From Saccharomycopsis phalli (lineage: Eukaryota > Ascomycota > Saccharomycetes > Ascoideales > Saccharomycopsidaceae), in contig CP073218.1 in assembly GCA_020342235.1 (NCBI GenBank), positions 248,001 through 312,000 of the forward strand: a stretch of DNA of 64,000 bases, given 5' to 3'. Below the pieces are notes generated by a model. The model saw only the letters and a list, made by a program, of their open reading frames with translations. It did not search any database and had not been told where the DNA came from. A program made the translations under genes and the position numbers. How positions within the stretch are numbered: the stretch's first letter is position 1; the number at the start of each line of letters is the position of its first letter. Of the stretch, positions 1-64,000 are shown one piece after another.

Positions 1-3000
1 AGGGAAAGAAAAGTGCGCTATTTGCAAAGAAACCGGATACATTCAGACCCAAGCCATTGAGCAGTAGCTTATTCAAGGTAAATGATCAAGAAAGACTCAG
101 GCACAAGGATAAAATAGACAAGTCCACTGAGTCTGTGCTGTCTGAAACACAGGAAGTGAAAAAGACGCATGCAACTGAAAATGTTCAAGAAGTTTCTCAG
201 AGCGATATTAATAGCCGGCAAACGCATGAGAGTCTAAAGTCAGAAATACAGGATACAGGACTGAAAGCTAAGCAGATTCCGGTAGAAATAAGCAAAAAAA
301 AGGATAAGAGCAAGAAGGTCGAAAAGCTGGATACAATAATTAAAGAAGATTCAGGTGAGAAAGTCAAGCAAGGGTCGAGTGAAATAATCATGAGCGAGAA
401 GACTAAAAAGAAGACAAGTGAAATTGATAGAAAGGACTCAATTGAGAAGGTAAAATTGAAGACGGATGAAAAGTATATGAACGAGAAAATTAAAGCTATA
501 GATGAAATGAGCATAGATTCAAGAGAAATAACTAAGAAGAAGTCTGAGGAAAATCAAAAGTGGGATTCTGACGAGAAGATTAAAGAGATTGATGAAGATT
601 ATACAAATCATAAGGACATACATGTGACAGAAGATATTATTAAGCCTGACAATGATGAAAATACCAAAATCAAACAGGAGACAGATGCAGTGATTGAAAA
701 TGGCCCAGAGAAAAAAAATAAACAAAGTACAGATGAGAGTACTAGCTCAGCTGAGAAAATCGAGCAGACATCCTTGAAGACAGATGATAATAGTGATGTA
801 CTTGAAGTTCTGTCACCAATTTCTCAAGATACGCCACCCAAGCCAGTATCTGTAAGTGAGGCACCAACAAGTACTTTATCAACTGTGAGTGAGAGTCATC
901 GACCAGATACGTCGAATGATCATTTGTCGGCTGTAAAGCCTGTTACTGAAAAATCGAACCAGTCAGTGGCGGATCGCTTGAAGTCATCACCACTAAGTGA
1001 CATCAATATTTCGCGTGACCAGTATATTGACGATGAAGACGAGCCAATATTCGCCGGTAGGAAACGTACCTGTACCCCTGAGATTAGACACCATGATCAG
1101 AATAGTAAGAAGATTTTGGATCTGGATGATGTCGAATATGATGAAGCTAACCCACACTCTGACAGTAATGCAGACTCAGAGGCTGAGACTGTCATTGTAG
1201 ATTATCCTCCAAGGTCCCGTAGAGGAAGGGGTCGACTTGTGAGGAAATCTGAGTATGACAATTCTAGTGCCAGCAGTTCTAGATCAAGGGAACGCAAGAA
1301 GGGGGGTGCTGTGGTAAAGCGACCAAAGGTAATCCGAGACCCAAGTGGTCGGCTGAAACTTCAAATAGCATGCGATAAGGGAAAGTATGATATTGTCAAG
1401 CAATTGATAGAGGAAGGTGCCGACGTGAATGATACTGATTATGCTGGCAATTCGCCATTACACGAGGCCGCATTGAATGGTCGTTTTAAGGTCGCACAAT
1501 TGTTGATTGAAAATGGAGCTGATGTCAATATGCAGTCTGGACCAGAGGACTTGGATACGCCATTAATTGATGCCGCGGCAAACGGTCATTTAAATCTTGT
1601 GAGATTATTAATTGACAACGGCGCAAACCCAAATATTTCCAATGCTGTGAATGAAAATGTATTTGAGATATTAAAGGAGGATGATTCTAATGACGGAAAG
1701 GCGCTTCTAAAGGATCTTTTGAGGCGAAAATCTGACTTCGATGCCCAAAAGCCTCAGAGTGACAATATAGAAGAACGGGAAGCCAGTTACTCAGGCTCAG
1801 AGAATGAGGTGGAAGCAAAAAGGAAGGCTGACCAAAGATACAACCAAAATAGAAATGATTTGTTCTGGCTTGATTTGACTTCCCGATCCGGTCGAAATGA
1901 GATTTACAAGCGCGTTAGTGAAGGTGATTTTGCATTTGTAGCGAGTTATCTTTCAGGAGGAGGAAGGCCAGACACAGAAACATTAGTATCTGCGTCAGGA
2001 CATGGTCATAGCGATATTGTCAATATATTGTTAGCATTTGGGGCTAAAATTAATGGACAAGTGTCGGACGGTACTACTCCTCTTATGAGTGCGGTAGGTA
2101 ATCGGCATTTAAATACTGTACGATTATTATTGGATAATGGGGCGGATCCAAGCAGGCGGAGAAAATCTGATGGAAAAAATGCTTTGGAAATATGTCAAGA
2201 CAGCGTGATTGCCGATGAAGAAGAGATCAAACTTCTTAAGGAGTATATGGCCAAAGCTTCAAGGAAAACAGAAGAAGCCAAAGAATTGAAAAAGGAAACA
2301 AAGAAGGAATCTGTTACTTTAGAAGAAGGTGAAATGGAACATGTAATAGATTTGGATGATGAAGGTGATGACGATGCAAAAGGGGATAGATGGGAAGAAA
2401 ATCTGGTGGATAGTAAAAAGGAAATTACATCTAATAAATCCAAGGGCCTAGTCGGTCTGTCCAAGGATGTTCCTTTGAAAACTTCTAAGTTGTTTGTTGG
2501 TTCCAGAGAAGAAAGAAAAGGAAGTAATGTCGATGTCAAAGTATTGGAGAACGCTGAAAGGGATCAAGGCGGTAAGAATAAGGAATTTTATGCTCAGCAA
2601 AAACAAGAGAAGATTCGAGCTCGAAAGCAAGCGGTATTACTTCGAATTTCAGAAGTAGAGAAGAAACGTGAAGAGGAAAGAAAATTGCAGAAAATCCAAG
2701 AAGTAGAAAAGCTCAAGAAAGATAAATTGGAAGAAGAAGAGAGAGAGAGAACTCTTAAGCAACAAATAATTGAAGACACACGAGAGAAGGAAAGTGAAGA
2801 GAAGCGCAAGATTCGCAGTCACTATCCGTATGGTCTCCAGTATCTCACATTTTATAATTATAAAGATTTCAATGACTTGAGCGGGGAAGAAATGACTGAT
2901 ATTCTTGACAATACAAAAAGATTCTTGCCTATCTATTATGCTGTCATTGGTAAAGAGAAGTACGTTATTGATCTTCAAATTATTATGATGAGCCGCAATG

Positions 3001-3434
3001 TGGATATCTTTAAAAACTTTCCTAGTCTAGACTATGGGAAAATAGCCATAAATGATGAGCAACAGATGAAGTTGTGGAACTTGTTTGGCTCTTTTTTTAT
3101 GCATGACGTTCCCGATTTCGGTGAAACGGAGTATTGCCTTAGTCGAAAGTTGGAAGTTTTCCGGGACGAAGGTAAGAAATTCCAGAAATTGGTATTGCAT
3201 TGGATCAAATGGCAGGCGGTTGAACAGCAGATTTTGAGCCGGATGAATATAACAGACATGATTATGGTTGAGTTGGATTATACATTTTTGGATGGTGATG
3301 ATGTTGAAATTGAAGCGGTACTGAACGACACGTTGACTCTTGGAGAAAGAAATGTTCCAGAAATCCCGAGAAAGTTCAACAGACGAAATGATGCAGTTAA
3401 AATTATCAGTTCGCTACGGAACAAACTATGGTAG
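1..3434 (+). CDS. HOS4: HOS4-like ankyrin-repeat protein of the Set3 histone deacetylase complex, 5' end outside window
   Basis: The frame is open from base 3 with no ATG or stop before the left edge, so the gene starts upstream of the window. The first third (to about 1300) is Lys/Glu/Ser-rich and low-complexity. Two groups of ankyrin repeats follow, about 1340-1640 and 1900-2200, with typical signatures such as GNSPLHEAALNGRFKVAQLL and DGTTPLMSAV. A charged coiled-coil region (about 2580-2810) and a compact C-terminal domain (2818-3431) complete it. This order, with split ankyrin repeats between charged tails and a folded C-terminus, matches yeast Hos4, a subunit of the Set3/Hos2 deacetylase complex that represses meiotic genes and, in Candida, hyphal genes. 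The length already exceeds 1140 residues, close to the roughly 1080 of S. cerevisiae Hos4. It converges with HSP10. Another nuclear ankyrin protein is possible, but Hos4 is the best fit. Confidence 0.75.
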   Translation, partial: GKKSALFAKKPDTFRPKPLSSSLFKVNDQERLRHKDKIDKSTESVLSETQEVKKTHATENVQEVSQSDINSRQTHESLKSEIQDTGLKAKQIPVEISKKKDKSKKVEKLDTIIKEDSGEKVKQGSSEIIMSEKTKKKTSEIDRKDSIEKVKLKTDEKYMNEKIKAIDEMSIDSREITKKKSEENQKWDSDEKIKEIDEDYTNHKDIHVTEDIIKPDNDENTKIKQETDAVIENGPEKKNKQSTDESTSSAEKIEQTSLKTDDNSDVLEVLSPISQDTPPKPVSVSEAPTSTLSTVSESHRPDTSNDHLSAVKPVTEKSNQSVADRLKSSPLSDINISRDQYIDDEDEPIFAGRKRTCTPEIRHHDQNSKKILDLDDVEYDEANPHSDSNADSEAETVIVDYPPRSRRGRGRLVRKSEYDNSSASSSRSRERKKGGAVVKRPKVIRDPSGRLKLQIACDKGKYDIVKQLIEEGADVNDTDYAGNSPLHEAALNGRFKVAQLLIENGADVNMQSGPEDLDTPLIDAAANGHLNLVRLLIDNGANPNISNAVNENVFEILKEDDSNDGKALLKDLLRRKSDFDAQKPQSDNIEEREASYSGSENEVEAKRKADQRYNQNRNDLFWLDLTSRSGRNEIYKRVSEGDFAFVASYLSGGGRPDTETLVSASGHGHSDIVNILLAFGAKINGQVSDGTTPLMSAVGNRHLNTVRLLLDNGADPSRRRKSDGKNALEICQDSVIADEEEIKLLKEYMAKASRKTEEAKELKKETKKESVTLEEGEMEHVIDLDDEGDDDAKGDRWEENLVDSKKEITSNKSKGLVGLSKDVPLKTSKLFVGSREERKGSNVDVKVLENAERDQGGKNKEFYAQQKQEKIRARKQAVLLRISEVEKKREEERKLQKIQEVEKLKKDKLEEEERERTLKQQIIEDTREKESEEKRKIRSHYPYGLQYLTFYNYKDFNDLSGEEMTDILDNTKRFLPIYYAVIGKEKYVIDLQIIMMSRNVDIFKNFPSLDYGKIAINDEQQMKLWNLFGSFFMHDVPDFGETEYCLSRKLEVFRDEGKKFQKLVLHWIKWQAVEQQILSRMNITDMIMVELDYTFLDGDDVEIEAVLNDTLTLGERNVPEIPRKFNRRNDAVKIISSLRNKLW

Positions 3435-3648
3435 GTGTGTAAATTATGTAAATTAGCCGGAATAGAATATTATTGCACTAAAGTAGTTAAGTAGCTATAT
3501 CAGGTAATTAAACATTTTATTCTGACCAAGTTGTACATTCTTTTAATTTGTGGTTGCCGTACACCTAAGAAACAGTACACGGCCAATGATAGATCTACAG
3601 TATCGAGAATGATATTTACACATTCTTAGTATTTACAAGACTAACTAT

Positions 3649-4011
3649 CTATTCTTTGCCGATCTTGGCCAAGATCTCATGATCTCTGAAGATGAAATAC
3701 TCTTCTTCCCCGACCTTGATAGATTGGCCACCGAATGAAGGGATCAAAATCTCATCACCAGCCTTAACAGAAGTAGGGATAATTTTTCCCTCTGGACTAG
3801 CAATCCCTGGGCCAGTGGCAATTACTGTAGCTTGAGAAAGCTTTGGTAAATTCTTCTCAGGTAAGTAAATTCCATTCGCAGTTTTAGTAGCCGCCTTGGC
3901 ACGTTCCACTAAAATACGATCAAACAATGGTTGTAACGACTTAACAGACTTAATAATAGTAGACTATGGTTAGAAAAAATATTAATAATATCCTGAGACA
4001 GTGCTTACCAT
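3649..4011 (-). CDS. HSP10: Mitochondrial co-chaperonin HSP10 (GroES), two exons
   Basis: Co-chaperonin of Hsp60 in the mitochondrial matrix, capping the folding chamber. Exon 2 (3649-3963) has the GroES core: PLFDRILVER, GIYLPEK, GDEILIPSFGG (mobile-loop and roof region) and the C-terminal FRDHEILAKIGKE. No ATG opens this frame at the expected N-terminus. An isolated ATG at 4009-4011 is followed at once by a GTAAGC donor. A TTTCTAAC branch site and CATAG acceptor give an intron at 3964-4008 (45 nt). Splicing joins Met to STIIKSVKSLQPLFDR, closely matching the start of S. cerevisiae Hsp10 (MSTLLKSAKSIVPLMDR from memory) and giving 105 residues, the normal size. An unspliced reading beginning at the internal Met (3927) would lose the first 13 residues and is unlikely. 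It is divergent from the glucanase gene at 4579. Confidence 0.93.
3964..4008 (-). other. HSP10: 45-nt intron of HSP10, directly after the start codon
   Basis: Read on the minus strand, the donor is GTAAGC immediately after ATG, the branch site is TTTCTAAC and the acceptor is CATAG only a few bases further. It is phase 0. Removal restores a conserved N-terminus in frame with the long exon, which is the main evidence. The branch-to-acceptor distance is unusually short. Confidence 0.9.
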
Positions 4012-4578
4012 AATGTTTTAGAACCGTAGAACAGTTGTGTTGTATTTAGACTGGTCTTGAAAAATTGCACAATGTAGTTTTTCCACAGGTCATGTGTATA
4101 CCGGTACCATGGGTTCATGGTAACTGACTAGTGCGGCCTGAAACACCTGGGAAATGGTAGGGTCCATTGGCCCTTTATGATGTACAGTCTATGGATAGCA
4201 TTTATTGCATTACTAGAAGCTTATGGATTCTGTCAGAGGGGTCAATATAGCTGGTCTTGTAAATATGTTCCTATCTTCAATGAGCTTCCCAAAGAACATG
4301 AAAACTACAGCTACTACAACAAAGAATGATAATTAATATATCGATTTGTATACAACCAGACTCATTGCCGTGCATCATGTATTTTCATTGTTCGGCTTTG
4401 GAAGCATTTTGGTACCATGCATTTGGCTTGGAGATGCACAAAATGTCTCACGCACGTACAGTACCGTTAATGAGGTGAAAAGACGTGAAATGCTACTGAT
4501 CTTACTCACATATAAAATCGGCATATCTTTCTTCCAATAATTAAAATTTGTGACTACAGTCTTATTCAAGAACCAACA
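4012..4578. other. Divergent promoter region between HSP10 and the first GH5 glucanase
   Basis: This 567-bp stretch separates two divergently read genes and must hold both promoters. I found no convincing open frame, tRNA or repeat. A small overlapping frame pair at 4346-4569 is short, with no protein-like features. I could not pick out a clear heat-shock element by eye. Confidence 0.6.
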
Positions 4579-5808
4579 ATGATTCGCTCGCTTTACCTTT
4601 TATATTGTTTATTGGCAGTTGTGTCCTCTGCATCACTCAACAAAAGAGATTCATGGGGTCCATCATCAGCCTACCAGCCTCTTGATTACAGAACTGTTAT
4701 GGATAACCAAGGTGCCACTGGTAATTACTTTGGAAAAGGAAACCCAATCCGTGGAGTTAATCTTGGTAATTGGTTGGTTATTGAACCTTGGATGAACGAC
4801 AATAGTTTTATACCTTCCAATACGCCAGATGAATTCAGCTTTTGTGGATCCTTAGGGTATGAACAGTGTGGTGAACAGTTGGAACAACATTATGCTTCCT
4901 TTATTACAGAAAGTGACTTCCAGCAAATGCTGTCCATAGGTCTTAATGCGGTCAGAATTCCGATTGGATACTGGGCTTTTAAGTTGGAAGGCCCGGACAA
5001 ATTTCACTTGGGAAATCAGGAAAAATATTTACAGTTGGCTCTTGGATGGGCTAGAAACTACAATATGAAGGTTTTGATTGATTTGCATGGTGCTCCAGGG
5101 TCCCAAAATGGCTATGATTCTAGTGGTCATAAAAACTTTCATGACTGGAGCGGCTACAGCAATATGGATGAAACTAAGCAGATTTTGAATTACATTTTTG
5201 CCAAATATGGAGGAAACACATACGGGGATGTTGTCATGGGAATTGAGCTTGTCAATGAGCCTTTGACATCTGGGCAAGGGTCCATTACACAAGACCAACT
5301 TAGCAACTGGTACTCTGGAGCTATTGACCAAATTAGAAATCTTGTTGGTAGCAGACAACGTGTGGTTTTGCAAGATGGATACACTGGGCAAGGCTCATGG
5401 AATGGGAAGCCATACAATAACGACAATGTTTGGTATGATACCCACTTGTATGTGTTGTATGCCAGCGAATACCAACTGATGCCATTTGAACAAAAGATTC
5501 AAAATGTATGCGAATGGGGACAACAACTTGCTTCTAACCAATACCCTACTTTTGTTGGAGAATTTACAGCAGCATGGGACTCTACTAACAATAACCCAAT
5601 GTGGCATTCCATTAACACCTGGCCTGATTCGACCAAAGCACAGACTAAGCGATTTGTTGAGGCTCAATTTAATGCTTTTGAGAAAAACTATGGATGGTTT
5701 TTCTGGAACTGGAAGTCCAACTCCGATCAATGGAGTTTCCAGGCCTTAGTCGCCAATGGAATTATTTCCTCGCCAATCACAAATAGACAGTACGGTGATT
5801 GTCGCTAG
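4579..5808 (+). CDS. EXG1: Secreted exo-1,3-beta-glucanase, GH5 (EXG1/XOG1 family)
   Basis: Secreted glycoside hydrolase acting on wall beta-1,3-glucan. The 409 residues are normal for the family. A hydrophobic signal peptide (about residues 1-18) is followed by a KR site (residues 22-23) suited to Kex2. GH5 landmarks are visible: GVNLGNWLVIEPW, AVRIPIGYWAF, VLIDLHGAPGSQNG, acid/base Glu227 in GIELVNEP, nucleophile Glu328 in FVGEFTAAW, and WFFWNWKS near the C-terminus. No GPI signal is present, so it is probably released into the wall or medium. It lies just upstream of a second GH5 gene in the same direction, so the two look like a tandem duplication. Residue 118 is encoded by CTG at a position that is Ser in S. 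cerevisiae and C. albicans exoglucanases as I remember them. Confidence 0.93.
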   Translation: MIRSLYLLYCLLAVVSSASLNKRDSWGPSSAYQPLDYRTVMDNQGATGNYFGKGNPIRGVNLGNWLVIEPWMNDNSFIPSNTPDEFSFCGSLGYEQCGEQLEQHYASFITESDFQQMLSIGLNAVRIPIGYWAFKLEGPDKFHLGNQEKYLQLALGWARNYNMKVLIDLHGAPGSQNGYDSSGHKNFHDWSGYSNMDETKQILNYIFAKYGGNTYGDVVMGIELVNEPLTSGQGSITQDQLSNWYSGAIDQIRNLVGSRQRVVLQDGYTGQGSWNGKPYNNDNVWYDTHLYVLYASEYQLMPFEQKIQNVCEWGQQLASNQYPTFVGEFTAAWDSTNNNPMWHSINTWPDSTKAQTKRFVEAQFNAFEKNYGWFFWNWKSNSDQWSFQALVANGIISSPITNRQYGDCR

Positions 5809-6330
5809 GTGCAAATTTTGATAGATAGACAATAGAAATATATAGAACTCCTTAGATTAAGTTTGATTTGATACATGATTAGCTAGACGAATGTAAATCA
5901 TTATCACGCCTTGAGTTTATGATATTGTTTTTTTTGCTGGAGTAAACATCGGCACTCGCCTAGACGATGATGGGTTGATGATTTATTTATGAGCACATGC
6001 GCCATCACACGTCATTACGCATCGAGATAGTTGACAATCCAGCACAGAAGAGTGTCAACATGCGATGGAAATAGGATAGTAGAACGCGAATTTGAGAGCA
6101 TTGTGGCCCCAAAAAAAAGGATATTACAGAAAAAATACATTATAGAGGTGCTACTTTAAACTATATTTTAAAATAATGAAGTTTTCAGCACAAAAGTATT
6201 GAATTCACAGCGCATGCATGATGGTATCTCAGCGACCAGTGAAAATATGAACTTTTGAGATTTCTCCAAATATAAATATAAAGTAGATCCCCTAGTGTCA
6301 TTTTAATTAATTTACAAACTACTTACTGTT
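5809..6330. other. Intergenic region between the two GH5 glucanases
   Basis: This 522-bp AT-rich spacer contains the terminator of the first glucanase and the promoter of the second. A TATA-like run (aaatataaatataaag) lies at about 6268-6283, some 50-60 bp before the second ATG. I found no gene or repeat. Confidence 0.6.
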
Positions 6331-8082
6331 ATGGAATTAATGAGATTAGCACTATTGTCGTTTTGGCTTTCTCTGATTGGAGCATATCCAATCAATTTTG
6401 AAAGGAGAGACGTCTTGACACTTACGAGTAACGTCATGTTTACATCTACACACACAGTGACACTAACTCCTGGGGCCCTTCTTGCAACAACTGATATTGA
6501 TAATATTGCAGGTACCGCCGCAGGCGTTACCACAAACCCTGCAGCAGCGGCTAATGCTACTCCGAGTACTGACTGTACTACAAGTAGTGAGTCCTCTGAG
6601 GGTAGTAATGGTTCTACAAGTAATATTGCTTCAACAAGTGGTGATGATCCTACAAATACTGGTGTTTCTCCAAGTAATTCTGCTTCTACAAGTAGTCCAA
6701 CTTCTACAAGTAGTAATGGTTCTACAAGTAACATTTCTTCAACAAGTGGTGATGACCCTACAAATACTGGTATTTCTACAAGCAATTCTGCTTCTACTGG
6801 TAGTACTGCTTCTACAAGTAATTCTGCTTCTACTAGTAGTACTGCTTCTACAAGTAATTCTGCTTCTACAAGTAGTGCAGGTTCTACAAGTACTAGCACG
6901 GGGGATAGCTCTACAACTAGTCAAACCAGCTCAAACACTACTTCTCCTGCTAATAATTCTATCGAGGACTTTTCATCTTCAGGTTACTACACTTTCTCTA
7001 AAAATGGCATCAAAGGAGTAAATCTTGGTGGCTGGCTCCTGTTAGAGCCATGGATCAACACCGATCTTTTTTCCAAAACCAATTTCCCCGATGGAAATAT
7101 TCCAGATGATGAATTTAACTTTGTTGCCTCATTAGGACAAGATAAAGCGGGGGAATTGTTAGAGGCTCACTACAGTAGCTGGATCACTGCGGATGATTTC
7201 CTGCAGATGAAAGGGTACGGTTTGAACGCAGTGCGTATTCCTATTGGATATTGGGCATTTAGATTAATGAGTACAGATAAATATTACAAAGGAAATCAAG
7301 AAAAGTACCTTCAACAGGCCATTGGTTGGGCTAGGTCAAATGGTATCAAAGTTGTGATTGATTTACATGGTGCTCCCGGATCTCAAAATGGTTACGATTC
7401 TAGTGGGCATAAGAATTTTCATGATTGGAACGGCTATGATAACATTGATCAGACCAAGCAGATTCTTCAGGGAATTTTTGATACTTACGGTGGAGATCTG
7501 TACAAGGATGTTATTATTGGTATCGAGATTGTTAATGAACCGTTGGTTGGGGGTAATGGAGGAGTCACGATGGATTTTTTGAGTGGTTTTTATAGCGATG
7601 TGGTTAATCAGGAGAGCAGTACAAAGCAAAATATAATTTTGCACGATGGTTACCAGTACCAAGGGGCGTGGCAAGGTAAGAGCTATAATTCACACAGCAA
7701 TGTGCTTTACGATACACATCTCTATATGCTCTATGATTCAGGGTATCAAGCACTTAGCTATGATGACAAAATCAAACAAGTGTGCAATTGGGGTGAACAA
7801 ATTGGTAGTTTGGGATATGATGAAATGGTTGGAGAGTTTACTGCTGCTTGGGATTCAGACAGCAGCTCCATCTATACACAAAAAATTGACCAATGGGGAA
7901 GTACAGATAAGGATAACTTACGGAAATTCGTGGAAGCACAGTTCACAGCTTTTGAAAAATCAGTGGGGTGGTTCTTTTGGAACTGGAAGATGGGAAATTC
8001 CGATCAGTGGGACTTTCAGGTGCTCGTGAAGAATGATATTATTCCTCAACCATTGACTGATCGAAAATTCGTAACATGTTAA
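6331..8082 (+). CDS. GH5 exo-1,3-beta-glucanase paralogue with Ser/Thr-rich N-terminal stalk
   Basis: 583 residues. A signal peptide (about 1-19) and a RR site near 26-27 precede a long Ser/Thr/Asn-rich segment (about residues 85-210) made of irregular TSNSAS/TSSTAS-type repeats that is likely heavily O-mannosylated. The C-terminal about 360 residues form a complete GH5 domain: GVNLGGWLLLEPW, AVRIPIGYWAF, acid/base Glu403 in GIEIVNEP, nucleophile Glu502 in MVGEFTAAW, and WFFWNWKMG. The domain is closely similar to the upstream glucanase, including a shared NGYDSSGHKNFHDW segment, so it looks active and derived by duplication. The stalk may hold the enzyme in the wall or space it from the membrane; that is inference. 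No C-terminal GPI signal is seen. Confidence 0.9.
   Translation: MELMRLALLSFWLSLIGAYPINFERRDVLTLTSNVMFTSTHTVTLTPGALLATTDIDNIAGTAAGVTTNPAAAANATPSTDCTTSSESSEGSNGSTSNIASTSGDDPTNTGVSPSNSASTSSPTSTSSNGSTSNISSTSGDDPTNTGISTSNSASTGSTASTSNSASTSSTASTSNSASTSSAGSTSTSTGDSSTTSQTSSNTTSPANNSIEDFSSSGYYTFSKNGIKGVNLGGWLLLEPWINTDLFSKTNFPDGNIPDDEFNFVASLGQDKAGELLEAHYSSWITADDFLQMKGYGLNAVRIPIGYWAFRLMSTDKYYKGNQEKYLQQAIGWARSNGIKVVIDLHGAPGSQNGYDSSGHKNFHDWNGYDNIDQTKQILQGIFDTYGGDLYKDVIIGIEIVNEPLVGGNGGVTMDFLSGFYSDVVNQESSTKQNIILHDGYQYQGAWQGKSYNSHSNVLYDTHLYMLYDSGYQALSYDDKIKQVCNWGEQIGSLGYDEMVGEFTAAWDSDSSSIYTQKIDQWGSTDKDNLRKFVEAQFTAFEKSVGWFFWNWKMGNSDQWDFQVLVKNDIIPQPLTDRKFVTC
6595..6950 (+). repeat. Degenerate short tandem repeats encoding the Ser/Thr stalk
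   Basis: Imperfect units built on TCTACAAGTAGT / GCTTCTACAAGTAAT (4-5 codons) repeat through this stretch, with one longer duplicated segment (STSGDDPTNTG appears twice). Such tracts commonly vary in length between strains. Confidence 0.85.
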
Positions 8083-8523
8083 AAAGCTGGTCTTTTTGAG
8101 CATAAATATTAATATAGTAATATAAAGTAATAATTAGATAACTACTATTATAATGATTCATAGCTATTGAGTCAATTTGTCATTTCTGTTCTGACTTGAT
8201 GGCAGAGGAGTAGATGAAAAAATGATATAATGTATTTAATAAGCAGGAATATATATTCGTTTTATATCTTGTTAAATTGAATGATTGATTGATTCAAATA
8301 ACAGAGCAGATAGTGCACTCCTATAATAGACATAATTAATCAGTATTTTTCAGAAGTCTCTTTAATTCTGGAATCAAGAGCAAATTATCATATCTGCTTT
8401 ATGTGTCTAGCTTGACCAAGGGCCAGCTCAACAATTTGTTTGGTATCAGAGGAATTAGAATCAAAACATAAAGTAAACGTCACCGCCGGTAAAAAAAAAA
8501 ATGAAAATAGGTCGTCAATGAAA
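8083..8523. other. Convergent intergenic region, no gene seen
   Basis: 3' flanks of the second glucanase (plus) and the MFS gene (minus). AT-rich, with no supported gene, RNA or repeat. Confidence 0.6.
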
Positions 8524-10128
8524 TTAATATAAATATTCAAATCCTGGACTTTTATCACCCAATAAAATTTGATCCTTCTCTGGCAACAGCGAGAAATATT
8601 CTTTGCAAGTGGAAGTCCGCTTTTTGGCATTTTCACGAAAGATCAAAAAGCAGTATGCTAGCACGCAGCAAATAGTAAAGAACAACAACACGAGCGCTGG
8701 AGTAATACCTCTTCGTACAATACCGTTAGGGTCTCTAATATTTCTGTTAGTGTTCATAGCAAACACGGAAGCCAATCCGCCTGCGTTACCAACCGACACC
8801 ATAACAGCGGTTCCAACACTCTTTCTCAAGTGACCGCCAAGATTTAAAGTCCCCCAACAAACAAGTAAAGGAATTGTGCAGTAAGATCCACAGACAACTA
8901 AGTAGCAAGCCGCATACTTGTAATAGTCCACGCCAGGAGGGGACAGCTCAAATATTAATATGAAGCAACCACCAATACAAAGTAAGCAATTAAAAACAAT
9001 GAAAGGCGATCTAACGCGGAAATAGTCCGATAAGAAGCCTACCACATTGCAGTAAATAAATGCAACCATCCAAGGAACAATAGACATGTGGTTTGTACTA
9101 CTTAATCCAAGACCCATGAGTGTCATCAACACCGGCTCATAGAAAGCATAGGCATAGCTAATGAAAAATACACCAAAACAAGCCAATGAGGGCATAATAA
9201 TCATTGGGTCTAAGAATCCTTTGAAAATGTAGTCTTTCGCATTAGAACAAAGCTGGTATCCCGAATTTCCGCCAAAAATTTCAAGTTTCTTTACAACAAA
9301 CAATGTCTCACGATCGTTAAAAAAAGTGGCGCCCTCAGGAAAATCTGGAATGATAAAAAATAATAAGCAAGCCATTCCCATAGTAATAGCACCTTCAATA
9401 ATGAAGAGCCATCTCCATGTTTCAAGACCACCTCTGCCCTGTAAGCCATTTTGTATCGCATAACAAAGAGTAGTTCCTACAGCTCCAGCAACACACGAGA
9501 TAGAATAGAAAGCATTGAATCTTTTCTGGGACTCTCCTCTCGTGTAATAGTGGGCCATAATATAGAAAATAGCCGTCTCAGTACCAGCTTGAAATAAGCC
9601 ATGGATGAACTCGCATCCAAGGAATTGGGCATAAGTATGTATAAATCCAGTAGCAAAAGTGGCGGCCCCATATATCAAAACACTGATACTTATCCAGAAA
9701 TGTGGTCTAACTGTCTTGATAAGCATATTAGAGAAAATCTCTAGCACCACATAGGGCACAAAAAACGTAGAAAACCCACATACCACTTGGAATGTTGTAA
9801 TTTTAAGAGAAGACTCAATTCCGGTATTTCGAGCATATCCAAGGTTTGTTCTGTTCAAGTAGGCAATAAAAAATAGAAGAGTGAATGGTAAAACCACACA
9901 TAAGTCAATTTTAGTCATAAGTTTTCTTTCGTCAATCTCATATTTCTCTGCTAAAGCTTTAACCTTTAATTGTTTGGACTCTTGACTCAAATACTGGTGA
10001 CTCAAATCCAAGGAGCTGGTAGAACTGGTATGATTGACGTCCCTTACTTCACTATCATTGAAAGTAAATTCTCCAAAATGCTTATCATTTCGCTCCTTGT
10101 AAAATCCATAATCGGTAAACGAATTCAT
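8524..10128 (-). CDS. MFS anion:cation symporter, allantoate permease (Dal5/Tna1) family
   Basis: 534 residues with about 12 hydrophobic segments, split 6+6 around a central cytosolic loop. The DLCVVLPFTLLFFIAYLNRTNLG-type first helix is the hallmark of the fungal ACS/allantoate permease family (Dal5, Tna1, Vht1, Seo1, Yct1). Further family marks are a helix-4 region GLFQAGTETAIFYIM, WRWLFIIEG at helix 6, and PDFPEG at the loop start. The substrate is probably a small carboxylate or vitamin such as nicotinate, allantoate or ureidosuccinate, but the sequence does not decide. Its ATG at 10126-10128 lies about 35 bp from a TATA-like AT run (10161-10201). Its 5' side faces a 3.4-kb gene-free region. 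CTG-dependent residues may be Ser. Confidence 0.88.
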   Translation of the reverse strand: MNSFTDYGFYKERNDKHFGEFTFNDSEVRDVNHTSSTSSLDLSHQYLSQESKQLKVKALAEKYEIDERKLMTKIDLCVVLPFTLLFFIAYLNRTNLGYARNTGIESSLKITTFQVVCGFSTFFVPYVVLEIFSNMLIKTVRPHFWISISVLIYGAATFATGFIHTYAQFLGCEFIHGLFQAGTETAIFYIMAHYYTRGESQKRFNAFYSISCVAGAVGTTLCYAIQNGLQGRGGLETWRWLFIIEGAITMGMACLLFFIIPDFPEGATFFNDRETLFVVKKLEIFGGNSGYQLCSNAKDYIFKGFLDPMIIMPSLACFGVFFISYAYAFYEPVLMTLMGLGLSSTNHMSIVPWMVAFIYCNVVGFLSDYFRVRSPFIVFNCLLCIGGCFILIFELSPPGVDYYKYAACYLVVCGSYCTIPLLVCWGTLNLGGHLRKSVGTAVMVSVGNAGGLASVFAMNTNRNIRDPNGIVRRGITPALVLLFFTICCVLAYCFLIFRENAKKRTSTCKEYFSLLPEKDQILLGDKSPGFEYLY

Positions 10129-13100
10129 GACCAGTATTACTACTTTATTTCAATTGGACTTACCGTATACATATATATTTATTTATTTATATATATATAC
10201 ACTCGCTTACTAAACTTGGTGTTTCGAGATCCATTTTTTGTGCATGCCATGCATGCAAGACCACCAAAGTTCTTTAAAAAGGAATCCTATTGTTGGTTTG
10301 CTCCGACTTAACGCACTAAATAGCACGCCGAAAAGTTTTTACGTTTTAGGTCCAGCCTGTCTATACCAACAAAGTTAACAATGGATAGCATCTGTTTCAA
10401 GTAACTAATCATTAATTCCATTTAACATTATTGATATGTTTAGGTTCAGTCATTGAAGATAAATCAGCACCAGTTTATGTTAGGCTGGGATTACAATACA
10501 TGCATATTGCGGCAAACTAAGTTCTTAGCAAGAACGCAATTAAGGACGGTGAACACTACTCTTGTGTTGCCATGAGAAATGTTTCATAAAAACGAAACCA
10601 TTGGCTTAATTTCTGAATATCAAGATCGTCCAACGGAATACTCCTCGGAAAAATTTTATGTAACATATCTTTATCAATGCTTTAGTGAACTCGCGTCCTT
10701 ACATTAGGTACATAAACTGGAGTCTGTATGCTTGTTCCCAACTTCAATGCGTTTGTTAATCAATGCATGCATTTCTGCGTTGTTCCAAATAATTATCTAC
10801 GATAACTTACCACTTTCCTGTATTTTTTTGTAATAAATATTGACCTATGACATGAAACTTTTCTATAATCTAAGAAAATTTTCATGATTATTGCTAAAGT
10901 ATTTTAATGATCTTTGTGTAAATCTACAACACACAACGTTTTTTGTTGATCTGCCATCCAGTTAATTTGTCTGAGACAGGTTAGACGTTGTAAACTGAAA
11001 TTCTAGAAAAAGAAGGACGATAATCGTTGGCTGACGTATCAGGTTCAAAAGCAGTCATTGAATTAAGTTAAAATTTAGACTAAAACTTTAGTACGCACCG
11101 ATGCTAAGTCTACATACACTATAATTCAGGACCTCACCCCTTTGAAGAGAAACAACGTGATTGAGGATAACATTAACACGGCCATATATGGTGTCTGTCT
11201 AAAGAATTGAGTCGGGATTCTTGTGAAACAAAAGTCCTATTTAAAAATAAACGAGTTTTATTAGTAATGGTGTTAATAAACGGTGATTAAGCATTCATTT
11301 ACTACAATAATGTATTCGACAGTAAAGGCAGGCGTCCAGTGTCGCAATGAGAGAACCACATGAACATTAACTCAATTCAAGGTCACTGGTCATCTCTTTT
11401 CCATTATTATTATTGCTACTCCGTGGATTGCTGATTCAGTCACCGATCGTATACAAAGGGCAACTCAATCCTCATACTGCTATGAATCCAGACGTGCATA
11501 ATAAAATTCCTAGTAGCAATTTAAACAATAGCAAGTGGCGAGGAGAACCGTTTCAAGTTTTAACTGAATTGTAATTGCTATGCATCATTGGAAAATGAAA
11601 GTCGCCCCTTCTCCGAATAAAAAGCATTTCTTAGAGTATCTACCATAGGTCACAAGATGATTTCTCAGCTCATACAGTGTTACAAACTTGGGTCAGTCAA
11701 GTGGAGCACGCACAGTTGTCCTACTAGTTTGGCGAGTGTAATAATTTTAGAGTGACAATCTATTATTCCAAAAATCACAAATGTGACAATAAAGTTTCTT
11801 GTCCTTTTTACAGAATTTACTAAAAGCTTCTGACTTTCTATTGTTACGTCTTGGCATCTTTCCTCCTATTGTTTCTTGACTCCTTCAGGAATTACCGCCA
11901 TTTCACGATAAACATCAGCTCAATAATATTTATTACTTATCTACAATGTTTGTTAATCGCTGTTTCCCTACCTGTGACTGGGCAGACATTCTTTTGAATT
12001 GATAAGCAAATATATCTCAGCTATTTTACCAACCCGTATTATAGTTGTTATATTACAGACATGATTTTATGGATCAATGTGTGTGGAATTTGCTCAGGCC
12101 AATTGAATGGCCACCCGGTTTCTTATACAGACAGTAGTTTTTCCGGTTCTATTACTAAAGTTGCATATCTTCGTTTGACCCTACCTCACATTGTTGTAAA
12201 CATTGTCGTACATTTGTTAGGTTTATTGCTGGATCTCGGAGTATATGATTATTGGTCTAGAATTTGAACATACCTTGAATGTTTGTCATCAAAGGAGCAC
12301 GTCCGTCATGTGCTACTTAGCAACACTGATACAGGTGACAGATTCAAAATAAGGCAGAAAGAACTCGCCAAGACAACTAAGGCACAATGCGAAACACTAG
12401 ACTAAGATAACTAAAAGATTTAAATGGAGTCTATTATATATAACAAAAAATAATTGCAGTCTGAGAACTGAAAATACAGTTTATATTCTCCAATATAATC
12501 AACTCCATGGATTTCACTATTGTAGCACTTGTACTCATCAATTAACAATGCAATATTGCTGAACTACAAAATATTTTTCGTATGTTAGTGGTTAATTTGA
12601 ATCCCATTTTTTTGCTATCTTTTCCTCGATAGTCTTCTTTATATAAGTTATTCTTAGGACATTCAACACCCGATCTATCCAAATATCCTATATATACGGA
12701 TCTCTTACTTACTCAGGTCTTCTATATAAAAATGATAATAAAAATAAAAATAAACTGTAATCTTTGCATTTGACTATACATTGTCTCTCAAAACACGGTG
12801 ACTTTACAAATATACTTTCAATTGAGAAAGTCCCAAGGCAGCAGAGCTGATGAGAAAACCCTTTAGCAGGTCACTTGGCGCTATCTAAAGTTTAAAAATT
12901 CGATGAGTGCGGCGTTTCCGAGTCATAACATTTGATATGGAATGTATGAAGCCTGGTATCTCTGCTTGGATCAAAATTTCCATATCTCGTGTGTTGGGTG
13001 CACTATGCGCCATCATGGTTTGACAGAACTCAATGAGTTTGGACTGATTTATGATCAGAAAACAACCTTATGAGTGCATTGCTTATACTGGAAGAGTCAA

Positions 13101-13539
13101 GCATTTTGTTTATTCGCGAGAGGATTCGTTGGCCTAGGAGCTCTGGACATTTAAGACCGTGAATAATGGTGGGAGAAATAATCCTACATCTCTGACATTT
13201 CTGGTCTTCGCTACCAAAAATCTTTAGATGCTTATTGCCCGTAAGACCAATTCTACCGAGAAATTGAGCTGAGGATTGCCTTATTACTCAGAAAAGCTCG
13301 AATATCCTTGATTACACCTGTCATTTCACTCCCATATTCTTCCCATAGTGGGGTAATATCCTTAATTTAAACACATATATTTATTCTAAAGTAGCATGTA
13401 TCAATTCGCTACAATTCTTGCTGAATTTCTTGTGCCGATCATCTAAAAAGTGGATCACCATGCCCTTAATCTCAAATATTACCCGTCGGTTGAATACATG
13501 AAGTTCTGATACTCTATTTTCGTTCCACCAAAATATACA
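10129..13539. other. 3.4-kb gene-free region upstream of the MFS gene
   Basis: The longest stretch of the window without a gene. All open frames are short, the longest on the plus strand being 68 codons at 12061-12267, with no recognisable domain. The proximal end holds an AT-run (10161-10201) that could be the MFS TATA region and a CATGC-rich palindromic patch (about 10241-10258). The right end runs into tRNA-Lys. Composition is uneven, with a very AT-rich part around 10810-10930. I saw no long direct or inverted repeat by eye. It could be a long regulatory region, a decayed locus or a centromere. Confidence 0.5.
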
Positions 13540-13612
13540 GCCTAGTTAGCACAATCGGTAGTGCATTCGACTCTTAATCGAAAGGTTGCGGGTTCGAGCC
13601 CCGCATTGGGCT
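13540..13612 (+). tRNA. tK(CUU): tRNA-Lys, anticodon CTT, no intron
   Basis: A 73-nt cloverleaf. The acceptor arm GCCTAGT pairs with ATTGGGC (with G-U pairs) and T is the discriminator. The D-arm contains the A-box-like TTAGCACAATCGG. The anticodon arm TTCGA/TCGAA encloses loop CTCTTAA, with anticodon CTT at 13573-13575. The T-arm and B box read GGTTCGAGCCCC. It reads AAG codons. No intron separates the anticodon from the stem. A T-rich run follows directly. Confidence 0.97.
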
Positions 13613-13621
13613 TTTCTTTTT
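13613..13621 (+). terminator. RNA polymerase III T-run terminator of tRNA-Lys
   Basis: The tRNA 3' end is followed at once by TTT, one C, and TTTTT, a normal Pol III termination signal. Confidence 0.85.
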
Positions 13622-13792
13622 GTTGCTTGTGCAGCAAGCATTTTTAGAAAAGCAGGTAAAGTTTTTAGTTTTTTGCTACAGGGAGGTAATAATATTATTA
13701 TACATTAAATGATCTTTGATTTTTCCTAAAAGGTTTGATATAATACAAAAATGGTATGCAAAAGTCCTGGGGAATTGAAAATATTGTAGTGC

Positions 13793-15088
13793 TTAATTAG
13801 AGACTTGACTCACTTCAACATCAAATCCACATCTCAAGCACTTGAGGTCCTCACCAGTATCTTGCGATTTACTTTTGATGAGGTTGAACTCGCTCTTTGC
13901 CGGAATTCTAAGGCAGTCATTGTTCAAACATCTGGCGTTCGTCTTTTTATATCGAAGTCCACATGAATTGCAAAGTTGACCACCGGAGGACGACCACGAA
14001 GGTCTCCAGCAAGGGGATTGGCTAGAGCCACAAGACATACAAGTTCTTTTTGAATTACTTGCCTTGACAATTTTCTTTGGTGTTTTGTCTGGGGAGCTAA
14101 CTGGATATTCGACGTGTTCTGGGCTATGAATTTCATTTGACTTGAACGCAATAAGAGGAGGTGAGAGTTTTGCTGGCATATTGGTGGTGTTTAAGCCGTC
14201 ATCATTAAGAATGTTGTCCGAAGTCCCGTTTTCTGAGAAAACCGAATTGCTTGATTCCATAGAAGATGTAGAAATGGAACGTCTGTCGGATGGTTTGGAT
14301 ATTATGGATGAAGTTATGATTGGTGAAGCCACCAGTGATGCTGGGAACGATTTGTGGTCAAATAGCTCGTTGATTGAAGGTAGTCTGATGGCGGAGTTGA
14401 TGCAACGTTCGTTATTTTTTGGAATGATAAGTGGAGGCATTGACGACGAGCCATTGTTTTTATTTATAAACTGCTTGAGGCTGCTGTCAGTGTGGACGTC
14501 TTTGAATTTTTTGGATATTTTCAGGTTAAATTCAGGCTTGTGAACCAAGTATTGATTGATCTTGTCCTTAATGGAGCCATTGGAGCTGGTTGAAAATTCT
14601 GGCTCCAGTGGAGCTAGCTTGGAATATTTTAAAAAGTTCTTGAACTCTGAATATTTGGTTGGGTTTTTGAGCAAGAGCCACTTCTCAAAGTTCTTTCGCC
14701 AGTTAATATAGAAGGCCTCAGGCTCCTTTTCAGGGCCAAGAGTTTGCTCGTTATATTCGTCTTCAGGACATGCCGTATTTCTGTGAGAGTTGATGTCCCA
14801 TGCATATTCATTATTTTGGCATATCTTGCTAAGGCTGGTAGGAAGAGTGTCAAGGTAATTGAGAGAACAGTCAGTGATAGAGCCCACGGAACTAGCTGAT
14901 AATCTGATGGATTCAGTCGCGTTAGGAGAGGCTAAGGGAGAGTTTAGCTTCCGTTTCTTAAGCAATCGGAACTCGTCGTATTCCAACAAACGTTTGTTGG
15001 ATTCATTGTATAATTGGCCAGTGGAAGATTCGGAAGTCTGCCTGTTGTGCGAGGTTCTGATATTGGAGGAAGGCATGTAGCAAGTCAT
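13793..15088 (-). CDS. ASH1: GATA-type zinc-finger transcription factor, Ash1-like
   Basis: DNA-binding repressor. The first in-frame ATG is at 15086-15088, giving 431 residues; the frame stays open a little upstream but without another ATG before a stop. The C-terminus carries a Cys4 finger, [16 protein letters not shown] then [16 protein letters not shown], followed by a second Cys-rich stretch ([14 protein letters not shown] and LKCLRCGF). This extended finger, rather than a plain GATA finger, matches Ash1 as I remember it. In S. cerevisiae Ash1 is made from bud-localised mRNA and represses HO in daughters; in C. albicans it acts in daughter and hyphal tip cells. The rest is Ser/Asn-rich and probably disordered. 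Another GATA factor is less likely. Confidence 0.78.
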
Positions 15089-15560
15089 TTGAGTTTTTGG
15101 AACGTTGGTTGATTGAATCCTTGTTTGGAACACAGAATTGAAGGGATTAATATTATTTTTCTTTTTTTTGATTCAGTGGAATGAATGGATGATAGGAAAT
15201 CTCAATGTATAAAAATTGATAGAGTTGATGTGTGTTTGTTTAAAGAAAGTTGACGGATTGATGATAGTTCAGGTCAGATCAGGTTGAGCAGGCAACTGGT
15301 TGAGATTAAATACAAGATTAACTAGGGGCAGGAATACTACAGAAATAGCAACACAGGACACTAAGTCATATTTGATCTGTCAGTGAATGTCCTATTGTAG
15401 AAGTTTCTTTACCCTTTGGGAACTAATTAATTACTGGGCTGGTCGTCTGGACGCTGCTTCAGGTTACGAGCACGCGTTTTGGATGCCAGTTTCAGACAAT
15501 TTTTTTCGGTGGGCGGGCAGAATTTCAACTGGCTGGGCTATACAATTATAGTGGGTGAAT
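15089..15560. other. Divergent promoter region of the ASH1-like gene and the small unknown gene
   Basis: 472 bp containing the 5' flanks of two divergent genes. A poly-purine/poly-pyrimidine run lies at about 15160-15170. No ORF or RNA gene was supported. Confidence 0.55.
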
Positions 15561-16055
15561 ATGTCTTCAGATTATACAGTTAAAAATATTGTGGAGACTG
15601 TATTATCCTCTCTTGATGAAAAGCCAAATGACCCCAACTATGTGGCCATTAAGCAGTTGAACTCTAACTTGGTGAAGATTCTAATCAATTCCAGCCCGCT
15701 AGCTAGCAAGGAACAGCTTACAGAATACTGGGTTAAATTGCCACTTACCCAGCATAGATTGCAATTATATGACTATCACAGTGTACCAGGAATAAATTTG
15801 ATTAATATACTATTAAGTGGCAAGGTGAGGTTTGATGAGGGCGGAAGAAATCGATTAAATGAGTCGGCGGACTTGGTTCCCCAGACCAATCCTAATGCAG
15901 TTGTGCGCCCCATTTGGGGAAGTTGGTTTGGCTTTACGATAAATATGGTTGTTGACAGCACCAAAGTAAGCAACAATAGCCTACAGCAGGAGTACATCAG
16001 CAGCTTTGACTACAAGATCAACTACATCCCTTCTGATAGTGTTATCAGCGTATGA
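15561..16055 (+). CDS. Small protein of unknown function, 164 aa
   Basis: I do not recognise this protein. The likely start is the ATG at 15561 (MSSDYTVKN); the frame extends two codons upstream without another ATG. It is mixed alpha/beta in composition, with no signal peptide, membrane segment, Cys motif or low complexity, and reads like a folded domain. The stretch AVVRPIWGSWFGFTINMVV near residue 120 is the most distinctive part. It ends 84 bp before the end of the convergent Sur7-like gene. It has an unbiased, gene-like composition and no competing long frame on the other strand. It could be a lineage-specific gene or a diverged copy of a known small protein. Confidence 0.7.
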   Translation: MSSDYTVKNIVETVLSSLDEKPNDPNYVAIKQLNSNLVKILINSSPLASKEQLTEYWVKLPLTQHRLQLYDYHSVPGINLINILLSGKVRFDEGGRNRLNESADLVPQTNPNAVVRPIWGSWFGFTINMVVDSTKVSNNSLQQEYISSFDYKINYIPSDSVISV

Positions 16056-16139
16056 CTGGTATATGAATAAACGAATTGATTATAATAGATGTAAGGTTTA
16101 TATGCATTGAATGTTTGACGTGTATCACTGACCAAAAGG

Positions 16140-17012
16140 TTAGTATTTTTCTTCATCAAAATGTTCGCCGCTTGGCACGGCAGCAGTACTGCCAAAGCAT
16201 ATGGAAAGAAACCAGCCACCAGTGGACAACAAACCAGCCAAAACACTACCCCAAATGAGGCCGTAAAATTGCGGATCAAAGTGGGGCGTAATACCGATTT
16301 GCGCCAAGTCGCTATTGAGTCTGTTGATTAATGTCTGGTACAACCCAGTAGCACCACCAGCTGCCAAGAGAGCAGCGGCAGTACCTATTAGCCCCAAGAT
16401 AAACGACCCAAGCGAGAACAACTTTGACTTGTAAGCGATTAAGTTGTTGAGGAGCTGCAAAGCAAATGCGCCGATGGCAATGAAAGAACAGATGAAGATT
16501 AATTTGCTGACACTGGTGATGGTTGATCCATAGCTGGTGAATGATGCTGGCAATGCAATAGACAAGACCCGCTTTGACCCAAGTAACTGGTACACTGTAT
16601 TTGAGTACTGGGTGTTGTTCAAAGCCTGCTGAAAGAATGTGGCTGGGTCAAAGCTGTACAAGGCCTTTGGCTTTGTACACAATTGATAAGACAAGTCGTT
16701 CTTGCCAGAATCCAATGACTGACAGTTGCCCCAATAAGTAATAGTATAGGTGTTTGCCATTCCAAAATCAGACGGTCTGAACACAATCGATTTTGCAGCA
16801 GAAGCCAACACGCTTCGGTCTCTGGGGTTCGATACTAAGCTGGAAATATCAAATCTGTTGCCAAAGTCGAATCGGAGAAAGTGAACCGCATTGAGCGGCT
16901 TCGACTTGTTATTGATTGAACTGAGAACAGCAAAGAGCATAAGAGCCAATGCTGCTATCGACCCAAGGTACGAACTAAACGTCAATAATTTTCTGAAATT
17001 TCCAATAGGCAT
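16140..17012 (-). CDS. Sur7/PalI-family four-TM plasma membrane protein
   Basis: 290 residues from the ATG at 17010-17012. One membrane segment lies near the N-terminus (about 8-32), then a long extracellular loop carrying the family Cys pattern (YWGNCQSLDSG then YQLCTK), then three membrane segments in the C-terminal half and a short acidic cytosolic tail. This topology, with a large first loop containing a W-x-x-C motif, is typical of the Sur7/Rim9/PalI superfamily (Sur7, Fmp45, Pun1, Ina1). Members sit in eisosome/MCC plasma-membrane domains or in pH sensing. It resembles the Ina1/YLR413W branch more than Sur7 itself, but that is a weak judgement. Confidence 0.75.
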   Translation of the reverse strand: MPIGNFRKLLTFSSYLGSIAALALMLFAVLSSINNKSKPLNAVHFLRFDFGNRFDISSLVSNPRDRSVLASAAKSIVFRPSDFGMANTYTITYWGNCQSLDSGKNDLSYQLCTKPKALYSFDPATFFQQALNNTQYSNTVYQLLGSKRVLSIALPASFTSYGSTITSVSKLIFICSFIAIGAFALQLLNNLIAYKSKLFSLGSFILGLIGTAAALLAAGGATGLYQTLINRLNSDLAQIGITPHFDPQFYGLIWGSVLAGLLSTGGWFLSICFGSTAAVPSGEHFDEEKY

Positions 17013-18251
17013 AATGAAAATAGTAAAACAGCAACGCAAAATTGGCAGTTTTCGTTGCTTATATGCTTCATGGAAAGCAATTTATTAGACGGGCCCACAT
17101 GTTGGGGTCGTCTAATGGATGCAACTCCTGCATATACATGCTTCTGAGAAGGGTGATTGACGCTGAGGAGCAGGTTTTTGATTGGGATAATAAAGTGATA
17201 AATTGTGGATAATAACTTGTAGTGATGCACCATTCAACTTGATGACTTAATCACTGAAACGTTAGCCGCACGGCTTGACGTTACAGACTCGGTGATCGTA
17301 TCATGCAAGGCTCTAGTGTTGTTGGTAGTGGTACTTTTCCAAGACCATTCTCAGAAGAATATCAAGTTTTCAAATGTGAATAATACCTATTTCACAGGAA
17401 ACTCAAAACGCTTACCATTACCTGGCTCCCCGAGTCCACATCTGCCGTACCCCTACTGTTTCAGCGTCAATGTGTGCCCACATATCCTGTTTCTTTAAGG
17501 TTTGACTTGTTAGTCATGGTGATAATTCAATTTCACAATTTCTCTTTGGAGATTTTCCGAGAAAGCTTAAGTTGGAAAATTTTTTATAGAATTTCTATTT
17601 CCTAAATGAATAACGGGGTCATTGTTTGATTTGATGAAGAAAATAGTTGCCTACTCAGCAGTATAGTATCATAGCGCGAAGTTCTCAACTCCTGTTTCAT
17701 TACTGTCCGGGTGGATCTCAATGGTTTCTCTCTGATTCAAACCAATGTGAATGACAAGTCACTAAGAAAGAAGCCTTGTCCACCGAGTACCTTTGTGCCT
17801 AATATTATCGACAAACACCAAAATGTGTCCCTAAATGTTGTGATAGCATTGTATACGGTGATGGACGAAATACTGATTTGCTAGCTATGTTTATACAATT
17901 TGGTAGTGTTGGTGGTAGTTATTGGTTCCTATTCTGTATTTGATGTCTGGTACTTTTCCTTTTTCATCCGATTATAAGGGTGTAACAAATTCATATTATG
18001 TGCTGTAAACATGCACTATTCACTCTATTAATAATTGTACTGGCCTGAAAGTTGAGCTATTTAATTTTATATATTGATTGGAATTGTACGATTTAATTCA
18101 GGGGTAGCTGAGGATCACCCTTGATCTTGATATTTTGAGCTGCGCCTCCATTGTAAGAACACCATATACAAAACAGTTAATTGGCGAATGCAATACAGTA
18201 TAATAATTCAAATCATTTGAACCATTAGCTATTCTAACTTCACTCTCCGTC
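17013..18251. other. 1.2-kb intergenic region upstream of the Sur7-like gene
   Basis: Flanked by the 5' end of the Sur7-like gene and the putative small secreted peptide. Open frames are short (68 codons at most) and show no domain. No tRNA or long repeat was seen. Confidence 0.5.
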
Positions 18252-18452
18252 ATGGCTCTGTTCTCCATTGTTTTTTTTTTGATTGTGTCGTCTCTATTAG
18301 GTGCCTATGCAATATTCTGCTACTACATATCCAAGAAGGACTTGAACTGTAAAGTAATCCATTATCATAGATCCGAAATACAACGCAAGTGTTCTATTAC
18401 AGGAGCTAGGATAGATAGAAGTGTTCAACCAATTGATGCCAGTTTTTGTTGA
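18252..18452 (+). CDS. Possible small secreted or membrane peptide, 66 aa
   Basis: An ATG-initiated frame encodes a strongly hydrophobic N-terminus (MALFSIVFFLIVSSLLGAYA) that reads as a signal peptide or single membrane anchor. The remaining about 46 residues are basic and contain four Cys (after IF, LN, RK and at the C-terminal SFC). No homologue is recognised. A second small frame (18500-18757) follows in a different phase and could be an exon or chance. The whole stretch may be non-coding 5' flank of the wall protein at 18830, so confidence is low. Confidence 0.3.
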   Translation: MALFSIVFFLIVSSLLGAYAIFCYYISKKDLNCKVIHYHRSEIQRKCSITGARIDRSVQPIDASFC

Positions 18453-18829
18453 TCCCTGTCGCTCTCGTTACAGCTTCAAGCGTATAAATATATGTATCAA
18501 TGCCATTACAAATTCTCAAGTTATTCCCATCGAAAAATACCAATGCATGTCTGTTTCCACTCTCAGCCAAACTTCAGTCTGGTAACTTCTTAGCCGTTGA
18601 TTTTGAAGCGGGACTGCATGAAAAAATAACTGAATCGTCTTCCATGGATTATCGAGCCGTACATTCCCAAGAACCGCACGAGGCAATACTCGAAAATCAA
18701 AGTGCTAATGGTGCATTTTCGATCAAGCTCAGATATTTGCCATTTGTTTTCAGATAATGGCACTATGGCCTAAAAATAGATACTGCCTATATATATACTC
18801 AACATGCCCTGAGGTCTAGTAAAGTATCG

Positions 18830-21445
18830 ATGAGAGTGGCTGGATTATTGACTCTGGTGGTTGCTGTAGTGGCTTCCAACGTTATTGATGGTTACACTAC
18901 CAGTACTGGGACCGGGGAGCTTAGCCCTTCTGATTCTACTTATGCTGCTCCTTCTATTGAGCCTCTTCAGGCTGACAACGATGGTCACGACTCGGACATC
19001 ATTCTGAATAAAAAAACGCTAAGGCTCAAAGGTGATGTATGCTATTCACAAGAATTTCCTTTGACCAAGGGTGTCAATGTTGGGTTTGTCTTGTTGAGAA
19101 ATACCAAGGGCCAGAATGGGGTGCAGTGGTACTACAGTACAGATGGTCTTGATATTTTCAAGCTCTTGAAGGTCAAGTTCCGCCATAATGGAGACATCTG
19201 GCAGAGTATTTATCACTTCAAAAACGGATTTGTGTATTCATACTTTTCCAACAGCTACTCAGATGTTACTAGCCAAACTTTTCAATTCTCTTACGAGAAG
19301 GATGACCAGACACATACATTGTCTACCAACTGTAATGGAATTGGAAACTGTACTCCAATGATATTACCCGAAAGTAATCCGTGCGACCCACCTACAACTT
19401 CGACTACTACACATTCTTCTACCACCCAAGTTTCAGATGATGTGAGTTCAAGCTCTTACAGCACTGAATCAGATATTGCATCTGTTGAAACGAGCTTTGT
19501 TACAGTGACCGAGTCGGTTTCTTTTACAGTTACTAATCCTTCTCCTGTGATTGTTGTTAATCCTGGATCTATAACGGTTACCGAATCAATCCCAGTAACA
19601 GAGACTGAATCAATTGAAGTAACAGAGACTGAATCAATTGAAGTAACAGAGACAGACTCAATCCCAGTAACAGAGACAGAGTCAATCCCAGTAACAGAGA
19701 CCGAGTCAGTTGAAGTAACAGAAACTGAATCAACCTCAGAAACAGGGACCGATTCAATCCCAGCAACAGAGACCGACTCAATCCTGATTATGGAGACCGA
19801 ATCCGAACTGTCAACGGATATCGGCAGTACTGCTATTATTGCCGGTTCTACCTCATCTAACAGCATCTATCCAGACTTGGACAGAGAAGTGCCAGCTTCT
19901 AATTATCCGAAAGATTCCTCTTGTCCATCTTGTATGCCAATCATATATGCTGTCACGTCGAGCAGCAATCTTGGTTTCTACATAAGTAACTCCTCGCAGG
20001 AAGCTAACGAGTTCACAATCAAATGGTTTTTTGCAAACACTTCAAACATTCTAATCTCGGGTAGCGAGATGAAATTCAGACGGGGTCAAGAAGCTTGGCT
20101 TAACATTTTTGATTTGCAATGGAATAATGGGTTCTTTTACACCTGGACAGGCACGTGGACCGATATTGTGGAGGAAACTTGGGAATTTACTTTTAAAGGC
20201 CGAAACCAAGACAGAATCTATTTTAGCAGTAACTGTTCTGCAAATTCCCAAATAGGAATTGCTTGCAACCCGATTAACTTACCTTCCAGTCCATCAAACT
20301 ATAGTCAACTCTCGGCGAGCAGCTCTACTTCAAGTATTACCAGTGTTGTTACAACTACAATTAGTGGAGTTGTTACTTCATACACCACAGTTTGCCCGCT
20401 CACTGATTCTGATGAGGCCACTTTTACTACTGATGTTGTCACCAACGTCATTAGTGGAACCCAAACGAATTACGCCACGTTCTCATTATCCGGATATCAA
20501 GCTGGAGGTGCTCAACAGAGCTCGGACGCCATGTTTAGCGGATATGAAACAAGCTACACTACCACGCCTGGTTTAACCGGTACACCAGAAATTCCTTTGT
20601 CTACTCCAGCTAGTTCCACTTTAGACGCTGTCGCGTCGACTGTGTATCCCCAAGTTGAGTGCAGCGACTGTAGTCTGACGGAAATGACAAGTTCTACAGC
20701 AAATTCCCCTTTAATTGGCTCTTCTTCAACGCAGCCATCCTATCCTAATACATTTGCAGGTCCTGGTGTCGATTCTAATAATTCTATTGGTATGGATACC
20801 GAGTGCCCTAGTGGCTGTCTGAGCAGTTTATCCTCGGAAGTTACAGGAAGTCTAAGCTTGTCAGGTACACCAGATACTTCCGACACTTCCGATAGCCCAG
20901 ATACTTCGGATAGTCCAGATAGTTCAGATACTTCGGATAGTCCAAATACTTCGGATAGTCCAAATAGTCCAAATAGTCCAGATAGTTCAGATACTTCGGG
21001 TAGTTCAGATACTTCGGATAGTCCAGATAGTTCAGATACTTCGGGTAGTTCAGATACTTCGGATAGTCCAGATAGTTCAGATACTTCGGGTAGTTCAGAT
21101 ACTTCGGATAGTCCAGATAGTTCAGATACTTCGGGTAGTTCAGATACTTCGGATAGTCCAGATACTTCGGATAGTTCCGAAAATTCAAGTTTATCAGAAA
21201 GTCCTACAGTCACTTCAGACTTTTCATCACAGACACTATCTGATTTTGCTTCTATAGGCGCATCTACTGGTCTCTCTGAGTTCTCTACGACGTTTAGCGT
21301 GGTACCTTCTGCGTCTAGCAACTTCCATTTTTCAAATGCAAACACTACCGCTAGTTCAGTCGCCAATAATTTCAGCGGTGCTGCTTCTAAGATATTGACT
21401 GCTCCTTCACTTTTGGTCGCGATGGCAGGCATATTGTTACTCTGA
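18830..21445 (+). CDS. GPI-type cell-wall adhesin-like protein with duplicated ectodomain
   Basis: 871 residues. A signal peptide (about 1-15) is followed by two copies of an about 110-residue domain, near residues 67-182 and 360-485. They share N-x-GF, WYY/WFF, KFR-x-G-x-x-W, NGF-x-Y, a Ser/Thr-Asp pair before an F/W-x-F-x-Y/F strand, S-x-NC and C-x-P-x-x-LP. Between them lies an array of 8-residue PVTETESI-like repeats. After the second copy come flocculin-type motifs (VVTSYTTVCPLT), a Ser/Asp/Pro repeat block, and a hydrophobic C-terminus (SKILTAPSLLVAMAGILLL) that looks like a GPI signal. The architecture is that of yeast adhesins and wall mannoproteins. The aromatic-rich ectodomain is reminiscent of the Flo11 domain in style, but I cannot show that it belongs there. 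Confidence 0.85.
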   Translation: MRVAGLLTLVVAVVASNVIDGYTTSTGTGELSPSDSTYAAPSIEPLQADNDGHDSDIILNKKTLRLKGDVCYSQEFPLTKGVNVGFVLLRNTKGQNGVQWYYSTDGLDIFKLLKVKFRHNGDIWQSIYHFKNGFVYSYFSNSYSDVTSQTFQFSYEKDDQTHTLSTNCNGIGNCTPMILPESNPCDPPTTSTTTHSSTTQVSDDVSSSSYSTESDIASVETSFVTVTESVSFTVTNPSPVIVVNPGSITVTESIPVTETESIEVTETESIEVTETDSIPVTETESIPVTETESVEVTETESTSETGTDSIPATETDSILIMETESELSTDIGSTAIIAGSTSSNSIYPDLDREVPASNYPKDSSCPSCMPIIYAVTSSSNLGFYISNSSQEANEFTIKWFFANTSNILISGSEMKFRRGQEAWLNIFDLQWNNGFFYTWTGTWTDIVEETWEFTFKGRNQDRIYFSSNCSANSQIGIACNPINLPSSPSNYSQLSASSSTSSITSVVTTTISGVVTSYTTVCPLTDSDEATFTTDVVTNVISGTQTNYATFSLSGYQAGGAQQSSDAMFSGYETSYTTTPGLTGTPEIPLSTPASSTLDAVASTVYPQVECSDCSLTEMTSSTANSPLIGSSSTQPSYPNTFAGPGVDSNNSIGMDTECPSGCLSSLSSEVTGSLSLSGTPDTSDTSDSPDTSDSPDSSDTSDSPNTSDSPNSPNSPDSSDTSGSSDTSDSPDSSDTSGSSDTSDSPDSSDTSGSSDTSDSPDSSDTSGSSDTSDSPDTSDSSENSSLSESPTVTSDFSSQTLSDFASIGASTGLSEFSTTFSVVPSASSNFHFSNANTTASSVANNFSGAASKILTAPSLLVAMAGILLL
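19571..19800 (+). repeat. 24-bp tandem repeats encoding 8-residue Thr/Glu/Ser units
   Basis: About nine imperfect copies of a unit translating to S-I-P/E-V-T-E-T-E lie between the two ectodomain copies. Codon differences between copies show it is not newly expanded. Confidence 0.9.
20872..21177 (+). repeat. Ser/Asp/Pro/Thr repeat block with four identical 45-bp units
   Basis: Short 9- and 15-bp elements (gatagtcca, gatacttcg, gatagttca) are arrayed throughout. From 20981 to 21160 they form four perfect 45-bp copies (20981-21025, 21026-21070, 21071-21115, 21116-21160). Perfect identity suggests recent expansion or gene-conversion-like homogenisation. The multiple of three keeps the frame whatever the copy number. 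Confidence 0.95.
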
Positions 21446-22250
21446 GTGTATAATTCTAATGTATTTTTCGTTTCATTCAATGTAATTTAGCTGCCACGTG
21501 AATCACTAAAATGTAAAGCTGGGTTATGCTTGAGAATTTTGAGGCGAAGGAGTTAGTGGCTTCTACTAGCTACTAGAATAATAAATGCCATATGTATATG
21601 TCAAAGTGGCTCATAAGGTTCATGCTAATTCCTACTTGGCACACAGAAAACGAGCGTTACACTCTGAGTGGATTGATTTGTGGAATCACACTTGAATGCA
21701 AGATATAATTAGCCAAGCCAATCTGAATGCGGTATACTATTACTGGATCTAATGCACGTTTGAAGAATGTAACCGTCCATCTAATATCACCATCCATGTC
21801 TCAGTACCATGTCTCAGCGATCTGCATGTTAGTATGGCACATGTTTATAAGCACCAGTTTTATGCTTTCAGCTGGGGGATTATTACCGGCAAAACGCAAA
21901 AGTGGGTTTAGAAAAATACACGATATCAAATCTTGTAATATTTAATATCCTTGCTGCTTCCCTTGATGCTGTTTCCAGTCTTTTTCTTCTACGATACTTA
22001 GCCGTGGTAGAGTGGTGCCCTGTACAGCGTTAGATGGAAATGCATCCTCGGCTCTGGATTGAGGAATTTGCCTCATGGGAAGGCACACCGAAACCAAGTG
22101 TACGCCTAGCGGTACGCTAGTGCCTTTAAAAAAAAGCCCATAAATACAAATCACATTTCCAGATAATCAATATTAACTTGATATATTTTTGTATTCCTCA
22201 CACATTCTTTTACAAGGACTACTTTTACACATTTATCATCACTTCTCATA
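21446..22250. other. Intergenic region between two wall-protein genes
   Basis: 805 bp, carrying the 3' flank of the first and the promoter of the second wall-protein gene. Only short frames are present (72 codons or fewer). A TATA-like gatatatttttg lies at about 22179-22190. Nothing else was supported. Confidence 0.55.
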
Positions 22251-23483
22251 ATGAACTCTAAAGTTATCTTTGAGATCCTTGCTGCTTTGTCTTTGGCATC
22301 AACCATAACTGCTTCCGAAGCAGTCACTCTTACCGATGCTCAGTTGGTGACTCAAATCGGAGATGGCCAAATCCAAGCTACGTTTGTGCCTTCGTCTATG
22401 CCATCTTCTTCTCTTGATGCTGTTGCTACTACCTTTAGTGACCTTCCAGACACTACCGATTCTTTACCAGACACAACTCCAACTGATCAATCAGACATTA
22501 CTTCCACTGATCAACCAGACATTACTTCCACTGATCAATCAGACATTACTTCCACCGATCAATCAGACATTACTGCCACTGATTCTTCACCTGACACCAC
22601 TCCTACTGATCAATCAGACATTACTTCCACTGATGACACGCTTGGTACCACTATGGCTGAGTCAACTGAGTCAGAGGAAACCGTTTTTGTTACTGACTTT
22701 GTCACTTCTGTTTCCACTACATTCACCACTGTGTGCCCTTGTGAAGCTTCTGAGACTGCTTCCTGGAGCTCGTCAGAAACCATGTTCACAAGTACTCCAT
22801 CGGTGGCCACTCCACAGACTGTCCATGTTACTGCTACTACCGTTTCTGTCACCACAGCAACAGAAACTTCCTGCCAGTTCGACTGTATGCGTTCCGCCAC
22901 ATTGTCCGACGAATCTCCTGCCCCAACTACATCTGATGAAACTGTCTTTGTCACACACTACGTCACTAGCGTTTCTACCGCTTTCACTACCGTGTGCCCA
23001 TGCGAAGCTACTTCAGGAGCCAGTTTGCTTGGAACTATTTCTACCAGCGCACCATTCGATTCTTTATCTCAAGACTCATTCACTTCAACTGATGACTCAT
23101 TCACTTCAACTGATGACTCATTTGCATCAACTGATGACTCATTCGCATCAACGGACGACTCGTTCACTTCATCTGTTGATACATTCACTTCAACTGATGA
23201 CTCTTTCTCATCTCAAGAAACTGCTCCAGTCACTAGCGAAGGCCCATCTCCTACCTTTGAAGCTTCCTCTGGATTTTCTACAACTGAAGAGCCATCCTCT
23301 ACACTCAACGCCGTCTTTAGCGTATCAACTCCATCCACACCTGCTTCTAGCTCGTTTGCTTCAGTACCTGGATTCAACACTTCTGGAAACTTCAGCCTGG
23401 CATTTACCGGTGGTGCCTCAAACACCTGGAAGACTGTTAGTGGTGCTGTTGTGTTAGGTGCAATCTCCGTCTTTTTTATTTAA
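22251..23483 (+). CDS. GPI-anchored Ser/Thr-rich cell-wall protein
   Basis: 410 residues. A signal peptide (about 1-21) leads into Ser/Thr/Asp-rich sequence with TDQSDITS repeats (about 78-130). Two copies follow of a conserved VTSVSTTFTTVCPCEA-type module (about 145-170 and 232-255), then FTSTDDS repeats, and a C-terminal NTWKTVSGAVVLGAISVFFI that fits a GPI signal. Modules with VTxxTTVCP are common in yeast wall mannoproteins. There is no large globular ectodomain, so a structural or spacer role in the wall is more likely than ligand binding. It sits in the same direction just downstream of the adhesin-like gene, and both carry the TTVCP element, so they may share ancestry. Confidence 0.85.
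   Translation: MNSKVIFEILAALSLASTITASEAVTLTDAQLVTQIGDGQIQATFVPSSMPSSSLDAVATTFSDLPDTTDSLPDTTPTDQSDITSTDQPDITSTDQSDITSTDQSDITATDSSPDTTPTDQSDITSTDDTLGTTMAESTESEETVFVTDFVTSVSTTFTTVCPCEASETASWSSSETMFTSTPSVATPQTVHVTATTVSVTTATETSCQFDCMRSATLSDESPAPTTSDETVFVTHYVTSVSTAFTTVCPCEATSGASLLGTISTSAPFDSLSQDSFTSTDDSFTSTDDSFASTDDSFASTDDSFTSSVDTFTSTDDSFSSQETAPVTSEGPSPTFEASSGFSTTEEPSSTLNAVFSVSTPSTPASSSFASVPGFNTSGNFSLAFTGGASNTWKTVSGAVVLGAISVFFI
22480..22640 (+). repeat. 24-bp tandem repeats (TDQSDITS units)
   Basis: Four near-identical head-to-tail units, then a short spacer and a fifth copy. In frame with the wall-protein gene. Confidence 0.9.
23079..23208 (+). repeat. 21-bp tandem repeats (FTSTDDS units)
   Basis: About six units of 7 codons with Thr/Ala variation (FTSTDDS, FASTDDS), in frame with the wall-protein gene. 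Confidence 0.9.
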
Positions 23484-23873
23484 ATGCATATCCTTTCCTC
23501 TTTTTGACTTGCGCGAGATTCACGTCTTGGCAATATATATATTCTTTTGACAAGAAACATAACAGGCTGGTAATGGATCAGTTCCCTCTTCACTTCTGTC
23601 TAACTAGGTTTTTTTTTGTTTATTTAATCATATCCAAATAGTCATATACTCCTAAGATCCCTAGATCAGTATTAATAATGTATTAATCTACCGTAGTCTG
23701 TCAAAACCTTCAAGTCAGACATATTTGAGACAATGTCAGTTCCTGAATTTGTGCATGACTTTAGCGCAAGAATGCAGCCTAGGCAACAACGTGGAGTGCT
23801 TGTAGTGGTTTACGGAGTTGTATTTTTCCTTGGTGCAATCTCCTAGTTTTAGGAAGCTTGGAAATGACAAAAG
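23484..23873. other. Intergenic region upstream of the cation exchanger gene
   Basis: 390 bp, AT-rich, holding the 3' flank of the wall-protein gene and the exchanger promoter. No further feature was seen. Confidence 0.55.
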
Positions 23874-26072
23874 ATGCACCTGTCAAGTTTTAAGAAAATA
23901 ATTATTTTATTGGGACTCTTTTCCTTAGCATCATGCTCGAATCTAACCTGCCATTATGTTTTTGACCTTGCTCCTAAGGATAGGTGTCAATTTGTGGTAA
24001 CAGACTCGAACTGCCAATCGCACGATCTGGGAATTATAAAGTATATTCAATTGTATTTTTGCCATGATATGCTTCATATTCCTCTTTCCATTATTACTAT
24101 GGTGCTACTCATGGTATTGTTTGCCTGTCTTGGCTTAACCGCCTCCGAGCATTTATGCCCCAATTTGAACTCCATCTCCAAGCTATTATATTTAAATGAG
24201 AATATAGCAGGCGTCACCCTTTTAGCTTTTGGAAATGGATCACCCGATATCTTTAGTACATATAGCTCTTTTAAATTGGGTGCTACTTCATTAGCACTTG
24301 GTGAGTTATTAGGCGCTGCGCTCTTTATTACTTCGGTGGTGGTAGGATCCATGTCAATAGTGCATCCTTTCACCGTCAATAAAATGGGATTCATAAGAGA
24401 TGTATCGTTTCTTCTACTATCTGTGATTACCTTGTGTGTTCTATTATATGCTGAGCAGAAAATTTCCGTGCTTGTCTGTACAGTATTGATTTCCTTATAC
24501 GTTTTATACGTGCTCTTGATCGTTATTTCTCAGATGATTAGTATAAAGTGGCTGGCAAATCATAACCGCGAATTGAAAATTCGTAACCAATATATTGATG
24601 AAATCATCTTACTCAGTGAACCTGTTGGAGATGCAGCCCCCGAGAATCAGTCCAGTGTTGCCGGATTATTCAATGAGTCTGGCGAAATCTCTTCAGCCAA
24701 TAACGCATCCATAGGAAGCCCAAAATTTGAAATAATGGAGTCCGGATATGAAGAAGATGGATATAAAAATTACTCACAACAGATAGAATCACTCAACCCC
24801 GGACAAGAGGGCCATTTTCTTGTTAGGCCTTCTCTCATAGAGGCAATTGAGTTAAATCACTTTGCTTCTCCAAACAAAAATCCCCTTACGTGGTTGAGCT
24901 CCCCTACTATGAATGAACAAAGCCCGTCCTCTCCTGAACGACTACTGCCAATGAAGTTTCTCGAGCCAGACTTGGGGAATCAGTATTTGCATCTGGTGCA
25001 GGAATCAACTGCTGATTTACAGCGCGCCGTCTCTAGAGACTCTTTGGAATCTACTCCGATGCAATCTGCCAGGAATAAAATGTTTATAATTTTGCCCACT
25101 TTCTTCCCCAAGCTTCTTGACTTCTCTTCCAAGACTCTCGACGACAAAATTCTTACTATCCTTGTTCTTCCTTTGCTGTCTGTCTTAACATGCACAATTC
25201 CTGTAATTCAGTACTCTAAGATAAAAGGTACGTTCAAAGGAATATCTGAAGTGCAAGATCTAAAGTTATCTCAGAATTTGTTGGATGCGACCGCACAAAA
25301 GTCTAAATATGATACTGTTCTAGACTTAATTGACATGGCTAGTTATACGGAGGAGGAGATTTTGAAATTAGCAATGCAAGTTATTGGTGCTAGCATTATT
25401 CTTCCTGCGAGTTTTTTCATCGGATCCTTGAAATACTATGCTGCCATCTTACCAGCTAGTATTGTACTAGGCCTTCTTGGAGCCAGGCTAGTAACCTATA
25501 TTCTCTCGTATAAATTAAAGTCTAGCATGGCGCATAATAGGGTGGTATGGTATTTGAGAATACGAATTATACTATCTGGAACCCTAGCTTTAGTTGGATT
25601 TGCAGCTAGCATACTTTGGATATCCTTGATTGCTTCAGAAGTAGTTTCCGTGCTTAGATTCTACTCCGTGGTGTTTAAACTTAGTGACGCCATTTTAGGG
25701 TTTTCGTTATTTGCGGTTGGAAATTCCTTGGGTGATCTTATTGCTAATTTTACCATAGCTAGAATGGGATACCCAAAAATGGCGTTGGCTGCCTGTTTCG
25801 GTGGCCCATTATTAAATATTCTTATTGGAATCGGTGCAAGTGGATTGATTGCAGGCGATGGTCCGCTTTTTAGCAGTAAGGTAGATTTTAACCCTACATT
25901 GGTGGTGACTACCTTGATTCTAATTGCAAATTTGGGATTTTTGTTGGTTATTTTGCCGCGGAATAGCTGGAAGATGAACCAGGCAGTAGGTTTGGTTACA
26001 ATTTCGTTTTGGCTGGTAGCGATGTTAATTAATACGGCAATAGAGATTGTTTCAGAGAGACGTGTTGGTTAG
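23874..26072 (+). CDS. Cation/Ca2+ exchanger of the CaCA superfamily, NCLX/YDL206W type
   Basis: 732 residues. An N-terminal signal-like segment is followed by a short Cys-bearing loop and two blocks of membrane helices separated by a large hydrophilic loop (about residues 235-410). Each block has the CaCA alpha-repeat signature: GNGSPDIFST at residues 120-129, and GNSLGDLIANF from residue 616. The first block also has the SEHLCPNL and GVTLLAFGNG stretches typical of NCLX-like proteins. S. cerevisiae has two such proteins, YDL206W and Ecm27; this one looks nearer YDL206W. It probably exchanges Ca2+ for Na+, K+ or H+ in an organelle membrane (mitochondrion or vacuole/ER); location is not determined by sequence. 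Convergent with the Zn2Cys6 gene. Confidence 0.87.
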   Translation: MHLSSFKKIIILLGLFSLASCSNLTCHYVFDLAPKDRCQFVVTDSNCQSHDLGIIKYIQLYFCHDMLHIPLSIITMVLLMVLFACLGLTASEHLCPNLNSISKLLYLNENIAGVTLLAFGNGSPDIFSTYSSFKLGATSLALGELLGAALFITSVVVGSMSIVHPFTVNKMGFIRDVSFLLLSVITLCVLLYAEQKISVLVCTVLISLYVLYVLLIVISQMISIKWLANHNRELKIRNQYIDEIILLSEPVGDAAPENQSSVAGLFNESGEISSANNASIGSPKFEIMESGYEEDGYKNYSQQIESLNPGQEGHFLVRPSLIEAIELNHFASPNKNPLTWLSSPTMNEQSPSSPERLLPMKFLEPDLGNQYLHLVQESTADLQRAVSRDSLESTPMQSARNKMFIILPTFFPKLLDFSSKTLDDKILTILVLPLLSVLTCTIPVIQYSKIKGTFKGISEVQDLKLSQNLLDATAQKSKYDTVLDLIDMASYTEEEILKLAMQVIGASIILPASFFIGSLKYYAAILPASIVLGLLGARLVTYILSYKLKSSMAHNRVVWYLRIRIILSGTLALVGFAASILWISLIASEVVSVLRFYSVVFKLSDAILGFSLFAVGNSLGDLIANFTIARMGYPKMALAACFGGPLLNILIGIGASGLIAGDGPLFSSKVDFNPTLVVTTLILIANLGFLLVILPRNSWKMNQAVGLVTISFWLVAMLINTAIEIVSERRVG

Positions 26073-26212
26073 GTAATACTCAATCTCTGCATTTAAAGAG
26101 GCCTTTTGGTTTTAATATATTCATTGAAATAAAAGGCTTAGGATACGAATAATACATACAAATGATGAATTACATACAATATGGTACAATACTAGGTACT
26201 AAAAACAACGTA

Positions 26213-28954
26213 CTAGTCGCCTTCGGTGTATAAAACACTACCAAAGGCGAAAGGATCCAACGCAGACAAACTCAATACCATATTTTCATCTAAATTACCG
26301 TTCGTGTGGGGTCCATTCATCAGAACATCAAGGCCTGGAGCGTGAACGTGATTAGGAGCTTGGAATTGGTTCATTTCCCACTCAATGGAATTAGGCACGT
26401 TCATTTTAATATGTGGCACGCTGACATGTGTGCTTTGTTCACAACTTTCCAACGCTGGTTGCAGAGGAAGTCCTGCATTTTGGTCATTTGCAAAACTATT
26501 ATATATGGTAAAGAACGTTGAATCATCAATGGGAGGATCAAAGTCTTTGGCTTCTGGCTTGAAAATGTTATAGTGACTTGTCTGTGTCGGCATTTCAAAC
26601 GCATTTTCCAATTCATAATTGGCTTGCGCAATACCATTTGAGGAACTGGAACCGGAAGTAAAGTCATTGGTTGCTTGTAGGAATCTTTGAACCGTGTGAT
26701 CAGCACCAAAATTATAATTGAATTTGTCTCTAGTATTAGCAATACACAACCGAATGCAACTAGATGTAAACGTCAGTAAATATTCATTTTGGATACTCAT
26801 GCTTCTCGAAAGAGATCTAGCCGAGTATCTAAAATGAACCTCAACAAGCAAATGAATACTGTCTATTATCTTAGGCAAATCCTCTGGATGGTAAGAACTT
26901 TTCTGCACACTGGTGGTTTGAATGATATTAGTGAATATTGCATAAAAAGCTGCAATGTCATTTTGGACGCCCCAATAAATAATTCTGAAATTATTATCAA
27001 CAAATCTGAAGGATGCTTCTAGCATATTTTTGGCAGATTCAAGATACAACCGTTCATAATACTCCATTTTGCTGGAGAAAAACTGCTTCTGTGGACCCTC
27101 GGGTAAATGCTTGAGAAGAGCATAAGATAATCGAGATCCAATTCTATTAGCTTTCATTCTGTTGAAATAATAAGCAAAGTGGACCATCATGATGAACCCT
27201 TGATACGAATCTAGAGCACCATACCCTGAGACCTTGATATCATAACCACAAAAAGTAAGATCATCATCGGTTGAATTCATAAGCTTTTGCTTCTTCTGTG
27301 GTGGTGGAGCTTCCCCGATTTTGCCCTTACTTGACGAGTACATACTGAGATCTATTTCGTTTCCAGGCGAGAGATTTGGAGGCATATTTCTCTTCCAGGT
27401 TTCAAACAGAAGATGTAATTCATCAATTTCGTCCAAGATTTGGTACACAGAGTTTATTGTAGCGTCGTCCACCGAGTCACCTTCACTTAGATTATTGAAG
27501 CTTTTAAGTGCCTCGCTAGGATATATTACTTTCTTATGCCGCGTAAGAATTTTACCAAGTGTAAATGTGCAGAAATAAGCAAGAATGGTAAGCCCATTAC
27601 GGCTTAAACGAGCGAACTGGTGAAGAACATCAAAAAATTTCTTGACATCAACGAGGTATTCATCCTCGTATCTTATTTTGCCTAATTCAATACTTAGATT
27701 ATCTTCCAAAAGATTATTATTTCTAAAATATCTCTTGATATATGACAGTGTAATCCATTTGAAATTAAGTTCACTCCAAAGGTTCGGTTCATTGCTTATT
27801 GGAACAGTGTCCATCTTAGATGAGAGATCCCGGTCATATAAGTAGCACTTTAGCCAAGAAACACTCTTTGCAACCATGTCAGCTGCAGCAGCGTCATCAA
27901 AGTCGTCTATATTTTTGAAAGCCATTTTATCGTAACCCAATTGTTTCGCTTGACTATGAGCAATTTTAAGCACAAATCTGTTGCACCTATAGAAGCAAGT
28001 AGAATTTAAGTACATGTGGAGCATGAGCATTCCCGAGATTGAAATCACTCCTTCACATTTTTTGGCCACTTGGTGAAAATAATAAAAGCAGTTTCTAAAA
28101 CACCTTTTTTCGAGCACCGCCATTTCCTCACGACTAACATTGTACACCTTGGAACTCATTGGTGGAGAAGGAATGCTTCCAGGTCTGCTTTCAGCCTCAA
28201 TTATAGAACTGGCTACAAACACGCATCCTAGACACACCGATGCATTCAATATGAGTTGCTCAGAGTCCGTCAACTTTTCATTATTCAAGAACTTTGGGAC
28301 TATTCCTTGTATTATCTTATTAGAAATCCATATTGACTGGTCGCTGAGCTTTCTTAGCCCCACTAGGAGAAATCTTACAATAGAAATGTTCTCCTTGAGA
28401 ATTTTGTCGTCACTTGAGGCCGGATTAAAGTCTCGCTTTATTGTGTTTGTAATCATGGCAAGCATATTTGAATGCGACTCTATTACCGGCTCGATCATTT
28501 TGTAGTTCAAACCTGTCGCCTGTTCGATCCACTTCAAAGCACCCGGAGGAAAGATAGTGGTTGATGTGGTCCGTCCAATCAACTTCTCGGCATCAATAAC
28601 GGACACTTTCTCCTTTGGATTCTTTGTTACTAGGCTATCTGTAACGTGAGACAACTGCTCAACTTTGTTGGTGAGATCCAAAAGCTTTTTCAGAAGAAAT
28701 TCCAACCTGTCGTTAAATTTATTTAATGTCTGGGTTACTTCTAATGATAACGCTGTGGTCTTCGAGCTTTTCTTGTATGCCAGTCGTTTCTTCTTGATAT
28801 AAGTATACAAGCACTCTAACCGGTGTCTCACGCAGTAAGAACAAGGCAAGTCACCGGAACATTTCGTCTTTCTCTTCCGACAATGATCACAAGCATTTGT
28901 AGTACGAGGAGTTCCATCATTACCCAAGAGGGTATTGTCATCAATGGTGTCCAT
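26213..28954 (-). CDS. Zn(II)2Cys6 fungal transcription factor
   Basis: 913 residues from the ATG at 28952-28954; the frame runs ten codons upstream without another ATG. A binuclear zinc cluster lies at the N-terminus: Cys22, 25, 32, 38, 41 and 48 (ACDHCRKRKTKC then CSYCVRHRLEC), followed by a basic linker (IKKKRLAYKKS) and a short coiled coil (about 80-115) for dimerisation. The central region resembles the fungal-specific transcription factor middle-homology domain. The C-terminus is acidic and hydrophobic and could activate. The regulated pathway cannot be told from sequence. It is divergent from DUT1, with 800 bp between. Confidence 0.9.
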   Translation of the reverse strand: MDTIDDNTLLGNDGTPRTTNACDHCRKRKTKCSGDLPCSYCVRHRLECLYTYIKKKRLAYKKSSKTTALSLEVTQTLNKFNDRLEFLLKKLLDLTNKVEQLSHVTDSLVTKNPKEKVSVIDAEKLIGRTTSTTIFPPGALKWIEQATGLNYKMIEPVIESHSNMLAMITNTIKRDFNPASSDDKILKENISIVRFLLVGLRKLSDQSIWISNKIIQGIVPKFLNNEKLTDSEQLILNASVCLGCVFVASSIIEAESRPGSIPSPPMSSKVYNVSREEMAVLEKRCFRNCFYYFHQVAKKCEGVISISGMLMLHMYLNSTCFYRCNRFVLKIAHSQAKQLGYDKMAFKNIDDFDDAAAADMVAKSVSWLKCYLYDRDLSSKMDTVPISNEPNLWSELNFKWITLSYIKRYFRNNNLLEDNLSIELGKIRYEDEYLVDVKKFFDVLHQFARLSRNGLTILAYFCTFTLGKILTRHKKVIYPSEALKSFNNLSEGDSVDDATINSVYQILDEIDELHLLFETWKRNMPPNLSPGNEIDLSMYSSSKGKIGEAPPPQKKQKLMNSTDDDLTFCGYDIKVSGYGALDSYQGFIMMVHFAYYFNRMKANRIGSRLSYALLKHLPEGPQKQFFSSKMEYYERLYLESAKNMLEASFRFVDNNFRIIYWGVQNDIAAFYAIFTNIIQTTSVQKSSYHPEDLPKIIDSIHLLVEVHFRYSARSLSRSMSIQNEYLLTFTSSCIRLCIANTRDKFNYNFGADHTVQRFLQATNDFTSGSSSSNGIAQANYELENAFEMPTQTSHYNIFKPEAKDFDPPIDDSTFFTIYNSFANDQNAGLPLQPALESCEQSTHVSVPHIKMNVPNSIEWEMNQFQAPNHVHAPGLDVLMNGPHTNGNLDENMVLSLSALDPFAFGSVLYTEGD

Positions 28955-29754
28955 TATAAATAACGGGAATCCTCCCAAGTGCACATCGAGCGGTACTAAA
29001 GGACCAAAAATTAATTAAACGGAAAAACGCACAAATCGGGAAACACTAGGATAGAAGCTTAGCGGTAATACATCAATGACCTCGTTCCAAAAAAAAAAAA
29101 AAGAGCAGGATAAGCAAGTTCTTCATATACCTGGTGTGATATTATGCCATTATATTCATGTCTGTTTGGTATTCTCGAATTTTCGTGGGGTACCCAATAG
29201 AATGCCGCGTAGAATTATGCCAAAGTTTATAATGTGATGGCAAATTGTTAGATCAGCCGCCATACATGATTTTAACTTTGATTTATAAAAGCGTGGCTTA
29301 TTTGTAATCGATTTGCGGATACCACTGAAACGTTTTTGTCAAGCAGTGCTTCGTATATCGCAAGAGTGTCACGAAAAATGTCCTATAGTATACCTCTTAC
29401 GAAAATACCAAATACAAGGACTACCTGGTGAGGGTAAAATTACCTGACTTTTACAAATGACGCCAAGCATTCCATGCTCATTTAATAGTAGAAATGGCTT
29501 CTCATGGTACAATTTATTGAATGATGCTGAATTGCAAAATCGCTTATAGGCCGATATCCATGATGTTTTATACATAAACAAAAGCAGGCAAACTAGGCTG
29601 ATTTATCCCGAATAATTTTGGGTCTCAGTTCCTAGTGCCTTTGAATTAGTCAGCTAGTTCATGGAATAATGGTTTGCTGCACTGTTCGCACACGCGACTT
29701 TTCACGACGCGTTTAGAATATGTTCAAGATATTCTTCGAGACTACAATTGAATA
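28955..29754. other. Divergent promoter region of the Zn2Cys6 gene and DUT1
   Basis: 800 bp between two divergent starts. It holds a poly-A tract at 29090-29102 and an MCB box near DUT1 (listed separately). No gene is supported. Confidence 0.6.
29707..29712 (+). promoter_or_regulatory. DUT1: MCB-type box (ACGCGT) upstream of DUT1
   Basis: A perfect MluI cell-cycle box lies 42 bp before the DUT1 ATG, with a near-match (cACGCGAc) about 15 bp further upstream at 29691-29698. The MBF complex (Mbp1/Swi4-Swi6) uses such boxes to drive G1/S genes of DNA synthesis. DUT1 is a classical target, so the context supports function. Confidence 0.65.
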
Positions 29755-30222
29755 ATGAGTAGCGAACAAAACATAAAAAAGCAAAAACTCGCGGAGCAAT
29801 TGAAAATATTCAAACGCTCTGATAATGCTACTTTGCCTACTAAAGGATCTAGCTTAGCTGCTGGATATGACTTGTATTCATCAGAGGAAGCTGTTATTCC
29901 AGCCCAAGGACAAGGTCTTGTGGGAACCGACATATCTGTGATTGTCCCAATTGGAACTTACGGCCGAGTTGCTCCAAGATCAGGTTTAGCTGTTAAAAAT
30001 GGGATCTCTACTGGTGCTGGAGTCATTGATGCTGACTACCGAGGAGAAGTGAAAGTTGTGTTGTTCAACCACTCTAAAAAAGACTTTGAAATTAAAAAAG
30101 GAGACAGAATTGCTCAATTGGTCTTGGAGCAGATAATTAATGCTGAGGTAGTAGAAATCCAGGAGTCTGAGTTGGAATCCACTGAGAGAGGTGCGGGTGG
30201 ATTTGGAAGTACCGGAAAATAG
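29755..30222 (+). CDS. DUT1: dUTP pyrophosphatase (dUTPase)
   Basis: Hydrolyses dUTP to dUMP and PPi, keeping uracil out of DNA and feeding dTMP synthesis. At 155 residues it has the normal trimeric dUTPase length with all five motifs: [12 protein letters not shown] (1), [12 protein letters not shown] (2), [19 protein letters not shown] (3), [12 protein letters not shown] (4) and the C-terminal P-loop-like [14 protein letters not shown] (5). The catalytic Asp is in GVIDADYRG. No targeting peptide is evident, so it is probably nuclear and cytosolic. An ACGCGT box just upstream suggests S-phase expression. No CTG codon occurs in the gene. Its 3' end is 69 bp from the convergent LETM1 gene. Confidence 0.97.
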
Positions 30223-30291
30223 ACATTTTAAGCTTACATTTATACGATAATTATTCATTTTCATATAATTTTGTAACCATTTATCACCCAC

Positions 30292-31683
30292 TCATTTGTT
30301 TTCGTCCCTGCCCCTTTCCAACTCCTTTGAGTCCTTTCCTTCATCGTCTAGATTCTTATCGTCCTTAATTGATTCATCACTTTGGCCCATGTCTTTCTCC
30401 TGCTCCTTTTCTTCCTGTATTCTCTCTTCCTGCTCTTTCAATAAGTTCAACTTAGATATATAATCGTCGCTCAATTCCGACTTTGTGACGTCATAGACCT
30501 CATCAGGTATAGAGCTCAACACCCTTAACAATCCGTCGTAATAGTTATTGACACCGGACTGGCCATAAATATATATGCTGCTCAAAACTAGTAATGTCAG
30601 AGGAACCTTCTTCTTCAAACGGAAATCCAACCAAGTCTTCAAATCGTCTCTCATTCTACCCGGAGATAAATCCACAGTCTTCATTCCTCTACTGGCAAGA
30701 GCAATTCTCAATTCGGTAACAGAAAGAGATTCCACACCTTCGTACTTGATAGCACAGTCATCCTGCACGACGCTAATCAACTTGGTTCTGATCTGGTATC
30801 GGATAAAAGTATCTGTGCCAAATGGTGTCAAGCCAATATATCTAGCCATTGCCACAAGCTGCGGTCTAGACAAGTTGTCAAGGACATCATCATCCTTGAA
30901 CATTCGCGCGACTTTAATTATTTGCTCGTTTGTAGGTCTTTCATCAATGTGATTGATCTTTCTAAAGAAATCAAGAAACTCCACTTTCTCGTCCTCCGAG
31001 ATTTTTTTAGGAAGCTTCATTAAATTGTCGCTTTCCAGAATTGTGTTCCGCAAAAATTCCGAAGTCTTTTCCCTAATCTCCACAAACTTGGCACGCTTCT
31101 TTTCCTTGTCTACTTTCAGCTCATATGTCAGTGGCAACATGTTTGGGAAGATTTTGAGCGCTACAGGTAACAAGAGCTCAGCAAAAGGAATCAAAACAAA
31201 CGCAGAAAACGGAACCAAGCGCACGACATCCACAACCGTTCGCTTTAATTGTGTCCGTTCTCTTCTAGTAAGTTCGTAGCCTTGCATCATCTTTACAAGT
31301 AACTTGGTAGCGACTTTCAATTCAAACCCAAGGAGCTTGGTACCTGCCCAGTAATGGTTCGCCTCCTTCTTCACCTTCTGCCACAACGTTAACTTTTTTT
31401 GCACTGTCGGATCCAGATCAATTTTTTGCTGTGCTTCACCCGAGGTCGGAGGCGGTGTTTTGTGGGTCGCTTGCTCCACATCCTTTTTGGTAGAATTGAA
31501 CCTCACAATTGGCATCAGATAATGACCTAAATTTGGACCTTGGCATCTCCATTCTCTAATCCCCTTAATTGACCTGATTTTAGAAGTGTTGAATATCACT
31601 CTACAAATTGGAGCCCTCATGACTGGATAATTTATTGGCCTCTGCGTTTCCAGGTATATCCGGGATTCGGCCGGGTAGGCCAT
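30292..31683 (-). CDS. MDM38: LETM1-domain mitochondrial inner-membrane protein (Mdm38/Ylh47)
   Basis: Mitochondrial K+/H+ exchange and ribosome-receptor protein. The core has WAGTKLLGFELKVATKLL, GYELTRRERTQLKRT and the inner-membrane helix with Pro-rich ends, LVPFSAFVLIPFAELLLPVAL (about residues 160-185), then the matrix ribosome-binding-like domain and an acidic, Lys/Glu-rich C-terminus. The first in-frame ATG is 31681-31683 (463 residues). A second Met at 31618-31620 begins MRAPICRVIFNTSKIRS, a better presequence, so translation may start there (442 residues). S. cerevisiae has two paralogues, Mdm38 (longer) and Ylh47 (about 454). Length fits Ylh47, but orthology cannot be settled here. 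Confidence 0.9.
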   Translation of the reverse strand: MAYPAESRIYLETQRPINYPVMRAPICRVIFNTSKIRSIKGIREWRCQGPNLGHYLMPIVRFNSTKKDVEQATHKTPPPTSGEAQQKIDLDPTVQKKLTLWQKVKKEANHYWAGTKLLGFELKVATKLLVKMMQGYELTRRERTQLKRTVVDVVRLVPFSAFVLIPFAELLLPVALKIFPNMLPLTYELKVDKEKKRAKFVEIREKTSEFLRNTILESDNLMKLPKKISEDEKVEFLDFFRKINHIDERPTNEQIIKVARMFKDDDVLDNLSRPQLVAMARYIGLTPFGTDTFIRYQIRTKLISVVQDDCAIKYEGVESLSVTELRIALASRGMKTVDLSPGRMRDDLKTWLDFRLKKKVPLTLLVLSSIYIYGQSGVNNYYDGLLRVLSSIPDEVYDVTKSELSDDYISKLNLLKEQEERIQEEKEQEKDMGQSDESIKDDKNLDDEGKDSKELERGRDENK

Positions 31684-31885
31684 GCGAGACCCTATAACCA
31701 ATGAGACGCGGCAATACTTTGAAAATTAATTCGCTGCAGAATAAACCAATTACAACTAAGAAAAACTTGAATCATACTTGTCGCTATTTATTTTCCTGGT
31801 TGTACAAGTGTTTAAGCTGGGCTACATGGTTGAGAGCCCGCATACAAGTGGGAAAATTTGACATTACCAGTAGCTAAATACTTCA

Positions 31886-32254
31886 ATGGGGGAGACACGA
31901 CTTAAAAGGCTGGCAGATGGCAAGGAAAAGCTGGCAGCAAAGAAAACCAGACACACGACTACAATTGAGCCTAATATAACATTGTACGTGTGCAACTTGA
32001 ATGATAAAATCAGCAATGCTAAGCTTCGCCAGGGTATCTTTCTTTTGTTTTCGATGTACGGAGATGTAGTGGATATTAATATAAAAGATAAGAATAAGAA
32101 GATGAGAGGTCAGGCACACATTACCTATGCAAAAATTGAGAGTGCAAAGTTGGCGCTTCGGAGTTTACAAGGTGATCTTTTCTTTGATAAGAAGATTAGA
32201 ATAAGCTATTCCATCAATCAGAATAAGAAAGTAATCGAGGCTAATCAGGTATGA
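31886..32254 (+). CDS. MSL1: U2 snRNP protein B'' (Msl1), RRM protein
   Basis: 122 residues with one RRM (about 30-108): RNP2-like LYVCNLND, RNP1-like RGQAHITY, and the U1A/U2B''-specific LRQGIFLLFSMYGDVVDI. The size and the single RRM with a short basic N-terminus match yeast Msl1, which binds U2 snRNA stem-loop IV with Lea1 (U2A') during pre-mRNA splicing. Human relatives have a second RRM, which yeasts lack. Two CTG codons occur in the unconserved N-terminus. It is divergent from the LETM1 gene with about 200 bp between. Confidence 0.88.
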   Translation: MGETRLKRLADGKEKLAAKKTRHTTTIEPNITLYVCNLNDKISNAKLRQGIFLLFSMYGDVVDINIKDKNKKMRGQAHITYAKIESAKLALRSLQGDLFFDKKIRISYSINQNKKVIEANQV

Positions 32255-33166
32255 TATTACTCTTATAGGATATCTCTGTCGGAATGATCATTTATTGTGC
32301 AAAGATTTTGGCCAAGACTAGCTGAAATTTGATATACTGTGCACTATTTGGAACCTGTGTATTGGATATTGCACGCTACATGGTCTAAAGGTATTTTCCT
32401 TTATCAATGGTAAATGGATTCCCGCATTGGAGAGATTTATTCTTGAGATATCGACAACGTGTCGTGGATACTTGGTAAATTTGTGTTTACCAAAGAGACA
32501 TGGTTAACTCTATAAGTCTTGTTACTAGTACGAGCAACTCAAGGATGGTAAAGAATGTTCATGTGTGAAATTCCAAATTCTGAGTACTAATGGTGCTGAC
32601 AAATTTCACCATTCTTGTTGCTTTAATTGTTCTAACATTTATTCAATTGGCTGGCTTTTCTTTTGTTATTTTTTTTTGTTCTTCTTTTTCGTTTCTTTTT
32701 TTCTTTTAGACTGCGGAAGTTAATATTTGGCATACAATTACATGAGGTGATAATAAATGTTTCAGATTAGCTTTTCGCTTGATCTCAGCGAATCACATGT
32801 TAACAATGTGAGCGAATGTATGGAATACGGCCATTAGATAAAACCTGTAGCTTTATTACGAACACGGCAAACTATAGTTTGGAGTGGGTTAAAATAGAGT
32901 ACTTTTATTGGGGCTCCTATTTACAAAATGGACCAGATATTGATTTCGGAATTAACACGGTGTATATTATATGTATGAGGCAACCTTCTTACTAGCAGCT
33001 ATAGACTTACCTCAAAAAGTAAAGTAGACAAAGACTAACAATGTAAATATGAGGCACAAACTAGGAGTATACGAAAATGAGACTTGGTATACGCTGGCGA
33101 ATGCGCCTGGAGTGATAATTCGCGTGTGAGGGCAAATAGAACTTGTCTGAAAATAGGCAAAGAAAC
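32255..33166. other. Convergent intergenic region with a long T-rich tract
   Basis: 912 bp between the 3' ends of MSL1 and KRE9. A pyrimidine-rich, mostly T tract runs from about 32655 to 32709. No ORF, tRNA or clear snoRNA motif set was found. Confidence 0.5.
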
Positions 33167-33982
33167 TTAGTCGTCAAAATCCCAAAAGCGCTTTCGTTTC
33201 AGAGCCGTGACCACGTCTCCAGTTTGAGTAAAGAACAATGATGCTCTTTTGATCACTTTGCTGGGCTCGTACCAGGCAGTAGGCGTGCCCAACCCAGCAA
33301 CATCGTTGGCCAAACTTGTTCTTGAGTAACTCCATCCTGGAGTGAGGGTGGAAAACGCAATTGGAGAAGGGTTGATGGTGGAATAATATGTCACTGCACT
33401 AGTAGGAAAGAGTCTAGTCCAGGTAGTGGCAGTGACGGTGCTTCCTGGCTGGGTTTGCATTGGAGCATACTTTACAGTTCCCGTTTGCAAAGTGTAAGGA
33501 ACGGAGAAGGATGCAGAAATAGAAGTTGGGTTGGTTGAGCCATCATCAACTTCTCCTGATGGAGGTGGATCCGAGATCTGGCCAGAAGCCTGGACTGATC
33601 CAGTCATTCCACTAAGAGAAAATCTATTGGTATAGTGGATGGAGTGGCCCGCCCCGTAGGTGGTGTAAATCTGGAAGAAATATATCCCGCTAGAGCCAAC
33701 AGAGGCATCGATGGTGGCTGCAAACTTGCCAGTACTTAACACCGTAGTACTAGAGTCAACAAGAGTCTTTACTGCGGTGATCTGAGTGTTACTACCGGTA
33801 CATAACACGATAGTGACACCACTTGCACTGCTAATAGCAGGGGAGCCTGCATCAGTCCATGCCAAATCAACCTCAACCTGTCCACCACTAACTGTAAAAG
33901 TCAGTCCTGCACTTGGCTTGGAGAGGGAAACATCACCAACAACGGCACCTATTAATAGAACTAAAAGCCCGATAAAGTTCAT
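33167..33982 (-). CDS. KRE9: Kre9/Knh1-family secreted protein for beta-1,6-glucan assembly
   Basis: 271 residues (S. cerevisiae Kre9 276, Knh1 268). A signal peptide (about 1-16, ending VVGDV) is followed by the N-terminal Kre9/Knh1 beta-sandwich region, SLSKPSAGLTFTVSGGQVEV, and a C-terminal domain with MQTQPGSTVTATTWTRLFPT, a stretch diagnostic of the family. The extreme C-terminus is basic and aromatic (KRKRFWDFDD). The protein is an O-mannosylated secretory or surface factor required for beta-1,6-glucan synthesis. Kre9 and Knh1 are not distinguished here. Divergent or tandem regulators cannot be read, but a 23-bp tandem duplication lies in its 5' flank. Confidence 0.93.
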   Translation of the reverse strand: MNFIGLLVLLIGAVVGDVSLSKPSAGLTFTVSGGQVEVDLAWTDAGSPAISSASGVTIVLCTGSNTQITAVKTLVDSSTTVLSTGKFAATIDASVGSSGIYFFQIYTTYGAGHSIHYTNRFSLSGMTGSVQASGQISDPPPSGEVDDGSTNPTSISASFSVPYTLQTGTVKYAPMQTQPGSTVTATTWTRLFPTSAVTYYSTINPSPIAFSTLTPGWSYSRTSLANDVAGLGTPTAWYEPSKVIKRASLFFTQTGDVVTALKRKRFWDFDD

Positions 33983-34585
33983 TCTAGGTGGTAGTTCGAC
34001 GTAAGGAAGTAGAGATAAATCAACCAGCAGTTGAAAAACAACTAGAAAAAATCCTTGGAAGTAGGAGGAAAATTCAGTGAGAAGTAGGAGGAAAATTCAG
34101 TGAGAAGTACAACGCCTTGATGCACACTCAAGTATCGGACCTAGTATGCAACCTCAGGCAATGTGCATAGTTAAAAAAAAAAACCGTGAATTTCACACCT
34201 TTTAGACTAAGTTTAATTATCGTATAGACGAAATTGATGCTAAAAAATTCGCTACTCCGATATTTTCCTTTAGTTTCACTTTTTCCTCTACTTTTCCGTC
34301 ATTTTCCCATGTTTATCGTTTGTCTTTCATTTCAATTCACACTGCACTCTAGGAGCCTTTAAATTTTTTCACACTTAATTGGAATTACAAGCCTTGGTAG
34401 CTAGTACAAATCGGTGATCTCCTGCAAGCTACGTGCATGAAATTTCCATGTTGGTCAAAAAAGAATATACAGATCACTGGAAATAATTCGAAAACTGCTA
34501 GCTTTCATCGCCTAAGTCACTTGATAATCTCTAATTATTGTCTGGCATTAAAGGTGAAGCCTATATACTTTTGCAGGAGTTGCAT
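33983..34585. other. 5' flank of KRE9 and 3' flank of UAP1
   Basis: 603 bp, mostly the KRE9 promoter. It contains the 23-bp direct repeat at 34058-34109 and a run of ten A at 34172-34181. No gene was seen. Confidence 0.6.
34058..34109. repeat. 23-bp perfect tandem duplication in the KRE9 5' flank
   Basis: The unit from 34058-34080 is repeated exactly at 34081-34103, with a further 6-bp partial copy to 34109. It lies about 75-125 bp upstream of the KRE9 start codon. Confidence 0.95.
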
Positions 34586-35986
34586 CTATAAATCCTTAAT
34601 ATACTGCCCGGCTTTGTAAGTCTTTCCTTTCACAGCCTCCAAGTTTTCCCCGCCATAGGACAATAAACCTTCCAACTCAACCAACCCCTTTCCGTCAATC
34701 AACCCCCCGTTTTTGATAATCCAATTGGTATGCAATTGCTGAAGGTCGTGTGCACTTGTTTGAGGATTATCAGATTTAGTACCAGGTGCATTCTTCAATG
34801 GAGAGAATTCCTCCTCTCTCTTTACTTCCAACGAACCAAATTTCTCCAATGGAACAGTTGGGAAAATATCAAAGATAAACTGCTCAAGTTTAATCCCATT
34901 TGTCTCGGTTGGCTTAACAAACACGTCGTTCAAGTCCAAATGCGGAATCTTCTTCTTGGCAATATGATAGGGTAAGGCTTGTCGTGATTTAATCCAATTT
35001 GGGATTTCTCGAGTGAGTAAGTCAACTGTGTAGTAATGTTGCACAATATTGGCAGCCCGCAAGAAGAGCAAATTGCTGTTTTTTTGGTCCTTCTTCTCAG
35101 CTAATTCGCTGTCAATTTCACTGTACTCAATAACAGATGGCTTGCCATCCTTGCTGATAATTAACCCTACCGACTCGCTTGGCTCGTTTTTACGTACAAC
35201 CTTGGTGGCTAAGTCAAAGTGGTTTGCTGCAGAAAATCCAATAAACACTGGGTCCGCAACCTTGGCCAAACAGTTGTCAACGGCATACATATGAATGTGC
35301 TCAATGCCTTTGGCAGCAAAGTCTTGAAGCAACCCATTGTCGTAGATTCCTTTGTAGAGCCCACCGTTTCCGTCTGGTGACTTGGTTAAGGTACTCTTTG
35401 TTTCCCTGAAGATCTGCTTCCCATCAGCGGTGAAAGCAGGCAAAGTTCCTTGATTGAAAAACTTGATGTCGCGGGAATCAAGCCCAAAGTACTTGTTTTC
35501 CGCAAAAAAAGCCTCGGTCTTTGCCCGTGTGGCCTCTGACGTCATAATATACCAAGATATCTTCCCACCTGCAAGCTTCTCAAGGCACATGATCTTCTTG
35601 GCCTGAAGCTCAAAAAGAGAATTTCCAGATGGGATATCAATCACATATGACCCTTTAGGATTGGAAGAACCAAGACGAGTGCCTTGTCCACCTGCCATGA
35701 GCAATACTGCCACCTTGGACTTGGAGATGAGGTCGAGACCAATGTCAAAGTACTTCTTCTGGTCCTCCTCAGATACAGAGTTTGGAGCATCTGGCAATAA
35801 AGAGTACATAGAAGACGAAGGAAGCTGGTCAATACTGGACGATTTGCTGCTGGACGACGAGAGCTTCATAGCCTCTTGTACCTGATTAAAGAGGTTGGAG
35901 TCCAAAGCTGATAATTCAGCGAGCAACGAGGATTTATCCTCAGCTGAAACCTTTTGTTGGTCGACATAAATTTGATCCAAAGACAT
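34586..35986 (-). CDS. UAP1: UDP-N-acetylglucosamine pyrophosphorylase
   Basis: Makes UDP-GlcNAc from UTP and GlcNAc-1-phosphate, the donor for chitin, N-glycans and GPI anchors. 466 residues (S. cerevisiae Qri1/Uap1 477). The nucleotide-binding signature MAGGQGTRLGSSNPKG lies at about 97-112. Other conserved stretches are GNGGLYKGIYDNGLL, VDNCLAKVADPVFIGF, ATKVVRKNEPSESVG and VIEYSEI. The C-terminal lobe has the FVKPTETNGIKLEQFIFD motif. The enzyme is cytosolic. No CTG codon occurs in any of its 466 codons, which is notable for a conserved gene. The neighbouring wall gene KRE9 lies downstream. Confidence 0.97.
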   Translation of the reverse strand: MSLDQIYVDQQKVSAEDKSSLLAELSALDSNLFNQVQEAMKLSSSSSKSSSIDQLPSSSMYSLLPDAPNSVSEEDQKKYFDIGLDLISKSKVAVLLMAGGQGTRLGSSNPKGSYVIDIPSGNSLFELQAKKIMCLEKLAGGKISWYIMTSEATRAKTEAFFAENKYFGLDSRDIKFFNQGTLPAFTADGKQIFRETKSTLTKSPDGNGGLYKGIYDNGLLQDFAAKGIEHIHMYAVDNCLAKVADPVFIGFSAANHFDLATKVVRKNEPSESVGLIISKDGKPSVIEYSEIDSELAEKKDQKNSNLLFLRAANIVQHYYTVDLLTREIPNWIKSRQALPYHIAKKKIPHLDLNDVFVKPTETNGIKLEQFIFDIFPTVPLEKFGSLEVKREEEFSPLKNAPGTKSDNPQTSAHDLQQLHTNWIIKNGGLIDGKGLVELEGLLSYGGENLEAVKGKTYKAGQYIKDL

Positions 35987-36188
35987 TTTTTAGGGTATGT
36001 ATTGGGTTAGAAAAGAACAATTACAAAAGTTTGAAACATGCTATATACCAGACCACGTGTCTTTCTAGCGTGTGTTAGCTTGGGGTCCGCCTTTTAAGTT
36101 GTGGCTGTAAATTAAGCAAATCCATTATATACAAAGGGAATCCAGAATTTTAATCATAATATTAATTAACAAAATTGTTCACTGGTGT

Positions 36189-37103
36189 CTAATGTCCACC
36201 AGTAGTAGGCAAGCCAACGTACGCCTTGAAACTATCATAAATCAACCATTGCGCACCGGTTAAAGTTCCGATCATCACAATTCTCACAGGCAACCCATTC
36301 CACAAACCTTTAAAACCAATATTCTTGTAAATACGCTTCGTAGCAGCTCCTGTGGTTTCAGTTGCTTTTTTCTCGCTATTAATCTTTGACACCATGACAT
36401 CAGCAGGATGTGACACAATGGCACAGAAAATACCGGCAATGTAACCTCCCAAGAAAGAAACCCCAGTTTGCTGTAATGTTGAGTACTCGGACTTTTTCTT
36501 TGGCAAGTAGTTGTAAATAGCCTCTACGGTTTTCTCAAACGAAGCAAACTTTACCATGGTGTAAGGAATTTGACGCAACCACAATGGTGCCAATCCCTTG
36601 TACAAACCAGCGATTCCTTCCTTGGCAGTAATTTTCGTCCATCCATCCCACACACTCAGTGCGTATGGTGGGATTGTAGTCTGAGTCTTGACCTTAATTG
36701 CTTCCCAAGGACAAAGAGCAATGTCAGCAAAAAACTCCGCACTGGCAGATGCACAAAGGTAAAGTGGTGTTTTATACTTGTCTGCATTACTCTTGCCAAT
36801 AAGGCTTCCATAAGTGTACTTAAAGTACTCGTACAACCCGTATTTCCCGGCCCCCTGGAACGAATAGCCGATAAATGTCGCGCCAACACCGCCAAATATC
36901 CCACCAAAGCCCTCGGACTTGATGATCAGCTTCCATCCTTCAATATTGGATTTGTAAAGGCTGGCATTGACCTGTCTCCGGCATTTGACCAAGTCCAAAG
37001 GAGTGACAGCAGAATGAGTAGGCCCACATGCAAGAACACCTCCCAATGTACAGGTGTAAAAATATTCAGCGGAGTTTAACTCAATCTTGTGCGACTTACT
37101 CAT
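36189..37103 (-). CDS. PIC2: Mitochondrial phosphate/copper carrier Pic2
   Basis: 304 residues forming three SLC25 repeats, each with a carrier signature: [20 protein letters not shown] and [10 protein letters not shown]. Sequence such as [41 protein letters not shown] and the C-terminal [19 protein letters not shown] closely match S. cerevisiae Pic2 as I recall it, rather than the major phosphate carrier Mir1. Pic2 imports phosphate and copper into the matrix. No cleavable presequence is seen, as usual. Codon 149 is CTG in PPYA-CTG-SVWDGW; the S. cerevisiae residue is Asn, so Ser fits better than Leu. Confidence 0.95.
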
Positions 37104-37245
37104 GATTGTAATTTTCCTTCCAATAAAATTTGAAAATCTAGAATTTGAGTGATTTTATAATCCTCGGAGCGGCAACGTCGGCAGCAACCAATTATGCACA
37201 AGCGTCCGGGTTACTGTTTTTGACAGCCATTAGTCTAGTGTGGAT

Positions 37246-39000
37246 TCATAATGAAACAGACTCATCCCTCGGATCCGGAGCCCATTGTAATGTCATTTCT
37301 TGAAACTTTCTTCTAAATTTATCAGAACTGCTGGCACTTATTTCAAACGCCTTTTTGAGCGGATCAATAACCAAGTAATCACATGTGTCTTTTGTAAGAT
37401 CTTTAGGCCAAAGTTTTATCTTCTCGTCTTCAGAAATGAACTCGGCATTATACCCAAGTAGCTCAATAACAGCAGTTGTAGCATCGCGCAACTTTTTATA
37501 GATGTTGCCTAGATTCTCGTTCAATTCGCTTACATGTTTTTCTTGCTGCTCATTTTCCAAAATGCACCTCTTTAAACATTCTACCGGAACTAGAGTCCTA
37601 CTCTCACCCAGGTCCAAAAGTGCCTGATTTTCCTTTCGTAATGCATCAAGCACATCCTGTTTTAGCATCTCATGGCACAGTATCGAATTATTTTTCAATT
37701 GCAATTCCCTTAGCTTCTCACTTTTAGCCTTGATTTCAGAAACTTTCTGTAAACTAGCAATAAGGCTCTCATTTTGCTTCTCAAGAACCTGAATCTCTGC
37801 TTTTAATGCAGCGGCTTCGAGAATAGGCGCAACAGGCGCCATTACCTCTCCAGATTTTTCTTTTGGCTCACTGACTTTTCTCCGCTTATTCGGTTGATTT
37901 GATAGCTCGTCCCTGTACTTGTCAACTACCTCCTGTAAGTTTTTCAAACGTGTGTCAATCTCGCTGCCATCCTGTTTCCCCAATTTCTCCAAAATACTAA
38001 TATTTTCGTTCAATTTTTGTATTTCAAACTTTAATAACATGACTGTGCTCTTCAAATCCCGGTTGGTGTCTATTGCATCATTGAGCTGCTTTGATTTTTT
38101 TTCGTTCAGGGCAACAATCGAATCAATATTTTTCTTGTAGCTTCCCAAAAGAACGTTAGAATTCTCGAGTTGCTTATTTAGGACATTAATGGTTGATTTT
38201 AAAGCAGCCTCAGATCTCTTGTTGTTGGTTTGATTAGTAATAAACAGGGCGTCTTCATTTAAGCATCCGTAGAAGTACGCCAATTGTTGCTCCAAGTCTA
38301 AATTCTCCGACTTGACTTCATAAAATCGATTCATCTTGTCTCTTGCAGCCCGATGTTCACGGTTGGCACTCTTCGATTCCTCCAATATCATCTTGAAAAT
38401 TAAATCATTCTGTTTTAAGACGCTAAGCTCTTGCTGTGCTTTAGATAGTTCAAGCTTGAGCAGGTTATTTTTCCCAATAACTTCTACCAAATCCTTGGTA
38501 AGAATATCGTTGTTGGATGTAGTATCACTGCTTAGTTTGGTGATTTCAGTTTCTTGCTTTTCCTTTCTTAATTTACTAATCTCGTTGAAAGCGTCCGATA
38601 ATTGCCTTTTCAAATCATCTTTCATGGTGTTACTTTGTCTGCTTGTTGCCAACTGTGTTTGCTGCATCTTCACAATCTCCGAGGTTAATGACTCCACCAC
38701 TGACTGTTTATTAATTAATTGGCCGTTTAGTAAAGACACATTGGCATTTAATTGATCAATCCTCAAGGCACTTTTGAGCTTTTGGTCCAGGTTCTCTGCT
38801 TGAAGTATTCGTAGTTCCTCCTTCAATTTTCTATTCTCTTCAGCTAGAAACGTTTGGCTACTGGATAATCTCTTGTACTCATCGTCTAGTTCAAGATACT
38901 TTCTATTAACGATGGCCAACTCGATATATTTTTCGACTCTTTCTACCTTTAATCCATCACTTAATTGCATTTCGCGCATCTCTTTTTCTGTCTTTGTCAT
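37246..39000 (-). CDS. MAD1: Spindle-assembly checkpoint protein Mad1, coiled coil
   Basis: 584 residues, almost entirely heptad-like coiled coil from about 15 to 500. A short globular C-terminus follows (about 500-584) with VPVECLKRC, EKHVSELNENL and AVIELLGYNAEF. This arrangement, a long coiled coil ending in a small domain containing an LGY-type helix, matches the Mad1 C-terminal domain (RWD-like), which binds Bub1 and kinetochores. LKRC would correspond to the RLK-type Bub1-contact motif, not identical. Mad1 anchors and converts Mad2 at unattached kinetochores. The protein is shorter than S. cerevisiae Mad1 (749), so part of the N-terminal coil is missing or contracted. An unrelated coiled-coil protein is the alternative. 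Confidence 0.72.
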   Translation of the reverse strand: MTKTEKEMREMQLSDGLKVERVEKYIELAIVNRKYLELDDEYKRLSSSQTFLAEENRKLKEELRILQAENLDQKLKSALRIDQLNANVSLLNGQLINKQSVVESLTSEIVKMQQTQLATSRQSNTMKDDLKRQLSDAFNEISKLRKEKQETEITKLSSDTTSNNDILTKDLVEVIGKNNLLKLELSKAQQELSVLKQNDLIFKMILEESKSANREHRAARDKMNRFYEVKSENLDLEQQLAYFYGCLNEDALFITNQTNNKRSEAALKSTINVLNKQLENSNVLLGSYKKNIDSIVALNEKKSKQLNDAIDTNRDLKSTVMLLKFEIQKLNENISILEKLGKQDGSEIDTRLKNLQEVVDKYRDELSNQPNKRRKVSEPKEKSGEVMAPVAPILEAAALKAEIQVLEKQNESLIASLQKVSEIKAKSEKLRELQLKNNSILCHEMLKQDVLDALRKENQALLDLGESRTLVPVECLKRCILENEQQEKHVSELNENLGNIYKKLRDATTAVIELLGYNAEFISEDEKIKLWPKDLTKDTCDYLVIDPLKKAFEISASSSDKFRRKFQEMTLQWAPDPRDESVSL

Positions 39001-39812
39001 TCTGAATGAGTATGTATTACTCGAGAGTTTTACAACGTGCTGGTAAAGTCAGTCAAATTGAAATAAATCTGCGCCCGACTACATAACCACAGTCAAAATT
39101 TCGCGTCTATTTTTTCACGCTCTCCTTTTATTTTCACCGCTAAACTTTGGGCTTCATTTATTAAAAAATTAATAATTTCTCTTTTTATTATGTTATATTA
39201 TACTGAGGAGCTTTTTACTTCTCTCCCCAACTAATTATGTACCGTCAAGTCATTGAGTCGACTATCAGGTAGCCAGGCATTTATAGTTGAAAAAGTCACC
39301 ATCTCAAAAGAGTGGGACTTCAAATAATGTACCAAGAATCTTGGAAGCGAATACTGTACAAGATACGCGAAAAGATTTGTGAAAGCAATCAAGTCATAAT
39401 TATAAGTTGGATTAATTGAAACCTGCTTCTGGTAGACTGCGACAAAATACTCATTTAGTGAGTAGATCAATCTTATAACACAGCCCACAATAGATATACT
39501 GGCAGTTTGTTATGTTTATTTGACTTGTGGTTCTTTGGAGCATCAAATAAGATAAGAGCTAGCTAAGGTATGGACTTGAAAAAGTTGACTAATTCATTAA
39601 TCAAAAGAGAATATTATTATGAAAAAATCGAGGGCCTTTGATGTTATTATATAAATATGAGGCATTTCGTATGCTATGCAGAATTGGTATATGGTAAGCT
39701 GAATGGAGAATGCCTAAGGTATTTGACTATATTATAAGATTATCATACATATCCGTGCTATAAAATCCATAACCTACAAGTCTGTCAGTATGACAGTCAC
39801 TTGTCGATCTTC
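39001..39812. other. 5' flank of MAD1, 3' flank of the PH-domain gene
   Basis: 812 bp, AT-rich. A minus-strand open stretch at 39231-39488 lacks an ATG and is closed by a stop a few codons upstream of its GTG. I do not count it as a gene. No RNA gene was seen. Confidence 0.5.
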
Positions 39813-41480
39813 CTACTCCCACCCAACTATACCGTCACTGAGTATCATAAATGTCTTGCAAAATTCGTGGCCATTGTCATTCAAGAACCCCAACTTGTTA
39901 CTTTTCAAACCCTTGATAAACCTCAAGACGTTGTTTCCATCAACAAATAATAGCTTTTCTTTACTAGCCATTACAATGTCCGGGGCAACGACTGCCTGTT
40001 TCAAGCACTTTTTAAAGTCTTCAGAAGTGGATAATTCAAGGTTGTGAAAGTCATCAAAGTATGATATTTCGGGGCTCAGCATGCGACTGGCAAAAGTACT
40101 TCCAGACTCCAAAACAAATGGCTGAATACCAAATTTGGCATAGTCCATATTTTGCAGCTGTCTTTTCGTTCGGCTGAATAAAGACAATTTCAGCGGCTTT
40201 GCGTCTATCTGTTGTGAACTTCCCGAAGAGACCACTACAAAGCAGTCGTTCCATTTATCAGAGCGTTTTAGCGGCCTGATGCATTTGTATTCGTAGATGA
40301 TATCAAATAACTCCACTTCATTAAGATAGCTATACTTGTCAAGCATTTCGCTTCTTCGTTGCGAATCAGTATTAAACGATTCGCTGCTCAGATGGCTGGA
40401 TCTGCTGGATTTTCTTGAAACTTCTGACACTTTGTGACTTTCAATATTTGACACATGTTGAAAAAACTGAAAATTTGGCTTTAAGAAGTTGTAATGGCGC
40501 AAATATTTGGTGTAGAAGTCCATTCTCTCAATCAATTTCACCGAGTACATATTTTCCTTGTTCAATTTTGCAAATTGAAATTTGTTTCTACTAGATTCAA
40601 TAGACATGTTGTCCATGGAGTCGTCACTGCCGTCCATAGCAACATCTCCTCTAGTATTCTGCAGCGGAACACTTGCGTTTCTTATAGCTCTTGAATTTCT
40701 ACCACGAATGACCAGCTGTCGGGGTAAAGTCCGCTTTCTGCTATAATATTTTTGCTCCAAAGGTAACGATACCTCCCCGCAATGACAGATGGAAGTATGC
40801 ATATCAACAAGCTGCTGAAGATTAATCACCTTGACCAACATTTGGGACAACTCTACTCGAAGACGCATAACAAAACTCTTCTTTTTGTAATCGATTGCCT
40901 TGCCCATTTTGCAGTGCTGTAGGGTATACGATGTCTCAACGGGACCAAAGAAATTGTCAGTCAATTGTTTCTCGGCAGTGTGGTTGTAAAAGATTAGTTG
41001 CTCCATGCCACAAGTTTCTCGACAAGTCAACTTGTGTGATTCTGCCACACTCCGAAATATCTCTAAATTACTCATTATTTCATATTTACCGAAACTTTCC
41101 AATATCTTGAGCTTTTTGGCTCCCGCTGCTACAGAAGAAGCGTTAGCTGTAGTCGACCAAGGATCCGGGAAGTCTAGGCCGTTTGTAGCATCCAACAATT
41201 GAATCTTTTCACCAATATATTCCTGCTCTACCATGAAATCCACCTTTTTGAAAAAAGAATCGATACATGCTTCGACCTTGGTAGATTTGAACTCATGGAA
41301 CTGTATTTGAGTGGAGTTTACATTGAGTAACATTGGTCGCCAGCCTCGGTATTTCGCAACATGAAACGGTGAAGAAAGCTCTAACTTTCGGTAAACAATA
41401 TAAGTGCGGTTAATTGAAAATGAATAACCTGGTAGGCTTTCTAATTGCACAGGATGCTCTTGGGAGTAGCTAGGCAACAT
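39813..41480 (-). CDS. Pleckstrin-homology-like protein, YHR131C/YNL144C type
   Basis: 555 residues with no signal or membrane segment. The N-terminus has LPSYSQEHPVQLESLPGYS followed by VVYRKLE-like and WRPMLLNVNSTQIQFHEF strands. The latter resemble the split PH domains of the fungal YHR131C/YNL144C family. A Ser-rich linker (about 270-375) and a C-terminal region with SDKWNDCFVVVSSGS and KLSLFSRTKRQLQ look like a second half of PH-like beta strands, ending LFVDGNNVLRFIKGLK. Such proteins are thought to bind phosphoinositides at the cell cortex; their function is little known. The assignment is from overall impression of the N-terminal motif, so it is moderate. Confidence 0.55.
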   Translation of the reverse strand: MLPSYSQEHPVQLESLPGYSFSINRTYIVYRKLELSSPFHVAKYRGWRPMLLNVNSTQIQFHEFKSTKVEACIDSFFKKVDFMVEQEYIGEKIQLLDATNGLDFPDPWSTTANASSVAAGAKKLKILESFGKYEIMSNLEIFRSVAESHKLTCRETCGMEQLIFYNHTAEKQLTDNFFGPVETSYTLQHCKMGKAIDYKKKSFVMRLRVELSQMLVKVINLQQLVDMHTSICHCGEVSLPLEQKYYSRKRTLPRQLVIRGRNSRAIRNASVPLQNTRGDVAMDGSDDSMDNMSIESSRNKFQFAKLNKENMYSVKLIERMDFYTKYLRHYNFLKPNFQFFQHVSNIESHKVSEVSRKSSRSSHLSSESFNTDSQRRSEMLDKYSYLNEVELFDIIYEYKCIRPLKRSDKWNDCFVVVSSGSSQQIDAKPLKLSLFSRTKRQLQNMDYAKFGIQPFVLESGSTFASRMLSPEISYFDDFHNLELSTSEDFKKCLKQAVVAPDIVMASKEKLLFVDGNNVLRFIKGLKSNKLGFLNDNGHEFCKTFMILSDGIVGWE

Positions 41481-42828
41481 GATGTGACTTGATGATTAGG
41501 TTTTCGTGTTCCTTATAATCCGTGCCACCAAAAGACTTGATCTTTTAAAATTATAATCGCTATACTTGTGCCTCTTATTTAGCCACAAGTATCATATGGT
41601 CATATTCTAGTTTCACAATTTTGGTTGTGGCTGATGTATGGGGTAAGTCACACTTAATTTCAGATTAAGGACTATGGCTCGTGTTCAGTCTCGCAACACC
41701 TATACGCAGAAATTCTTGTCAAATCAACGACAAAAAATGATGAAGGTATTAGATTGCTAAAAAATAGATATATCAAAGCCATTATTTATGGGCCTTCCAT
41801 GGTATTTAAAGCATTCTCGGTAGTAATTTGCCAGTTCTAGTCCAAGCCATGAAAATGCAGTCTAATGCGTGCTTGAAAAAATGTTTTGGTTGAGCCATTG
41901 AGAAATCATAGGATAGAATCTTGAAAAGAATGACTGAGTGTAGCTCCATTTAATGTGATCTCCACAATTGTTTGGTTTGTAGTTTGGTCTTTCTTCTTCA
42001 TGTTAGCATAATAGTATTATATTTGTAAAGTTGTTTAGTTTCCCACACAAACCTCGTGCATAATCAATACGCCTTCTTTCTTTTATTTTTTTAGCATCAG
42101 GTCGTGTTTCATAATGTGCCTCCAAATGAACGTTCATTCATACCGGTAATCTTGATTCGATGCACAATTCAATCTTGCAGCTACAGAATTACATTGTTAC
42201 GGTAGCACATTCAGAGATTACACAGTCTAGTACCTCGTACCATAACTCACTGATACCTGTCATACAATTGCAATATCACTATATATCTGACATAGAATTG
42301 TTATAGCCCTCTTTTTTTTTTTGCCTTAGCTCACAGGCGTAATGAGCTGCGCACATCAACGTTTAGGATAACTGAACTAGATACGAAGATGTCATCATCC
42401 TTGGCACAGCGTTGTCACGTGTCACCGGTTGGTATACGACACACGTAATCTTTTGCTGATTATTATAAAAATACGCGACACTGCCTCGGGCAATTTTCAA
42501 GTATACGCCCGAAGATAATTATCGATTAAATATTTTTATATTTCTCCATGTATTTTATTTCAAAAGCTGCTGACTCCAAATAATCATATAAAGAGATCCG
42601 CCTCTTTCATCTCTAATATCCCGTTTCTTCTTATTGCCACGGAAATTACTGGTCATTATTCCTTAACGTTGGAACACCACAGAGAACGATACTGCATTAC
42701 ACTATAACCAGTGTTAGGAGCCCCAGTATATGTATCAGGAGGCATATCTCGATACACTGGAAGTCGATGCTCTTACCCGGCTGAAATATATTTTTTTTAA
42801 AAAATTTCAATATTAGAGTAGCAGCAGC
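41481..42828. other. 1.35-kb divergent promoter region of the PH-domain gene and ERB1
   Basis: Holds both 5' flanks. Just before ERB1, at about 42791-42810, there is a T-run then AAAAAATTTC, weakly like an RRPE ribosome-biogenesis element. No clear PAC box was seen, nor any gene. Confidence 0.5.
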
Positions 42829-45105
42829 ATGAGTAAACGAAGTGGTTCGTTTTCATCTAATTCTGACAGTGAATTAGAGAAACTTTTAAGAGAAGAAGAA
42901 GGAATTGACGTTTCTTCTGATGAGTCGGTTTCTGATGGTTACGAGTCCGAGGATCCCGAGTATATCAAAGATGCTATATCTGATATTCGGTTTCGGTCCA
43001 TGTCAAATTCCATGGCTGACTCTTTGAAAGATGGAGAGACTTTGGGAAAATTTGCCAATAACCAGCCGCGTATTATTCGTGCTGAGATTGATCCTGTTTA
43101 TGATAGTGATGATTCAGACAAAGAAGGTATCAATACAATAGGTAATATTCCTCTATCGGTTTATGATGAGATGCCGCATATTGGGTATGATATCAACGGA
43201 AAAAGAATTATGAGACCGGCAAAAGGAAGTGCGCTTGATCTGTTGCTTGAGAGTATTGAATTGCCATCTGGTTGGACAGGTTTATTGGACAAGGAGAGTG
43301 GAGGAGCTTTGAATATTACCAACGAGGAGTTGGAATTGATCAAGAAAATCCAGAGAAATGAAAACCCTGATGATAATATTGATCCATACGAGCCAACTAT
43401 TGAGTGGTTCACTTCCAAAACCGAAGCCATGCCTTTGAATGCTGTTCCTGAACCAAAGCGAAGATTCGTTCCTTCAAAGCATGAAGCTAAAAGGGTCATG
43501 AAAATTGTTCGAGCAATTAGAGAGGGACGGATAATTCCTCCTGAAAAGTTAAAGGAGCAGAAAGAAGAAGAAGAGCGCATTAATTTTGACCTTTGGGAAG
43601 ATTCTCCAGACGGGATATCTGAGGACCATATTATGACACTAAGGGCTCCAAAGATGGCACCACCAACCAATGACGAAAGTTACAATCCACCAGAAGAGTA
43701 TGTACCTACAGAAGAGGAGCAAAAGGCTTGGGATGAAACTGAACCGTTGGATAGAGAACGTAATTATCTTCCTAAAAAGTACGAAGCGCTCAGAAAGGTC
43801 CCAGGATACAAGGAGTCTGTTAGGGAGAGATTTGAACGGTCTCTTGATCTTTATTTGGCACCACGGTTACGCAAGAATAAGCTTAATATTGATCCAGAGT
43901 CGCTTATACCAGAGCTTCCTTCGCCTAAGGACTTGAGACCATTTCCTATCAAATCATCTGTTGTATACAAGGGACATGTCGGGAAAGTCAGAGCAATCTC
44001 AATTGATCCAACTGGACTTTGGCTTGCAACTGGGGCCGACGATGGATATGTGCATGTGTATGAAATCCTTACTGGTCGTTTAGTTTGGAAAAGTTTACTT
44101 GTGGCTTCAAAGAGTGAAGATCACATTGAAGCTCTTGAGTGGAATCCGGACTCGACCACTGGAATATTGGCAGTTGCCGTTGGGGAAAGTGTTTATTTGA
44201 TTATTCCACCAATATTCGGGTTTGAGATTGAGAATAGTGGGTATTTGAAGATAGAGCAGGGATACGGGTATTCGAACGAGAACCGAACAATGGAAATTGT
44301 GGAAGAAAAGGATGATGATGAAGATGACGATAGTGAAGAAGAGAGTTCGGAAGCAGTGAAAAATGGTGCAAAAAAGGGAGAAGCCAAAGCTGTGGCTAAG
44401 TGGACTAAACCTACAGCAAAGCAGCAAAGCAGTGGCATTTCGTTAATTATTTCCTGCAGAAAGACTCTCAAAAAAATCTCATGGCACCGTAAAGGTGATT
44501 ACTTTGTGACCACATCTCCTAATTCTGGTAATGTGTCGATTCTCATCCACCAATTGTCGAAGCATGTTTCTCAATCACCATTTAAAAAGAGTAAAGGCAT
44601 GATGATGGACGCAAAATTCCATCCTTTCAAACCGCAATTGTTTGTGGCACTGCAAAGATATATCAAGATATACGACTTGGCACAACAAGTGTTGGTTAAG
44701 AAGCTCATGCCTGGTGCCCGATGGGTAAACGGATTTGATATTCATGCTAGAGGGGACAATGTCATTGTTTCTTCGTTTGATAAGAAGGTCTTGTGGCACG
44801 ATTTGGATCTCAGTAGCACGCCATACAAGATTTTACGATATCATGAAAAGGCAGTCCGGTCAATCAAGTTTCATAAAGGAGGATTACCGTTATGGGCCAG
44901 TAGTAGTGATGATGGAACAATTCATGTGTTCCATGGGATGGTATATGACGACTTGATGACTAATCCGTTGTTGGTGCCGTTAAAGAAACTACAGGGACAC
45001 AAGATTGTTAATAGCTTGGGTATTTTGGACATTGTATGGCATCCTAAGGAGGCATGGTTGTTCAGTGCTGGTGCAGATGGAGAGGCCCGATTGTGGACTA
45101 CCTAA
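42829..45105 (+). CDS. ERB1: Ribosome-biogenesis WD40 protein Erb1 (BOP1 homologue)
   Basis: 758 residues (S. cerevisiae 807). An acidic N-terminus leads to the BOP1NT domain with [32 protein letters not shown] and [21 protein letters not shown] seven-bladed WD40 propeller (about 375-758) follows, with [56 protein letters not shown] and a C-terminal [13 protein letters not shown]. Erb1 acts with Nop7 (Pes1) and Ytm1 in processing of 27S pre-rRNA and 60S assembly in the nucleolus. An acidic insert ([15 protein letters not shown], about residues 492-506) lies inside the propeller. Codon 608 is CTG within VA-CTG-QRY; human and S. cerevisiae have Ser there as I recall. Confidence 0.97.
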
Positions 45106-45999
45106 ATGGATATATAATGATAGAAACTTAATCTATAAAAAATATTTGTATTCCAAGTGATAACAGAGAATTTGCCACCACCTGGTTAACTTTGCCTCAT
45201 TCAGAAAGCATAACGTGAGGATAAAATTCATGTCGCAGCTTAATGGTTGAGTGTATCGTGACGGCATGTATCCGCACATTGTATATTTCAGATACTGACT
45301 TAATAGTGTTTGCATACCTTGTCCCACTTTGGGTCACACTGGTAACGTCACCAGAATGTTATGTTTTATATTTTATGCTGTATGTTTAATTTTCAGACAA
45401 TATATACAAATACTGTCAGATTGCTATTTATCAATTTGTCACTTTTCCAAGTACATTTGGCTATTATTACTGTTTAGTTAATAATAGAAGTGCCCATCAT
45501 TTCTGGCTATTATTATTAATCGGACAAGTGAATACAAGTTCTAGTTGAGGACTAAGCCATTATAACTGAATGTAGTGAATTAGTGAGGGTAATTCTCGAG
45601 ACAAGACGATGAAAAGATAGTTTCGGACTAGGCGGGTCTATTTTTATCGATTATGACTCTTGGAGAAAATAGCGCCAAACTAACTGCAAATTACCGCCAA
45701 GGCATCTCATAAATTGTAATTATACTAGCTGGAATTCAATGATGGTAGCTGAATTTACCGTAGTATAGTGCTTTTTAGTCTTAGCAACTATTAGTGTGCA
45801 CTTGAGCCATGTATTAAAAGTGAGCCACCCCTGCATCATCGGGACAGAGTGGCACGACGGCTCTAAAATCATCTCGGGTTTACCTGTGCAGTCCCCTCTC
45901 ATATGCATCGATGGATGCAAGCAGTGATATAGTTGCTTTTTAGTAGGCCATACCAAGACTATTTGTGAAGACTTTTCAAATAGTTTTCGTTCCAATAAC
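45106..45999. other. Intergenic region between ERB1 and the RGC1-like gene
   Basis: 894 bp. Small frames only (95 codons or fewer), no domain. It contains the promoter of the RGC1-like gene. No RNA gene or repeat was recognised. Confidence 0.5.
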
Positions 46000-48249
46000 A
46001 TGGACAATATTCCTGTCTTTGAGAAGTTTACGGACTATGATGCTACTAAATTTCAGGACTCGGCGGCCCCTTCGGAGATCCACAGTGAAGCTGTGTCACT
46101 GGCGGCATCTGTCGTTAGTGACTTGAGGTCCACTCAACCGAAGACTGGCTTCTCAGAAGCGTTGGTGACGTCTCTTAATAACCAAGTCATCAACTCCACC
46201 GAGCTATTAAAAAATCGCCCAATTCTGGAGCTCCAGGCTTTGATTTTGCCTACAACTGATAGAAATTCCCCATACCACTTGGATGTGCCTACCACGGCAC
46301 GCGCAGTCAATACCTTGGTGAAACGGTTCCATGGCTGGATAAGAATCCTTAAGTCTCTCATTGAGTACTTTCATGTTATTGCCGCGTCGTCACAGCAATT
46401 TCTGCGGATCCATCTCGGGATATGTGAGTCTGTGGATTTCCCGTACTTCACCAACGGAACTTCGAGAGGGTTCAATTATCAAGAAATCGTGAAAACCCCG
46501 GGGGATATTAATGATGTCATCAATAAGCAAGATCCTACCAAATTTCCTATTATCAATCAGCCTACGGAGAAGGAAGATAAAGAAGTCCAGAAGAATTTTA
46601 TGGAGTTTGGCAGTGGACTGATCCAGGACGTGCCAAACATTTTGATAAACTACCACAAGAACTTATCTTTGAAAAACCTCAAACTTTCAAACGAATTATG
46701 TAATCTAACTATTCCGCGACTTGAGGAATTGAAGAAAGACTTGGGACAGAAGATCAAGGAGATTCGATTATTGCAGGATGACTTCAAAAATGATTTGCGT
46801 GCAGATATCGCCCTCACTGGTCAGAGATTATATGAATACCTTGAAATTTTGTCTGGCATAGGCAAAGGGACGGCTTCAGCGGACTCAAAGAAATTCAAAA
46901 AGGATCCGTTCATGTTGAAGTTTAAATTAGACTTCCAGTTGAAGGCACAAATACTTCAGGAGAATGCTATTAGAGAGGCGTATATTAATCTACAAACCAC
47001 CGCCTCGGAACTTGAAAAGATAGTCACAAAGGAAGTCCAGAGCGCCCTTTCTTTTTATGCATCAGCGATTGATTCAAAGGTCAAATTGACATATGAGCTT
47101 ATGATAAATGATCTTCGCAACTATGGATATGTCAGTAAGAGTAATTATCAGGAATGGAATGAGTTTGTTGATCGAGACAACAACACTAATCTTTTACAGA
47201 GCGTGAAAGCAGGTGAATTGATTCCAAAGAGCCGCAAATTGTCAGACATTGAGTATCCTTTTAGAGACAACTTTCTTTCCAAGTGCATCAAAACGGGTTA
47301 TTTGTCCAAGAAAAGCAAATTCTTGAAGAATTACAATCATTCGTTCTATCTTCTTACCGTATCATCGTTGTATGAGTTCAACAATTTGGCGGCAGTAAAG
47401 AATCAAGGCTCAGAATCACTTCTACTAAAGAACAGTTTGCCCACAGGTAGTTATAACCTTGATTGTTGTGTATTAGGGCCTGTGGATTATGACAAATCTA
47501 AGTTTGTCATGTACTTCAACCAGAAGAAGAGAGCGACTAGTGGCACAGAAGTAAAAGACAACCTACCGGAAATGGAAGTGATCAATATTTCCTTCAAACA
47601 CTCCGACCCAAAGGAGTTGTCATTGTGGTACAATTACTTGAAACAGCTTCTCAAGTTCTCAAATCCGTATGATCGCGCAAATTACATTGAGAAGCGGTAC
47701 TTGAAAGCCTTGAACAAAAAGAGAATGGCGCAAGGAATGGAAGAATTGGAGTCTCTATCTGACCCAAGTATTAGTGCATATATAAACAGCGAGAAAGGAG
47801 GGTCTGGATTAATGGGAATTGGGCCAGACATCATTATATCGGACATGTCATTTAATAATGGGGCCCAGTCAATTGCCCTGGTAGAAGGAAATGCGTCACC
47901 TAAATCCCCGCCATTAGCTCACCAGTACCAACTCTATGCCCTGACTAGTAATAGATCGCAGGAAGTGTTAACTAGACCTAAGGCTGCGTTGAAGCGCCCC
48001 AGCCTTTTGCGGTTGGCTAATTCTGCCTCTAACATTCATGAAGGGTCGTTGAGTAACAAATTAGATGAGATAAAGTTGGGCAAGAAACATATAAAGAAGA
48101 ATAAATTTGACAACTTTCTCACCAAAGCCGGCGGAGAGATTAGAAGTAGCTCATCTACAAACCTCAAGGGATTGGTTAAAGGTATAACGGGTCACAGCAG
48201 AGGAAAGTCGACAACAGACATGGGGGATTTTTTAAACTCTACAAGGTGA
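46000..48249 (+). CDS. RGC1: PH-domain regulator of aquaglyceroporin, Rgc1/Ask10 family
   Basis: 749 residues. The N-terminal half is helical and BAR-like, with NRPILELQALILP, SPYHLDVPTTARAVNTLVKR, FHGWIRILKSLIEYF and long helices to about 350. A PH domain follows (about 423-555): KTGYLSKKSKFLKNYNHSFY, LYEFNN, and a WYNYLKQLLKF final helix. The C-terminal tail is Ser- and Lys-rich. The order helical domain, PH domain, disordered tail matches the Rgc1/Ask10 family, which binds and opens the glycerol channel Fps1 and is phosphorylated by Hog1 under osmotic stress. The Slm1/Slm2 family has a similar plan and is the alternative. S. cerevisiae members are longer (about 1080-1150), mainly in the tails. 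Confidence 0.72.
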   Translation: MDNIPVFEKFTDYDATKFQDSAAPSEIHSEAVSLAASVVSDLRSTQPKTGFSEALVTSLNNQVINSTELLKNRPILELQALILPTTDRNSPYHLDVPTTARAVNTLVKRFHGWIRILKSLIEYFHVIAASSQQFLRIHLGICESVDFPYFTNGTSRGFNYQEIVKTPGDINDVINKQDPTKFPIINQPTEKEDKEVQKNFMEFGSGLIQDVPNILINYHKNLSLKNLKLSNELCNLTIPRLEELKKDLGQKIKEIRLLQDDFKNDLRADIALTGQRLYEYLEILSGIGKGTASADSKKFKKDPFMLKFKLDFQLKAQILQENAIREAYINLQTTASELEKIVTKEVQSALSFYASAIDSKVKLTYELMINDLRNYGYVSKSNYQEWNEFVDRDNNTNLLQSVKAGELIPKSRKLSDIEYPFRDNFLSKCIKTGYLSKKSKFLKNYNHSFYLLTVSSLYEFNNLAAVKNQGSESLLLKNSLPTGSYNLDCCVLGPVDYDKSKFVMYFNQKKRATSGTEVKDNLPEMEVINISFKHSDPKELSLWYNYLKQLLKFSNPYDRANYIEKRYLKALNKKRMAQGMEELESLSDPSISAYINSEKGGSGLMGIGPDIIISDMSFNNGAQSIALVEGNASPKSPPLAHQYQLYALTSNRSQEVLTRPKAALKRPSLLRLANSASNIHEGSLSNKLDEIKLGKKHIKKNKFDNFLTKAGGEIRSSSSTNLKGLVKGITGHSRGKSTTDMGDFLNSTR

Positions 48250-49160
48250 GGAAAACACCCCTACAATGTTGATTATATTTATGATAGTCACCTGTCAGAA
48301 TGAAACTCTGTGCGATACTGGGGCCGTAAGGTCAACACTGCATGTCAGTAAATGGGTGCATAAACAGGACTTGATCATATTAGTTCATGGACCATTTTAA
48401 GATGCATAATGACAGTTCTATAGATGGCCCTTGATCAGAGAACAAAAACCAATATACAGTGGTCAAATGTGGTCCGGGTGTATCATAATGGTACCATTTT
48501 AGTGTCAGATTTTCATCGGCTATAATTGCACAGTACCCAGCCGACTAGCATAAACAACGGTCATTATCCGGAAGCAGGAATTGTATACAACCCTATACCA
48601 CGCGGCTATTTTCCGTATGGAATGACAAATAATATATAGTAACACTATTACATACCATATACAATAATCTGTATGTATGCTATCTCATGACATTGATATT
48701 TCGGGAGATAACACCATAACAAATCGGCTGTTTATGTTTCTTGATGATTCACATTATTACGACATGCATTATCCAGAAATGGACATCCAATCAACTTCGG
48801 GAATCGGGTACGCGGGGCGCGATTGCCCTAAGGTGACTCACGGGCAGTGCTTCTATGCTTCCGGAAAAACTAAATAATGCCGTTTTTTCTTGCCGATTCC
48901 CCGCAGTGGCTGCGTTTCGGAGAATCGGCGGCGAACATTTATTGACTCAATGGGATGGTAGCCACGTGCAGTAAGGATTATATAACCAACTGATGAAGAA
49001 ATTTTAGAGTTTTCTTGTAAGAATTTTCTAAACAAGTCTTGAACAAGTTTTTCGAATTATACTTCTTCTAATTGATATTATACACATTATAATATATTTT
49101 ATTGTCTGATTCCAGTTATTTTTCTACGGTTTTGCATTACTTGGCGTTTCTTTTTGCAAC
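48250..49160. other. Promoter region of the PFK26-type gene
   Basis: 911 bp upstream of the phosphofructokinase-2 gene. It contains a nested palindrome with CGG-type half-sites (listed separately) and AT-rich runs near 49070-49100. A 66-codon frame at 48677-48877 has no protein-like signature. Confidence 0.55.
48892..48929. promoter_or_regulatory. Nested palindrome with paired CGG-N5-CGG half-sites
   Basis: The outer arms GCCGATTC (48892-48899) and GAATCGGC (48922-48929) are perfect complements. The inner arms CGCAG and CTGCG (48902-48906, 48910-48914) flank TGG. Each side contains CGG-N5-CGG (left side on the minus strand, right side on the plus strand), the layout bound by dimers of Zn2Cys6 factors. 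It lies about 230-270 bp before the start codon of the PFK26-type gene. The palindrome is directly seen; a regulatory role is inference. Confidence 0.5.
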
Positions 49161-51536
49161 ATGATGAATAACAGTCCGACACAACAACCTCAGCCAACGG
49201 ACGAAGTAAGGAAAGAGATAATTGAGAAAGTGAAGGATGTATATAATGGCCAGCATGAAACTGAAAAAGTAGAAATTGAAAGCGCCTTGGAAGAAATGAT
49301 ACATCCAAAGAGTACTGGCGCAACTATAACAAGCAACGTGGAAAAAAATGTCCACAGTGGCAGTGGCAATGTTATTGACGAAAACGATGGCGTTATTGAA
49401 AATGAAGCATCTGATGAAACCATTGAAATTTCCTCTAGACTCAGTGAAACCGAGTTGGATAATACTATCAATAAGTTATTGCAAAAGATTCACCTGTCCT
49501 CGGCTTTGCACTCGCTTTCTTCAATTGAAAATTTGACCTTGGAAAACACAATGGACAATTCACATATTAACAGCCGAAGCACTATTGATGTTCCGGGACA
49601 AACCAAATCAAAAATTTCTCCAAATGGCTTAATTAATGACTTGAACTCCAAATTGGTGATTGTTATGGTGGGCTTGCCTGCCAGAGGAAAGAGTTACTTG
49701 ACTAAAAAGATTACAAGATACCTTAACTGGTTACAGTACAGCACAAAATGTTTTAATGTTGGTAATACACGGAGATTATCTAAGGAAAATAAGGGACCAG
49801 CTTCGAAACCTTTTGAAATGACAAACGGTGACTCCCTGTACCATGATGCATCTTTCTTCGACCCGAAAGATGCCAGCAATTTGGAAATTAGAGAGCAATG
49901 GGCTATGGAGACTTTAGACCAATTGATTGGGTACTTAACTGAAGAGGGAGGAACCGTGGGTATATTTGATGCTACCAACACCACAAAGCTAAGACGGCGT
50001 CATATCATTGAGGCTATCCGTGAAAAGACGCCTGATCATCCAAATTTGAAGATTTTATTTTTGGAAAGCATTTGCACTAACAATGTCATCATTGAGCGCA
50101 ACATGAAACTTAAATTGAGTGGCCCAGATTACAAAGATAAAGATCCAGAAGTAGCTTTGAAGGATTTTAAAAACCGGTTGCACAACTATGAAGTTGCTTA
50201 TGAAACCATCGACGAGGAAGAGGAACAGTACTACGATGCAATCGATGAGAACTTACAGTACATAAAGATCATTAACGCTGGGAAGAAAATTACCTCGTAT
50301 AATATCTCGGGGTTTCTCAGTTCTCAAGTGATTTTCTTTATGCTTAATTTTAATCTAAGTGAACGTCAAATTTGGATTGCTAGACACGGTGAAACGTACG
50401 ACAATGTGAATGGCAGAATAGGATTCACACGAGCTGGCAGCAAATTAACTCCATTGGGAGAAAAGTATTCAAAGGCCTTGGCGAAGTTTATGAATTTCAA
50501 GAAAAAGGAGTTTCGACTTCGCCAATTAAAAAAGGTATATTTCTCAGAGCACTATCTTGAACAGGAAGAAGTGGAAAACAAAAAGGTTATCCCAGAGTTG
50601 CACTTTTCGGTATGGACCAGTATGCTCCGCCAAACTGTTCATACAGCTGACTATTTCAATGAGAACGATTTTAACATGAAGCAACTTAAAATGCTTAATG
50701 AGTCTTCACCTGGAAAGATAAATGGCTTGACATTAAAGCAATTTGCCACTAAATATCCAAAGGATTTCAAGCATTATCAAAAAATTTATCACGATGAAAA
50801 GTCCTCCAGAAAAAAATTATTGTATAGATATCCAGGTGGAGAATCATATTTGGATGTGATCAATAGATTGAGACCACTTATAGTGGAATTGGAGCGTTTA
50901 GAGGACCATGTCCTTTTAATTACGCATAAGGTGGTGGCTCGGGTTTTGTTGGCTTATTTTATGAACCTTGACAAAGACTACATTACTGAGTTGGATGTAC
51001 CATTGCATTCCGTTTATGTTCTTGAACCTAAGCCATATGGCGTGGATTGGAATATGTACCAATATGAAGAAGAAACAAACTGGTTCTATCCTGTGGATAA
51101 GGATCAAATTCTTAGACGCAAGAAGAAGAGAGAGTTAATTCCTAGTGAGTTGGTGGACTTTTATGCTTCAACTCTTGGCAAATTGAAGAAGGAGCATAGA
51201 CCAGACTTTTATATTGAGTCTCCATCCGAGCCAAGCACACCTCGCAAGGAAAACGCAAAAGTTAACTTCTCTGATATCAATCATGTGATCTTTGAAAATG
51301 AAAGCGATGAAACCGAACAAGAATATGATAACGAAAATGAGCATTGGTACTATCAATTGGATAATAACAAAGAGGAAGATTTTGAAGAAGTCACATCGGA
51401 AGAGGAAGACAAAGAGGCAATTGGGCCACGATGTATGAAACTATTGAGTGGCAGTTCTACTAGCACGACGCCAAAAACTTTAAGTGTGAATAATAGCGAT
51501 ATTAACTTGAAAGTTTTGCATATTGACGAGAAATGA
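49161..51536 (+). CDS. PFK26: 6-phosphofructo-2-kinase / fructose-2,6-bisphosphatase, PFK26 type
   Basis: Makes fructose 2,6-bisphosphate, the allosteric activator of glycolysis. 791 residues (S. cerevisiae Pfk26 827), with an about 150-residue disordered N-terminus. The kinase domain has a Walker A at 171-178 (GLPARGKS), FNVGNTRR and GIFDATNTTKLRRR. The phosphatase domain keeps the histidine-phosphatase set: RHGE with His409, VWTSMLRQTVHTAD, Glu514 in MLNE, and His589 in ITHKVVAR. S. cerevisiae Pfk26 is known to lack an effective phosphatase site, so this protein may be bifunctional. The tail is acidic and Ser-rich and may be phosphorylated. The start is the first of two adjacent ATGs. Confidence 0.95.
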   Translation: MMNNSPTQQPQPTDEVRKEIIEKVKDVYNGQHETEKVEIESALEEMIHPKSTGATITSNVEKNVHSGSGNVIDENDGVIENEASDETIEISSRLSETELDNTINKLLQKIHLSSALHSLSSIENLTLENTMDNSHINSRSTIDVPGQTKSKISPNGLINDLNSKLVIVMVGLPARGKSYLTKKITRYLNWLQYSTKCFNVGNTRRLSKENKGPASKPFEMTNGDSLYHDASFFDPKDASNLEIREQWAMETLDQLIGYLTEEGGTVGIFDATNTTKLRRRHIIEAIREKTPDHPNLKILFLESICTNNVIIERNMKLKLSGPDYKDKDPEVALKDFKNRLHNYEVAYETIDEEEEQYYDAIDENLQYIKIINAGKKITSYNISGFLSSQVIFFMLNFNLSERQIWIARHGETYDNVNGRIGFTRAGSKLTPLGEKYSKALAKFMNFKKKEFRLRQLKKVYFSEHYLEQEEVENKKVIPELHFSVWTSMLRQTVHTADYFNENDFNMKQLKMLNESSPGKINGLTLKQFATKYPKDFKHYQKIYHDEKSSRKKLLYRYPGGESYLDVINRLRPLIVELERLEDHVLLITHKVVARVLLAYFMNLDKDYITELDVPLHSVYVLEPKPYGVDWNMYQYEEETNWFYPVDKDQILRRKKKRELIPSELVDFYASTLGKLKKEHRPDFYIESPSEPSTPRKENAKVNFSDINHVIFENESDETEQEYDNENEHWYYQLDNNKEEDFEEVTSEEEDKEAIGPRCMKLLSGSSTSTTPKTLSVNNSDINLKVLHIDEK

Positions 51537-52984
51537 TGTATTATATTTTTATCTATATTTGGATATACGAAAATAGTTGTTGATGATCTCCACGATTCTT
51601 AATTATGCTGAGAGTTTTTTTTAATATATTAATTTTATATAATTTAGATATTGTAATATGAAGGCGAAGTTATGAGAAAGATAAAGAACGGAGTCGAGAA
51701 GGTATGATGCCTCTTTCTATCACAGAAATGCCTTGGGATTGAGACATGTCAAATGCGCTTGGTAAGTCGCGGTTCATCACATTATGGTCCTTGCAGAGAA
51801 TTTCAATAAACAATACATGGCTAATTCTCAAATATTATGGGTTTAATGTCGGATATCTAATAATAATAGACTAGGAGTCTGCTATCATGAGACCAGAAAT
51901 ATCTGTCTTGGTTGTACAAGACCTAATTGGGGAGTCCTCAATTCTTCTGAATTGGCCCAAAACTTTCCAAGTGAGACTCCCATACATCAATTCTTGGTTT
52001 ATAGGTTCTATACAAGTGGTATCAATGGCGGTGATGAGTCAACTACACTATTCCGATGTATTTATGAGTTAATAATAAAGCAATTCGTCTTATTAGCAAT
52101 TTATCTTATAGGCCAGTTGTCGGGTATGCAATCTGCGCAATTAGTAATAATATTTGTTCAGGCCTATTGCTATACTAGGCTCCCATTGGAGATTGCTACT
52201 ACGCCGACTATGACTAAGGATGATGACGCCATTTATGAGCGGCAGGAAACCCTTAATTGGCAATTGTACTAAAGAAAATCGCAGTACTTTGGTTTACATC
52301 ATACAAAATGTTTGATAAGGCAATTCGTCTTTATGAAACTTGAATTGCCTATTTTGAGCAAGTCTATTGAACTGCTTTATTTCTGTAGCATTTTGGCCCA
52401 GTTTGAAGAGCACGATCTAGGCAAGATTCATGCAAAGTCAACAACCAGGTACGATGAAAATTTTCATTTACCCGTACAGATGGTATATAGTGACACTGTA
52501 TGATAATACTTTAGCTTGATCATAGCCTGTCTGAATCTACATATTCATGCAACTGTCGGTTAACAACATAGCGCAGGATAGATTCAGATAACTGTTCTGG
52601 CGTGTCTACCGCACAAATTAGTAAAGGATCTCTCAATTGGAAGAAGCAAATCTCGTTATACCTCTACCAGCATGTTTTACTAAGACTCGCCCCACCAGCT
52701 CTATATCTGGATCGGTCTAGATTCAAAATGAGTTTGTTATCAGGGCACATACATACTTTGAGACACTGAATTGATGGTTGAACACGCGGCCATTCAAAAG
52801 TAGCTAACGTACTAACAAGAACTTTAATCTCAGCCACATGGGATTGCGTTGTCTAGAGATCGAGGATACGGTAAAAGCATGAAATTCTACATGTTTCATT
52901 ATCTATTTGATGGATTCGAATAAGGGAACCAAAATTTCACTAAGGACGATAATTATTTGCTCAATCTCAATTTATTGCATCCTC
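51537..52984. other. 1.45-kb convergent intergenic region
   Basis: Lies between two converging 3' ends, where no promoter is needed, so its length is notable. Short plus-strand frames at 51952-52272 (106 codons) and 52312-52503 (63 codons) have no recognisable domain. A 12-mer, gcaattcgtctt, occurs twice exactly 240 bp apart (52080 and 52320). It may hold a decayed gene or an ncRNA; nothing is proved. Confidence 0.45.
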
Positions 52985-54334
52985 CTATAAGCTTTTCTCA
53001 ACGATTTTCAGTTTTTTTTTCTTGGCAGGGGTGAATTCATTCAAGGCCCTAATAAATTTGTTTGCATAAATCAAGTTTTCATACTTTTTTAATTCAAATT
53101 CCTTGGTCTTAAATATATCAACCATCTTTTTAAAGAAACCAATCTTTTCGGATCTTTTTTTGTTTTGCAATTCGTTCTGTAAGCTGTTATACTGCAACGC
53201 CTCATGCACCTCCGCTTGATAGGTGTACTCATCTCCTGAATTAATAGTGACTCCCAGCACATTCTCATTTTCATTGAGCAATCGTTTTACTAGATTTAAC
53301 CTATTTTGATAATTTCCAGAATTTAAGAGTCCCACATCAATAAGAATTCTTTCATCCTTTACTTTATCTAGCATGGACTCCATCTGATTGGTTGAAATGT
53401 TGACACTGTTCGAAATTTGAAGAATAATAAATGTATCCTCATTACCGATGGTAGAAATTATTGCCACTTGACCTAATTTTGTGATAGACAAAAAATTATG
53501 CGGATGTTGGCTGGATATTATCGCCTCCATTGCCTTGTCAATTTTATACATGTAACCAGCAAAGTCTGCAGTTAGATCTAGATCCAGGGTGTGGTATCCC
53601 ACAGGATAAGAAACTCCTGATACCAACTCTCTATGGAGCTGTGACTCGACCAAGGTTGACGATACATTTGCCATACAATATATATCAGACAAATACTGGG
53701 GAGTGATTGTGTCGGCCAATTCTCCCGCTATAGGAATTATCTCACTCAATTCATATAGCAAAGACCTGTAAAACGGGATTCCTTGTTTGATGTCGTGACT
53801 ATCATCCGTAATATTCAAACCTGGCTTGGCCAAATTACACTTCATTAGCAATACTAGTTTGTCTCTTTCAATCTTGCTATTGTTACAGTAGATTTCTCGA
53901 AGACCACTAGGTAAACTCTTTATGGAATGATTGTAGAACACATTAATATGATCGGTATTATCATCTGACATAGAATTCAACCATTCGGCACAAGCCTTTG
54001 CTTGAATAGGCGAACTCAAGTACTGAGGCCCCGCAATCACAATCAACGCATGGCTGTCTCGATGGATAATTTTGGTTAAGAAATCCCTTGTTTCAATGAT
54101 TTTCTTAGTTAGTTCATCAGAAATAGGATACAGAAATCTTTGAATAACTTCCGGTTGAAGTACCGTAACCTGACCTTGTTCTATATATGTCAGAAATTAA
54201 CTAAGATACAAGTACAACTAACCGCAAAGATTTAATGGAGATCCATTTCCAAAGCCAACAGTGGAGTTAGATGTTGATTTTGGATAATCCCACGCAAAGA
54301 GCCTATTCAAACTAAATTCAGAAGTGATTGTCAT
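52985..54334 (-). CDS. DAHP-synthase-like pseudoenzyme (Aro3/Aro4 relative), two exons
   Basis: The fold is that of type I 3-deoxy-D-arabino-heptulosonate-7-phosphate synthase, the first shikimate-pathway enzyme. Matches to Aro3/Aro4 include ALIVIAGP, IPIAGELADTITPQYLSD, VESQLHRELVSGVSYPVGY, LSITKLGQVAIIST and GNEDTFIIL. Yet active-site residues are replaced (E. coli AroG numbering): Cys61 to Gln in GPQYLSSP, Arg92 to Lys, Arg99 to Gly, Arg165 to Thr, Lys186 to His, Arg234 to Gln, His268 to Leu and Glu302 to Asn. The segment with Asp326 (ITDACIGW) is gone and the C-terminus is a new basic tail. Lys97 remains. Exon 1 is 54223-54334 and exon 2 is 52985-54180, with an intron at 54181-54222. The product is 435 residues (Aro3/4 are 370). 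The frame is intact, so it is probably expressed with a non-catalytic role. Confidence 0.82.
54181..54222 (-). other. 42-nt intron of the DAHP-synthase-like gene
   Basis: Minus-strand donor GTTAGT, branch-like TTTCTGAC and acceptor TATAG. It is phase 1 (TGC G / AA CAA). Joining restores a frame whose exon 2 begins EQGQVTVLQPEVIQRF, which matches the conserved region just before the GP motif of DAHP synthases. The donor (GTTAGT instead of GTAAGT or GTATGT) is not typical. Confidence 0.75.
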
Positions 54335-54981
54335 GATGAGTTGCTACACATGCTTGATCTATCCTTGTGCTTCCCCAGTTGGGACACAAAGGGCTATGTA
54401 CTGAAATGCCGAGTGTTTCACCAAAAAATATTACGTAAGCGTGCACTAATCATGCCAAATGCTATGAAACATGTACTACACCAAAGTGAAACCTGTTGCA
54501 AGGTTGATTAAATAAAACATGGATGCGTGTGCTAGTTTTAGGATGGAATTTGTGGGATACGAAATATGCACGAACCTGGAAGAAAACTGATGATATACCT
54601 TGTAATGATAACGCTTAGCATATCAAAGGGTGGGCCAGTTGTGCAATGAAGACAAGCTCATAAGCCGTAGAGTAGGAGGCAATAAGGTTGGAATGAGAGT
54701 AAATAGGTATTAGGGTAGCTTGAAGGCATGTACGTAGCTGCAACTACTTGAGACTATCCATTACCCTTAGCCCAGAACTTAATTTTTTTAGTTCAGGGGA
54801 AAGCAGACGCCATTGACGCAATGAAACTTGGAGGAAATTTGACATGTATGGCTGAAAAACCCAATGCCAAATATTACAGAAATATCTATGTCATAATAAT
54901 AAATAGCTTACTAGAAGCAGATGATGAATTGAATACTCAACATAAATGATGAATACGAAAACGTATTATGCTATGCATGTG
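54335..54981. other. 5' flank of the DAHP-like gene and 3' flank of the cyclin gene
   Basis: 647 bp with no supported gene, RNA or repeat. Confidence 0.55.
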
Positions 54982-56292
54982 TTACCTAGAGACTTCGACT
55001 CTGTCGATCCCTGTGGCACCTCGATTTATTTTAGACTCCACCGAGGGTGAAGGAAGTGGAGTTGGAAGCAGCGAAGACACTTCGTAGTTTTTTGAAAACA
55101 TCGAGTAACTATCGTCATAATCTGAAGTTGAAGAAGATGAAGTTGAATAAACGCTAGGAGAACGTTGGTCATCAGTGTAGGTAAGCAGAGAAGTAGATGA
55201 ATAGTTGTTGGTATGAATATAGACTTGCGATTCTTTTTTCTTAAGGCTCTTCTCTTCTTCCTTAAGGGCCATAATGTGCGATACAGCAACCTTATGGGTT
55301 TTGGATATCATTTCATTAATTTCCTTGAATTCTGTATTGGTGAATGCCAGGTACACAGTTCCCGTCACGGTTGCCATGGCATAAATTAGCCGGTTAATTT
55401 CGGAATTATCTTTGAAACAGTCATATAGACGTAAGGAATCATATGGCGACAGTCCAGAGAATACAGATGCATTGCTGTAGCCTTCCGACGAGTCGCGGGT
55501 TATTTTGTTGTCATCGAGAATTTTCTGAAGGTTGCTTTCCGAAATTCCGAAATGATCACCCTGGTTAAGAATTAAAATCAGGAGCAACTTTTTTATTAGC
55601 ACACTGGTTTGTATTCCAGAGAGAGGAATGAAGCTTCCTAAGTAGAGAGAAATCGTCGCCAAAAAACTTTTGATATAATACACGCGTTTGAAGTCTAGCA
55701 ACTCAGGATGCGACAAGCTCTGGAGCTCATGCAAATTAAACAACCAGTCATAGGTGTCGGGCTGCAGTATACTCCAGTCCAATGTGTTAAGTATGTGTCG
55801 CTCCATTTGGATAAACATCCCCTTATCATAGCCACAAGAAGGCCCACATAGCTGAACAAATTCCACAAGACGAGGTATTCTTGAACGCTGTGTAGGACCG
55901 GATGATCTTCCTGGGATGGGACGGTTGATTAAGTTAACGGTATGGTTGCTCCCGCCTTGGTGCTTGGCAACAAGCCAAATACAAGTACAGCCGACTAACT
56001 GAGCTTGCAGCTTGAGAACCACTCTTCTCGAACAATAACGGTCAAATAATTTAACAGCAGAGTAGAACACACCAATCAGAAGTTTTGTTCGTTGCGTCAC
56101 TTTCAACAAAAAATCGAGCAATGGCCCACGTAGGTCAAACAGCAATTCAGGCTGAGACTTAATTAGTCCAAGGTCAGGTTGGGCCGATGACTCTAACTGG
56201 GCCATGTTAACTGAAAGTTCATGGTTATATTCGTTTATGGTATTTCTATGAGCGGCCAACTCTGTAACTGTTAATTGAACCGGATAAGACAT
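54982..56292 (-). CDS. CLN3: G1 cyclin, CLN3-like
   Basis: 436 residues from the ATG at 56290-56292. A cyclin box spans about residues 20-190: EYNHELSVNM, LLDFLLKVTQRTKLL, LFDRYCSRRVV, QLVGCTCIWLVAKH and FIQMERHILNTLDWSI. The last stretch, with QMERHILNTLDW, and the RYCSRRVV motif are typical of fungal G1 cyclins (Cln3/Puc1 class) rather than B-type cyclins. The C-terminal third is Ser/Thr/Tyr-rich with PEST-like character, suiting rapid turnover. It would activate Cdc28/Cdk1 at Start, ultimately driving MBF/SBF genes such as DUT1 in this window. The Cln1/2-type cyclin is the alternative; an insertion in the box (NRPIPGRSSGPTQRSR) is unusual. Confidence 0.82.
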   Translation of the reverse strand: MSYPVQLTVTELAAHRNTINEYNHELSVNMAQLESSAQPDLGLIKSQPELLFDLRGPLLDFLLKVTQRTKLLIGVFYSAVKLFDRYCSRRVVLKLQAQLVGCTCIWLVAKHQGGSNHTVNLINRPIPGRSSGPTQRSRIPRLVEFVQLCGPSCGYDKGMFIQMERHILNTLDWSILQPDTYDWLFNLHELQSLSHPELLDFKRVYYIKSFLATISLYLGSFIPLSGIQTSVLIKKLLLILILNQGDHFGISESNLQKILDDNKITRDSSEGYSNASVFSGLSPYDSLRLYDCFKDNSEINRLIYAMATVTGTVYLAFTNTEFKEINEMISKTHKVAVSHIMALKEEEKSLKKKESQVYIHTNNYSSTSLLTYTDDQRSPSVYSTSSSSTSDYDDSYSMFSKNYEVSSLLPTPLPSPSVESKINRGATGIDRVEVSR

Positions 56293-57714
56293 AAGGAAGG
56301 TCAAGGTTAAAAATGAAACTTATAACATCCAAGTACTACGGGCGCGTTGTAATTATATATGTGCAGCTGAAAATTTTTGATCTGCCAAAAACCGCTAGGT
56401 TCCCCAAAGGGCTGCAAAGGACTGAGGTACATAACTAGGCAGTAGCCAGCAGGTTCCGACAACCGGGGATCCGAGGGTGGTATATCCCTGCGAAACACCT
56501 TCTAAGTCACGTTTTGACGCCCTCGGTACAGGTATCAGGCATTACCCGACGCTGTTTTGCCTCCTCGGTGCTTTTAAGGGGTAAAGCATGTCTCACAATC
56601 ATTCTCCACGTACAAATTCTGCGTCAAAGCAAATCTTTGCAGGGCTGGCCCAACACCCTCGCAACAACCCCCTCGTCTGCAGGACGCACAGGGGCAATTG
56701 TGTGAGAATACTATGTTGAGTGGTTTTCATGTAAACCAATTGGTAAATCGATCTAGCTGAACTGGTTGATTTATCGCGTAGTAGATGGCATCTAAAGTTG
56801 GGCCTGGATCAAAGGGTTGACGATTTGCTTACCAGGTTTAACTGAGGAGTAACAGCGGAGAGTTGCTCTTCATCAGCATCACTTGGATAGAATAACTAAG
56901 TAGAGGATCCCCACTGCTTACTACGGTGACTAGAGAATAAACAAGATTTCCAAAAGTAATAGTCAAGGTTTTGAAAAAATAATAGGCAAGAGAAAAAGTT
57001 AGCAAGGAATAAAAACTACCACTGACTCTGGGCATCAGTTCCAGGCCTTCCCAAAGTAATAAAAGTTTTTATTGTAGTCAGTGAAGGCTGGCTACCATTT
57101 TAATAATAATTACTCATTGTCAATTTACTGTATTGTTGAATCCGATATTCGCCTAGGATTTCGGAAGGGTAACGTATCGTCTCCTTCATAGAGCTTGCCA
57201 AAATAGGAAGAGGTACGGCAGATGTCTTAGTAAAGTTCCTCCCCCTACAAGGATAGTCAAAACGGGAGACATGTATTTTACAGTTTCAATTGGGGGTGCC
57301 GGAATTCCTGTATATTTTTAAACCTGGTACTTGAGGTCACATGTCGGCATTCCACACTTTGAAATTTAAGAGACACATTATATTCCATTCAACAAATGAG
57401 ACAGTGTCAGTTCAAAATTTAATGACACCATATATTGCAAATAAGGTTGATGCATCCCTATATATCCAGTAACTTTCCACACCCACATTGTAGATGTAAG
57501 ACAAGGGAAAGGTTTAGGGGTCGTACTCTCTGTTTTGCAAGATATTTTTATTAGAAGCGGTCTACTCTTTGTTCCTTGATTAATCCAAACATTACTATAA
57601 ATGGCAATCATTTATCATATGCATACTGAAAGTGTACGTTGATATTCCTTTCTAGATCACGCATTGTCCTGTTTAGTTCTAGCGTGCCTATTGCCGCCCT
57701 TGCTGCCACTCCTT
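56293..57714. other. 1.4-kb region, long 5' flank of the cyclin gene
   Basis: Lies between the cyclin 5' end and the LCB3 3' end. Frames are 77 codons or fewer and unconvincing. A GC-rich patch at 56400-56700 contrasts with AT-rich sequence around it. Long leaders and promoters are common for G1 cyclins. Nothing else was identified. Confidence 0.5.
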
Positions 57715-59094
57715 CTATATTATATCCGTCCGGTTCTCGCTGTAACCTAATCCAATAGCCCTTGTGACTATAGCAAACCCTATCACTGCCATTGTAGGAA
57801 CCCCGGCATATATTATCAACCGAGCAACAATTTCGACGTCATAACGCGGTCGAAGGGCAACGCATAAATGAGCATCCTTGCCTAATTTTTTCATTTGGCC
57901 TAATTCGTGAGTAGGTGAGTCAGGCAGTTGGCTGTCAAATACTTCGGGCTTGGCCGCAATGTGTTTCACAAACTTTGGGAAGTCCGCAATTTCGTCGTCA
58001 TTGATTCTCTTCATTGAGTCATCATAGATGGTGCTGAACGAGTCACTCGACTCACTCACAGGGCGAAAAAAATTGCGCGGGATATAAAAGCCTATCCGGG
58101 AATATATCGGTGGAAGTACTCTTAACAATACCTTCTTGCTTAGTGCCTTCCAAATAACAACCAACCCCACGCCAACAAATATACGCAAAAGAGACTTGAA
58201 CCACCCTAAATGAGCATAAGAGTAGGGCACAGCTGCGGAGGAAGCATCAATTGCAGATCCCCATCGCGCAAAGAAATAGTGTGAAATGTCCAAGCCCACA
58301 AGAACGCCAATAAAGGCCACGGAGTCGTCGAAGCATGGGCAATCATCAACAGGCTGGGCGTGAAAATGGATCAAAAGAGCAGCCACAATAATAATTAGAA
58401 CAGGCATCCATGGGTAACTCTGAGTGGGATCCAACAAAAGCACGTCCCAGTAGCGAGATGCCCAGGTTCGTAACAAGAAACAAAATAGACCGACTATCGA
58501 GCCAACCAAGATATCCAAAAAGCCATGCATCCCACAATATATCCGGCCAAAGATCAACAGGAAATAATATATTAGTATGCAAGAACATGCAAGGACATGC
58601 GTCATTGGCGATATTGAATCAGACACTGCCCGTAGATAGTAGCTGAATAACACTAATGTAACCGCGGTGGCATTGGCCGAGTGTGATGAGGGGAACCCAT
58701 ATTCCTTGGCAGTGTATCCGCTCATTGTAATCCGGTGAAGTGGCGGCGATTTCGGCCGCGGAAGACAAAAGAAATCTTTCAAGCACCCAGTGGTGTAAAT
58801 TCCAAATCCAAGAACCCACACCAAGTCTCGCACAACGGCAGCTTGGCCAAACCAAAGAGGAAGCGGCAACATTATAACATAGAACGTATGTGACGCCAAA
58901 TTCGCAGTCCAAGCAAAGTACAAGTCCCAATATCGAGTCCTGATCGAGGACTGTATAGTGTGCAACACAGGAGTCTCATCTTTTATTTTCGGAAGCAAGA
59001 AAGACCGGAGTCTATATCTTAACGGCAGAATTTGGAGCTTGTAATACTCGCTGGATTTATTACCTGCATCACCACTACCAGAGCTTGATGCCAT
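57715..59094 (-). CDS. LCB3: Dihydrosphingosine-1-phosphate phosphatase (Lcb3/Ysr3)
   Basis: Dephosphorylates long-chain base phosphates in the ER membrane, linking them to ceramide synthesis. 459 residues from the ATG at 59092-59094; the frame runs 18 codons further upstream without an ATG. The three phosphatidic-acid-phosphatase-2 motifs are present: KDFFCLPRPKSPP (1), YGFPSSHSANATAV (2, catalytic His after Ser-Ser), and GRIYCGMHGFLDILVGSIVG (3). Around them are 8-9 hydrophobic segments. This combination, with CLPRPKSPPLHR and SSHSANA, is specific to Lcb3/Ysr3. Only one codon of the gene is CTG. Confidence 0.95.
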   Translation of the reverse strand: MASSSGSGDAGNKSSEYYKLQILPLRYRLRSFLLPKIKDETPVLHTIQSSIRTRYWDLYFAWTANLASHTFYVIMLPLPLWFGQAAVVRDLVWVLGFGIYTTGCLKDFFCLPRPKSPPLHRITMSGYTAKEYGFPSSHSANATAVTLVLFSYYLRAVSDSISPMTHVLACSCILIYYFLLIFGRIYCGMHGFLDILVGSIVGLFCFLLRTWASRYWDVLLLDPTQSYPWMPVLIIIVAALLIHFHAQPVDDCPCFDDSVAFIGVLVGLDISHYFFARWGSAIDASSAAVPYSYAHLGWFKSLLRIFVGVGLVVIWKALSKKVLLRVLPPIYSRIGFYIPRNFFRPVSESSDSFSTIYDDSMKRINDDEIADFPKFVKHIAAKPEVFDSQLPDSPTHELGQMKKLGKDAHLCVALRPRYDVEIVARLIIYAGVPTMAVIGFAIVTRAIGLGYSENRTDII

Positions 59095-59282
59095 CCTTGA
59101 TGATTGAGGTTTGTAGTGTGTAACTTTTTGCAGAGTACCAGTGCCCACAACGCAAACGGGACTAGTAACTGAGTCCAGCCAGCATCCCTACAGATTCGTA
59201 AGCTCCGCCAGTAATTAAATCTATAATGAAAATATATGTATCATGAAAACATAATAATAATAAAAAAAATAATAATAGCACA

Positions 59283-60722
59283 TTATCGTATCAAACGAGA
59301 TTTTCTTTTCTTGATCTCGTCGTTAACATTAATCTCGTCAAACTTGTTCTTCTTTTCCTCATCAATCTCAATCACTTCTTCATCATTTGCCTCTGGGCTT
59401 TCAAACTCTCCTACTAGCTGACTCATGATCTGTGATTTTCGTCGCACTTTACGGTCATCCTTATCTTTTTTCAACAAGTCAAACTTGTTCATTAAATTTG
59501 TATCAAACCCAGACTTCAATATCTGCGACGTTATGGGCGTCAATGATTCCGCATTTAATAGTGGCGAAGACGTAGTAAGTCGTCTGGCTCTAGGAGTGCG
59601 TGACGGAGAATTCGACTGCGATTTCAACACCGGTGAACTGACTTTGCTGACACTCCCAGGCTTTCTTACCAACTCATTGCGAAGCACCATCTTCTCAATT
59701 GCCACCAAGTCAGTGTCATACGTCACAGAATAAATCAACTTGGTTCGTCGGTTGAATTCGCGGAGCCAGAATTCGTTTCGAAACAACTCCCAGTTTTCCC
59801 TGATACTAGGGTTGAACACTCGCGAATTCAAGCTCAACTTCACACTAAATGTGCTACTCAAATTCATTTGATCATATTTGCTGTTCAATTGTAGCAACAC
59901 ACATTTTAAGCTCAAAATCTTCATGTAGCGAAGCACGTTCTGACTCCACAAAATGTTGCGGCTCAAAAAAAAATCCTTAAAGATAAACCCCTCCAGAAGA
60001 TTGATTAGCACATAGAGAACGATCTGAAGCAAATCTTTTAAACTATCAAATAAATTGTCCAGTATAGATTTTGGTAACTTAATAAGTCGCAAATTGAGCT
60101 GTCTCAAAGACTTGTTTGTAAGATAAAGGCATCGTCTCGGTATAACTATAGTTCGTTTGTACTCGCCGCTAATATGAAATAAAATAAGCGTAATCACCTG
60201 AAATGCCAACAAAAACTTAAGAATCACATTCATTGTGCTATTGGTTTTAAAGCCTGTGACAAAGTACAACCTCAAAAATACCATAGCGCTTGCCAGGATC
60301 ATTGTCAAATAGAAAGTAAAAAACTTAAATCGCAAGGACTGCTGTTCGGTGTATTGAATGCGCAAATTCTGCTCGAGTAATAGCAAATTTCTAAATATCT
60401 TGAACTGTTTGGAGTTAAAAGTACTCTTGATTTTCTTCTTGCGATCGGCTAACGACTCGCTGTCTTTCTTCTTTCGGCCCTTTCTGTTGGTAGGTGTCGG
60501 AGAGGGCGAACCCCTTCTCGACTGTTTAGGAGTAGACTCTTCCAAGTAAGGATCATTGGTTGTGCTCGGAGTTAAATCTTCGTCAAACTTTGGCAGCATT
60601 CTCAGACTGTCAGAAGAAAAAGACAAAGGTGAAGCAGAGGGAGATACCAGAGGTTCATGACCTAACGTAATTGGATCATTCAATAGTTCTTGGTCCAAGT
60701 CTACTGGAGGTCTAAGGGTCAT
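59283..60722 (-). CDS. SPO7: Nem1-Spo7 phosphatase regulatory subunit Spo7
   Basis: Spo7 binds and activates the Nem1 phosphatase in the ER/nuclear membrane, which dephosphorylates the lipin Pah1. 479 residues; S. cerevisiae has 259. A Ser/Pro-rich N-terminus (about 1-105) precedes the Spo7 core. The core begins FKIFRNLLLLEQNLRIQY, has two membrane helices (about 136-160 and 172-195), and then GEYKRTIVIPRRCLYLTNKSLRQ. A conserved C-terminal piece reads FNPSIRENWELFRNEFWLREFNRR. A long insert of about 90 residues separates the two conserved halves, and the tail beyond residue 345 is Ser/Lys/Glu-rich. No frame break accounts for the length. Confidence 0.82.
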   Translation of the reverse strand: MTLRPPVDLDQELLNDPITLGHEPLVSPSASPLSFSSDSLRMLPKFDEDLTPSTTNDPYLEESTPKQSRRGSPSPTPTNRKGRKKKDSESLADRKKKIKSTFNSKQFKIFRNLLLLEQNLRIQYTEQQSLRFKFFTFYLTMILASAMVFLRLYFVTGFKTNSTMNVILKFLLAFQVITLILFHISGEYKRTIVIPRRCLYLTNKSLRQLNLRLIKLPKSILDNLFDSLKDLLQIVLYVLINLLEGFIFKDFFLSRNILWSQNVLRYMKILSLKCVLLQLNSKYDQMNLSSTFSVKLSLNSRVFNPSIRENWELFRNEFWLREFNRRTKLIYSVTYDTDLVAIEKMVLRNELVRKPGSVSKVSSPVLKSQSNSPSRTPRARRLTTSSPLLNAESLTPITSQILKSGFDTNLMNKFDLLKKDKDDRKVRRKSQIMSQLVGEFESPEANDEEVIEIDEEKKNKFDEINVNDEIKKRKSRLIR

Positions 60723-62408
60723 GTCGGCTGACTTGGAAACAATTTGGTGACATGTTAATTAGTATCGCCAGATAAGGAAACTAATTAGGACGGGGCTTCA
60801 AACATGGGACTGTTGCTATGGGTCGAGTGAAATTGTGTCATGTCTGGAAGTTAAAATGGTCCTAATAAACAAAAAGAAATTTTGTAACCAATATTCCAGT
60901 CGTATTTCTTCAAATATATAGGATATGCTCTAAGAATTTAATGGAAAGGGCAAGAAAGTGATGTTTCTGCTTTTGTGACTTCTATGTGCCGTAGCAATGG
61001 GTCAATTAACTCAGATCGTGTGTCTCACGAGGCTATGTCTGCCAAGGGGCGTGGCTAAGATTTTAGCCCTGACAATAGAAAACTATAATTTTTAAGTTAT
61101 AATGAACAATCTGAATATTCAATGAACCAACAAAACATTCTGTGAAATCTCCTTTGTACTTAGTATTTCGTAGCTCAATTTATGCCAACAAAAAAAGTGG
61201 TAGCGTGTAGTAAAAAGAGATGCTTTGGCTTTCTTCGAATTTATTTACTTTCAACATCCTTCTAAGGCATACCTGCTTTCTTATCCTTTCTCTTCTCTTA
61301 AGCGAATTGACGTCATTAGGTGCATTCCAATTTTACAAATAGTACAGTTCTCCACTTCATTTATAGATAGCCAGACCTTTTAAATAGTCAGACAAATATG
61401 TTTTGGCTATTTTATCAAATTGTATATAAATCACAATATCACATAGCGCAGTGAAGTGATATATCGTAGACTGCCCATAGGACTAAAGATAAGATCCACA
61501 AAGGCATCGAGACAAAATTAGCTGGCAATGGCGGTCGGTTAATTTCTTTGACAGGATATATCTCTACTCTCCGTAGTAGGTGGCACTATCAAAATTCTTG
61601 TATATAATTTTCATAACCACCGAGACAAACTACAATTGCAATTGCAACAGTCACTTCCTAGCTGGACGTACCAAACATGACTGTTGGAGTTTTACTTTCA
61701 CTGTTTGAATTAGTCATGATTAATAGAATAATTTATACAAATGACTCGTTTATATTGAAATCCAGATAGATGGCTAATAATGAATTCATCATTTATCTTT
61801 TTAGGCAAAGCTTATCACGTTATAGTAATAGATACTCTCATAGTGTTCCAATGTAAAAATTGGTACATCTCTATTAAGCAGCACCAATGTATTATTAAGA
61901 CATGTTTTACTTGAGTTTTCTAGACTTCATGGAAACTGCATGTCTTAGTTAATGACGTTTAATCTGGCTATAGAGTGAATTACAACAATATCCTGCACCT
62001 GTTGATTTCAAATGAACCATCGATCAGAGACGCATTTTATTTAAATAATAATTTGATATTAATTAATCCCGGTAATAGTGCTCTCTGATATTCTGTACTG
62101 GAATGTGCTCAATAATTTTTACCAAATTGATGTAAATGAAATTCTGTCATCCGCAACAGCCGATGCACAATAAACTATTTCTAAAATACCCACTAGTTTT
62201 AATTATAAATATTCAATTAGAATATTACTGGATTTCTTCATGTAACTTACTATGCGACCAAGTCTCAGTCATCCACGCTTTTACCGAGTTTACTATCATA
62301 CACTTTGAAAAAAAAATGTTTTTTTACTATTATTATATTATTAATCTATTGATATCAAATGATTCCTTTTAAAACCTCGTTAACGTTCTGATGGTTCTAT
62401 AACTTTCC
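60723..62408. other. 1.7-kb gene-free region between SPO7 and SEC1
   Basis: The SPO7 5' flank plus the SEC1 3' flank. AT-rich, especially 61700-62360. The longest plus-strand frame is 78 codons (62136-62372), without a domain. No tRNA, repeat or clear snoRNA was seen. Confidence 0.5.
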
Positions 62409-64000
62409 TTATTTATGGCTTCTTTTAATAAACTTACCAAATTTATGCTTCTTTTCTTCCTTTTTTCCTGCCACCTTATCATTCGAGTTATACTTAACGT
62501 TGCTAGGATTATTAAACCCTGGATGACTAGGCTGTGGATTGCCTCGCGAGTAACCCTGGCCTTGTTGATGTGGTTGTTGATGTGGTTGATGATGTGGTTG
62601 TTGATGTGGTTGATGATGTGGTGGGGGTGGGGGTGGTGGAGTTTGCCTGATTCCACTATCAAACAAATACTGTGGTGGTTTTTCGGCGTTTTGCCGTTGT
62701 AATTTATAAGGGATTAATGGGTTTAGCTCCTTAGGGTTGCTATTTGTCAAATTTTGAACATTGAATATAGTCTCATTTGGTAAGAGAATATTTTCACTAC
62801 CCAAGTAAATGTCCTTGTTAAGACTCTTGCTTAGGTCATGTACTGCTTTAACTTCACCCGTAGTGATTCCTCCTATAATATAAAGAAAGATCTTCTGGCG
62901 CTTGGAATTTGCAGACGCAGACTTGGCCGCTGACCAGCTAGGTATTAACTTCTGGTTTCTGAGTGAAGTAGTAGAGGCCGGGGTCAGTAAGCTTGTCTCG
63001 TCTGACATTAAGTCATTGTATGCCTCATTAGCAAATTTAAACTCTCGTAGTTCGGCATTGTTATTTCTGGAGAGTTCTTTAATGATTTTGACAATTGCAG
63101 GTTGATAACGGGACGTTAAGCTACCAGAATTGTCGATTTCTCCGTATTGGATATTGTGTCCCTTCTTTTGATGATGATGTCCATCTGATTTCATGACATC
63201 TCTGTTGAGAATGCTCAAGTTTTTGAACACTTGAATGTAGCCAGGAATCTCACGCTCACCAACGCCCATAAAGTGCATCATCTTGGTTAAGTCAGACTCT
63301 AAAATTCCATCCTTTTTGGTTAATGCAAAGATCAAAAGCACACGAATCCGGTACTCCACATCCAAACCCTGCATGTTGTTTAAGAAAACCATCATATCAT
63401 CCACCAAATACAGATACTTCAACCGCAGCCCCTCATGGTCTGTCAGATCTGCCATGAAATTCTGCTCCAAGTTCACCATATCAAGCAATTTAAAGTCTTT
63501 GTTGATACCAAGAATACGCTCAATGAGCTGCTTGTGCATATACAAGAGCCGACGATCCTCGTCAAATTCCGCTGAGTTGGCCATAATATGCAACATGTCA
63601 GACGTGTTTTTCGCATCCATTCGGTTTACCAATAACGGATTGTCGGCAATTAACTGCTTAATGTCCTTATCAAGTTCATCATATGCACTAGCAATATCGA
63701 GGAATCTGTATCTGTCAAAGTACTTGTCTGAGCCTTGCTCACTGAGCTTTGACAACTTTCTCAACTTAGTTCCTCGCTCAGATTGTGAGGAGTAGAAGTA
63801 GATTTGGTTCTTCGAGTTGAATTCTCGCTTGGGAATATAATCATACACCATTGACTCATAAGTGAACTCATGCATAAATATGCTCAAGAGGTCAAGCGAA
63901 CGGTCGGCAACAAGCAACACTGATCTGTCGCTTGTGGAGGTGTCCGGGTTGAATCCAGGATTGCTTCTCAAATAATCATCAAGTCTTTCTTGTAATTTAG
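62409..64000 (-). CDS. SEC1: Sec1/Munc18 exocytosis protein Sec1, 5' end outside window
   Basis: Controls SNARE assembly of secretory vesicles with the plasma membrane. Only the C-terminal about 530 residues are inside; the frame is open through the right edge. Typical SM motifs are present: LLVADRSLDLLSIFMHEFTYESMVYD (domain 2), LLIFALTKKDGILESDLTKMM (domain 3), and KIFLYIIGGITTGEVKAVHDLS (C-terminal domain). A region rich in Pro, His and Gln (62522-62640) and a basic tail ending KFIKRSHK follow, beyond where the family core ends. Yeast Sec1 also has a C-terminal extension that binds SNAREs. Three CTG codons (63411, 63426, 63444) fall at hydrophilic positions of the alignment with Munc18 as I recall it. 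Confidence 0.93.
   Translation of the reverse strand, partial: KLQERLDDYLRSNPGFNPDTSTSDRSVLLVADRSLDLLSIFMHEFTYESMVYDYIPKREFNSKNQIYFYSSQSERGTKLRKLSKLSEQGSDKYFDRYRFLDIASAYDELDKDIKQLIADNPLLVNRMDAKNTSDMLHIMANSAEFDEDRRLLYMHKQLIERILGINKDFKLLDMVNLEQNFMADLTDHEGLRLKYLYLVDDMMVFLNNMQGLDVEYRIRVLLIFALTKKDGILESDLTKMMHFMGVGEREIPGYIQVFKNLSILNRDVMKSDGHHHQKKGHNIQYGEIDNSGSLTSRYQPAIVKIIKELSRNNNAELREFKFANEAYNDLMSDETSLLTPASTTSLRNQKLIPSWSAAKSASANSKRQKIFLYIIGGITTGEVKAVHDLSKSLNKDIYLGSENILLPNETIFNVQNLTNSNPKELNPLIPYKLQRQNAEKPPQYLFDSGIRQTPPPPPPPHHQPHQQPHHQPHQQPHQQGQGYSRGNPQPSHPGFNNPSNVKYNSNDKVAGKKEEKKHKFGKFIKRSHK
62522..62640 (-). repeat. SEC1: His/Pro/Gln-rich codon repeats in the SEC1 tail
   Basis: Short CAC/CAA/CCA repeats give units such as HHQPHQQP after a run of six or more Pro. 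The tract lies in the non-conserved C-terminal extension and is probably length-variable. Confidence 0.9.

Follow-up and report, generated by a model that had tools for sequence, protein, structure and literature searches.

A diverged DAHP synthase paralogue in Saccharomycopsis phalli with a lost active site and a largely retained feedback pocket

RESULTS

Locus and gene model

The window analysed here is a stretch of 64,000 nucleotides of S. phalli (contig CP073218.1, positions 248,001 to 312,000), and positions below are counted from its first letter. A DAHP-synthase-like gene lies on the minus strand at 52985–54334 between a 6-phosphofructo-2-kinase gene and a cyclin gene, and the surrounding genes are of yeast type. 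No gene was recognised in the 1.45 kb between the kinase gene and the DAHP-synthase-like gene (51537–52984); the longest frame there, of 141 codons, is without a Pfam match, and no Rfam family was found at gathering score. Elsewhere in the window, two adjoining glycoside hydrolase family 5 genes lie on the plus strand (4579–5808 and 6331–8082). Two other adjoining plus-strand genes (18830–21445 and 22251–23483) have weak matches to flocculin-type-3 and PIR repeats and probably encode cell-wall proteins. A Sec1-family gene at 62409–63875 on the minus strand looks truncated only through the window edge. Its frame crosses that edge and continues to ~64802, and truncation of this otherwise ordinary gene was ruled out.

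Translation with code 12 instead of the standard code raised the bit score of the leading family for seven of ten proteins (BOP1, BAR_4, cyclin, Spo7, Sec1, DAHP synthase and cellulase), lowered it for two (PAP2 and Na_Ca_ex) and left that of 6PF2K unchanged. Moreover, at both CTG codons of the genome's own Aro3-like gene the other aligned synthases are without leucine. CTG is probably read as serine in S. phalli, judging from these comparisons, and such a pattern would place the genome in the CUG-Ser clade. In the protein described here the serine reading alters 4 of 435 residues, none of which is a site residue discussed below.

The homologous part of the gene is a minus-strand open frame at 52985–54196, 403 codons from stop to stop. 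Homology to DAHP synthases sets in at about codon 12 of this frame, whereas its first ATG is codon 76 and would leave an ORF of 328 residues; hence the start must either come from an exon further upstream or have been lost. Removal of a predicted intron of 42 nt (54181–54222) gives 435 residues and a stop from an ATG at 54334, which agrees with the view of an earlier note on this DNA that the frame is intact over 435 codons and requires an intron. In this model exon 2, with the stop codon, spans 52985–54180 and contains the homologous region, and exon 1 spans 54223–54334 (37 codons and one base). The predicted intron (GTTAGT...CTGACATATATAG) has the donor GTTAGT, a branch-like CTGAC that ends 8 nt ahead of the exon, and the acceptor TAG.

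The intron is plausible on its sequence features. The pattern used to search for it, picked only after the intron had been seen, occurs once in the window and at least once in 7 of 100 shuffles, and the same scan lists nine alternative GT–AG pairs that leave the frame open as well. With exon borders judged by eye, the ACT1 intron of this genome has the form GTATGT...TACTAAC...CAG, and a 46-nt intron with a likewise short distance from branch to acceptor is present in an actin-related gene; thus short introns do occur in S. phalli. Exon 1, which was joined through the GT–AG scan, is without clear homology and has a weak codon score (0.010 over 37 codons), and is the least certain part of the gene model.

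Family membership and origin

The protein matches the DAHP synthase family PF00793 (DAHP_synth_1) with E = 1.2e-13 and 51 bits, above the cut-off of 25.5. The match to TIGR00034 is stronger (E = 1.8e-39, 135.5 bits) and lies under the equivalog cut-off of 173.2, so it does not identify a functional equivalog. A family profile of our own, built without the window protein, gave E = 1.2e-46 in a search space of 1 and matched two domains, residues 12–86 and 130–323 in exon-2 numbering (hmmsearch). Judged by these profiles, the 435-residue protein is a clear but remote member of the type I-alpha DAHP synthases (Aro3/Aro4). The earlier note had proposed homology to Aro3/Aro4 from the letters alone and had named an HMM search as a check; both profile matches agree with it.

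The genome (14.1 Mb, 8 contigs), searched by family and by protein, holds three family members. Two are orthodox, an Aro3-like copy (L002) of 371 residues and an Aro4-like copy (L001) of 368 residues, and all listed ligands are present in both; no member was found in these 14.1 Mb beyond these two and the window gene. The window protein is 28% identical to the Aro3-like copy over 364 columns and 31% identical to the Aro4-like copy over 316 columns. When it was used as a query against collections of prokaryote and virus contigs, 17 and 1 pattern matches respectively were obtained, of which none was confirmed, and absence of relatives from these collections is uninformative about yeasts. Two loci, one on a bacterial and one on a viral contig, have stops in the frame of their DAHP-synthase matched spans, one stop in L028 (301–1341) and two in L097 (301–1371), and both were left out of the alignments.

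In a tree of 20 rows, with 12 bacterial rows taken from the 79 that were usable, the window protein groups with the Aro3 rows, with a support of 78/99 that is not decisive. AU tests rejected neither grouping with Aro4 (p-AU 0.30), nor grouping with the genome's own Aro3 alone (0.37), nor a position outside the six other fungal rows (0.25). The end branch of the window protein has a length of 10, which we take to be the upper limit of the tree program. From these data we lean towards an origin from an Aro3-type paralogue.

Loss of the active site

Sites are given in AroG numbering and residues of the window protein are numbered on the spliced product. The metal ligands are Cys61, His268, Glu302 and Asp326, as the earlier note had them, and Arg92, Arg99, Thr100 and Arg165 are counted as substrate residues on our own assumption or that of the note. 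Three MAFFT modes agree that the four ligands are replaced by Q90, L322, N351 and N373, and that the substrate residues Arg92, Arg99, Arg165, Lys186 and Arg234 are replaced by K151, G158, T213, H234 and Q292. Lys97 (K156) and Glu143 (E191) are kept in the same alignment. The codons of Q90 (54023–54025), L322 (53327–53329) and N351 (53240–53242) lie on the minus strand; the first was placed by alignment, phmmer and the family profile, the other two by alignment and the family profile. At positions 61, 268 and 302 this register agrees with that of the profile built without the window protein. Moreover, the window protein lacks a Cys next to GPQ and a His next to its DVGLLNS stretch.

The register is uncertain in two regions. 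For AroG 92–111, phmmer and a large MAFFT alignment differ from the three MAFFT modes, and a predicted strand at 114–120 (exon-2 numbering) favours the register of the latter. The Asp326 segment lies in a replaced C-terminus that is not reliably alignable, and the large MAFFT alignment gives D360 (exon-2 numbering) as an invariant residue, taken as the Asp326 column. Neither region, as aligned, rescues a four-ligand site. For PEP and E4P binding, Arg92, Lys97, Arg99, Arg165, Lys186 and Arg234 are K, K, G, T, H and Q, with only Lys97 identical; the first three assignments depend on register, and Lys97 is probably retained. The earlier note had listed all four ligands and five of these basic residues as lost. 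This stands for Cys61, His268 and Glu302, which are replaced in all alignments examined, and for Arg165, Lys186 and Arg234; at Asp326, Arg92 and Arg99 the register is uncertain, and Arg92 to Lys is a conservative change.

Of the 14 catalytic and metal positions chosen here, only 2 match the genome's own Aro3-like protein, whereas among the other near-invariant positions 43 of 88 do so (p = 0.02). Near-invariant here means at least 95% in 81 sequences, namely the two orthodox copies and 79 bacterial loci (of 80, one having been left out for a stop). PMC9529685 gives residue lists in C. glutamicum AroF numbering, which were mapped to AroG in the present analysis; the catalytic list becomes K97, E143, G163, A164, K186, R234, H268 and E302. 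On these alignments the window protein cannot be a normal DAHP synthase.

Fold and C-terminal tail

The beta/alpha-barrel region occupies 53237–54163 on the minus strand (spliced residues 44–352), as placed by profile, AlphaFold2 and Foldseek. An AlphaFold2 model from 82 sequences has a pLDDT of 75.6 and a pTM of 0.74. It shows ten strands, which we assign to eight strands of the barrel plus the beta6a/6b hairpin, and confidence is low for most of the chain beyond about residue 324 in exon-2 numbering. The best 50 of 1352 Foldseek matches (E <= 10) are DAHP synthases. The 82-row alignment consists mostly of active enzymes, so that the fold call is partly borrowed, and with a three-row alignment the model was poor (pLDDT 39). 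From the model we infer the same barrel fold for the window protein. Under the favoured register it lacks a loop of ~10 residues and carries ~30 inserted residues ahead of beta2.

The last part of the protein, spliced residues 353–435 (52988–53236, minus strand), is a new lysine-rich tail that stands in place of the last barrel helix and the Asp326 segment. The profile match stops at exon-2 residue 323, so that almost all of the tail lies beyond it; the tail aligns poorly and is modelled as low-confidence helices. Residues 356–435 have a pI of 9.7, and the tail ends in AKKKK[L/S]KIVEKSL, which we take to resemble a nuclear import signal; that the tail could be a nuclear signal is speculation. 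The structural model that the earlier note had named as a further check returned a predicted barrel. Its description of the protein as full-length holds for the barrel but not for the missing loop, the insertion and the last ~80 residues, which are the new basic tail.

Feedback pocket

A segment at 53477–53713 on the minus strand, delimited by alignment and the residue lists of PMC9529685 and PMC10349828, keeps most of the feedback-inhibitor pocket. The set in the window protein is D194, T195, Q199, D203, V227, S228, F267, S269, I270 and K272, corresponding in order to D154, T155, Q159, D163, L187, S188, F217, S219, V220 and K222 of Aro3. The nine published pocket residues, mapped here from the list of PMC9529685, are M147, Q151, D155, L179, S180, F209, S211, V212 and K214 in AroG. 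Seven of these nine are identical to the genome's own Aro3-like protein and the other two are similar (L to V and V to I); the adjacent Asp (D154 of Aro3, D194 here) is identical as well, which makes 8 of 10. Catalytic residues threaded through the same module have been lost (Gly163, Ala164, Arg165, Lys186 and Arg234), with the exception of Glu143.

Retention in the pocket (8/10) exceeds that at catalytic positions (2/14) with p = 0.003; with the strictly published lists the comparison is 7/9 against 2/8 (p = 0.057). However, the pocket does no better than the other near-invariant positions of the same segment (21/32, p = 0.47), and hence its reading as a Phe pocket is suggestive and not proof. 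The segment may have been retained for folding or subunit contact and not for Phe.

The N-terminal lid residues, which we assume to be Asp6, Asp7 and Ile10 of AroG, are placed differently by the alignments: a gap, a gap and L in one MAFFT mode, T, S and T in the other two, and E, Q and V in a further register, which alone has an acidic residue at 6 and puts Val at the place of Ile10. None of the four alignments retains Asp7, and the lid is not clearly kept as far as these registers tell.

According to PMC10349828, Aro3 binds Phe with a Kd of 31.4 µM, each Aro3 subunit has its pocket completed by the N-terminus of the other, Q159 and K222 are tied to Phe binding by simulation, and a mutant of D154 indicates that this residue matters for Phe inhibition although it lies outside the cavity. 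The same text, citing earlier work, names S219 as the specificity residue, with serine in Phe-inhibited and glycine in Tyr-inhibited yeast enzymes at this position. All four residues (Q159, K222, D154 and S219) are identical in the window protein, and S269 at the place of S219 is, on sequence only, what is expected of a Phe-type pocket. The pocket, the hairpin and a probable dimer contact appear to have survived as one unit, within which ligand binding and subunit contact are inseparable here.

Constraint on the frame

Neutral decay was simulated from the present Aro3-like gene of the genome under a simplified HKY-like model with intergenic composition. The standard code was used for stops in the frame and code 12 for substitution patterns, and Aro3's own change since the duplication is ignored. 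None of 2000 runs was free of stops at d = 0.5, and the same held for d = 0.7, 1.0 and 1.5; mean identity at these distances was at most 39%. With d = 0.1, 52 of 2000 runs had no stop, and none was free of both stops and indels. The window frame is open at ~30% identity, and long neutral drift is thus excluded. Moreover, 72 of 225 substitutions (32%) are conservative, against a neutral mean of 21% and a maximum of 30%, a level reached by none of 689 neutral runs of similar identity, and identities were as strongly clustered in one of these 689 runs.

The codon score of the gene is 0.060 per codon. Scores of the 23 neighbouring ORFs run from −0.01 to 0.24, and six of these lie below that of the gene; intergenic sequence has a mean of −0.133 over 396 pieces, with one piece at 0.237. 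The simulations, and not dN/dS, argue for selection through most of the gene's history. The gene combines a dead site with a frame maintained under constraint, the latter gauged by simulation only, as expected of a regulatory pseudoenzyme. The suggestion that the protein is catalytically dead and the gene is not a decaying pseudogene is therefore supported by residue losses, the open frame and the substitution pattern, and a very recent loss would be compatible with them.

DISCUSSION

Our tentative reading, which we prefer while holding it to be somewhat short of probable, is that the gene is an old yeast DAHP-synthase paralogue, perhaps of Aro3 type, that lost catalysis and was kept as a regulatory pseudoenzyme that binds Phe, pairs with Aro3, or both. 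Phe or a related aromatic compound would bind in the kept pocket, and the protein would join Aro3 (or Aro4) in a mixed oligomer and change the feedback response of the working subunit; the two orthodox copies are present in the genome as possible targets. Since the window protein keeps the pocket and no clear lid, a mixed dimer would have one Phe site, in the window protein, closed by the lid of Aro3, and the pocket of Aro3 itself would be left without its normal lid, which could tune feedback. A more specific version is a dedicated feedback subunit of the shikimate pathway, dead and with a Phe pocket, whose mixed oligomers reshape the Phe inhibition of Aro3 and which possibly shuttles to the nucleus by its basic tail. 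The allosteric sensing and the catalysis of one enzyme would then be divided between two paralogues; we regard this version as unlikely. The idea of the earlier note that the protein is a regulator or an aromatic sensor has become more specific and more plausible through the kept pocket, but it is not demonstrated. No Gcn4 site was found upstream of the gene over 647 bp; one is present in the 800 bp examined for the Aro4-like gene and none in the 505 bp for the Aro3-like gene, and this promoter comparison is uninformative.

The dead paralogue might instead be kept for a job without aromatic amino acids, for example as a scaffold or nuclear protein that uses the basic tail, with the kept segment serving the fold and dimer contact. 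The ~80 new basic residues with an end that we take to be like an import signal fit this view, as does a pocket retained no better than its neighbourhood. However, the residues of Aro3 that contact or select the ligand (Gln159, Lys222 and Ser219) are also kept, and we consider such a job rather unlikely.

The gene may also be at the end of its life, long constrained and now unexpressed or recently released, with the open frame as a remnant. Its very long end branch, its low codon score (though 6 of 23 neighbouring ORFs are lower) and a donor, GTTAGT, unlike the GTATGT of ACT1 are in accordance with this. Stops arise early in the neutral simulation, so only a very recent release would be compatible, and this explanation seems improbable to us.

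TIM barrels often change reaction, and the equivalents of Lys97 and Glu143 (K156 and E191), kept in a reshaped pocket on a barrel scaffold predicted to be intact, could serve a new substrate. However, the metal site and the phosphate-binding arginines are gone, nothing indicates a new catalytic set, the favoured register has the missing loop and the insertion ahead of beta2, and Lys97 itself depends on register. A changed reaction is quite improbable. A working, divergent DAHP synthase with its ligands in another register is extremely improbable: the positions of Asp326 and Lys97 do depend on register, but the alignments examined have other residues at the places of Cys61, His268 and Glu302, and neither the Cys beside GPQ nor the His beside DVGLLNS is there.

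With the regulatory pseudoenzyme as our preferred reading, the protein can be set beside known systems. It shares with S. cerevisiae Aro3, which is Phe-inhibited, and with the genome's own Aro3-like copy the predicted barrel, the beta6a/6b hairpin and a feedback pocket with the Phe-type Ser219, Gln159 and Lys222 together with Asp154. It differs from them in its replaced metal ligands and most PEP residues, the missing loop, the insertion before beta2, the new basic C-terminus and the predicted intron. Aro4, which is Tyr-inhibited, and the own Aro4-like copy have the same fold and belong to the same family, whereas Aro4 has Gly at the Phe/Tyr switch, where the window protein has Ser, and the window protein has lost the catalytic site. 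Reuse of shikimate-pathway enzyme domains as regulators is known from the QutA/QutR-type quinate regulators of filamentous fungi, which are derived from AROM and not from a DAHP synthase.

The trypanosome AdoMetDC prozyme is a catalytically dead paralogue that forms a pair with the active copy of its biosynthetic enzyme (PMC6221367). The likeness would be one by proposal, because the enzymes are unrelated and the pairing of the window protein is itself proposed. No DAHP-synthase pseudoenzyme was found among the literature matches listed (titles and beginnings of abstracts, with incomplete coverage of yeasts). Pseudoenzymes are known as such; one that derives from a DAHP synthase and whose effector pocket has survived appears to be a new form. 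Public yeast genomes may already contain orthologues that have passed without comment.

Aromatic amino acid synthesis begins with DAHP synthase, which is routinely targeted in yeast engineering and in yeast is usually treated as a system of two isozymes, Aro3 and Aro4 (PMC10349828). If our reading is true, a third, dead member with its effector pocket kept would mean a further level of regulation that engineers and physiologists overlook. It would also show cleanly how an allosteric site can outlast the active site that it served.
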